A DNA stretch of 32,846 nt from a virus, in the IMG/VR virus record IMGVR_UViG_3300008122_000023, positions 1 through 32,846 of that record. The stretch is one strand, 5' to 3'. Below, piece by piece: positions 1 to 32,846 of this stretch. Position 1 is the first letter of the stretch, and each line of letters begins with the position of its first letter. The translations under genes and the position numbers were made by a program. The notes under the pieces are model-generated. The model was not told the DNA's origin, ran no database searches, and was given only the letters and a program-made list of their open reading frames with translations.

Positions 1-465
1 ATGCACGCTCGATCAATTGATTCCGCTTTTCATGAAAGCCGATCATGGGTGAAACAATGGTGGAGCACCTGGAAACATGATATTCCAATGAATATGCGTA
101 TTTGTGGTGAAAATTTATTTGCTCGCCATAGTATTATCTACTCAAATTTAAAATCATATTTTTATGGCTTTAATATTTGGATTGACGATAAATGCTTAAG
201 CTGGGATGAAACACTTGAATATTTTGATTTATTCAATATCACACCAGTTGAAGTAATTTATGATGGTATATTTGATATCAAAATTCTTGAAGAACTAGCA
301 AAAAAATTGGATACAAATATCCATGAAGGATTTGTTGTTCGTAATAAAGACTCATTTGACTATAACGAGTTTTCAAAAAATGTTGTCAAATATGTTCGTA
401 AAAACCACGTCCAGACCGATAAACACTGGATGCACGCTGCAATTGTGAAGAATGAATTATGCTAA
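1..465 (+). CDS. RNA ligase, C-terminal part (5'-truncated by window edge)
   Basis: ATP-dependent RNA ligase of the covalent nucleotidyltransferase superfamily, most like the bacterial/phage family related to Deinococcus DRB0094 (Rnl5). Visible motifs are a motif-III-like stretch (GENLFARHSIIYSNL followed by YFYGFNIW), motif IV EGFVVRN (about residues 108-114), motif V VKYVRKNH, and the family tail HVQTDKHWMH. The KxDG nucleotidyl-lysine motif is absent, and the first ATG lies inside the conserved HARSID region. The true start is therefore upstream of the window, with roughly 60-70 residues missing. The stop overlaps the next start by 7 bases, so the two are probably translationally coupled. 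Role inferred: sealing RNA nicks after end-healing by the partner kinase. Confidence 0.85.
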   Translation: MHARSIDSAFHESRSWVKQWWSTWKHDIPMNMRICGENLFARHSIIYSNLKSYFYGFNIWIDDKCLSWDETLEYFDLFNITPVEVIYDGIFDIKILEELAKKLDTNIHEGFVVRNKDSFDYNEFSKNVVKYVRKNHVQTDKHWMHAAIVKNELC

Positions 466-1598
466 AAATTATTAAAGATTTATATAATGGACAGCAACCA
501 GATTGCTTTATTCTTATCCAAGAATTAAAATTCATATTTCCATTATTATTAGAATACCAGGATACACCACAAGATGAAATATGGCATGCCGAAGGTAATG
601 TACTAATTCATACAATGATGGTATTAGATGAAGTATATAACATTATCAATACTCAAAAATTAAGTAAAGATGATCAAGTTGTATTAATCTTGGCCGCATT
701 ACTACATGATATTGCAAAACCAATTACAACAATCACTGAATTCAGTGAACGTGAAAACCGTATATGTGTTAAAGCACCAAAACATGAAATTATTGGTCGT
801 GATTATCTTGCATACCGCCTATTAGAATTAGGCATTAATGAATATGTATATAAAAATGTTATTTCATTAGTAGCATATCATCAAGTACCCAAAATGTTAG
901 TTATTCGAAATAAAGATCGTTATGATTATATTCATCATATGCAAATGGTAAATTATAAATTAATGTACCTATTAGAAGTTGCTGATATTAAAGGTCGTCT
1001 TTGCCACGATGAAGAATCGCAATTACAATATCTTGAAGAATATAAAATGTTTTGCGAAGAATATGAGCTTGTCACAACCGATTCTTATAACGATGTGATT
1101 GGGACTTATTTGATTTCTAAAAACGAATTATATTCATTGGACGAAGCTGAACATAAGTTATGGGATCATAAAAATCATTCTCATGTAACTGTTTTATGCG
1201 GCATCCCAGGTTCAGGAAAATCAAGTAGCGTAACCGGTGATAATGTAATTTCATTGGATGCTATTCGAAAAGAAATTGGTGATATCAATTATAAAAAATC
1301 ATCGGAAGTTTTATTAATTGCAAAAGAACGTCTAAAAGAATGTCTTCGTAAAAAAGAAGATGTTATTTATGACGCAACAAATTACCGCAAAGACTTTAGA
1401 CAAAAAATATTTGATTTATGTCATGCTTATCATGCAAGAGTAACAGTTCATATGATAATGAAACCATTAAAACAATGCTTGATAGATAATAGAGGGCGTG
1501 ATAATCAAGTTGATGACGGATATATTATTCATCAATCAAATCGATTTGAATTCCCAGAATATGGTGAATATCATGAATTAAAAATAACATTAAAATAA
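459..1598 (+). CDS. HD-domain / P-loop polynucleotide kinase-like fusion protein
   Basis: 379 aa with two domains. The N-terminal HD phosphohydrolase domain shows H51, the H83-D84 pair in ALLHDIAKP, H109, H141 and D176 (EVADIKG), a full metal-binding set. The C-terminal P-loop kinase domain has Walker A GIPGSGKSS (about 248-256), an acceptor-side motif VISLDAIRKEIG (D267, R270) and YDATNYRKDFR, as in T4 Pnkp-type 5'-OH kinases. It follows the RNA ligase with a 7-base overlap; ligase plus HD/kinase is a recurrent two-gene RNA-repair arrangement. Inferred role: the HD part trims 2',3'-cyclic or 3'-phosphate ends, or another phosphoester, and the kinase part phosphorylates 5'-OH ends before ligation. 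The exact substrate cannot be read from sequence. Confidence 0.85.
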   Translation: MLKIIKDLYNGQQPDCFILIQELKFIFPLLLEYQDTPQDEIWHAEGNVLIHTMMVLDEVYNIINTQKLSKDDQVVLILAALLHDIAKPITTITEFSERENRICVKAPKHEIIGRDYLAYRLLELGINEYVYKNVISLVAYHQVPKMLVIRNKDRYDYIHHMQMVNYKLMYLLEVADIKGRLCHDEESQLQYLEEYKMFCEEYELVTTDSYNDVIGTYLISKNELYSLDEAEHKLWDHKNHSHVTVLCGIPGSGKSSSVTGDNVISLDAIRKEIGDINYKKSSEVLLIAKERLKECLRKKEDVIYDATNYRKDFRQKIFDLCHAYHARVTVHMIMKPLKQCLIDNRGRDNQVDDGYIIHQSNRFEFPEYGEYHELKITLK

Positions 1599-1620
1599 AA
1601 AGGACCGCAAGGTCCTTTTT
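1597..1620. terminator. Bidirectional rho-independent terminator
   Basis: Ten-base stem AAAAAGGACC / GGTCCTTTTT with a GCAA (GNRA) loop between convergent genes. A-rich on one side and T-rich on the other, so it can end both the + ligase/kinase operon and the - strand operon. Confidence 0.9.
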
Positions 1621-1922
1621 TATTTCATTAATGAAAAATCAGTTAGTTGAATATCATATCCAGTTGACTCATTAAATTTAATGAATGCATCTTTTAATGA
1701 TTTAGTGAATCCATCATGGTCATATGTATCAAATATAAAATCAAATTCGGAATATTTAATAAATCGCACAATAAGCTCTTCGTAACCAAATTGATCGATA
1801 ATCAAATCCAAACTACTATCTGTATTAATTTTAATTCTTTTTAAATTGTTTGCCCACTCAAATTCAATATTAAAGCCTGAATAAAATAAAAATATAATAA
1901 ATTCATCGTAAGAATTAGGCAT
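1620..1922 (-). CDS. Hypothetical protein, 100 aa
   Basis: No family recognised. A mixed alpha/beta acidic protein with aromatic-rich stretches (EFIIFLFYSGFNIEFEW, then FDFIFDTYDHDGF). The start is supported by GGAG nine bases upstream. Last gene of a leftward operon; its stop abuts the bidirectional terminator. Confidence 0.7.
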   Translation of the reverse strand: MPNSYDEFIIFLFYSGFNIEFEWANNLKRIKINTDSSLDLIIDQFGYEELIVRFIKYSEFDFIFDTYDHDGFTKSLKDAFIKFNESTGYDIQLTDFSLMK

Positions 1923-1938
1923 TATTTATATCTCCATG

Positions 1939-2403
1939 TTAATAAAAATTATAATATAGACTACTCGGTTTAGATCGATCTAATGTAGGTTTACCATACT
2001 CCTGATATAATGGGGTATAATAAGTTTTTACAAATGTATGTACTTTACCTAATCGTTCGGGCTCAAACTCTTGTAAATATCCTAATAATGCCGACTTAGC
2101 GTCATTATATTGTGTTGATATAATTGTACCATAATATGGTTGGTAAAAATCAGGATGGTCACAACTAGCGGGAATATATCCTGTTTTTACTCCATATTCT
2201 AAGCATTCCTGTTTAGTTAAATCTTCAAATTTCTTTTTAAAGCTATCGATAACTGTAAAACTCATGCCACTTAAATGAAATATTTTAGTTGGGGCTGATT
2301 TATAACTTTCAGGTAATAAAAATAAGCATTTATAGCCATCTTTAGCTCTGGAAACTTCATGATCCTTTAAATACCAATCATCTAATATTTCATATATTTT
2401 CAT
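1939..2403 (-). CDS. Hypothetical protein, 154 aa
   Basis: No family recognised. Soluble, Tyr-rich, ending in PSSLYYNFY. I chose the start MKIYEILDDW at 2403 because GACGAG sits seven bases upstream and it falls just after the upstream stop (2408). An in-frame ATG at 2436 (11 residues longer) would overlap the upstream gene by 29 bases and has only a weak AGAAGAAG site. Confidence 0.7.
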   Translation of the reverse strand: MKIYEILDDWYLKDHEVSRAKDGYKCLFLLPESYKSAPTKIFHLSGMSFTVIDSFKKKFEDLTKQECLEYGVKTGYIPASCDHPDFYQPYYGTIISTQYNDAKSALLGYLQEFEPERLGKVHTFVKTYYTPLYQEYGKPTLDRSKPSSLYYNFY

Positions 2404-2407
2404 TTTT

Positions 2408-2713
2408 TTACTCGTCATCCGCTCCATGAAATTCATGAATTTCTTCTTCTAATGCAACTAAGATATCAGGTATACTCATATCTTCGAATCGTTCACAATA
2501 AATATCATCTGGACCACGCGCTTTTAAATAATCTCGATATAAAAATAACGGGATTTCATCTTCAAAGCACTCATAAATATTTCGAACATATTCATCGAAA
2601 TAGGCATATAATTCATTAAGTTCTTCTAAAAAGTCGCTGTCTTTTATATCACCGTCATAGCGATCATATAAAATCTGTAAAACATGATTTGCAAAGTTTG
2701 ATCGATTATCCAT
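2408..2713 (-). CDS. Hypothetical acidic protein, 101 aa
   Basis: No family recognised. Highly acidic, helical, ending in a Glu/Asp-rich tail (EEEIHEFHGADDE). The start MDNRSNF at 2713 is preferred because GGTGA lies at SD distance. An ATG four codons upstream (2725) has no ribosome site. Confidence 0.7.
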   Translation of the reverse strand: MDNRSNFANHVLQILYDRYDGDIKDSDFLEELNELYAYFDEYVRNIYECFEDEIPLFLYRDYLKARGPDDIYCERFEDMSIPDILVALEEEIHEFHGADDE

Positions 2714-2718
2714 TATTT

Positions 2719-3318
2719 TCACCATTCAATATAGCTAAAACCAACCCAGTAGTAATTACCGGTTACCTCATTATACATATGAATATCATAACTTTCATAT
2801 CTGCTATGTCTATAAATATATTCATACAGTTCAGTTTTTGTCTTATTTTCATCAGAAAGACAAATTCGTTCAGAATATCTTTTTGGATATTTTTTATACA
2901 AAGATGATAACTTATTCGCAATCATCTTTGTATCGTGTCGATTCTCTACTTTAAATTCAGTTAATAACGGCCAATAAAGTCTCTCATTAAATGTCTTATC
3001 ATCTAATGTTTTAACTGGTTCATCAAATTCTTTATTAAAGCATATATTAATTGGTTGAACTATATTAGTCTTATTTTTAATAATTACATTATTCTCTTGA
3101 ATATAAGTATTAACAGTTTTATTAATAAAACTAATAATAGACTGATTTGTCTTATCAGAAAATATATTATATAAAAAATTATTTTTTAATGATTCTAATA
3201 AATTGACTTTTAAATCACTATAATCATGATCGGTATTCAAATGAATATTTACTACTAGTTTGCCATTTTCAATAGCGACTGTAAATAAATCATTTGTATA
3301 ATATAAATCTTCATTCAT
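2719..3318 (-). CDS. Hypothetical protein, 199 aa
   Basis: No family recognised. Soluble; the C-terminus is aromatic-rich (VTGNYYWVGFSYIEW). The start is supported by AAGAG upstream. It follows the small membrane protein at 3330 with a 12-base gap, so it is in the same operon. Confidence 0.7.
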   Translation of the reverse strand: MNEDLYYTNDLFTVAIENGKLVVNIHLNTDHDYSDLKVNLLESLKNNFLYNIFSDKTNQSIISFINKTVNTYIQENNVIIKNKTNIVQPINICFNKEFDEPVKTLDDKTFNERLYWPLLTEFKVENRHDTKMIANKLSSLYKKYPKRYSERICLSDENKTKTELYEYIYRHSRYESYDIHMYNEVTGNYYWVGFSYIEW

Positions 3319-3329
3319 TATTAAAACTC

Positions 3330-3527
3330 TTACTTTAATTTTTTACGGAAATTTCTTCTAGCTTCATCAGCTTTTACTTTCTGATATGAAATAATGCATA
3401 TTCCCATAAAAATTAAAATAGTATGTGCAATAAATGGTGCTAATACTAACCACCAAGACCAATCAATTTTTTCTAGCAATTTTAAAGTAATAAAAACAAC
3501 AGTTAAGCTTAATAAGAAAAAGCGCAT
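3330..3527 (-). CDS. Small two-helix membrane protein, 65 aa
   Basis: Two hydrophobic segments (FFLLSLTVVFITLKLL and LVLAPFIAHTILIFMGICII) followed by a strongly basic tail rich in Lys/Arg, so the tail is probably cytoplasmic. The start is ATG at 3527 with GGAG six bases upstream. An in-frame TTG at 3539 lies on the ribosome site itself and is rejected. Function unknown. Confidence 0.7.
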   Translation of the reverse strand: MRFFLLSLTVVFITLKLLEKIDWSWWLVLAPFIAHTILIFMGICIISYQKVKADEARRNFRKKLK

Positions 3528-3591
3528 TAAAATCTCCAATTTAATGTGTATATATAATATACATCATTTTACGATTTTAATACGCTTTATT

Positions 3592-3762
3592 TTAAAAAAT
3601 TAATGCGCCGTGAAAATATAAACCCGTAAAAAATGGTACGTTAAAATTATATTTTTCAGCAATTTCAATTGATACACATTCGTATACCATTACACCGCCA
3701 TATGATTCGCGGCTGCTTACTACATATAGTTTTTTATTTGTGTCTTTATGTGTTACGATCAT
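3592..3762 (-). CDS. Small hypothetical protein, 56 aa
   Basis: A short ORF filling an otherwise empty gap, beginning MIVTHKDTNKKLYVVSS and ending YFHGALIF. The start has TTGGAA upstream. A beta-rich, protein-like composition supports coding. No family recognised. Confidence 0.55.
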   Translation of the reverse strand: MIVTHKDTNKKLYVVSSRESYGGVMVYECVSIEIAEKYNFNVPFFTGLYFHGALIF

Positions 3763-3802
3763 AATTTATTCCAATAAGTTAATTAATAAGTTGAGATTAA
3801 AA

Positions 3803-4531
3803 TTAGCTTACTGGTCTGATTTCGTCTTTAGTATAATTAGCATTTTTAAGTTGCTGATTAATATACAAATCAACCATTTTAATTTTATAGTATAATGGCA
3901 TATTATTAAAAACGTAATCTACATTTTTACCTGATTTACGAGCAAGCCATAATACATAAGCAAATGATTGATGATTAACTGCAATTGCAAAATCACTATC
4001 AGATTTTAATCCATTAGTTGTATAATATACAGAATTCATTTTTGCCATAAATTTATCAATAAGTGAATCTACATTATTCAAATAATATACGTCATCCGGA
4101 TATACTTCTGCAAATGCTTGCTGCTTATTTAATAATAATACTTTAATCATACGTTTAATAGTTAGTTGCCAATCGCCAAACATATTTTTAATCATTAAAC
4201 GATCTTTAGAATCTGATTTAAATTCAGTAACTTTAGTCGTAATTAATCGTAGTGGGTCATTGCGATGAAGATTATTCCATTCATCCTGGACCTCTTTATT
4301 AAAATTAATAAGCTTTGTCTTAATAGATTCAGCTGAATCTGAATGCTTTATAAATAAGTTTTTCCAATAAGATAGGTACGTTTTTTTACCTTTATCATAA
4401 TCAGTATAAATATTATGAATTTTTAATTCATTTTCTTTATTGGTATAACCAATCATAACAGTCTTAGTTGATGGCTTGCTTGCCACAATAACAGCTCGAC
4501 GAACTGTTAAAAATCGATCATATAAATTCAT
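3803..4531 (-). CDS. Hypothetical protein, 242 aa
   Basis: No family recognised. Basic, mostly helical, without membrane segments. The ATG overlaps the upstream TGA as ATGA, so it is translated by coupling from the 138-aa gene at 4528. Confidence 0.75.
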   Translation of the reverse strand: MNLYDRFLTVRRAVIVASKPSTKTVMIGYTNKENELKIHNIYTDYDKGKKTYLSYWKNLFIKHSDSAESIKTKLINFNKEVQDEWNNLHRNDPLRLITTKVTEFKSDSKDRLMIKNMFGDWQLTIKRMIKVLLLNKQQAFAEVYPDDVYYLNNVDSLIDKFMAKMNSVYYTTNGLKSDSDFAIAVNHQSFAYVLWLARKSGKNVDYVFNNMPLYYKIKMVDLYINQQLKNANYTKDEIRPVS

Positions 4532-4944
4532 GACGTTAGTATCCCATAAGTGCTATTTAATTTAAATTTAATTGCATTTTTATCTGCATTTAAACGTGGA
4601 AGTTCATGCATAAATTTTTCATATGATGATCCAAGTAATTTTACCATTTCTGTTTGTATAACTTCTAATCTATTATCAATATCTCTTAATAGATCATCAA
4701 CAATATAATCATATCGCATATCAATCCATTTTTTATTGTAAAATGATAGTGAATTAAGATAAGAAGTTGTAATAAATGTTTTTTCCTTTGCATGCACCAT
4801 TAGCGATAATAACAAATATTTGTCATGTGCATATTGAGTTACCGCTTTAAAATTACTTGATCCAATATCATCAATAATTTCTTTTTCAAGATTTTTAATT
4901 TGTAATATAATATCATTACGCTGATGTACTAATTCAATGCTCAT
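4528..4944 (-). CDS. Hypothetical helical protein, 138 aa
   Basis: No family recognised. The N-terminal half looks like a long helix or coiled coil (QIKNLEKEIIDDI). AGAGGA lies upstream of the start, and its 5' end overlaps the small zinc-ribbon gene by 11 bases. Confidence 0.7.
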   Translation of the reverse strand: MSIELVHQRNDIILQIKNLEKEIIDDIGSSNFKAVTQYAHDKYLLLSLMVHAKEKTFITTSYLNSLSFYNKKWIDMRYDYIVDDLLRDIDNRLEVIQTEMVKLLGSSYEKFMHELPRLNADKNAIKFKLNSTYGILTS

Positions 4945-5080
4945 TTTCCCATTCCTCTAAAGAACATTCCATAAATGTTTTATCTAAAGAACCACATGCG
5001 TGACAATCGTCGGACGATGAAGTATTTTCATATCCGCAACTATTACAGTGGCCATATACAATTATAATTTCATCATCCAT
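4934..5080 (-). CDS. Tiny zinc-ribbon protein, 48 aa
   Basis: Reads MDDEIIIVYGHCNSCGYEN, then CHACGS, giving two CxxC knuckles (C12/C15 and C26/C29) of a rubredoxin-like zinc ribbon, with an acidic tail. AAGGA eight bases upstream supports the start. It overlaps the next gene by 11 bases and follows the upstream stop by 5. Too short to assign a role; phage zinc ribbons of this size often bind host proteins or nucleic acid (inference). Confidence 0.7.
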   Translation of the reverse strand: MDDEIIIVYGHCNSCGYENTSSSDDCHACGSLDKTFMECSLEEWENEH

Positions 5081-5085
5081 CTTAA

Positions 5086-5325
5086 TTATCCTTTCGTTAC
5101 ATACATTTTATATGCTTCAAATAAGTGAGTTCTATGATAATGATCAGCTAATTCTTTTAATTGATTAACTGATTTACTTTTAATAATACGTGTGCCCATC
5201 ATATTCATAATGGTTAGCTCTTTTGCATTTGTATCTATCAACATAAAACCAATTGATGATTGACCAGTTAGATGCTTTAATCCTTTTGTCCAAAAAATGG
5301 GCCGAATATCTTTAGGAACAATCAT
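5086..5325 (-). CDS. Hypothetical protein, 79 aa
   Basis: No family recognised. Beta-rich N-terminal half (SSIGFMLIDTNAKELTIMNM) and helical C-terminus. AAGGA upstream. Its ATG overlaps the stop of the small membrane gene as ATGA. Confidence 0.65.
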   Translation of the reverse strand: MIVPKDIRPIFWTKGLKHLTGQSSIGFMLIDTNAKELTIMNMMGTRIIKSKSVNQLKELADHYHRTHLFEAYKMYVTKG

Positions 5326-5498
5326 GTGCAGGTCCTTGCTTTACCTAAGACTATTACCACGTCACCCGGCTTTTTATATTTACATTTCTCTGATCTGACA
5401 TTAGTCATATTGTCATCTATACTTTTAACAACAAAGAATAGTATAATTAATACGATAATTATCATTAGTGGATTCAAAAATTTATTCAATTTTACCAT
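5322..5498 (-). CDS. Small membrane-anchored protein, 58 aa
   Basis: One N-terminal membrane segment (LMIIIVLIILFFVV, about residues 11-24) followed by a ~34-residue basic region with two Cys. It fills the gap between two genes, overlapping the upstream stop (5492) and ending in ATGA with the next gene. Function unknown. Confidence 0.65.
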   Translation of the reverse strand: MVKLNKFLNPLMIIIVLIILFFVVKSIDDNMTNVRSEKCKYKKPGDVVIVLGKARTCT

Positions 5499-5941
5499 TC
5501 CTTAAATTCATCAAATAAGGATTGCTGATAAAAATTAGTCATCCAAGTAGCGTCATCATCTAAAGTATATGTTTGATCAATTTCCCATTCTTCAAAACTA
5601 CAAAGACTAATAATATACTTTTCTAGTTCATTAGAAAGTACATCATCGACAATAGCTCGACCATATTGATCACACCCATCACGCCCGCCTGCATAAAAGA
5701 AAAATACAGGTTTATCATCAAATGTAAGATAACCAAGTTCCCAAGTACGACGTCCATCAAAACAAAAATTTTTAATCATTTTTGTTTTAACACGGGCTTG
5801 GCTAATTAATAATGAATTATCTAGTCGAGCTGAATATTCATCGTCAAAATAGTTCCATCGGTAAAACATTCGATTGTCAAAACCAATTGATTCAGATTCA
5901 ATTGGCATTTTTAATAAATCGGCAAATGTAACTTTATTCAT
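5492..5941 (-). CDS. Hypothetical protein, 149 aa
   Basis: No family recognised. Soluble, acidic and aromatic-rich (FFFYAGGRDGCDQYGR in the middle). Overlaps the upstream gene by 8 bases, so it is coupled to it. Confidence 0.7.
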   Translation of the reverse strand: MNKVTFADLLKMPIESESIGFDNRMFYRWNYFDDEYSARLDNSLLISQARVKTKMIKNFCFDGRRTWELGYLTFDDKPVFFFYAGGRDGCDQYGRAIVDDVLSNELEKYIISLCSFEEWEIDQTYTLDDDATWMTNFYQQSLFDEFKEW

Positions 5942-6272
5942 TTACATTTTCCTCAGTTTCCAAAAAACGCTCTAACGCATCAACATATGCGTCAGAATCA
6001 ATGCCAGTTGTAATACAATTAGTAACAATATCGTATTCTTCCGATGCAAAGGCGCGAACAATATTAGGGTCAGATGCATTTAAAGTATAATCACGCCCTG
6101 GTGTTTCGATGTGACGTACAAGGATAGTTTCAGGAGTTAAAAAACATACCTGAACATTATGATAACCAAGCCCAGTATTAATGCCAATAAGTTCTTTTCC
6201 TGCATATGTGTCTTTATATACAGTAATACCAATTTCAAATAAAGCTAAAACAAATTGTTGAACAGTAATCAT
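5934..6272 (-). CDS. Hypothetical protein, 112 aa
   Basis: No family recognised. Starts MITVQQFVLALFEIG and has an acidic C-terminus. First gene after the promoter at 6308-6336. Confidence 0.7.
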   Translation of the reverse strand: MITVQQFVLALFEIGITVYKDTYAGKELIGINTGLGYHNVQVCFLTPETILVRHIETPGRDYTLNASDPNIVRAFASEEYDIVTNCITTGIDSDAYVDALERFLETEENVNE

Positions 6273-6307
6273 ATCCGTATCCTTATACGTGGTTAGTTAA
6301 TATAAAT

Positions 6308-6336
6308 ATTATATGTGTGTTTATATCATTTGTACA
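6308..6336 (-). promoter_or_regulatory. Promoter TGTACA-17-TATAAT
   Basis: On the minus strand, TGTACA (6336-6331) and TATAAT (6313-6308) are 17 bases apart, reading into the 112-aa gene at 5934. Confidence 0.65.
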
Positions 6337-6359
6337 TACATTTATATTAAAAGTATGAA

Positions 6360-6845
6360 TTATTTTAAGTTATATAAATACCGCACATATTCAATTTTAT
6401 TGTATATATTTTGAGAAATATGAGGTCGAAGCATCATTAAATCTTCATTGATAAGTAATACATAGCCAAGATCATCAATAAGTGTTTTAACACAAACGAC
6501 ATTTTTTGAATCAAGACACTTTAAAATATTAATACATTGAGACCATACGACTAGAGATCGTCTATAATAATTAATTATATCTTCAATAGCAATGTCTCGA
6601 TTAGGCAATGTAAGATATCGACGATCATCATTTTCAAACGATACAATAATTGACTTATATTTAATTTTATACGCTTTAAATGACGGTTGATGAGATACAA
6701 TAGATTTAATACCCATTGCAGCTAAATCATGAAAAGTACCTACTAAATCAAGCTCTTGTCCATTCTCTACATCAATAATACGAATCATGTATGTACCATT
6801 TTGAGAATGGTCAATCCGCTTTACTTCATATCCTAAATGTTTCAT
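6360..6845 (-). CDS. Hypothetical protein, 161 aa
   Basis: No family recognised. Beta-rich first half, helical C-terminus. AGG eight bases upstream of the start; one base separates it from the upstream gene's stop. It ends just before a new promoter. Confidence 0.7.
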   Translation of the reverse strand: MKHLGYEVKRIDHSQNGTYMIRIIDVENGQELDLVGTFHDLAAMGIKSIVSHQPSFKAYKIKYKSIIVSFENDDRRYLTLPNRDIAIEDIINYYRRSLVVWSQCINILKCLDSKNVVCVKTLIDDLGYVLLINEDLMMLRPHISQNIYNKIEYVRYLYNLK

Positions 6846-6846
6846 T

Positions 6847-7293
6847 TTATAAACCTATATCGTAATTGCTAATATGCTCTATTGTTACATTAATATCATT
6901 GCGCGCATTTAAAGATCCAATAATTGGGCGTTCTGCCACATATTTTTTATAATAATATAAGTACAAGTTCCAAATAGTATCATTGGTAAATTGATCTTTT
7001 AAAGCAAATAATAATTTAAAATTACCATTACAAATATCGCGGACCTCTTCCAGGTACAAATATTTGTCATCCAATTTTTTTACATATTGGCCGCGCGATG
7101 AATAAATGTTATGAATTTCAGTGATTGTTTCCCCATTATAATCTTCGATTAAAGTAACAGTATTATAATGAGCATCCATAATTTCTTGTGTATCTAACTT
7201 TAATACTTTGCCCTCCATTAAGACAAAGTATATATCAGTTAGATCAAATGAATGAGATTTAGTAATCCCATTCTCTTCATAGATAATTTCCAT
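6847..7293 (-). CDS. Hypothetical protein, 148 aa
   Basis: No family recognised. The start overlaps the nucleotidyltransferase stop as TAATG, implying coupled translation with that enzyme. Confidence 0.7.
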   Translation of the reverse strand: MEIIYEENGITKSHSFDLTDIYFVLMEGKVLKLDTQEIMDAHYNTVTLIEDYNGETITEIHNIYSSRGQYVKKLDDKYLYLEEVRDICNGNFKLLFALKDQFTNDTIWNLYLYYYKKYVAERPIIGSLNARNDINVTIEHISNYDIGL

Positions 7294-8294
7294 TAGCGTT
7301 GTCCAGATTTATACGCCGCATAACAAACATCGATATAATGATTTAATTGCTCTTCTGTAATACCAATTAAATCATTATCATAAGTAACCTTAATCATATC
7401 AATAAGGATACCAAGATCTTTACCCTTTAGGCCAGTTCGCTTCATTACATAACCACCTGGAACAGCTTCGCGGATAGCTTTACGACGTTCATATTCAATA
7501 TCAAATTCAGCAATACTTTCATTCAACCAAGGATAATCAACTTTCGGGTCATATTCCAAATTATTAGTTTTACTAAAGTCAATATAATTTAAAAAATCAT
7601 TATAAACTTTACGCTTTTTATCGCGAACACGATTACGGTTATTCAGATTTTCAAATTTAAATAACTCTGGATTGAAATACTTTGAGCCTTGTACATAATC
7701 AAACATTTCTTGATATGTATCAAATCCAGCTTTAAACTTTTCAACATCTAAATTAAGGATTCGCAAAATTTCATGCGGGTCAGTTGATAGTAAGAAACGG
7801 TGCCGTTGTGTGCGGTTATTAATATAATGATCGTAGAATAATCCATCCATCGCATGCGTCATATTAAAACGCTTAATAGTTCGGCCTAATAAGTTACCTA
7901 GGTCGTTATGACTTAGATACGCTTGCGTATATTTGGCACGATCAGCTGCAACTGTAATAAAATCAACTTGATATTTGCCTTCATATAAAATTGATGCAAA
8001 TGGGCTATTATTGATGAATAATTCATCTGTAATACCAAATTTATCAATATTATCAAGAACAACTTTTGCAGGTGAATTATTATCAGTAGATAATGTTTCT
8101 GGTGGGCGATCATCAATTAGAATGATATCGATATCACCAAAATCAGTTTTTTCATGAATAAAATCTACATCTAACCAGCGAATACCTAAGTCATCCAAAA
8201 TAGCATGAACTTCTGATTTAACGCGATTAAACTCATCCATTGTTAATCGATGGGATTCTATTCCAGCTTTTGCTAAAAGAGCAGTTCCGCCCAT
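7293..8294 (-). CDS. Nucleotidyltransferase-fold protein, 333 aa
   Basis: The N-terminus has the NTase-fold signature: MGGTALL (the hG-G motif), GDIDIIL with D54 and D56, and the third carboxylate D111 in YQVDFI, so the metal-binding triad looks complete. Residues about 120-333 are mostly helical and basic (KKRKVYNDF), possibly an RNA-binding or substrate-binding region. GGAG six to seven bases upstream fixes the start. The family includes poly(A) polymerases, CCA-adding enzymes and toxin-type tRNA nucleotidyltransferases; which applies here is not readable. Given the ligases and kinases in the same window, RNA 3'-end processing is the favoured inference. Head of a leftward operon beginning after a terminator. 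Confidence 0.75.
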   Translation of the reverse strand: MGGTALLAKAGIESHRLTMDEFNRVKSEVHAILDDLGIRWLDVDFIHEKTDFGDIDIILIDDRPPETLSTDNNSPAKVVLDNIDKFGITDELFINNSPFASILYEGKYQVDFITVAADRAKYTQAYLSHNDLGNLLGRTIKRFNMTHAMDGLFYDHYINNRTQRHRFLLSTDPHEILRILNLDVEKFKAGFDTYQEMFDYVQGSKYFNPELFKFENLNNRNRVRDKKRKVYNDFLNYIDFSKTNNLEYDPKVDYPWLNESIAEFDIEYERRKAIREAVPGGYVMKRTGLKGKDLGILIDMIKVTYDNDLIGITEEQLNHYIDVCYAAYKSGQR

Positions 8295-8306
8295 AATAAT
8301 TCTCCA

Positions 8307-8338
8307 ATAAAAAAACGGTATAACTCATTATACCGTTT
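8307..8338 (-). terminator. Rho-independent terminator
   Basis: Eleven-base stem AAACGGTATAA / TTATACCGTTT with a 4-base loop. On the minus strand it is followed by a T run, ending the gene at 8361 just before the NTase start. Confidence 0.8.
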
Positions 8339-8360
8339 AATTACTTATTCGTATATGCAT

Positions 8361-9053
8361 TTAATCATCGAAATGGTGACCTGCTAATAATAAAGAATGA
8401 ATTATTTCAGGGTCATCAACTGGAATATTTTTTATAAACTTATGCCCCATATATTCAAATTCAGTATTATCTTCTTGCTGATTAATAAAAGCACGTGCTT
8501 CATCACCTTCTTTACGGGTAATAGTAACAAATTCAGTAAATAATTCTGCATCAAATGAACCATCCGCACGCGATGCAGTACGCATATCTTTATACTTATC
8601 ACTAATTTTATGATATATAGTAGAATGTATAGAATCGACGCCAGATGTTTTGCCATCAACAATATTATGTGGTAAGTGTAGTACGCCATCTTTCGAATAA
8701 CAGTAGATAGTCTCAAACGTCGATTGCTTAGTTAGATCAACTTCATCAATCTGAAAGTTATAATGCATAGTTAAAATAAAAAATGCAGAATGTGATGTTG
8801 AATCATATCCTAATGGAGTTTCAACTAAATTACCACTTCCGCCTAAAACATTTTGATAAAAATCAGTTGCACTTTTTGCATTCAATACACGACAAAATTC
8901 GCCAAACCAAACATATTGCATATCATGATCGTAAATCGCGCGATACATATTAATAGCATTAGTAATATGATGAATTTTTTCATCTAATTTAATAGATAAT
9001 TTTTGCAAACTATTTGAACCTAAGCTTGCAAGCATATATGTTGCGATATTCAT
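8361..9053 (-). CDS. Hypothetical protein, 230 aa
   Basis: No family recognised. Soluble with several His-containing stretches (LAGHHFDD at the end). The start at MNIATYML (9053) has AAGGA eight bases upstream. The longer in-frame start at 9086 would lie inside the preceding terminator hairpin and is rejected. Confidence 0.7.
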   Translation of the reverse strand: MNIATYMLASLGSNSLQKLSIKLDEKIHHITNAINMYRAIYDHDMQYVWFGEFCRVLNAKSATDFYQNVLGGSGNLVETPLGYDSTSHSAFFILTMHYNFQIDEVDLTKQSTFETIYCYSKDGVLHLPHNIVDGKTSGVDSIHSTIYHKISDKYKDMRTASRADGSFDAELFTEFVTITRKEGDEARAFINQQEDNTEFEYMGHKFIKNIPVDDPEIIHSLLLAGHHFDD

Positions 9054-9065
9054 ATTTAAATTCCT

Positions 9066-9091
9066 TAAAAAAGGATGCATTTGCATCCTTT
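9066..9091 (-). terminator. Rho-independent terminator
   Basis: Ten-base stem AAAGGATGCA / TGCATCCTTT followed by T's on the minus strand, just after the stop of the 189-aa gene at 9095. Confidence 0.8.
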
Positions 9092-9094
9092 ATA

Positions 9095-9664
9095 TTATTT
9101 GTTTGTTAGTAACAGTTTATCTAAATAGGATTCTTCTTTATCAAAATTTGGATGATAAATAAATTGCTTTTCTTTATCTTCTACAAGATTTTGTTCGTAG
9201 CCAAGACGATCCATATATTCATTTGCATATTCCAAATATAACGGACGTAAATCGCCTGTATTTTTGGCAACAACTATAGAGTGATGAGTTTCATCTACTG
9301 TAATAATTACGTATGATTCTGCAATTACATCATAAATGCTTACTAAAGTAGGGATAATTAAATGCGAACGCATGCTATTTTCAAAACAGCAATTGCCTGT
9401 TTTAGGGTTATAACCTGTTTTTAAATCTTTAAGCGCATCTTCCACATAGCTATAATTACCATTAGTATTCATACCAATAATAGCAAAAGCATATTGTGGA
9501 TTTGCTAGTTTATTAATAAAACCAAAATATTTAGCAATTTCAATGGATTTATCTGAAGCTGCCATATAGCCTTGTTGTTCAAAGCATGTAACAAGATCAC
9601 TCATATGATTAACAAATGAAGATTTAATTTTAGCAAGAACTAGAGAAGATGCAATTGTAGCCAT
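9095..9664 (-). CDS. Hypothetical protein, 189 aa (possible Cys/His hydrolase-like)
   Basis: No firm family. GNCCFENS (C92/C93) followed about 35 residues later by DETHHSIVV (H127/H128) and a downstream PLYLEYAN resembles the Cys-His order of papain-fold enzymes, but this is only a pattern match. Single-gene operon with its own promoter and terminator, suggesting independent, strong expression. Confidence 0.65.
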   Translation of the reverse strand: MATIASSLVLAKIKSSFVNHMSDLVTCFEQQGYMAASDKSIEIAKYFGFINKLANPQYAFAIIGMNTNGNYSYVEDALKDLKTGYNPKTGNCCFENSMRSHLIIPTLVSIYDVIAESYVIITVDETHHSIVVAKNTGDLRPLYLEYANEYMDRLGYEQNLVEDKEKQFIYHPNFDKEESYLDKLLLTNK

Positions 9665-9702
9665 TTTGTTTACCCCATCAGGTATAATTAGTTTGTATTT
9701 AC

Positions 9703-9731
9703 ATAATACCGCTTTAAAAATATTATGTAAA
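9703..9731 (-). promoter_or_regulatory. Promoter TTTACA-17-TATTAT
   Basis: On the minus strand, TTTACA (9731-9726) and TATTAT (9708-9703) have an exact 17-base spacer, reading into the gene at 9095. Confidence 0.7.
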
Positions 9732-9757
9732 CACGTTTTTTAAATTTATTGAACTTT

Positions 9758-10672
9758 TTAAAATTCAATAAATGGGTCTGCCACACTAATTACATTAGGA
9801 ATGCCTAAAGTATGCCATAAACGCACTATACAAGGACGGTCGTCGAATGCACCGATTACATTATATGTAGGCTCAATATGTTCCCAAAATAATTCTTCTT
9901 TAATAACAGTATCTTTACGCATATCGCCTTCAGCTCGCATATAGATTTCAACACCATCTTTTGGTAAGTTAAAATGTTCTGCAATCCAATCAATTGTTTC
10001 TTGACGACATACAGAATCACGACCTGACAAGAATACTAGATTGTGAGTTTTGTAATATTTGCAATAGTTTGTAATCATATCAATAATAAAAGAGCGTGGT
10101 GAATCTTGCCCGACTTTTTCCCATTCAAACGGATTACGGCCTACTCTATTAGCAATAGTACCATCTACATCAACAATAATTGCTTTAGGTTTATAGTCGC
10201 ATGGTACATATTTTTTAACACCAATATATTCTTGCCATAGTTTATATTGTTGATAGATCGTAGTTTGACCAACACCATTTCCGCGTGCAGCATCACGTTT
10301 CCATGCTTCTTCAAGAGTGATTGGGAATTCTTTAATAATTACTTCATAGCCTGCATCTGTTGCGCGTTCAATCCAATCGTCACGATATACTTTATTAAGA
10401 TTAGTATCAGAAATAATAATATCATCATTACGAGAAACTGCATCAATAAATTGCTGCATAGCAATATGTGAGACTTCCGCTTCGCGTGCTTTAGTAAATT
10501 TATATGTAGTCCAATCAGAACCAGGTAGAACATGATTAAAGCGAATATCATCACGATTAATATTAATTGTATTAATACCCTTTAATTGGTCATTTTTAAG
10601 TTGTTCATTTGCCCAAGTAGTTTTACCAGATGCAGAAACACCAACTGTCAAATAAAATTTTGGCTTGTTCAT
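9758..10672 (-). CDS. pseT: Polynucleotide 5'-kinase / 3'-phosphatase (T4 PseT type)
   Basis: 304 aa, close to the 301 aa of T4 Pnkp, with collinear motifs. The kinase domain has P-loop GVSASGKTT (K17), ININRDDIRF (D41 as likely base, R44) and ISDTNLN. The phosphatase (DxD acylphosphatase) domain has VDVDGTIAN (D168, D170), FLSGRDS (R218), RAEGDMRKD, KEELFWEHI and AFDDRP (D277, D278). It heals RNA ends by removing 2',3'-cyclic or 3' phosphates and phosphorylating 5'-OH, giving substrates for the Rnl1-type ligase two genes upstream. In T4 this pair repairs tRNA cut by the host PrrC nuclease. It has its own promoter at 10706-10734. Confidence 0.95.
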   Translation of the reverse strand: MNKPKFYLTVGVSASGKTTWANEQLKNDQLKGINTININRDDIRFNHVLPGSDWTTYKFTKAREAEVSHIAMQQFIDAVSRNDDIIISDTNLNKVYRDDWIERATDAGYEVIIKEFPITLEEAWKRDAARGNGVGQTTIYQQYKLWQEYIGVKKYVPCDYKPKAIIVDVDGTIANRVGRNPFEWEKVGQDSPRSFIIDMITNYCKYYKTHNLVFLSGRDSVCRQETIDWIAEHFNLPKDGVEIYMRAEGDMRKDTVIKEELFWEHIEPTYNVIGAFDDRPCIVRLWHTLGIPNVISVADPFIEF

Positions 10673-10705
10673 GATTTATACTCATTTATATTTACTAATA
10701 AGATG

Positions 10706-10734
10706 ATTATATTATAATTATATTTGCATGTACA
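10706..10734 (-). promoter_or_regulatory. Promoter TGTACA-17-TATAAT
   Basis: On the minus strand, TGTACA (10734-10729) and TATAAT (10711-10706), 17-base spacer, upstream of the PNKP gene. Confidence 0.65.
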
Positions 10735-10759
10735 TAATTATATTTGCTATTTTATATAT

Positions 10760-10843
10760 TCACAGATCGCTCCAGATCGCACTTTATGACATTCCTATAT
10801 AATCATATAGGCTTATTAATATAATTCAATCTGGAGCGAGTGA
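10760..10843 (-). other. Structured 3'-UTR element or small RNA
   Basis: A perfect 10-base inverted repeat CGCTCCAGAT (10768-10777) / ATCTGGAGCG (10829-10838) is flanked by TCAC / GTGA and encloses a second 7-base hairpin CCTATAT / ATATAGG (10794-10811). It is clearly GC-richer than its surroundings and sits between the stop of the Cys4 gene and the PNKP promoter. No T run follows, so it is not an ordinary terminator, and the arm lengths do not fit tRNA. The strand is inferred from the neighbours. Confidence 0.5.
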
Positions 10844-10849
10844 GGCGTA

Positions 10850-11329
10850 TTATTTATTATGTTTTAGCATGGCAGCATAGCGTTTTTCATCTGATGCTTC
10901 AAAGTAGCGATTGCCTAACTCTTTAATAAGGATTTTCTCATTTTTAGTTCGAAGCTCATATCGAACTTCACTAAGCATAACTTCTTCAAAGTCGTCATCT
11001 ACATCGTCAGCATACATATCGTGTTGTTGATAGTCTTGATGTAATTCATCAAAACCCATTGCTGTACAACAATCTTCACAATATCGATTAGTAAGAAGTT
11101 GACCATCCACATTGGCTACAAAAACACGTGAATAAGTACCTGGTTGGCAAATTGATAAACAATCTGAACAGAGTTGTTTGGTATTTCTAGTTTTTACAAT
11201 TTTATCCGATAAATTCGGACCATCACCAAAATCGCCTTCAAATGGATCAGTCGATAAGACTGCATCTTTCCACTGGTCAGATCCAACATTAATGATTTCA
11301 TTGTTATATGTAAATGTTTGTGTGTTCAT
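10850..11329 (-). CDS. Cys4 zinc-binding hypothetical protein, 159 aa
   Basis: LCSDCLSIC (C54, C57) and RYCEDCC (C84, C87) form two CxxC knuckles about 30 residues apart, probably one zinc site. An acidic segment (YADDVDDDFEEV) follows, then a basic helical tail. No family recognised. Preceded by a promoter; it lies between the large structured RNA and the PNKP gene. Confidence 0.7.
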   Translation of the reverse strand: MNTQTFTYNNEIINVGSDQWKDAVLSTDPFEGDFGDGPNLSDKIVKTRNTKQLCSDCLSICQPGTYSRVFVANVDGQLLTNRYCEDCCTAMGFDELHQDYQQHDMYADDVDDDFEEVMLSEVRYELRTKNEKILIKELGNRYFEASDEKRYAAMLKHNK

Positions 11330-11360
11330 AATCTATACTCATTTAATATTTGTATGTATG

Positions 11361-11389
11361 AATATATCATATAATTATTATTTTGTAAT
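11361..11389 (-). promoter_or_regulatory. Promoter ATTACA-17-TATATT
   Basis: On the minus strand, ATTACA (11389-11384) and TATATT (11366-11361) with a 17-base spacer, upstream of the Cys4 gene. The -35 overlaps one arm of the 11-base inverted repeat 11387-11397 / 11452-11462. Confidence 0.5.
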
Positions 11390-12070
11390 TATCTTTCTTC
11401 CAGGCATGACTGTACCCATTGTATCCGTGATTAAATAGAAAATCTTAATTTGAAAGATAATTGAAAATATAAAGAAAAAAAAGAAAATTATATTTAAAAA
11501 TATCTATTGATATAAAGAGACATATTGAAAGTTATAAGATGATACATATGATTTTAGTATTTCATTTAATAAAGAATATTCCTTATTAAAGTCACAGTGA
11601 GTCCAACAATACTCGTATCATTTAATTATTGCTAATTAAACTTACTACAATGGTTTATCCAAAAGGTTTGACCTTTCTGCTCTTTGTCGTAAAGCAGTTA
11701 TCCTTACACCAATTTAAGGCTGGTGTAACAGTTATAAAATATACAATTTATATATTTTATCAGATTGTGCAATAGTTATTAACCTATGTATAGCAATCTA
11801 TAGACTACGGTTGGTATGACACTTTAATAAAAATCCTTAACTACTATGACTCTTATTAAAGCAATTCATTGTTCATTACTTCAATGAATTATTCATCTAT
11901 ACTGGCGATCTACCTCAACCTGCTTAGCAGGAATCACGTCGCTCGGTTGTCAGGGTGGACAGAGCCGGCACTTTATTTTTAGTAGTATGAATGTTATCAA
12001 TTCACGCCCTTCATTCTATTATTCAATGCCCAAATGAAGTAAGGCTAATATTTTAATAAATATTGAAACA
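11387..12070 (-). ncRNA. Candidate large structured non-coding RNA (~0.6-0.7 kb)
   Basis: The only stretch here over 300 bases without a plausible gene. Read on the minus strand it contains many perfect helices: 12047-12053/12058-12064, 12009-12015/12033-12039, CCTGC-TAA-GCAGG (11919-11931), 11863-11871/11882-11890 (9 bp), 11822-11830/11853-11861 (9 bp), 11762-11767/11794-11799, 11734-11743/11751-11760 (10 bp), 11704-11711/11721-11728 (8 bp), 11677-11681/11693-11697, 11662-11667/11671-11676, 11621-11628/11633-11640 (8 bp, GCAA loop), 11565-11575/11580-11590 (11 bp), and a nested pair 11539-11545/11615-11621 with 11556-11561/11608-11613. The minus strand is indicated by the GNRA loop, a G-U pair that would be A-C on the plus strand, and a promoter at 12077-12105. 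The 3' end is uncertain: it may stop at the T-rich tract near 11470-11490 or include the 11387-11462 stem. Size recalls the ornate phage RNAs GOLLD and ROOL, but I cannot assign it to either. Confidence 0.55.
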
Positions 12071-12076
12071 TATATA

Positions 12077-12105
12077 TTTATATCATAATTTATTATGTTT
12101 GTAAA
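12077..12105 (-). promoter_or_regulatory. Promoter TTTACA-17-TATAAA for the structured RNA
   Basis: On the minus strand, TTTACA (12105-12100), a 17-base spacer and TATAAA (12082-12077). The -10 extends to TATAAATA, identical to the T4 late-promoter consensus. It sits directly after the Rnl1 gene's terminator and reads into the gene-free block, not into a nearby start codon. Confidence 0.6.
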
Positions 12106-12107
12106 AC

Positions 12108-12135
12108 AAAAAGAGGATCAAATGATCCTCTTTTT
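12108..12135 (-). terminator. Rho-independent terminator after the Rnl1-type ligase
   Basis: Thirteen-base stem AAAAAGAGGATCA / TGATCCTCTTTTT with a minimal loop, two bases past the ligase stop. Nearly symmetric, so it could also act on + strand transcripts. Confidence 0.85.
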
Positions 12136-12137
12136 AA

Positions 12138-13226
12138 TTAAACTACTTTAAACTCTTTAATAATTTTCCGTTTAGATGGATTTAATAAACGATTAAATGC
12201 TTCTTTAACATTATTACCTTGCTTCATGCTGAATAATAAAGATTGATATTTGTTATTTTTAACAGCTTTAGCAAATTCAATTTTATCTTCAATATGAGCT
12301 ACTTCCGCAAAATCGTTTTCTATTAATGTATAGAAATTTTGTAAGCCATCAAAATATGGCATAATACGATGACGATCTTCTGGGAAATACGTTAAATATT
12401 CATCAATTTCATTATTAAGAATAAGTGTACATACTCGTCCAACTGATAAATCTTCACCTTTAATTAGATGTGCTTGTACATAAGCGGGAGATTTAATTTT
12501 TAAAGTTGGTACATTATCAACATAGATAACATATCCTTCTTCAAAGTTTTTTAATTCTTTAGCCGCTTTAATACAATCTTCAATTGTAGCAAGATCATAT
12601 TGGTTTGGTAATTTTGCACCAATTATTGATCCATCAAAATCAATATATGTACCACATTTATTTTTACGAGCGGCAAGATACCAAAGCTCAGGCACTTCAT
12701 ATCGAGTAACAATACGAGTTTCGCGAGATGTTACTTCATAGATATAAGTTGTATTAATATCAAATGTTGCACAACGATCATTAAATTCATTATCATCATT
12801 TACATTAATAGCGCGATATACCAGCTCTTTATAAGTAAAGCCATGATCAGAAACATCGCTTTCACCATAAATACGACCGCTTGTTGCAACACGCCATTGT
12901 AATGCTTTTACGTCGAACCAAATTTTAATAAGTGATCCATCTAATTTATCAAAGATTTTTGCACGACTAAAATCAATACCGCCTTGTGGTGCAGCTGGTT
13001 CACCATGATTAAAGAATCGATCAAACGGGCGACATACGATATTATAATCTTCATCAAAAATTACGCCACGACATTGAGCAGCAACTCGACTGGCAGATGG
13101 AGTTTCAAATTGATCGTATGTAATAGTTACATAACCTTCTGGATATTGTTTATACATCATTCCTAATAAAGCTTGTAATCCTTTTAATGTGACTTCGCCT
13201 CGCTTTAACATCATTTGAATAATCAT
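12138..13226 (-). CDS. rnlA: RNA ligase, T4 Rnl1 type
   Basis: 362 aa, near the 374 aa of T4 Rnl1. Nucleotidyltransferase motifs in order: the upstream RGVIFD and RPFDRFFNHGE region, motif I DKLDGSLI (nucleotidyl K94), motif III TYIYEV (E164), motif IV EEGYVIY (E230), and motif V TLKIKSPAYV (K243, K245). The remaining ~110 residues form a helical C-terminal domain, as in Rnl1 enzymes that favour tRNA. It joins 5'-phosphate and 3'-OH RNA ends with ATP and would act with the PNKP at 9758. The start is set by AAGGA seven bases upstream. Transcription ends in a strong hairpin. Confidence 0.92.
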   Translation of the reverse strand: MIIQMMLKRGEVTLKGLQALLGMMYKQYPEGYVTITYDQFETPSASRVAAQCRGVIFDEDYNIVCRPFDRFFNHGEPAAPQGGIDFSRAKIFDKLDGSLIKIWFDVKALQWRVATSGRIYGESDVSDHGFTYKELVYRAINVNDDNEFNDRCATFDINTTYIYEVTSRETRIVTRYEVPELWYLAARKNKCGTYIDFDGSIIGAKLPNQYDLATIEDCIKAAKELKNFEEGYVIYVDNVPTLKIKSPAYVQAHLIKGEDLSVGRVCTLILNNEIDEYLTYFPEDRHRIMPYFDGLQNFYTLIENDFAEVAHIEDKIEFAKAVKNNKYQSLLFSMKQGNNVKEAFNRLLNPSKRKIIKEFKVV

Positions 13227-13235
13227 TACTATTCC

Positions 13236-13580
13236 TTAATAGTTTGTAATATATATACGAGTATGTTCTTTACCTTCTAACATATTTTGAAGATAAGCAA
13301 TACAACGATCACGTGGATTATCTTGCGTATATGTTTGAGATGTACCATCATTTACTGGAAAAACCATATATGTTGTCGCATATAGATTTTCAAACATATC
13401 AATTGCAGCATTACAATTATCATCGCCGACAAATGCAACTAAATGACCATACAGACAATTTTTATTATCTTTAGTGCGATATACATCTGTACACCATGAA
13501 TCAATAGTGGTATTTTTTAAATAATTAATAAATGCAGTCAAAAATGCATTCTTATCATACATGAATTCTATTGTAATCAT
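13236..13580 (-). CDS. Conserved phage-type small protein, 114 aa
   Basis: Contains CLYGHLVAF, a central FENLYATTYMVFPVNDG and PRDRCIAYLQNML. I recall this pattern from small uncharacterised phage/bacterial proteins, without a known function. Soluble. A GTGAGA-type site precedes the start, and a 9-base gap leads to the Rnl1-type ligase, so the two are co-transcribed. Confidence 0.7.
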   Translation of the reverse strand: MITIEFMYDKNAFLTAFINYLKNTTIDSWCTDVYRTKDNKNCLYGHLVAFVGDDNCNAAIDMFENLYATTYMVFPVNDGTSQTYTQDNPRDRCIAYLQNMLEGKEHTRIYITNY

Positions 13581-13593
13581 TTCATTCTCACTT

Positions 13594-13618
13594 AAAAAGG
13601 GACATTGATGTCCCTTTT
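13594..13618 (-). terminator. Rho-independent terminator
   Basis: Stem AAAAGGGACAT / ATGTCCCTTTT directly after the 30-aa ORF at 13620. No promoter is evident between this hairpin and the next start at 13580, so some read-through is likely. Confidence 0.8.
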
Positions 13619-13619
13619 A

Positions 13620-13712
13620 TTATAAAGTTCGGAGTAATTCAATTTTACCTAATTGAATTATCTCGATTAAATTAATTTCAACTGGTACGCCATAAGTAAT
13701 TTTATAATCCAT
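13620..13712 (-). CDS. Micro-protein, 30 aa
   Basis: MDYKITYGVPVEINLIEI onward to a TAA one base before the terminator. The start is coupled to the upstream stop as TAATG. The tight fit between a gene and a terminator supports translation; function unknown. Confidence 0.45.
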   Translation of the reverse strand: MDYKITYGVPVEINLIEIIQLGKIELLRTL

Positions 13713-14287
13713 TAAAAATCATCATCATCAAGATCTTTCCAAAGACCGTTATATTCAGTTAAAAAATTATTACGTCGACCTTCTACTTTTAAATTTAATC
13801 TATCGCTAACCCAAACGTTCGGAATATCGTTATATGCAAACTCTTTACTAGTGGACATACTATTTACTTGAGATTCAGCTTTATATAAAGGATGCTGTAA
13901 GTAAATTAATATATTTGCCGCAACATTTTCTTGTTTCTTATAAAATACATTATCTGTATTAATAAAATATACTAGCGAACGCACCATACCTTTTTCATAG
14001 TCTTCACTATGAAAAATATTACGAATTTTTGCTGTATCATGATGCGTAGATGATTGTTTTGCAATGTATCCATATTTTGTAGATGGAGTTCCAATATATA
14101 CAGCTTTATCATCATGTATATTATTTTTATCAGCAATAACCATTGGTGGTTTACCATTATTGTCCATTGCTAATAAAGAATAAGTGTGCTGACCGACAAA
14201 CTTTTTATAATCATCTTTATAGTCCAAATACTGCATGGCAATAATTGTAAATCGATTATTTATAGGTTTATGGATATGAATTGTCAT
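13712..14287 (-). CDS. Hypothetical protein, 191 aa
   Basis: No family recognised. Beta-rich, ending in an acidic run (KDLDDDDF). I take the start at ATG 14287 (MTIHIHKPINN), which overlaps the TGA of the start-less ORF upstream as ATGA. An in-frame TTG at 14299 is less likely. There is no good SD, so translation probably depends on ribosomes finishing the upstream frame, which matters for the frameshift proposal. Confidence 0.7.
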   Translation of the reverse strand: MTIHIHKPINNRFTIIAMQYLDYKDDYKKFVGQHTYSLLAMDNNGKPPMVIADKNNIHDDKAVYIGTPSTKYGYIAKQSSTHHDTAKIRNIFHSEDYEKGMVRSLVYFINTDNVFYKKQENVAANILIYLQHPLYKAESQVNSMSTSKEFAYNDIPNVWVSDRLNLKVEGRRNNFLTEYNGLWKDLDDDDF

Positions 14288-14418
14288 ATCACGTAACAAG
14301 GATTTTTTTGGTCTAAAAAAATGATAGCCGATTTATCGATTACCATCTTTTTAGCTAGTAGATCTAAAGCGGCTTGACTAATTACCGCTTCAGGACCTTT
14401 GCAACTACTAGCTTTTAA
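14284..14418 (-). CDS. Start-less -1-frame extension of the 14415-15053 gene (possible programmed frameshift)
   Basis: Past the stop of the upstream gene, the -1 frame stays open for 44 codons (LKASSCKGPEAVISQAALDL and on to CYVI, then TGA) with no usable initiator near its 5' end. It reads like a real amphipathic protein tail. Slippery A-AAT-TTT lies at 14424-14418, and a two-part hairpin (AGCTAGTAG / CTACTAGCT enclosing CTGAAGCGG / CCGCTTTAG) begins about 4 bases downstream. Its TGA overlaps the next ATG. A -1 slip would give a 256-aa product. The alternative is a frameshift mutation or sequencing error in the T5A4 run. Confidence 0.55.
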   Translation of the reverse strand, partial: LKASSCKGPEAVISQAALDLLAKKMVIDKSAIIFLDQKNPCYVI

Positions 14419-15053
14419 AAATTTGAGCCGAACATTTTAGCCATCATCATGGCTTGCATCATGTTATTGTCTCCACCGGAATTACCCATAGATGAAGACA
14501 TTAACATCATTTGCATCATTTTATCCATTTGAGAATCATTTACATTCCCGTCATTCAACATCATCATTTGCATCAGCATATTTTTAACTGAATCGGTATT
14601 GCCTTTAGTTACGTTGAATAATGGTTTAACTACCATTAGACCAGACTGTTCACCAAAGCCGATTACATTAACAGTTGGCGGCGTAATTTTTTGTTCTGAT
14701 CCATCCACACGTTGAATGGTAAATTTACCATTTGTATGAATTTCAGTTACCCACCCATTAGCATCGCCTTTAGAATCAACTGTAATATCGCCAACCTGGA
14801 TATTGGCAGCTGCCATTTTTTGGCCATATGCAGGAATAGCCATTGACATAACTACCATAGGATTGATAGATACTACGCCATCAACTTTATTTGGATTTTC
14901 ACCTTCAGTCGAATCATATGAAAAAATTGCAATGCTTTCGTCTTTAGTTAGAATACCCATTTGATTTGTTGATAAATCCCATACTACATTATCAACACGA
15001 CGAAATTGGTTATTCATAAAATTTTTGCTTAGACGATCGAACATATTTGACAT
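14415..15053 (-). CDS. Phage protein with Met-rich C-terminus, 212 aa
   Basis: No firm family. The first ~150 residues are beta-rich (SH3-like segments such as VGDITVDSKGDANGWVTEI). The rest is a low-complexity Met/Asn/Ser region with repeated MMQMM/MMQAMMM runs, ending MFGSNF. AAGG seven bases upstream and a promoter at 15094-15122 support the start. The stop is immediately preceded by a slippery heptamer, so a longer frameshift form is possible. Confidence 0.75.
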   Translation of the reverse strand: MSNMFDRLSKNFMNNQFRRVDNVVWDLSTNQMGILTKDESIAIFSYDSTEGENPNKVDGVVSINPMVVMSMAIPAYGQKMAAANIQVGDITVDSKGDANGWVTEIHTNGKFTIQRVDGSEQKITPPTVNVIGFGEQSGLMVVKPLFNVTKGNTDSVKNMLMQMMMLNDGNVNDSQMDKMMQMMLMSSSMGNSGGDNNMMQAMMMAKMFGSNF

Positions 15054-15093
15054 AAAATTACCTTACATACTTAGTTTAAAATTTGATATTAAA

Positions 15094-15122
15094 AGTATAA
15101 CGTATTTGTAATTATACGTATA
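15094..15122 (-). promoter_or_regulatory. Promoter TATACG-17-TATACT
   Basis: On the minus strand, TATACG (15122-15117) and TATACT (15099-15094), 17-base spacer, upstream of the Met-rich protein gene. Confidence 0.6.
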
Positions 15123-15136
15123 TACTTTTTTATAAT

Positions 15137-15343
15137 TTAACCGACTTTAATTACAGTTCTACATTGAGAACACATAAATGAATTGTCACTATTATTTTTA
15201 ATAGTTTTGATACAGCACGATTTTAATATAATAGTGCTTGTACCAAATACTTGTTCCATAATACGATTGGCCGCTTTTTTACCAGCTTCTTCCGCTCGTT
15301 TTTTTAGTTCAAGATCACGAAAATATTTTTCTAAAGAGTTCAT
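15137..15343 (-). CDS. Small coiled-coil / Cys-rich protein, 68 aa
   Basis: The N-terminal helix is highly charged (KYFRDLELKKRAEEAGKK). The C-terminus carries CC (about residues 43-44) and a CSQC knuckle (about 58-61), possibly a zinc ribbon. The start overlaps the upstream stop as ATGA. Function unknown. Confidence 0.65.
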   Translation of the reverse strand: MNSLEKYFRDLELKKRAEEAGKKAANRIMEQVFGTSTIILKSCCIKTIKNNSDNSFMCSQCRTVIKVG

Positions 15344-15885
15344 AAATATTTATCTACTATATTAATTGATGATTTGATCTTATTTAGCATCTCATCATTA
15401 TCTCCAACATATTCATATAGTTCAGTATCTTTACTATTAAGATATAAATGATATTTTGGACACATCATATATTCTAGACCGTACTTATCGTATACGACGT
15501 CATAGATTTCGCCTGGCGTACGACAATTAACTTGTGCACTTATGCTATCTAAAATTTTAAAACGCTTAACTGATACAATATCGCGAGCAAAATCGATATC
15601 GAATTCAGTAACACCATCGAATTTTTTTAGAAATGCCAATGCATTAACTAGTTCATTGATTTCATTAATATCAATAATATTAGTTACATTAGATGGATAT
15701 CGGAATCGACCATTTGGGTGTTGTTCAAAATATTCATTGTCTATTTTAATAAAGGGTGTAATAAATGGCCTGCTAATATCCAGTTTAATTTCAGATACAG
15801 AAATATGAGTAGCCTTTTTATGCTTTACGTCTAATTTTTTAAAGGGTTCTAACCCATATTCTTTAATAAGATCAATAATGTTCAT
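15340..15885 (-). CDS. Hypothetical protein, 181 aa
   Basis: No family recognised. Soluble alpha/beta protein. AGGA eight bases upstream of the start. Coupled to the downstream Cys-rich small gene by ATGA. Confidence 0.7.
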   Translation of the reverse strand: MNIIDLIKEYGLEPFKKLDVKHKKATHISVSEIKLDISRPFITPFIKIDNEYFEQHPNGRFRYPSNVTNIIDINEINELVNALAFLKKFDGVTEFDIDFARDIVSVKRFKILDSISAQVNCRTPGEIYDVVYDKYGLEYMMCPKYHLYLNSKDTELYEYVGDNDEMLNKIKSSINIVDKYL

Positions 15886-15895
15886 AACGTAATTC

Positions 15896-16558
15896 CTATG
15901 GATTTAAATAAATGACTTCACTAGAATATAAATCCCATGATTGAATTGCAGAATCCTTGATAAAACATTCTTTTAATTCGACTAAATCTTTAGCAAAGAC
16001 AAACCAACGAACATCAGTATTACTTAATCCAGTATCATCTTTTTTATACCAGCAATCACCATAAAAACGATCGTATAAATCAGGTTTATCGCAGCTACGT
16101 TGATATGCAGTTTGTGTAAAAATTAGACCATCTAAATAAACTTCTTTTTTCTTAATATCTTTTGAAGTGTGAAAAATTAAGTTATCATCTTTATCAATTA
16201 ATAAAGTAATTAATTTTAAATCATCTAAATTTTTATATTTACCTTTTAAATCAGTAAAATTATATTGCTTAATATAATCTGGAATCTGCGATGGAAAGAT
16301 ATGATCAATTCGATCAATTTGTGTATTAAACTTTTCATTATAAAAATCTAAATCATAATAGTAGACTAATACTTTTTTTACACTATCTTTAAAGTATTCG
16401 AATAATTCATTTAGATTTTTATTATCTTTTGTTCCTAAAAATTCTTGGAATTCCGCTTTTAAAATAACATGATATCCAGATAAATCATTAATATGACCAG
16501 CATCAAGCGGTCCATTATAATTTCTATCAATTTTTAATTTATAAACGTCAAGACCCAT
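15896..16558 (-). CDS. Hypothetical protein beginning MGLDVY, 220 aa
   Basis: The MGLDVYKL start resembles the MGLDMY opening of several uncharacterised phage proteins; function unknown. Central charged region, C-terminus rich in Trp/Tyr (GDCWYKKDD, DVRWFVF). AAGGAG eight bases upstream fixes the start at 16558. An upstream TTG (16603) would add 15 residues overlapping the previous gene and is rejected. Confidence 0.72.
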   Translation of the reverse strand: MGLDVYKLKIDRNYNGPLDAGHINDLSGYHVILKAEFQEFLGTKDNKNLNELFEYFKDSVKKVLVYYYDLDFYNEKFNTQIDRIDHIFPSQIPDYIKQYNFTDLKGKYKNLDDLKLITLLIDKDDNLIFHTSKDIKKKEVYLDGLIFTQTAYQRSCDKPDLYDRFYGDCWYKKDDTGLSNTDVRWFVFAKDLVELKECFIKDSAIQSWDLYSSEVIYLNP

Positions 16559-16766
16559 TAGAAGGCTCCTTATTTTTAAAATGATGAATAGCTTTATTAA
16601 CAACTTTAACTATTGTAATACCAGCATCACATTGTGCATCATAATAACCATCATTATATGATTGGTCGATTTCAGATTTCAGGTCATGCATTAAATCATT
16701 AATATAATCAATAGAATTATTAGGATCATCTAATAATGCTCGATGTATTTTATCTAAAATATGCAT
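16548..16766 (-). CDS. Hypothetical small protein, 72 aa
   Basis: Helical and acidic, with SYNDGYYDAQCDAG in the middle. Overlaps the MGLDVY gene by 11 bases. No family recognised. Confidence 0.65.
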   Translation of the reverse strand: MHILDKIHRALLDDPNNSIDYINDLMHDLKSEIDQSYNDGYYDAQCDAGITIVKVVNKAIHHFKNKEPSNGS

Positions 16767-16771
16767 AAATT

Positions 16772-17365
16772 TTATTCCATTGACGATCGAAGTGCTTTAA
16801 CTTCATTGATCATATTTTTATAATGTTTAACACGTTTATCACAATAGATAATCATAGCACTTTTAATATCGTTGATAAGAGTGTTTACATTTTGATCATC
16901 TTCAATTACGTAAATAATTTCACCCTTATAATTAAATCCAAGCTTATTATCATCACGATATAAAGCATATTGCAAATCTTCACTCACACTATAATATTCA
17001 TTATCATAAATGATTGGACTTTTTTTACAAATACTTCCATTTAACAATTTAATGATATATGGTACATATAAAGTTTCATGAGTTAATTCTTCAATAATAC
17101 TTTTATAAACGATCGCATCTTTACTATTATATTTTAAATTATTATTGCAGCGACGTAAAATAGACCTCATAATATGAGCCGGATTAAATACGTCTATTCC
17201 ACCATAATATACATTATCATTATATAAAAATATTTCGGCATCATCATCATCTTTTAGCTTAACGCTAAAATAATTATTTGCCGCTTTATAATAGTTATCA
17301 TTAACTTTTGAAAGCGGCATTGATTTAAATACGCTTTCATTTAATAATTTAATAAATTTGTGCAT
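16772..17365 (-). CDS. Internally duplicated hypothetical protein, 197 aa
   Basis: Two repeats of about 75 residues. The first starts FIKLLNESVFKSMPLS then DNYYKAANNYFSVKL; the second starts IIKLLNGSICKKSPIIYDN then EYYSVSEDLQYALY. Each continues through an Asp-rich turn and a Tyr-containing strand to a closing helix. This suggests a tandem-duplicated domain. AAGG nine bases upstream supports the start. Function unknown. Confidence 0.7.
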   Translation of the reverse strand: MHKFIKLLNESVFKSMPLSKVNDNYYKAANNYFSVKLKDDDDAEIFLYNDNVYYGGIDVFNPAHIMRSILRRCNNNLKYNSKDAIVYKSIIEELTHETLYVPYIIKLLNGSICKKSPIIYDNEYYSVSEDLQYALYRDDNKLGFNYKGEIIYVIEDDQNVNTLINDIKSAMIIYCDKRVKHYKNMINEVKALRSSME

Positions 17366-17367
17366 GA

Positions 17368-17856
17368 TTAATTACCTTTAAAAGATTTATCAATTTTAGA
17401 AAACTGTACTTGTTCCATAAAAGTTTCAGATTTAATCATACACGCCAAAATATTGACTGTTAAACAAATAAAGAATGCAATTAAACCAACAATTTCAGAT
17501 ACAGCCCAAATAAATGGTAATGATGATACGATTAGTAAAGATAACATTAAACCAATTTTAATACGAGCAAATGATTTTTTACGGAAGATACCATTTGATC
17601 GCAAAAATTTATCGATCGACTCTGCTTCCGCCATTTTGAAATTGTATTGATTTAAAATATAGTTGTACAAGTAATCGTATTTTTCGCTGTTTTTATACTT
17701 ACTAACTACAAATTTAAGATATTCGATATTGCCTTGAAGGAGGTATAGAGTAGCTTCAACATGCTTGCTATGAAGCACTACATTTTTCTGAACTTTTTCA
17801 GAATTTTTCTTAAGCAAAGAATTTGTTTGAATTAAATCAATTACATTAGTATTCAT
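17368..17856 (-). CDS. Membrane protein with N-terminal cytoplasmic helix, 162 aa
   Basis: About 100 residues of charged helix, then two membrane segments (IGLMLSLLIVSSLPFIWAV and VGLIAFFICLTVNILACMI) and a short basic tail. The AESIDKFLRSNGIF stretch before the first segment resembles KDKQINRYLFKHGFF in the 161-aa protein at 19915, which has the same layout, so they may be paralogues. First gene after the promoter at 17888-17916. Confidence 0.7.
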   Translation of the reverse strand: MNTNVIDLIQTNSLLKKNSEKVQKNVVLHSKHVEATLYLLQGNIEYLKFVVSKYKNSEKYDYLYNYILNQYNFKMAEAESIDKFLRSNGIFRKKSFARIKIGLMLSLLIVSSLPFIWAVSEIVGLIAFFICLTVNILACMIKSETFMEQVQFSKIDKSFKGN

Positions 17857-17887
17857 TATGGTTCACCCGTTGATGATTGATAAAATC

Positions 17888-17916
17888 ATAATACTATACT
17901 TTTATATTTGTGTATA
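17888..17916 (-). promoter_or_regulatory. Promoter TATACA-17-TATTAT
   Basis: On the minus strand, TATACA (17916-17911) and TATTAT (17893-17888), 17-base spacer. Confidence 0.7.
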
Positions 17917-17971
17917 CGTTTTTAAAAAGATTTTTGTTATTTTGTCATATTAAATATCTGTAATATATCTT

Positions 17972-18259
17972 ATGAATATTAACATGCTAAAATTTTTAAA
18001 AAATTTATTTATTGACAGTTTTGAATTTAAACCTGAACGATTTGAATCTATGTTTTTTGATGCATATAACATACAATATAAGAAGAAAGGATATATTGAT
18101 GAGCATTGGATCTATACGTCATTAGATTTAACGTATAAAGTTAATGGCAGTGAATGTATTGTTCTATTAAATGGAAAAGAGCGCTATACAATTGAATTCA
18201 TCCATAATATGAAATACAATGTAGAGACGCTCTTTTATAATATTAAAAAGTTTTATTAA
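17972..18259 (+). CDS. Lone plus-strand hypothetical protein, 95 aa
   Basis: No family recognised; a plausible alpha/beta protein (DEHWIYTSLDLTYKV, ECIVLLNGKERYTIEF). It is the only + gene inside a minus-strand block, divergent from the gene at 17368 and convergent with the kinase at 18256, overlapping its end by 4 bases. The ribosome site is poor and no clear promoter is visible; an alternative ATG lies four codons in. Confidence 0.55.
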   Translation: MNINMLKFLKNLFIDSFEFKPERFESMFFDAYNIQYKKKGYIDEHWIYTSLDLTYKVNGSECIVLLNGKERYTIEFIHNMKYNVETLFYNIKKFY

Positions 18260-18726
18260 TCGATAATGTAGTTAGGGTACTTATCTTTAACTTTTTCAAT
18301 AATTGTATTATACGCTTTGTGCATGGATCGCAAATTATTAATATCTGTTGGGGTGCTCCGATTAGCATTCCGGCGAATCGATTCCAAGAATGAAATTTCG
18401 CACAATTTAATATTAACAGTATATCCAAAATGCTCTAGCAAGCTTACAAAATTACGTACATATTTCATTCGCAAGTTAGTATCAGTAATAATAATATTTT
18501 TACCATTATTATGAGCTTCACGAATTAAATCAAATTGTTTCGCTGTTACCAGTTTTTCATTTTCTGCGGAATTGTTATATTCATTCCAGCCATTCACATT
18601 AAATATTTCGCGACGAATATTATCGCGGCAAATTTCAATATAAGAAGGGTCTTGTTCGATAATACTATCTGCAAAAGTGGATTTACCACTAGTAGGAATT
18701 CCGATTGTAACGATTGCTTTTTTCAT
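18256..18726 (-). CDS. Stand-alone P-loop polynucleotide 5'-kinase-like protein, 156 aa
   Basis: Kinase-only relative of the T4 Pnkp N-terminal domain: Walker A GIPTSGKST (K15), ICRDNIRREIF (D35, R38), IIITDTNLR, and a lid-like RRNANRS segment followed by LRSMHKAY. No phosphatase domain. GGAG eight bases upstream fixes the start at 18726; the longer reading from 18795 runs back into the preceding gene. The third Pnkp-like kinase domain in this window. Likely phosphorylates a 5'-OH nucleic acid end, but small-molecule substrates are possible. Confidence 0.85.
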   Translation of the reverse strand: MKKAIVTIGIPTSGKSTFADSIIEQDPSYIEICRDNIRREIFNVNGWNEYNNSAENEKLVTAKQFDLIREAHNNGKNIIITDTNLRMKYVRNFVSLLEHFGYTVNIKLCEISFLESIRRNANRSTPTDINNLRSMHKAYNTIIEKVKDKYPNYIID

Positions 18727-18730
18727 AATA

Positions 18731-18982
18731 TTATCTCCACACCACTTCTTCTTCATCAGTTGACCATAAACGACCTTCATAGGAAAATACTGCAATAAGA
18801 TTATTATCTACAGTAAGGTTACCATCTTTTTTCAATAAATCGTTTTGACTATTAATCCCGTTAGATTCACAGTACGCCTTAAATTCTTTCAATGCAATAT
18901 CAATTGAACTAACCTGTATTTTTTTCTTACCAATGGTTAATTTAACAATATTCTCTTTGAAAAATGTATCATATGCACTCAT
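18731..18982 (-). CDS. Hypothetical protein, 83 aa
   Basis: No family recognised. AAGG nine bases upstream; ends GRLWSTDEEEVVWR. Four bases separate it from the kinase start, so the two form one transcription unit under the promoter at 19011-19040. Confidence 0.7.
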   Translation of the reverse strand: MSAYDTFFKENIVKLTIGKKKIQVSSIDIALKEFKAYCESNGINSQNDLLKKDGNLTVDNNLIAVFSYEGRLWSTDEEEVVWR

Positions 18983-19010
18983 ATCAGTAGCCTTTTCATT
19001 TAACTAAATC

Positions 19011-19040
19011 ATTATATACATAGTTTATATAAAATGTATA
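19011..19040 (-). promoter_or_regulatory. Promoter TATACA-18-TATAAT
   Basis: On the minus strand, TATACA (19040-19035) and TATAAT (19016-19011), spacer 18, just after the terminator at 19053. Confidence 0.6.
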
Positions 19041-19052
19041 TGCATTTTTAAA

Positions 19053-19077
19053 AATAAAAGGACCAGTTGGTCCTTTT
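19053..19077 (-). terminator. Rho-independent terminator
   Basis: Stem AAAAGGACCA / TGGTCCTTTT plus a T tract on the minus strand, ending the 58-aa basic gene at 19095. Confidence 0.85.
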
Positions 19078-19094
19078 ATAATCAATTAGATTGA

Positions 19095-19271
19095 TTAGGT
19101 TGTTGCTTTATGCGCAGCGGTCATTGCGGCTTGACGCGCAATACGAGCTTCAGCATATTTCATGCTATGGCGACGTAATGATTTATCATTATCGTGCACA
19201 ACATCTTTTTTACTTACGCGTTTTTCAACTTTAGGTTCTTCAACTTTTTTAGCTTTAGCTTGTTTAGCCAT
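19095..19271 (-). CDS. Small basic Lys/Ala-rich protein, 58 aa
   Basis: MAKQAKAKKVEEPKVEKRVS then a basic, alanine-rich helix (EARIARQAAMTAAHK). GGAG seven bases upstream, its own promoter and its own terminator make a monocistronic unit. The composition suggests nucleic-acid or ribosome association (inference); no family recognised. Confidence 0.75.
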   Translation of the reverse strand: MAKQAKAKKVEEPKVEKRVSKKDVVHDNDKSLRRHSMKYAEARIARQAAMTAAHKATT

Positions 19272-19317
19272 TTGATAACTCCATATGTATCAAGGTTAAT
19301 TGTTTGTTTGTAAAATA

Positions 19318-19346
19318 AATATAACACATATTTTTATATTTGCATA
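19318..19346 (-). promoter_or_regulatory. Promoter TATGCA-17-TATATT
   Basis: On the minus strand, TATGCA (19346-19341) and TATATT (19323-19318), 17-base spacer, reading into the small basic protein. Confidence 0.5.
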
Positions 19347-19355
19347 TTTAAATTA

Positions 19356-19745
19356 TTACTTTTTGGCTGTTAATAAACCACTTAGAAATTTAACTAGCTC
19401 ATCCATGTTTTTAAAGATGATTTCGCCGTGGTCATTTGGTTTATTTGATTTACTGGCTGAAACATATGCTACCCATTGATCATTAATACCATTGGTTTTA
19501 AGTGGTTCAGGTAATAGATAACTTAATGTTTCAGCATCCCATAAATCTACAGTTTTTTTATCAATCATTGATAATAAATTGCTATTATGTTTATCTGAAA
19601 AATCTTCAAAACCTGGACGTAATAATAAAATTACATCTACTTCAGACTTTACATTATTTTCAAATGCATCTTTTAGAAGTTTTTCAACATCAATTTTTGA
19701 TAATGAAGAAACTAATTCTTTAGCTAATATGTTTAATAGTGACAT
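19356..19745 (-). CDS. Hypothetical protein, 129 aa
   Basis: No family recognised. Helical N-terminus, then VDVILLLRPGFEDF and a C-terminal helix. The start overlaps the upstream stop as TAATG. Confidence 0.7.
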   Translation of the reverse strand: MSLLNILAKELVSSLSKIDVEKLLKDAFENNVKSEVDVILLLRPGFEDFSDKHNSNLLSMIDKKTVDLWDAETLSYLLPEPLKTNGINDQWVAYVSASKSNKPNDHGEIIFKNMDELVKFLSGLLTAKK

Positions 19746-19918
19746 TATAATACCTTAATAATGCGTTTATGAGAAATTTCCATAATTTTATTTTTGGAAA
19801 TTTTAATCAATACGTTTTCTTTATTTGTTGAGCTTTGACCCAACACCTGACCGTTATGGATAATACCTAAAGCATCCTTTACGATTACATCATGATTTTT
19901 AAGCTTTTGAATATTCAT
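19745..19918 (-). CDS. Small SH3/KOW-like beta protein, 57 aa
   Basis: Reads MNIQKLKNHDVIVKDALGII, then HNGQVLGQS, VLIKIS and KRIIKVL, a strand-turn-strand pattern like a small SH3 barrel. Coupled on both sides: ATGA with the upstream membrane protein and TAATG with the downstream gene. Function unknown. Confidence 0.6.
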   Translation of the reverse strand: MNIQKLKNHDVIVKDALGIIHNGQVLGQSSTNKENVLIKISKNKIMEISHKRIIKVL

Positions 19919-20400
19919 TTTTTCACACGATAAAAATTATAATGCTCCGTTAAGTCAAATAATAATGTGACTGCAAACGTCGCAATAAACCATATTAATG
20001 CTGTAACTGAATTAAATGTTACAAACCCCATTAAAAGCGTACAAACCATTATAAAGAATGATACTGACGCGATAATGTACGCGCTAATTATAGCATATAC
20101 ATAAGCATCAAAGAAACCATGTTTAAACAAATATCGGTTTATTTGCTTATCTTTTAATAGATTTTCATTTACTTTATAAAAATTTTTGTTGATATATTTA
20201 AATAGCTGTGTTTTCTTTTCAAAATTAGATACACCAGAAAATTCGTTTTTAAATATATCCATATTATTTTCTAACAGTGCAATTAATTCTAACTTGTCTT
20301 TTTCAAGTTGAGTCTTTGCGTTTTTATAATCTTCGCGTAAAGACTCAATTTTTGCATTAGCTTTTACAAACTTTTCGCTGAATAAATCTTCATTTTTCAT
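19915..20400 (-). CDS. Membrane protein with N-terminal coiled coil, 161 aa
   Basis: Charged coiled-coil N-terminus (KIESLREDYKNAKTQLEKDK), then two membrane segments (AIISAYIIASVSFFIMVC and VTALIWFIATFAVTLLF) and a basic tail. Same architecture and a similar pre-membrane motif as the 162-aa protein at 17368. Function unknown. Confidence 0.7.
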   Translation of the reverse strand: MKNEDLFSEKFVKANAKIESLREDYKNAKTQLEKDKLELIALLENNMDIFKNEFSGVSNFEKKTQLFKYINKNFYKVNENLLKDKQINRYLFKHGFFDAYVYAIISAYIIASVSFFIMVCTLLMGFVTFNSVTALIWFIATFAVTLLFDLTEHYNFYRVKK

Positions 20401-20414
20401 TAGAGACGATTTCC

Positions 20415-20795
20415 TTATAATTTAAATTTGTTACAATTAATGGCATAACTATTTGCGACAGTATTATAATCAACAACAAATGATTTTTTAATATGCTTGG
20501 CGATACTTGGACATCCAATTTGATTAAAAATAGTTCCAGGAATTACTTTATCTACAAAATAAATTGTAGCTTTCCCACTATCGCTAAATTTAACATCCTT
20601 AATAGTAATTGTACGTCGAACAAAAGGTAATCTTTTACCCGCCATCTTATGAATTACTGATGGATCAATATTATGTTGTCGAGTTACAATATCATTTAAT
20701 GTGTTAACTCTATCAGATAACTGAATATTATTAAACATACTAATGACTGAAACTGGCACGCTAATAACAGCCGCCCACATAAATAAATTATCCAT
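20415..20795 (-). CDS. Membrane-anchored hypothetical protein, 126 aa
   Basis: One N-terminal membrane segment (LFMWAAVISVPVSVISMF, about residues 4-21) and a beta-rich soluble domain with two Cys (GCPS and INCNKFKL) that could form a disulfide outside the membrane. GGAG seven bases upstream. Overlaps the upstream gene by 8 bases. Confidence 0.7.
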   Translation of the reverse strand: MDNLFMWAAVISVPVSVISMFNNIQLSDRVNTLNDIVTRQHNIDPSVIHKMAGKRLPFVRRTITIKDVKFSDSGKATIYFVDKVIPGTIFNQIGCPSIAKHIKKSFVVDYNTVANSYAINCNKFKL

Positions 20796-20976
20796 TAGTC
20801 TTCTCCATTAGCATATTTTTTTCAATAGATTCGTCAATTTTGTTCATAATTTCAACATGATTACCGTTTGTGTTAATTTCAATATTAAAAAAATCGCGTA
20901 ACACCCAGTCATCACAATTATATAATTTCTCTAATAAAAAATTATATTTTTCAGCCGTATCGAATTGATTAGCCAT
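20788..20976 (-). CDS. Hypothetical small protein, 62 aa
   Basis: Helical and acidic, ending EKNMLMEKTNG. First gene of an operon behind a well-matched promoter (21006-21034). No family recognised. Confidence 0.65.
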   Translation of the reverse strand: MANQFDTAEKYNFLLEKLYNCDDWVLRDFFNIEINTNGNHVEIMNKIDESIEKNMLMEKTNG

Positions 20977-21005
20977 AAAAATACCATTTGTATAAAAAGT
21001 AATTT

Positions 21006-21034
21006 ATTATAACAACTAAATTTATATCTGTATA
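21006..21034 (-). promoter_or_regulatory. Promoter TATACA-17-TATAAT
   Basis: On the minus strand, TATACA (21034-21029) and TATAAT (21011-21006), exact 17-base spacer, one of the best copies of the window's shared motif. Confidence 0.75.
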
Positions 21035-21044
21035 TACATAAAAT

Positions 21045-21071
21045 TAAAAAAGAGCCCGAAGGCTCTTTTTT
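21045..21071 (-). terminator. Rho-independent terminator with UUCG tetraloop
   Basis: On the minus strand, AAAAAGAGCC-TTCG-GGCTCTTTTTT, the highly stable C(UUCG)G loop, directly after the PhoH stop. Confidence 0.9.
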
Positions 21072-21906
21072 ATAATCCCATTTTATGTTTAGTAATGAGA
21101 TATTTTCTTACTTTAGGGTTACGTAGACAGTCTTTAGGCTCATAGTTGATTACTTTATAATTTGGATTATTGCGGTAATTACTAACTTCGCCCTCTTCAT
21201 AGTTAGGATATAACATATTACTCATGTCATTAAATTCATCTTCATATTTGTTCATATTATCAAAAATACTAGCAAATTTTGCAAGACCTGATTGCTCGCG
21301 ATAACGGTGTAAATCAGTTTGTTTACCATCGCCACAAATAATAATTTTAGAAGTTGATGTAATACGAGTATAAACGGTATCTAACTCTTCATAGTCAAGG
21401 TTTTGTGCTTCATCCAATATTACAATAGCATTTTCAAGGTTAACGCCACGAAGATGTGAAGTTAAACGAAATTCAATTAAACCAACAGCTTTAAGATTAT
21501 CATAAGGATCCGCATATTTGAAAATATCTTTAACGATTTCGCGATACGGGTCTTCAAATGGAGCTTGCTTTTCTTCTAATTCACCCGGTAAATGTCCAAT
21601 TTTACGAGCTTCAACAGCAGAACGGATAATAATAACTTTTTTATAAATGCTACCTGGTGATAGAATTTCATAAAAAGCTTCTGATAAAGCCATTGAAGTT
21701 TTACCGCACCCAGCCGCACCTAATTGAAAGATAACATCAATTTTATCTTGATATGCATCTTTGAATCTTTGTTGGTTAATAGTTAATGGAACAAGTCGTC
21801 TTAAATCTTGAAGACTGAATTTTTTCTTAGTCCCTGATGTTGCGATTTGACGTTGGCTTTCTGGTGTTTCGTGCTCGGTGTTGAAGCGGTTAACTCGTTT
21901 TCCCAT
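21070..21906 (-). CDS. phoH: PhoH-like ATPase
   Basis: 278 aa. P-loop ATPase of the PhoH family: Walker A GAAGCGKT (63-70), IIIRSAVEARKIGHLPG (typical of PhoH), Walker B VILDEAQN (D165/E166) and the sensor-like GDGKQTD. PhoH proteins are common in large phages and are thought to act as RNA/DNA helicase-like ATPases; the phage role is unsettled. GAGG at SD distance supports the start at 21906, which makes the gene overlap the primase end by 106 bases in another frame. Confidence 0.92.
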   Translation of the reverse strand: MGKRVNRFNTEHETPESQRQIATSGTKKKFSLQDLRRLVPLTINQQRFKDAYQDKIDVIFQLGAAGCGKTSMALSEAFYEILSPGSIYKKVIIIRSAVEARKIGHLPGELEEKQAPFEDPYREIVKDIFKYADPYDNLKAVGLIEFRLTSHLRGVNLENAIVILDEAQNLDYEELDTVYTRITSTSKIIICGDGKQTDLHRYREQSGLAKFASIFDNMNKYEDEFNDMSNMLYPNYEEGEVSNYRNNPNYKVINYEPKDCLRNPKVRKYLITKHKMGL

Positions 21907-22991
21907 TGAATGGATCCTCGTTTCCTTTTTTGAGATGCTAAAAACATCTTAGCGTTTAAATCCGAATATGTGCACTTATGCAAATAAGCGGTTATATCAT
22001 CAACGGTTTTATTCTTATTACGAGCATACTGGTTGATATCTTTCGAACCATCCATTTCAATATCATATAAAACCACTGAGTATCCTTGATCTATAATGTC
22101 TGTTAATAACTTATAAATCACATCATTTGTTTTATAATCATTGTCAAAAACGACAACTACTTTTTTATTTATCTCTTTAATTTTAGCCAACTTTTGCATA
22201 ATTGATGCACCAGATGCAGCTACAGCATTACGACAAAACATCGAATCGAACGCCCCTTCGAAAACATAAACATTATCTTCACTATTAATGTTTTCGAGGT
22301 TATATATATGTTCATAATTTTCAATAATATCATAAGTAAAATAACGCATCTTAGATGATTCATCGATATTACGAACTTGGAAACACTGTAAAATACCTGA
22401 TTTATCAAAATATGGAATTATAATTCCAGCTATTGCAGGTACTGTTTTTATATTATATGCACTAATATGGCGAACCACATTTTTTAAGTTATCAACATAA
22501 TATAATTTTTCCATTCTTTCTTTTGGAATCTTTCTATCTACAATGTATTTATAGCCCGGATTTTCCTCATTTAATTGAGATAGCGGAGTTAATTCTTTTA
22601 AAATACGGCTATTCAATAAAAGGTCGGCTACATTTACTTGCTTAAGATTTTCAAATGATTCAGCTTCATTTTTATTTTTTTTAATAATTACCTTATCATC
22701 TGATTTATTTTCAGTAAAATATTCAAAACGATATTCTTCATATAATGCAGGTGATAAGAAATTAATAATATTTGATAAACTAACATTAATGGCACAGTTA
22801 TGACATTTATACCGCCATCTTCCCTGGGATGATACATAAAAATATCCACGCGCTTTTAATAATGATTTTTGTGAATCACCACAATATGGGCAACGACAGT
22901 TATATGTGTTATTCCCAACATCTTTAAATCGATCTAAATACATACCAAGTTGCTTAATATATTTTTCATCGATAAATGTAAAGGTTGTCAA
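21801..22991 (-). CDS. DNA primase with zinc finger and TOPRIM domain
   Basis: DnaG/T4 gp61-type primase, 396 aa. The zinc-binding domain has C34, C37 (CPYC) and C63, C66 (CHNC). The TOPRIM domain has the acidic motif VFEGAFDSM (E245) and VVVVFDND (D283, D285). Makes RNA primers at the replication fork, normally with a DnaB-type helicase not in this window. The start is uncertain: TTG at 22991 has AAGGTGA at ideal distance, while a GTG at 23000 would lie on that site. The last ~35 residues are encoded inside the 5' end of phoH. Confidence 0.88.
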   Translation of the reverse strand: MTTFTFIDEKYIKQLGMYLDRFKDVGNNTYNCRCPYCGDSQKSLLKARGYFYVSSQGRWRYKCHNCAINVSLSNIINFLSPALYEEYRFEYFTENKSDDKVIIKKNKNEAESFENLKQVNVADLLLNSRILKELTPLSQLNEENPGYKYIVDRKIPKERMEKLYYVDNLKNVVRHISAYNIKTVPAIAGIIIPYFDKSGILQCFQVRNIDESSKMRYFTYDIIENYEHIYNLENINSEDNVYVFEGAFDSMFCRNAVAASGASIMQKLAKIKEINKKVVVVFDNDYKTNDVIYKLLTDIIDQGYSVVLYDIEMDGSKDINQYARNKNKTVDDITAYLHKCTYSDLNAKMFLASQKRKRGSIQWENELTASTPSTKHQKANVKSQHQGLRKNSVFKI

Positions 22992-23093
22992 TTTAATCAC
23001 CTTGCAAATATGATATATTTATTTTAAACCTATTTTAGTTAAATAAAAACATATATATTATATTTTTTAAAAATAAAAACAAGGAAATAGTTT

Positions 23094-23321
23094 ATGAGTA
23101 TTAAAAAACCATCTTACGTTAATGGTGACGATGTTATAGCAACTAAATCTGGTTGGTGTTATACTCCAAATCATAATGAAGTGTTAGTAGCAATACCGCA
23201 TTTAGATAAACGTTTAGATCAACCTGATGCACCAGAAGTAACAGAGCCTGAACCTGAACCAGAACCAGAAACAGAAGAGCCGGTTACTGATCCAGAATCT
23301 GATCCAGAAACTAGTGAATAA
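23094..23321 (+). CDS. Small protein with acidic Pro/Glu tail, 75 aa
   Basis: Residues 1-43 share a pattern with the N-terminus of the protein at 24011 (KKP..V, I.AT..GW, EVL..IP.L..RL). Residues ~48-75 are a low-complexity tail of EP repeats and acidic residues. AAGGA eight bases upstream. Starts the virion-type island, so probably a structural or structure-associated protein (inference). Confidence 0.75.
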   Translation: MSIKKPSYVNGDDVIATKSGWCYTPNHNEVLVAIPHLDKRLDQPDAPEVTEPEPEPEPETEEPVTDPESDPETSE

Positions 23322-23341
23322 CATAAAGGAAAATTAAAATA

Positions 23342-23920
23342 ATGAGTACATTAAAAATTTTTAAAGAAACGGCTTTGCCTCAGTCATTACAGGCTAATAG
23401 CTTATATTTTATTGCACCATCAGCTAAGCCTGATTATGTAGAAATTTATGTAACAGGCACCGATTCAGCAGTTGTTAAGCGTGTTTTAAATCAATCTGAT
23501 GTAGAATCTTTAATTGCTACGGCAATTGCTGGTATTGGACCGGCCGGGATGAATAATTTGCATGTAGCTGATAATATCGCTGCACGTGATGCATTAGCAC
23601 CGACTGAAAATATTATTGTACTTGTTACTGATGCAACTGGCGATAATACTGTGGCTAGTGGCGGCGCTACATATGTATATGATGTTTCTAAAACATTATG
23701 GAAAAAAATTGGTGAAACTGAATCTATGGATTTAGTTTTATCGTGGAATAATATTAATAATCGACCTACAAGCGCGGTTGCTGATATTGATGATGCTGTT
23801 ACTAAACGCCATGCTCATACTAATAAATTGTCATTAGATAAAGTTGGTGAAGATCAAAATGGTGATTTTACATATAATGGCTCACATCCAAAGATTCATC
23901 TGGATTCAGAAAACTGGTAA
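23342..23920 (+). CDS. Probable virion/tail-fibre-type protein, 192 aa
   Basis: Composition and motifs are typical of phage fibre or appendage proteins: LYFIAPSAKPDYVEIYVTG near the start, GGATYVYDVSKTLWKKIGE, and WNNINNRPTSAVADIDDAV followed by THTNK-like AHTNKLSLDKVGE. No enzyme motifs. It lies between the two genes that share an N-terminal domain and is followed by a terminator, consistent with late expression. The exact virion position is unknown. Confidence 0.7.
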   Translation: MSTLKIFKETALPQSLQANSLYFIAPSAKPDYVEIYVTGTDSAVVKRVLNQSDVESLIATAIAGIGPAGMNNLHVADNIAARDALAPTENIIVLVTDATGDNTVASGGATYVYDVSKTLWKKIGETESMDLVLSWNNINNRPTSAVADIDDAVTKRHAHTNKLSLDKVGEDQNGDFTYNGSHPKIHLDSENW

Positions 23921-23925
23921 TTTTA

Positions 23926-23955
23926 AACGCCGATCAAATTAAGATCGGCTTTTTT
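23926..23955 (+). terminator. Rho-independent terminator
   Basis: Stem GCCGATC / GATCGGC with a 7-base loop and a long T tract, a few bases after the stop at 23920. Confidence 0.85.
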
Positions 23956-24010
23956 AATACCTATTTTTTAAATACTAAATAATTATAAAAATGTTTAAAG
24001 GCATAATAAA

Positions 24011-24481
24011 ATGAAACAACGTTATAAAAAACCTACTGGTGTTCCAGAACAATTTATTGAAGCTACTCGTCACGGTTGGATTGATAATCGTACTGGTGAA
24101 GTATTAGAATCAATTCCTAATTTGGTAGCTCGTTTAGCTGATTATGAAAAATATATGGCTGATCTTGAAAAGCTACATGAAGAAAGTGATACAGACGCAT
24201 TATCGAGTGGTGTTAATACATTTGAAGTACATAAACCTTCAAAATCTTTAGAGCTACAAGGCGAGCAAGAAGTAGACGTTAAACAGGATTTAATTAATCA
24301 TACAACTGTAAATGATACTATTAAAGAAGCTCCTAAAGCGGATACAGTAAAAGAAAAAGTAGGTACAACAAAAGAAAAAGCCGCTACTGAAACTAAGGGA
24401 CGAGGCAAGGGACGAGGCAAAGCTCAGGCGCAAGAACAGGCGCAAGAAACTTCTGTTGGCTCATCTATTGTAATACGTTAA
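24011..24481 (+). CDS. Probable virion-associated protein, 156 aa
   Basis: The first ~45 residues share a domain with the 75-aa protein at 23094 (KKPTGVPEQFIEATRHGWI then GEVLESIPNLVARL). A helical segment and a Lys/Glu/Ala-rich low-complexity C-terminus follow, with GRGKGRGKAQAQEQAQE. The architecture suggests a short docking domain with a disordered tail. A TTAAATA-like box lies about 36 bases upstream. Confidence 0.7.
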   Translation: MKQRYKKPTGVPEQFIEATRHGWIDNRTGEVLESIPNLVARLADYEKYMADLEKLHEESDTDALSSGVNTFEVHKPSKSLELQGEQEVDVKQDLINHTTVNDTIKEAPKADTVKEKVGTTKEKAATETKGRGKGRGKAQAQEQAQETSVGSSIVIR

Positions 24482-24482
24482 T

Positions 24483-24508
24483 TTTAAGGGGAAATTTTTC
24501 CCCTTAAA
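24483..24508 (+). terminator. Hairpin terminator
   Basis: Perfect 12-base stem TTTAAGGGGAAA / TTTCCCCTTAAA with a minimal loop, then ATATTTTT. Follows the stop at 24481. Confidence 0.75.
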
Positions 24509-24539
24509 TATTTTTAAAATTATAATAAAAGAATAGCAA

Positions 24540-24663
24540 ATGAAAAAAATATATTCTAAGAAGCAATTAGCTTTGTAAGAATATATTTGGTGAAAATAGT
24601 GCCAAACTATATGACATTATTCTTACTGAAGACGAATTACAAGTAATAAAAGATTTTATTTAA
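24540..24663 (+). pseudogene. Frameshifted small ORF or remnant
   Basis: ATG at 24540 opens MKKIYSKKQLAL then TAA. In the next frame the sequence continues KNIFGENSAKLYDIILTEDE to a stop at 24661-24663, directly abutting the convergent tail-tube gene. A perfect 11-base inverted repeat (24547-24557 / 24578-24588) with an inner AAGC/GCTT stem spans the start region. Either a broken gene, a +1 frameshift, or a regulatory hairpin with a chance ORF. Confidence 0.35.
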
Positions 24664-25158
24664 TTACCCTCGGGTAACAATTTTAAAATCAATCGGCTTA
24701 ATTCTTACTATTTCAAAATGCTGATATGAAAAAGTTACATCAAAAGAAATAATATCGCTGGTGCTGGCATTTGAAGTATATTGCCAGCCACCAACCATAT
24801 TTGGCCATGCCCCATGAAATTTAAATGAATATTCAATATTTTTATTTGAATCTAACGGAATAAGGTTAATATCTTTTAATCCATTTTGCCACATTCCCTC
24901 TTCGCGAATATCATATTGCCATTGCTTCATTATTTCATAAGCATATAAATTCTCATCCATAATAAGCTGTACTGTTATATCATCCCAATGATATCTGTTA
25001 TCAGGTATTTTAGCGCTAACATCTCTAAATGGCACTTCAATGGGATTTAATGTAGTTGTCGGTACATTTGTCGATAAAGCATAATATTCCAATTCCGGTA
25101 ATTCCGGAAATGTCAATTTAAAATTTGTTGGAATAGCATTATTATAATTAAAAATCAT
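24664..25158 (-). CDS. Tail-tube protein, T4 gp19-like
   Basis: 164 aa against 163 aa for T4 gp19. Collinear features include a LSTNVPTTTLNPIEVPF segment, the RYHWDDITVQLIMDE strand, the helix YEIMKQWQYDI, FKFHGAWPNMVGGW and the closing SDIISFDVTFSYQHFEI. Forms the inner tube of a contractile tail, or a related baseplate-tube protein. Its start lies 28 bases from a TTAAATA palindrome shared with the divergent gene at 25217, as expected for late genes. Confidence 0.8.
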   Translation of the reverse strand: MIFNYNNAIPTNFKLTFPELPELEYYALSTNVPTTTLNPIEVPFRDVSAKIPDNRYHWDDITVQLIMDENLYAYEIMKQWQYDIREEGMWQNGLKDINLIPLDSNKNIEYSFKFHGAWPNMVGGWQYTSNASTSDIISFDVTFSYQHFEIVRIKPIDFKIVTRG

Positions 25159-25178
25159 TTTTTTTATCCGTATCTTTA

Positions 25179-25192
25179 TTAAATATATTTAA
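25179..25192. promoter_or_regulatory. Palindromic late-type promoter box
   Basis: Perfect 14-base palindrome TTAAATATATTTAA between the divergent genes 24664-25158 (-) and 25217 (+), giving a TTAAATA box in each direction 28-38 bases from both starts. Similar boxes precede the + genes at 23094 and 24011. Resembles the T4 late box TATAAATA, but the match is loose. Confidence 0.45.
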
Positions 25193-25216
25193 ATTAATAT
25201 AAAACGAGTAATACAA

Positions 25217-25486
25217 ATGACATTTTTTGAATTTTTAAGTTTAAACGAAGATTTTATGAAATTTAAAACTGCATCGGTTCGAGATGAAGAAGGCGAATTA
25301 GCAGTATATGTAAATCGTGATAAAGTAGATCGTATCGCCACTTTTTTAGATAAGAAAAAAGTAAAGTTCTTTAAGAAAAGTGTGGATATTGGTTCATTTG
25401 CTTTAAAAATTAAATCCCCAATGAAATTTGAAGATTTAAAAAAAATGATTGCAGAGTTTGAAAAAGAACATAATAGAATATTCTAA
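25217..25486 (+). CDS. Hypothetical protein, 89 aa
   Basis: Basic alpha/beta protein (GELAVYVNRDKVDRIATFL, KKVKFFKKSVDIGSFALKI). It may be virion- or packaging-associated because it shares the late-type control region with the tail-tube gene. No family recognised; MKFKTASV, 13 codons in, is an alternative start. Confidence 0.7.
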   Translation: MTFFEFLSLNEDFMKFKTASVRDEEGELAVYVNRDKVDRIATFLDKKKVKFFKKSVDIGSFALKIKSPMKFEDLKKMIAEFEKEHNRIF

Positions 25487-25489
25487 TTT

Positions 25490-25513
25490 AAAAAGGACCG
25501 TGAGGTCCTTTTT
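25490..25513. terminator. Bidirectional rho-independent terminator
   Basis: Stem AAAAAGGACC / GGTCCTTTTT with a GTGA (GNRA) loop between convergent genes; its stem is identical to the terminator at 1597. Confidence 0.9.
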
Positions 25514-25943
25514 ATTTTCCATATTTTTTAATATAATCTTCAATATAAATATTAAAATCCTCAATAGACATTGGCGTACTATTATTAACTGAAATAGTAA
25601 CATTATCGCGGCCATTAATATCTATTACATACTCATATGAAGCTGATTGCATATCAAATTCTTCATTCGGAATAATATATACATTATAGCCTGAAATAAC
25701 ATGACCTGCATTTGGACTTTTATGGATATTATTTTCCATAATGCTAGCTAAAACCATAGCAGCTAAATTTTGTCCATCATTCCAAGGATGCCAATATTTA
25801 ATATTTGCCGGGTCCGGATTTTCTTTTAAAAAGCAATTTGCAATCTGTCGACCTACATTACTTGGATATCCATCATATTGAGTATATACAGTAAGCAAAG
25901 GTTTTCCATTATCGCGGATTTGAGTAAGTGAACGTGTTCCCAT
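25512..25943 (-). CDS. Conserved hypothetical protein (MGTRSLT family), 143 aa
   Basis: Begins MGTRSLTQIRDNGKPLLTVY then TQYDGYPSNVG, the opening of a widespread uncharacterised bacterial/phage family. Soluble. GGAG six bases upstream of the start. Ends at the bidirectional terminator. Confidence 0.75.
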   Translation of the reverse strand: MGTRSLTQIRDNGKPLLTVYTQYDGYPSNVGRQIANCFLKENPDPANIKYWHPWNDGQNLAAMVLASIMENNIHKSPNAGHVISGYNVYIIPNEEFDMQSASYEYVIDINGRDNVTISVNNSTPMSIEDFNIYIEDYIKKYGK

Positions 25944-25964
25944 ATGATTCTCCGGTTTGATATA

Positions 25965-26744
25965 TTAAATTGTAAAATATTTTGGTGTATAAATATCAGG
26001 TAATCCATATTCGCGTGGATATCCGCGGGGATTACATAATACTCTAGTATTGCCTAACATATAATCATGGGTCGAATGAACATGACCATGCACCCAGTAT
26101 GGAATATTCATTCCAACAATTAGTTCGTCTATATCATTACAGAAATACGGATTTAATGAGCTACCGGCAAAGCGAGGTGTAACCGATTTGATACTTGGTG
26201 CAAAATGTGAAATTACAACTAATTCTTGATCGTCTTTTAAATTTAAATGTGTTTCATATAAATTTTCAATAAACGCATTAAATAATTCACCCATACGTTC
26301 AAGAGTAAATTTTTTACCATTTTTCTTGTCTGTGATAATATCAAAATCATTAATCATTTGCTTAATGTTATATTGATCTAATGAGCTTAAATTCGATACA
26401 TTTGCCCACATAGTCCCGCCATAAAAAACAATATTTTCATAAACGAATGTATTGTTTTTTAGAAGGATTACGTTTTTTGGATATTTAAATGCAGGCTTAT
26501 CATCAATATCACTTTCATAAAATTCATGATTCCCTTCTACGATAAGAACATACTTATAACATTTTGACAATGATTTAATAAATTGCTTATGCTGATTCAT
26601 ATATTTGTATTCATATAAATCGCCCGCCAAAATTAAAATATCGGCTTTATCTTCAAAAGTATTAGCAATTGGTGGGTAAACTGTTTCACCAAATATCTTA
26701 AAATTATCTAAATGTAAATCAGAGCAATATGCTATCTTTACCAT
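25965..26744 (-). CDS. Calcineurin-like metallophosphoesterase
   Basis: 259 aa with the full metal-ligand set: SDLHLD (D9, H11), LAGDLYE (D42), EGNHEFYE (N72, H73), a later ISHFAPS histidine and WVHGHVHSTHDY. It hydrolyses phosphoesters with two metal ions. The substrate is not readable; phage relatives include nucleic-acid end or cyclic-nucleotide phosphatases. AGGA nine bases upstream and the promoter at 26785-26813. Confidence 0.9.
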   Translation of the reverse strand: MVKIAYCSDLHLDNFKIFGETVYPPIANTFEDKADILILAGDLYEYKYMNQHKQFIKSLSKCYKYVLIVEGNHEFYESDIDDKPAFKYPKNVILLKNNTFVYENIVFYGGTMWANVSNLSSLDQYNIKQMINDFDIITDKKNGKKFTLERMGELFNAFIENLYETHLNLKDDQELVVISHFAPSIKSVTPRFAGSSLNPYFCNDIDELIVGMNIPYWVHGHVHSTHDYMLGNTRVLCNPRGYPREYGLPDIYTPKYFTI

Positions 26745-26784
26745 TTTTAATTATCCTATTTTGCGTTCATTCGTCATGTATCGC

Positions 26785-26813
26785 ATTATATATAAAATCT
26801 ATATACTTGTATA
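26785..26813 (-). promoter_or_regulatory. Promoter TATACA-17-TATAAT
   Basis: On the minus strand, TATACA (26813-26808) and TATAAT (26790-26785), exact 17-base spacer, just after the terminator at 26821. Confidence 0.75.
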
Positions 26814-26820
26814 TATAAAT

Positions 26821-26858
26821 AAAAAAGACTCACTGGTGGTTAATCAGTGAGTCTTTTT
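26821..26858 (-). terminator. Strong rho-independent terminator
   Basis: Fourteen-base stem AAAAAGACTCACTG / CAGTGAGTCTTTTT with a 9-base loop and a T tract on the minus strand, ending the DUF932-like gene. Confidence 0.9.
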
Positions 26859-26868
26859 GAGACTTTAA

Positions 26869-27837
26869 TTACGCCCCAAAGAACGCTTGTTCAGGACTAC
26901 CAAAGGTAGATTTTTGAGAAGTTTCAACAATCACACCTTCAAGATCTTTTTTAGGGAATAATAAACCTGACGCAATACGATCAAGTGAAGATGAAGTAGA
27001 TTCAACTAATTGTTCAGTATGTGAATTTAATTCAGTTGTAATATTCCATAAATCAAAACGTGAGATTGGCGATGGAAGAGCTTGAGCAATACCTTCTTTA
27101 ACTGCACGTTGGGTGTAGTATTCAGAAATATCGCCATAAATTTCAATCGCACCCTGAAGTTTATTCAAACGATCATTACTTGGATTTTGGCGTAAACGTT
27201 TTTCAATATGAGTACGAACCAAATCAACTTCTTTGACCATCGCATGTTCGCGGCCCATTTTTTCAATACGTTCAACAATTAATCGGCGAGATACATCAAT
27301 TAATTGACGAGCTGCAATATCTAAATGGTGGTCAAAGAGGTTAATTACAGGAACTTCACGTTCAAATAAACGATTTCGTGCAATCATACCATTTGAGCAG
27401 ACTTGACGCATTACTGATACTTGAGTTTGTAGATTTTGAGAAAATGCAGACCAAGTAAATCCAGTTGTTAAATCAAAATCTCCACCTAAACCAAATTCAT
27501 TTAGGCTAAAGCGTTCCAAACCACGAGCCTGTAATGTTTCGTCAGTACCAAAACGATCTAAAAATTCTTGAGTTTGAATAAAACCTTTATAACTTGAATC
27601 GCGATATTCTTTTAAATCAGACTTATTTTGATCATCAGTTACGATTGTAAAGTGACCGCCTTGAAGAGATGCTGCAGCATCTGCTGGGGTTGTAAGAGAC
27701 GAAGCGATTGCGATAGGATGACGACGATTCAATGGAACTTCTGAATCATTTACCGTTAAGATGATGTCACCTTTATTACGACCAGTTTGACGGATTGCAA
27801 CATATTCAGCAGATTTGATAAAGTTTACAGTATTCAT
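26869..27837 (-). CDS. DUF932-like phage protein, 322 aa
   Basis: The FTWSAFSQNLQTQVSVMRQV then CSNGMIARN region resembles the core of DUF932 (phage/plasmid-like) proteins. Helical, charged C-terminal half with RLIVERIEKMGREHAM. Codon use is less AT-extreme than its neighbours, and with its own near-consensus promoter, AAAGGA site and 14-bp terminator it looks highly expressed. DUF932 proteins have no settled function; association with mobile-element replication or recombination has been suggested. Confidence 0.65.
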   Translation of the reverse strand: MNTVNFIKSAEYVAIRQTGRNKGDIILTVNDSEVPLNRRHPIAIASSLTTPADAAASLQGGHFTIVTDDQNKSDLKEYRDSSYKGFIQTQEFLDRFGTDETLQARGLERFSLNEFGLGGDFDLTTGFTWSAFSQNLQTQVSVMRQVCSNGMIARNRLFEREVPVINLFDHHLDIAARQLIDVSRRLIVERIEKMGREHAMVKEVDLVRTHIEKRLRQNPSNDRLNKLQGAIEIYGDISEYYTQRAVKEGIAQALPSPISRFDLWNITTELNSHTEQLVESTSSSLDRIASGLLFPKKDLEGVIVETSQKSTFGSPEQAFFGA

Positions 27838-27875
27838 ATTTAGTTTCCTTTAAACTAGTAGAGCTTACGAGATTG

Positions 27876-27904
27876 ATTATATAGCTGTTTAGAAAATTTG
27901 TATA
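27876..27904 (-). promoter_or_regulatory. Promoter TATACA-17-TATAAT
   Basis: On the minus strand, TATACA (27904-27899) and TATAAT (27881-27876), exact 17-base spacer, upstream of the DUF932-like gene. Confidence 0.75.
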
Positions 27905-27915
27905 CACCTTTTTAA

Positions 27916-28887
27916 TTAATTTTCTAAATTATTTTCAGCGGTATCATTTTCAATCTCTTCGCCAATAACTGTATCAGCCTTTGCATATTTTAAAGCTTCA
28001 AAATCGATTTTTTTAATTTCGATTTTTTTCTCTTTGTACACATTTTCATGTAATGTATTACTAATATTTGTAATACCAAATGCACATAAAGATCGTAAAT
28101 TTTTCATTAAGATTAAAATATTTGCAGCATTCTTTTCTTTATAAATTAAACCTAATAAGTATGAAATAGCTTCAAATGGTTTTAAGTTGGTTGATGAATT
28201 ATCACGAACATATGGAGGCAACTTCGCTAAATTAACTGTTTTATGACGAATCATATATTGTGGAATATCAAATCGTTCAATTGATTCCCCACCATATAGT
28301 CGAGATACAGTATTACACATTTTTAAAATTGCAGTAAGTGACAAATACATTTTATCTTGCTGTGTATCTAACAATAAAAACTTTTTATTATTGTTTTCCA
28401 GTGTAGTTGATACAGGAGGAGTTTGTAATAGAATTTCATTATCCTTTGTAATTACAAAGCAATCATTTTGAACAACTTCTACTGTCGTACTAAATGTTAA
28501 ATGAATAGGGTCAATAACATTAACTTCTTGAATCGAAATAAAGTCGCGTGATGGAGCAGCATTTAATTGATAAAAGCGCTCATTGTCAAAATACCAATTT
28601 TCAGTTTTAAATCTTTCAAGATTTAAGATATTTTGTGGAGTGGCTGGCTGATCTGATTTAATGATTTCATATGCTAATACAACATTGTCATAAACAACAA
28701 GCATACATTTAAGGCCATTACTATGATAAAGGTTATCACGTTTAGCAGCACGTTTACGAATACGATATTCTTTTTTTACACCATCGATTGAAACTTGCAA
28801 AGTAGCATCTGGGAAAGTCATATAAGTACGGTGATATAAGCAAGGAATTAATTCAATTTTTGATAAGTCTGCTTTAACGTGATTCAT
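27916..28887 (-). CDS. Hypothetical protein, 323 aa
   Basis: No family recognised. The N-terminal ~150 residues are beta-rich with a basic stretch YRIRKRAAKRDN; the second half is helical (NAANILILMKNLRSLCAFG) with an acidic tail. Nearly the same length as the adjacent DUF932-like protein and, like it, under its own promoter, so a functional pair is possible (inference). AAGG seven bases upstream. Confidence 0.75.
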   Translation of the reverse strand: MNHVKADLSKIELIPCLYHRTYMTFPDATLQVSIDGVKKEYRIRKRAAKRDNLYHSNGLKCMLVVYDNVVLAYEIIKSDQPATPQNILNLERFKTENWYFDNERFYQLNAAPSRDFISIQEVNVIDPIHLTFSTTVEVVQNDCFVITKDNEILLQTPPVSTTLENNNKKFLLLDTQQDKMYLSLTAILKMCNTVSRLYGGESIERFDIPQYMIRHKTVNLAKLPPYVRDNSSTNLKPFEAISYLLGLIYKEKNAANILILMKNLRSLCAFGITNISNTLHENVYKEKKIEIKKIDFEALKYAKADTVIGEEIENDTAENNLEN

Positions 28888-28925
28888 ATGTTTGCCTTTT
28901 CATTAAAAGTATATTTGATAAGACA

Positions 28926-28954
28926 AATATAGTATGTTTTAATGAAAACGTATA
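28926..28954 (-). promoter_or_regulatory. Promoter TATACG-17-TATATT
   Basis: On the minus strand, TATACG (28954-28949) and TATATT (28931-28926), 17-base spacer, upstream of the 323-aa gene. Confidence 0.6.
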
Positions 28955-28966
28955 CACATTTTTTAA

Positions 28967-29482
28967 TTAAACGTCTAAAAAATGTGCAACTAAAGCGGTA
29001 TCATCTAAAAAGCTTAATAAGTCATTTACCATATCATCATAATTTTCATATAAAGGAATATTATAACGATCACACACTATTTGGACATTACCAGAACGAT
29101 AGAATTCAGGTGGGCAACAAATAAAAAGCTTTTTATTTTTAGCTTTAATAAAAAGGCCAATTTCCATTAAAGTAATTGGCGATTTACTATCAGGTAATAT
29201 GTTGAAAACAATGATATCACTTTGATCAAGATTATCTAACTCCCATTCAACTTGACCACGAAAATTATCGTTACTAATATGTTGTTCCCATGAAGAATCC
29301 CATTCGTCACGTCTTGGATTAAAGATATAGCAATCTCTATCACCAATTTTGTTTGTAATATCATCTTGCCAGTCAATAGAGCTACCCATGTCGATTGAAC
29401 CACCAAGAAAGATTCTTTTTGCTGAATATTCTTTTTTATTATATACATCGAGTCGCGTAACAGGTTTAAACACAATAGCCAT
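28967..29482 (-). CDS. Nucleoside 2-deoxyribosyltransferase-like protein, 171 aa
   Basis: Rossmann-like nucleoside deoxyribosyltransferase fold: RIFLGGSIDMGSS (phosphate/base loop), IFNPRRDEWDSSW, QVEWELDNLDQSDIIVFNI and SKSPITLMEIGL, where E107 is the expected nucleophile. Family members cleave or exchange N-glycosidic bonds of deoxynucleosides; relatives act on NAD or modified nucleotides. Role here: nucleotide salvage, modified-base metabolism, or interference with nucleotide-based host defence (inference). The ribosome site is weak. Confidence 0.85.
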   Translation of the reverse strand: MAIVFKPVTRLDVYNKKEYSAKRIFLGGSIDMGSSIDWQDDITNKIGDRDCYIFNPRRDEWDSSWEQHISNDNFRGQVEWELDNLDQSDIIVFNILPDSKSPITLMEIGLFIKAKNKKLFICCPPEFYRSGNVQIVCDRYNIPLYENYDDMVNDLLSFLDDTALVAHFLDV

Positions 29483-29525
29483 TTTATAATACCATAATGA
29501 TTCTAATGATATTATTTAACTACAA

Positions 29526-29553
29526 TAAAAAAGACTCCCTAAGGAGCCTTCTT
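29526..29553 (-). terminator. Rho-independent terminator
   Basis: On the minus strand, AAGGCTCC-TTAG-GGAGTCTT with one G-U pair and a T6 tract, after the gene at 29567. Confidence 0.8.
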
Positions 29554-29566
29554 AAAATTTATAATA

Positions 29567-29854
29567 TTATACAACATATTCCGACACGAAAAATTCGACT
29601 GAACGATTAACTTCTTCTTCATGGTCGCGTACTTGATCATAACAGAATGTATCGCCATTACGCTCAAAAATGCGTAGTTCATTTCCTTCAACTTCGTCGC
29701 GTTCTAAACCATTTTCATCTTGAACTGCGTCATATAAAGAATCAATATTATCAAAAACTTTACAACCTATTTCGACTAAAAGATTTGCTGATACATCAAC
29801 AAATTGATCAATCATAAAATAAACACCATTTTCATTTAATACATATACAGTCAT
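29567..29854 (-). CDS. Acidic hypothetical protein, 95 aa
   Basis: Strongly acidic (DAVQDENGLERDEVEGNELR, then DHEEEVNRSVEFF). Monocistronic with its own near-consensus promoter and terminator. Acidic small phage proteins can be DNA mimics or host-protein inhibitors, but nothing specific is visible. Confidence 0.7.
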   Translation of the reverse strand: MTVYVLNENGVYFMIDQFVDVSANLLVEIGCKVFDNIDSLYDAVQDENGLERDEVEGNELRIFERNGDTFCYDQVRDHEEEVNRSVEFFVSEYVV

Positions 29855-29887
29855 ACTGATTTCCTGAATAATTTATTTGGTACTAAT

Positions 29888-29916
29888 ATTATAAAATAAT
29901 ATTTATTAAATGTATA
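29888..29916 (-). promoter_or_regulatory. Promoter TATACA-17-TATAAT
   Basis: On the minus strand, TATACA (29916-29911) and TATAAT (29893-29888), exact 17-base spacer. Confidence 0.75.
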
Positions 29917-29922
29917 TACATT

Positions 29923-30249
29923 TTAACTTATTTTTGGCATTACGCTGATATCTAATGCTGCACCATTACCCATTAATAAAAGCCAACATTTTCGGCCGTG
30001 TGGTCTAATGATAGGATCTTCTTTATAAATACCATGCTGTATTTGACCATCCATAATACCAACCAGTCTAGCCATATCTTTAATTAAAATAATAGGTTCA
30101 CATGCATCTTCAACCCAGGGAATTGCAACAAGATCAAAATCTAAATTCATTGTACCATGCACTGTTAATGCATATCCATTGCGTCTAGCTATATCACATA
30201 AACCGATATACATTGATGCAAACATCGGAGAAAAATTTGGATCTTTCAT
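29923..30249 (-). CDS. Conserved phage protein, possibly minimal nucleotidyltransferase fold, 108 aa
   Basis: Contains LTVHGTMNLDFDLVAIPWV, a pattern I recall from a common uncharacterised phage/bacterial family. The HG-N-DFDLVA order resembles the GS...DhDh strand-turn of NTase folds, and GAALDISVMP supplies a possible third acid (D95). Whether it is active is unknown. Two bases separate it from the upstream gene. Confidence 0.72.
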   Translation of the reverse strand: MKDPNFSPMFASMYIGLCDIARRNGYALTVHGTMNLDFDLVAIPWVEDACEPIILIKDMARLVGIMDGQIQHGIYKEDPIIRPHGRKCWLLLMGNGAALDISVMPKIS

Positions 30250-30251
30250 TA

Positions 30252-30602
30252 TTAAATTCCCACAAATCTTTTATAACATGATATTGAACATAATGCATAT
30301 CGACTTTCGAATATAGCACTTTTATCATCTTCTTGGAATGATTTACCACATTCATCACATGAGCATGTGCCGTCGAATTCAATATAGTCGGCACCAATGC
30401 CTGCTGTTGGAAATTGTTTTACAGTAGGATCAATAATCCCACCATCGTCATCCTTCAACCACCAGTGAGCTTGCTTGCCCCAATGAGGACATATATAATG
30501 ACCTCTTACTAGTATTAATTCTGGGTACTTTAATAGCCATTCTTCGCACATTTCTTTACATTTGCCGCGATATTTGCGGTAATTTTCAGATGCTAGTTCC
30601 AT
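30252..30602 (-). CDS. Zinc-knuckle protein with HWW/DPT motif, 116 aa
   Basis: Two parts. Residues 15-65: CKEMCEEW (C15, C19), GHYICPHWGKQAHWW (H46) and GGIIDPTVKQFP (D58), a Cys-His-Asp order like transglutaminase/papain-fold families. Residues 80-109: C80, C82, C85 and C105, C109, a likely zinc site. Uncharacterised family. GGAG eight bases upstream. Overlaps the upstream gene's end by 10 bases. Confidence 0.72.
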   Translation of the reverse strand: MELASENYRKYRGKCKEMCEEWLLKYPELILVRGHYICPHWGKQAHWWLKDDDGGIIDPTVKQFPTAGIGADYIEFDGTCSCDECGKSFQEDDKSAIFESRYALCSISCYKRFVGI

Positions 30603-31081
30603 ATGTATACTCCAATACAGATTAATAAAATGATAATTCCATAAATTGTTTTTTTGTAACTGTGCTTAAGATTAGTATTACAGTTTGCAATAGCTTTATC
30701 AATATCTTCATAAAAGAATTTATGACCTGGATTTTTCTTTGATAAAAAATACGGATACATTGAATATTGAATAGAGTCATTTAAATTTTTGCGAACAAGT
30801 TCACTGATTTGTGTATCGGCCGGAATTTTTAAACCTTTAGTTTTAAAAGTCGGCTTATATAAGTCATCTTTAAAAATATCATCAGACGCCATAATATTGT
30901 ATAAATCTTTAATTGAACGCAATTTAAATTGGCTTTTATATAAAACACGTTCAACTGCATATAATTCAATATTTGATTTATAAAAATAATCTGCATAATT
31001 TTTAATAAGATTATCATAATTATGACTTTGAATTTGTTCAGTTCTCTTTTGTTGAAGATGATCCCGTTGCCATTCTTTCAT
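30593..31081 (-). CDS. C-terminally membrane-anchored protein, 162 aa (paralogue A)
   Basis: Starts MKEWQRDHLQQKRTEQIQ with a helical, charged body; the last ~18 residues are a single membrane segment (IYGIIILLICIGVYIW), i.e. tail-anchored facing the cytoplasm. The N-terminal pattern (WQ[RK]D, H-N, YA..FY) and the architecture match the 134-aa protein at 31400, so the two look like diverged paralogues flanking the DUF4326 gene. GAGG nine bases upstream. Confidence 0.72.
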   Translation of the reverse strand: MKEWQRDHLQQKRTEQIQSHNYDNLIKNYADYFYKSNIELYAVERVLYKSQFKLRSIKDLYNIMASDDIFKDDLYKPTFKTKGLKIPADTQISELVRKNLNDSIQYSMYPYFLSKKNPGHKFFYEDIDKAIANCNTNLKHSYKKTIYGIIILLICIGVYIWN

Positions 31082-31403
31082 TCTTACGATCCTCTAAAAT
31101 CAATTCAATTAGATATTTAATTATAAAACCATGGCAATCACTAAATGGCACACACCAACAGCCTAATATTAAATCACCTTTTTCAGCAATATCGGCTAAT
31201 CGATTAAGTTCATTTGCAATTGCTTCGTCACCCAGGTTATCAAAAATCCAATTGTTATATGAAGCAATTGCTTCATCTATAGTTTTAACTCTATATTTTG
31301 CAATAGTTTTAACTTTATGTGTATATGGGTTTCCTAAAATTGAGGGCCGCCCTATATATTCGCACGGTCCTTTATAAAATTTTTTATTAACTATATGTAT
31401 CAT
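31038..31403 (-). CDS. DUF4326-family protein, 121 aa
   Basis: Matches the DUF4326 pattern: YIGRPSILGNPYTHK near the N-terminus, a helical middle beginning ASYNNWIF, and ILGCWCVPFSDCHGFII with conserved Cys/His that may bind metal or catalyse. Function unknown. The ATG overlaps the upstream stop as ATGA; the 3' end overlaps the next gene by 44 bases, with that gene's ribosome site inside it. Confidence 0.82.
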   Translation of the reverse strand: MIHIVNKKFYKGPCEYIGRPSILGNPYTHKVKTIAKYRVKTIDEAIASYNNWIFDNLGDEAIANELNRLADIAEKGDLILGCWCVPFSDCHGFIIKYLIELILEDRKNERMATGSSSTKEN

Positions 31404-31804
31404 ACTGATAATTTTACCGCAAAAATAAGAATAATTAATATCACAAAAATAAATATTGATTTAATTGTTATCTCACGCCGTTTAATATAAGAATCATATA
31501 TATCATTTACTTTCTTTTGTAATTGATATGATGTAAATGATACATCAGTATCATTACAATGAAGGCGGTATCCATCGCCTTTTAAATTGGAAAGTTCAGC
31601 ACTATCTTTTGCAAGTTGATAAATCTCATTAATATCAGGTTGATTAAAACCGACCTTTTTATCTAATGATTTATCAATTTTATATTTTTCATATGCAATA
31701 TTATAAAAAATACGAGCATAATGATTAAGCTGATCTTGCACTAATTTATTATGTGTGACCTCTGCAGCTTTTGCATTCATATAGTCTTTTTGCCAATTAT
31801 CCAT
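31400..31804 (-). CDS. C-terminally membrane-anchored protein, 134 aa (paralogue B)
   Basis: Starts MDNWQKDYMNAKAAEVTHNK; helical body; C-terminal membrane segment (SIFIFVILIILIFAVKL). Same layout and N-terminal pattern as the protein at 30593. AGGA six to seven bases upstream. Confidence 0.72.
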   Translation of the reverse strand: MDNWQKDYMNAKAAEVTHNKLVQDQLNHYARIFYNIAYEKYKIDKSLDKKVGFNQPDINEIYQLAKDSAELSNLKGDGYRLHCNDTDVSFTSYQLQKKVNDIYDSYIKRREITIKSIFIFVILIILIFAVKLSV

Positions 31805-31816
31805 AAATTTTCCTAT

Positions 31817-32194
31817 TTACCAAATTTGGCATTCAATATTATATTGTTTGCCATTTTTTAAAGGTATCATACTTAACTTTTTATCTGATTGGTAATCACT
31901 AAAAACAGATGAATCAATCTTATATAAATTGCTATTATTAGTATATGTATTCAACCCATTTTTAGCAGCACTTTCATAAACACAATTATTGCGATGAGTA
32001 GCACTACTATTTTCAGCCACACATGCATTAAAGTCTATTTCATACTTTTTAAGCTTTTTTTCTGTAATACAAGCTGCGGCATGAGCTTTAATAATATCTT
32101 CATCCGTTGTAGGAAGAGAACAGCGGTAAGTTATGCATGCCATACCTGTAATTATAATACAAGTTATATATTTGAAAGAGTTATCTTGTGACAT
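31817..32194 (-). CDS. Signal-anchored Cys4 protein, 125 aa (tandem paralogue)
   Basis: N-terminal membrane/signal-anchor segment (YITCIIITGMACITY), then a soluble domain with C42, C58, C71 and C122. The pattern C-x3-KKL-x-K-x-E with C16 residues later is shared with the next gene upstream (C49, C65, C77, C126). Probably exported to the periplasm with disulfides (inference). AAAGGA upstream. A superinfection-exclusion or envelope role would fit but is unproven. Confidence 0.75.
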   Translation of the reverse strand: MSQDNSFKYITCIIITGMACITYRCSLPTTDEDIIKAHAAACITEKKLKKYEIDFNACVAENSSATHRNNCVYESAAKNGLNTYTNNSNLYKIDSSVFSDYQSDKKLSMIPLKNGKQYNIECQIW

Positions 32195-32206
32195 TTTATA
32201 ATTCCT

Positions 32207-32590
32207 TTAATTACAGCTTAATTTATTAATAGTACCATCTTTTAATAGAGTATTAGCTTTAATATATAAAGTATTATATGAGTCAATAAAACCAGGTCTT
32301 AATTCTACAGTTTCAGTGGAATATGCGGTAATAGAGCTTAATTCATATGCATTACGACGGCATTCTTTTAAACCAACTTGAGGGGTTTCGGACGCACATT
32401 TATTATAAAGCGATTCAGCTTTATCAAGTCGCTTTTTATGCATACAATATTCTACACCAGCTATTTTAATTTCTTCGTCAGAATATGTAGTAGAACTAAT
32501 TGCCCCGTGTATTGCAGCAGCGACCACACTAGCAATAAAAAATATAATAATAGCCCACATTTTAAAAAATCGGAAAGATTCAGCACTCAT
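32207..32590 (-). CDS. Signal-anchored Cys4 protein, 127 aa (tandem paralogue)
   Basis: N-terminal membrane segment (MWAIIIFFIASVVAAAIHG, about 11-29) and a soluble domain with C49, C65, C77 and C126 in nearly the same spacing as the neighbour at 31817 (EYCMHKKRLDKAESLYNKC against AACITEKKLKKYEIDFNAC). The start is coupled to the upstream gene by ATGA and has AAGGA. Function unknown. Confidence 0.75.
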   Translation of the reverse strand: MSAESFRFFKMWAIIIFFIASVVAAAIHGAISSTTYSDEEIKIAGVEYCMHKKRLDKAESLYNKCASETPQVGLKECRRNAYELSSITAYSTETVELRPGFIDSYNTLYIKANTLLKDGTINKLSCN

Positions 32591-32790
32591 TTTACTAATC
32601 CTTGTTTTTTTGCATCGCCAATAAGCATATTCATATAAACAAAATCTTGTGGGCGTCTTTCATCTTTGGCTTTGACAAAAGCGCGTTTACGACAATCGTA
32701 AAACTTATAGCTTTTAAAATATGCACGATAATATTGCACAATTTCAATTGCACGAGCTTCGCCACCAACAAGATTTACATATTTTGACAT
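32587..32790 (-). CDS. Small basic hypothetical protein, 67 aa
   Basis: Basic and Tyr/Lys/Arg-rich (YYRAYFKSYKFYDCRKRAFVK). The start at 32790 has only a weak GGA site. A TATAAT lies just upstream, but no clear -35 is visible before the window edge. First gene of the membrane-protein operon. Confidence 0.65.
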   Translation of the reverse strand: MSKYVNLVGGEARAIEIVQYYRAYFKSYKFYDCRKRAFVKAKDERRPQDFVYMNMLIGDAKKQGLVK

Positions 32791-32846
32791 GATACATTAT
32801 ATCCGCTTTGAGAATACAAATATGATAGCATATACATGCAATATAT

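Follow-up and report, generated by a model that had tools for sequence, protein, structure and literature searches.

An ORF survey of the window, the 32,846-nt stretch of viral DNA analysed here, leaves positions 11330-12137 without a coding ORF, a gap of ~0.8 kb with no plausible gene between the gene for Rnl1 (12138-13226) on one side and a gene for a 159-aa protein (10850-11329) on the other. The initial annotation had placed this block between Rnl1 and PNKP, which holds on the Rnl1 side only, as the other neighbour is the 159-aa gene and PNKP lies further on at 9758-10672. Within the gap we assign to the minus strand a noncoding RNA gene of ~670 nt (11393-12070, copy c1), on the evidence of paralogues, orthologues, covariation and an out-of-sample homologue, d1. 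Its 5′ end is approximate and set from the -10 box, and its 3′ end is the last block of a conserved tail that runs to about 11393 and pairs back to 11938-11932, which corrects the extent first given. A coding function is ruled out, as the longest stop-to-stop stretch across the seven paralogues is 70 codons and no such stretch is conserved.

A sigma70-like promoter, TTTACA-17-TATAAA (12077-12105, minus strand; TTTACA at 12105-12100 and TATAAA at 12082-12077), recognised by eye without statistics, sits right behind the inverted repeat or terminator-like hairpin that follows Rnl1 (12108-12135, minus strand, read from the sequence), as the initial annotation had described. A consensus promoter scan omits this promoter because its TATAAA lacks the final T. 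By eye, TTTAC(A/T) near -35 is also found in c4-c7 and a GATA-type -10 in most copies, and c3 and c6 are also preceded by terminator hairpins. Just behind the RNA, a promoter-like site of a kind that the scan finds no commoner than chance, ATTACA-17-TATATT (11361-11389, minus strand), could drive the gene at 10850-11329 separately; no intrinsic terminator was found after the conserved tail. Elsewhere in the window, the 379-aa product of 459-1598 matches phrog_6931 and, more weakly, profiles of polynucleotide kinase and tRNA nucleotidyltransferase. Comparison of window positions 8301-11000 with the sequence L001 reveals a ~1.4-kb patch over PNKP that is ~85% identical and is flanked on both sides by sequence 98-100% identical, which suggests recombination.

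Copies of the RNA in related phages

Relatives were reached through a search with Rnl1, which led to a 380,997-bp phage contig (G001) whose corresponding locus holds this RNA at 99% identity to the window block. Searching the whole record with the block recovers six further dispersed full-length copies, 54-69% identical to the window copy. The core motif CCAACNGTARTNT is present at seven places in G001 and at one in the window, whereas its reversed control has 0 matches. BLAST, motif and covariance model agree on the seven G001 copies, which lie at ~27, 58, 87, 151, 191, 265 and 343 kb and are all intergenic; c1-c7 are 50-73% identical among themselves and form two subgroups, c1-c3 and c4-c7. 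A third phage has orthologues of four copies, and in contigs of sample 3300008122 we find sequences 99-100% identical to c4, c5 and c6, their orthologues, together with the 3′ end of c7. The homologue d1, from a more distant phage and the single copy on its contig (L094; 82 kb, another sample), was found by a tail pattern (nhmmer E 6.5e-74) and is 46-59% identical to c1-c7; it shares the neighbourhood of c4, namely a small gene of weak similarity and a thymidylate kinase gene whose product is 68% identical. All of these sequences are metagenomic, and the alignment is small, consisting of seven paralogues and one homologue. The window RNA thereby appears to be one member of a dispersed paralogous RNA gene family in a lineage of giant phages, which we call T4-related only on the strength of matches, roughly 30-40% identical, between such phages and the primase and Rnl1 of this phage. 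Orthologues differ at 0.16%, 0.53%, 0.88% and 0.44% in the RNA versus 4.1%, 1.6%, 3.6% and 5.9% in the mostly coding flanks, a contrast that is inflated for c1 because its flank includes the diverged patch around PNKP.

No copies were found in the isolated phages or bacterial genomes searched. BLASTN with c1 and c6 as queries returned only terminators and AT-rich stretches from 50,697 phage records, two pattern searches of genome contigs gave no match, and a covariance model built from c1-c7 only (R1) has no match in ICP1, ME3 or seven further phages; in G001 it finds just the seven copies and one sub-threshold chance match. An exact 18-mer match (L004) and pattern matches in L015-L017, L022, most of L033-L073 and L095/L096 were judged by BLAST or profile HMM to be chance, and a partial match at 373 kb (L012) was rejected as a copy, being antisense within a 305-aa ORF and without the core motif.

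The position beside Rnl1 and PNKP had suggested a link to RNA repair. As a specific link this finds no support, because other copies adjoin unrelated genes: c3 a DUF3268 zinc-finger gene, c6 PTH2-like and macro-domain genes, with c4 and d1 in the thymidylate kinase neighbourhood. Proteins of ~250 aa matching the first third of phrog_12810 number ten in G001 and 12 in G005, which is 82 kb long (including L008:2297-3040 and L094:9861-10610), and one such gene is directly upstream of c3 and others are within ~3 kb of c2, c4 and d1; this proximity is weak evidence because each phage has 10-12 family members, and a connection to the RNA was set aside. G001 also has partial terminase-profile matches in two separate places (195391-195843 and 38081-38908); the matching stretch contains in-frame stops, and the gene may be split or intron-interrupted.

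Conserved structure and covariation

The minus strand of the block is more stable than all 20 of 20 dinucleotide shuffles (z -3.85, compared with -2.3 for the plus strand), and the 489-nt core alone gives a folding z of -4.2. Minimum free energy by itself is not decisive, with c5 reaching a z of only -0.9 and several copies scoring on both strands. Over the conserved helices of all copies, the ratio of G-U to A-C combinations is 14:2, indicating that the minus strand is the RNA strand, in agreement with the initial annotation.

Covariation was evaluated by positioning helices through their conserved loops or flanks and then swapping 3′ strands among paralogues. Across 11 helices, 378 of 392 cells pair in their own copy (96%) versus a mean of 260 (66%) and a maximum of 304 in 20,000 shuffles, and 52 of 61 pairs vary on both sides among the paralogues, although this test leans towards structure because some 5′ strands were located by eye. 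Independent support comes from MAFFT alignments, in which the named structure has covariation scores of 0.73 and 0.69 versus 0.22 and 0.25 when shuffled, scores that collapse once partners are slid by 1-3 columns, and from an unbiased, structure-free scan of all column pairs, which recovers H4, H13, PK3 and LR (four helices with at least two double changes versus ~0.6 expected per column-shuffled alignment). The homologue d1, which was found by sequence and left out of the structure definition, forms 75 of 78 predicted pairs with strands located by hand (random segments: mean 31, maximum 49) and scores 139 bits with R1. The ORF-free structured RNA first proposed from the window alone is thus borne out by the absence of an ORF, a fold that beats shuffled sequence and a strongly positive comparison of homologues, both among paralogues and in d1, and the c1 block is confirmed, at the level of sequence, as a conserved structured RNA gene.

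The comparison shows a compact predicted core (~500 nt) in which no fewer than 11 helices are conserved, the contacts PK1, PK3 and PK2, an AU-rich linker and the LR tail. From the 5′ end, and on the minus strand throughout, the 5′-most hairpin is H1 (12047-12064), in which 34 of 42 cells pair in their own copy versus 46% when swapped, over six copies. H2 with PK1 (12009-12045) is supported by covariation and has a conserved loop, GGGC..GAAUAAUAG; PK1 is an H-type pseudoknot in which GCCU (12045-12042), just upstream of H2, pairs with the loop GGGC (12031-12028), with compensation in c2 (GCCG/CGGC) and c7 (GUCU/GGAC). Beyond H3 (11987-12005; loop UGAUAAY, covariation) comes the joining strand ACUACUA (11980-11986), the first strand of PK3, whose partner in the unbiased column-pair scan is the apical loop UAGUAGU (11846-11840) of the long stem H8 (11821-11862; 56 of 56 cells paired, 49% when swapped); in c4 and d1 PK3 becomes GCAAUCA/UGAUUGC. 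The stacked hairpin H4/H5 (11941-11969), which lies in the GC-rich block and also covaries, is followed by CGUGAUU (11932-11938), which forms LR with the tail sequence AAUCACG (11432-11426), a pairing across ~500 nt with compensatory changes in c3 and c5. An alternative, local partner of the CGUGAU strand is AUCGC 3′ of hairpin H6 (11919-11931; recognised from sequence, with a GAAA tetraloop in c3, c5, c7 and d1), so that a switch or co-transcriptional refolding is possible.

The invariant core ACCAACCGUA (11809-11818) contains CCAAC, which is complementary to GUUGG in the loop of hairpin H15 (11599-11614; GAGU-AUUGUUGG-ACUC, covariation). Since both are invariant, this putative contact, PK2, rests on complementarity and not on covariation. 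Between the core and H15 come H10-H14 and H16, among them H12 (11704-11728; loop GCC.., with 8 of 8 pairs changing on both sides and 100% paired), H13 (11677-11697; loop UAYGRCAAA, covariation and unbiased scan) and H16 (11621-11640; covariation), which in the window copy is the GCAA tetraloop hairpin singled out in the initial annotation, TTTAATTA-GCAA-TAATTAAA at 11640-11621. A variable AU-rich linker (11433-11598), mostly unalignable, leads to the conserved 3′ tail AAUCACGGAUACAAUGGGUACAGUCAUGCC..GGAAGAAAG (11393-11432), which holds the second LR strand, and the distance from GUUGG to the tail is 178-331 nt among the copies. We adopted LR in place of a simple terminal hairpin in the tail, which by eye was inconsistent across copies. 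On the 3′ side of the c2 tail (L007) there is a perfect 12-nt complement of the tail (AATCATGGATAC / GTATCCATGATT) that could sequester it, and on the 3′ side of the c4 tail (L009/L018) a short tandem repeat (AATAAAG)n that differs in length between c4 and its orthologue o4.

Possible roles of the RNA

Our preferred reading, held with middling confidence, is that the RNA is free-standing, ~670 nt long and noncoding, and would act in trans as a structural scaffold of the GOLLD/ROOL kind. A stand-alone, trans-acting RNA is favoured by the antisense orientation of c2 and by the terminators located upstream of c1, c3 and c6, as well as by sigma70-like promoters of its own. Assembly is the preferred mechanism by analogy only, given a GOLLD/ROOL-like architecture (ornate core, variable linker, loop-to-joining-strand contacts, a length of 600-800 nt and a phage setting); GOLLD and ROOL build RNA-only particles in vitro (PMC12286853). 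Each copy would be transcribed from its own sigma70-like promoter and would fold through the PK1, PK2, PK3 and LR contacts into a scaffold. During infection it would probably form a stable particle together with the same or paralogous RNA copies, or with a protein, and PK3 or LR could be intermolecular bridges in it. In a quite unlikely extension of the same analogy, all seven diverged paralogues would join as subunits in one hetero-oligomeric RNA-only particle, bridged by PK3, PK2 or LR, and the linker of each subunit would supply it with a different cargo in the interior.

The main rival, because d1 and all but one of the seven copies have a gene in the same orientation downstream, is a cis-acting leader, a possible if secondary reading in which the RNA would be the 5′ UTR of that gene, controlling read-through or translation of the operon by antitermination or in a riboswitch-like manner, the two exclusive pairings of the CGUGAU strand, local or with the tail, serving as the switch. 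In c6, AAGGAG and a start codon directly follow the tail, and the neighbourhood kept by c4 and d1, with thymidylate kinase nearby, would also fit a leader. Yet the downstream genes are mutually unrelated, a promoter-like site separates the c1 RNA from the gene that follows, at this size the RNA would make a very large leader, and c2 is antisense to both neighbours, inside a block of opposite-strand genes, so at least this copy cannot be a leader.

We consider it improbable that the RNA is instead a sponge or decoy, abundant and stable, for a defence factor of the host that binds or cleaves RNA and would be titrated by it, with divergent copies covering target variants. Multiple copies with diverged sequences and the location of one copy near the RNA-repair genes for Rnl1 and PNKP are consistent with this, but the conserved, intricate long-range contacts exceed a sponge's needs, no defence gene or target is recognisable and other copies lie away from repair genes. 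Dispersal of several copies in one genome could also reflect a ribozyme element, mobile or self-processing and akin to an intron or to HEARO, that has reached seven sites; we find this very improbable, as there is no Rfam intron, HEARO or ribozyme match and the copies are intergenic, have promoters, are old (50-73% identical) and keep their positions in other phages. A structured DNA element (an origin, packaging or condensation site), which the rough spread of copies over the genome might suggest, is scarcely credible when the 14:2 ratio, the GNRA loops and the promoters all indicate RNA from one strand.

Comparison with known large RNAs

Rfam at gathering scores gave nothing above threshold for the window block, and a permissive threshold applied to all copies gave only terminator-type and chance matches. 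HEARO, group I/II intron, tmRNA and RNase P covariance models match none of the copies. The ROOL model (RF03087, gathering score 99.1) has no match at E<=10 in G001-G004, in a search that finds the positive control pMP118 at 130.4 bits; the GOLLD model (RF02032, gathering score 150), run without a true GOLLD positive control, likewise has none at E<=10 in G001-G004, and that for OLE (RF01071), also run without a positive control, has none in G001 or G005. The initial annotation had likened the block to GOLLD/ROOL-type RNAs and made no assignment, and indeed, judged by the Rfam models, it is none of GOLLD, ROOL, OLE, group I/II introns, tmRNA and RNase P. An ~800-nt orf-less noncoding RNA in the gp139-gp140 interval is reported to be the most abundant ICP1 transcript (PMC7567579); it matches neither the family HMM nor R1. 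Phage K has abundant long noncoding RNAs, reported to lie near tRNA genes (PMC9241854); the likeness to the present RNA is one of description, and BLASTN gave no match to the family among phage records. A search of the open-access literature found no description of such a family.

With extensive covarying structure, long-range contacts and no ORF, the RNA is, judged from sequence, a new family among the large ornate phage RNAs, and its multiple paralogous copies are unusual for them. OLE is similarly an ornate RNA of ~600 nt, but bacterial and not from phage. ROOL, from phages and prophages (574 model positions; env-120 has 659 nt), shares the large ornate form, the pseudoknots and kissing loops and a variable linker, whereas the present family has seven paralogues per genome, no tRNA nearby and no covariance-model match. 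Many GOLLD and ROOL loci lie near tRNAs (frequently, though not universally, for GOLLD), unlike the copies examined here; ARAGORN finds no tRNA gene in the window or in the flanks of these copies. The likeness to GOLLD, another large ornate phage RNA, extends to the variable linker and to a loop-to-joining-strand contact (L20 with J13/15 in GOLLD), but the sequence and helices are different, the new family is multi-copy, and the conserved half is 3′ in GOLLD whereas here the core is 5′ and only a short 3′ tail is conserved. In the GOLLD and ROOL structures the variable linkers lie inside RNA-only cages, and one loop-to-joining-strand contact proved intermolecular (PMC12286853). Up to seven noncoding folded copies in a giant phage would point to an RNA-based function in these viruses. 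Set beside GOLLD and ROOL, the large ornate phage RNAs recently shown to form RNA-only cages (PMC12286853), a strongly constrained, unrelated family with this type of architecture and several diverged copies per genome offers natural variation within one organism, and with it a test of whether ornate RNA assemblies had more than one origin and whether paralogues co-assemble.
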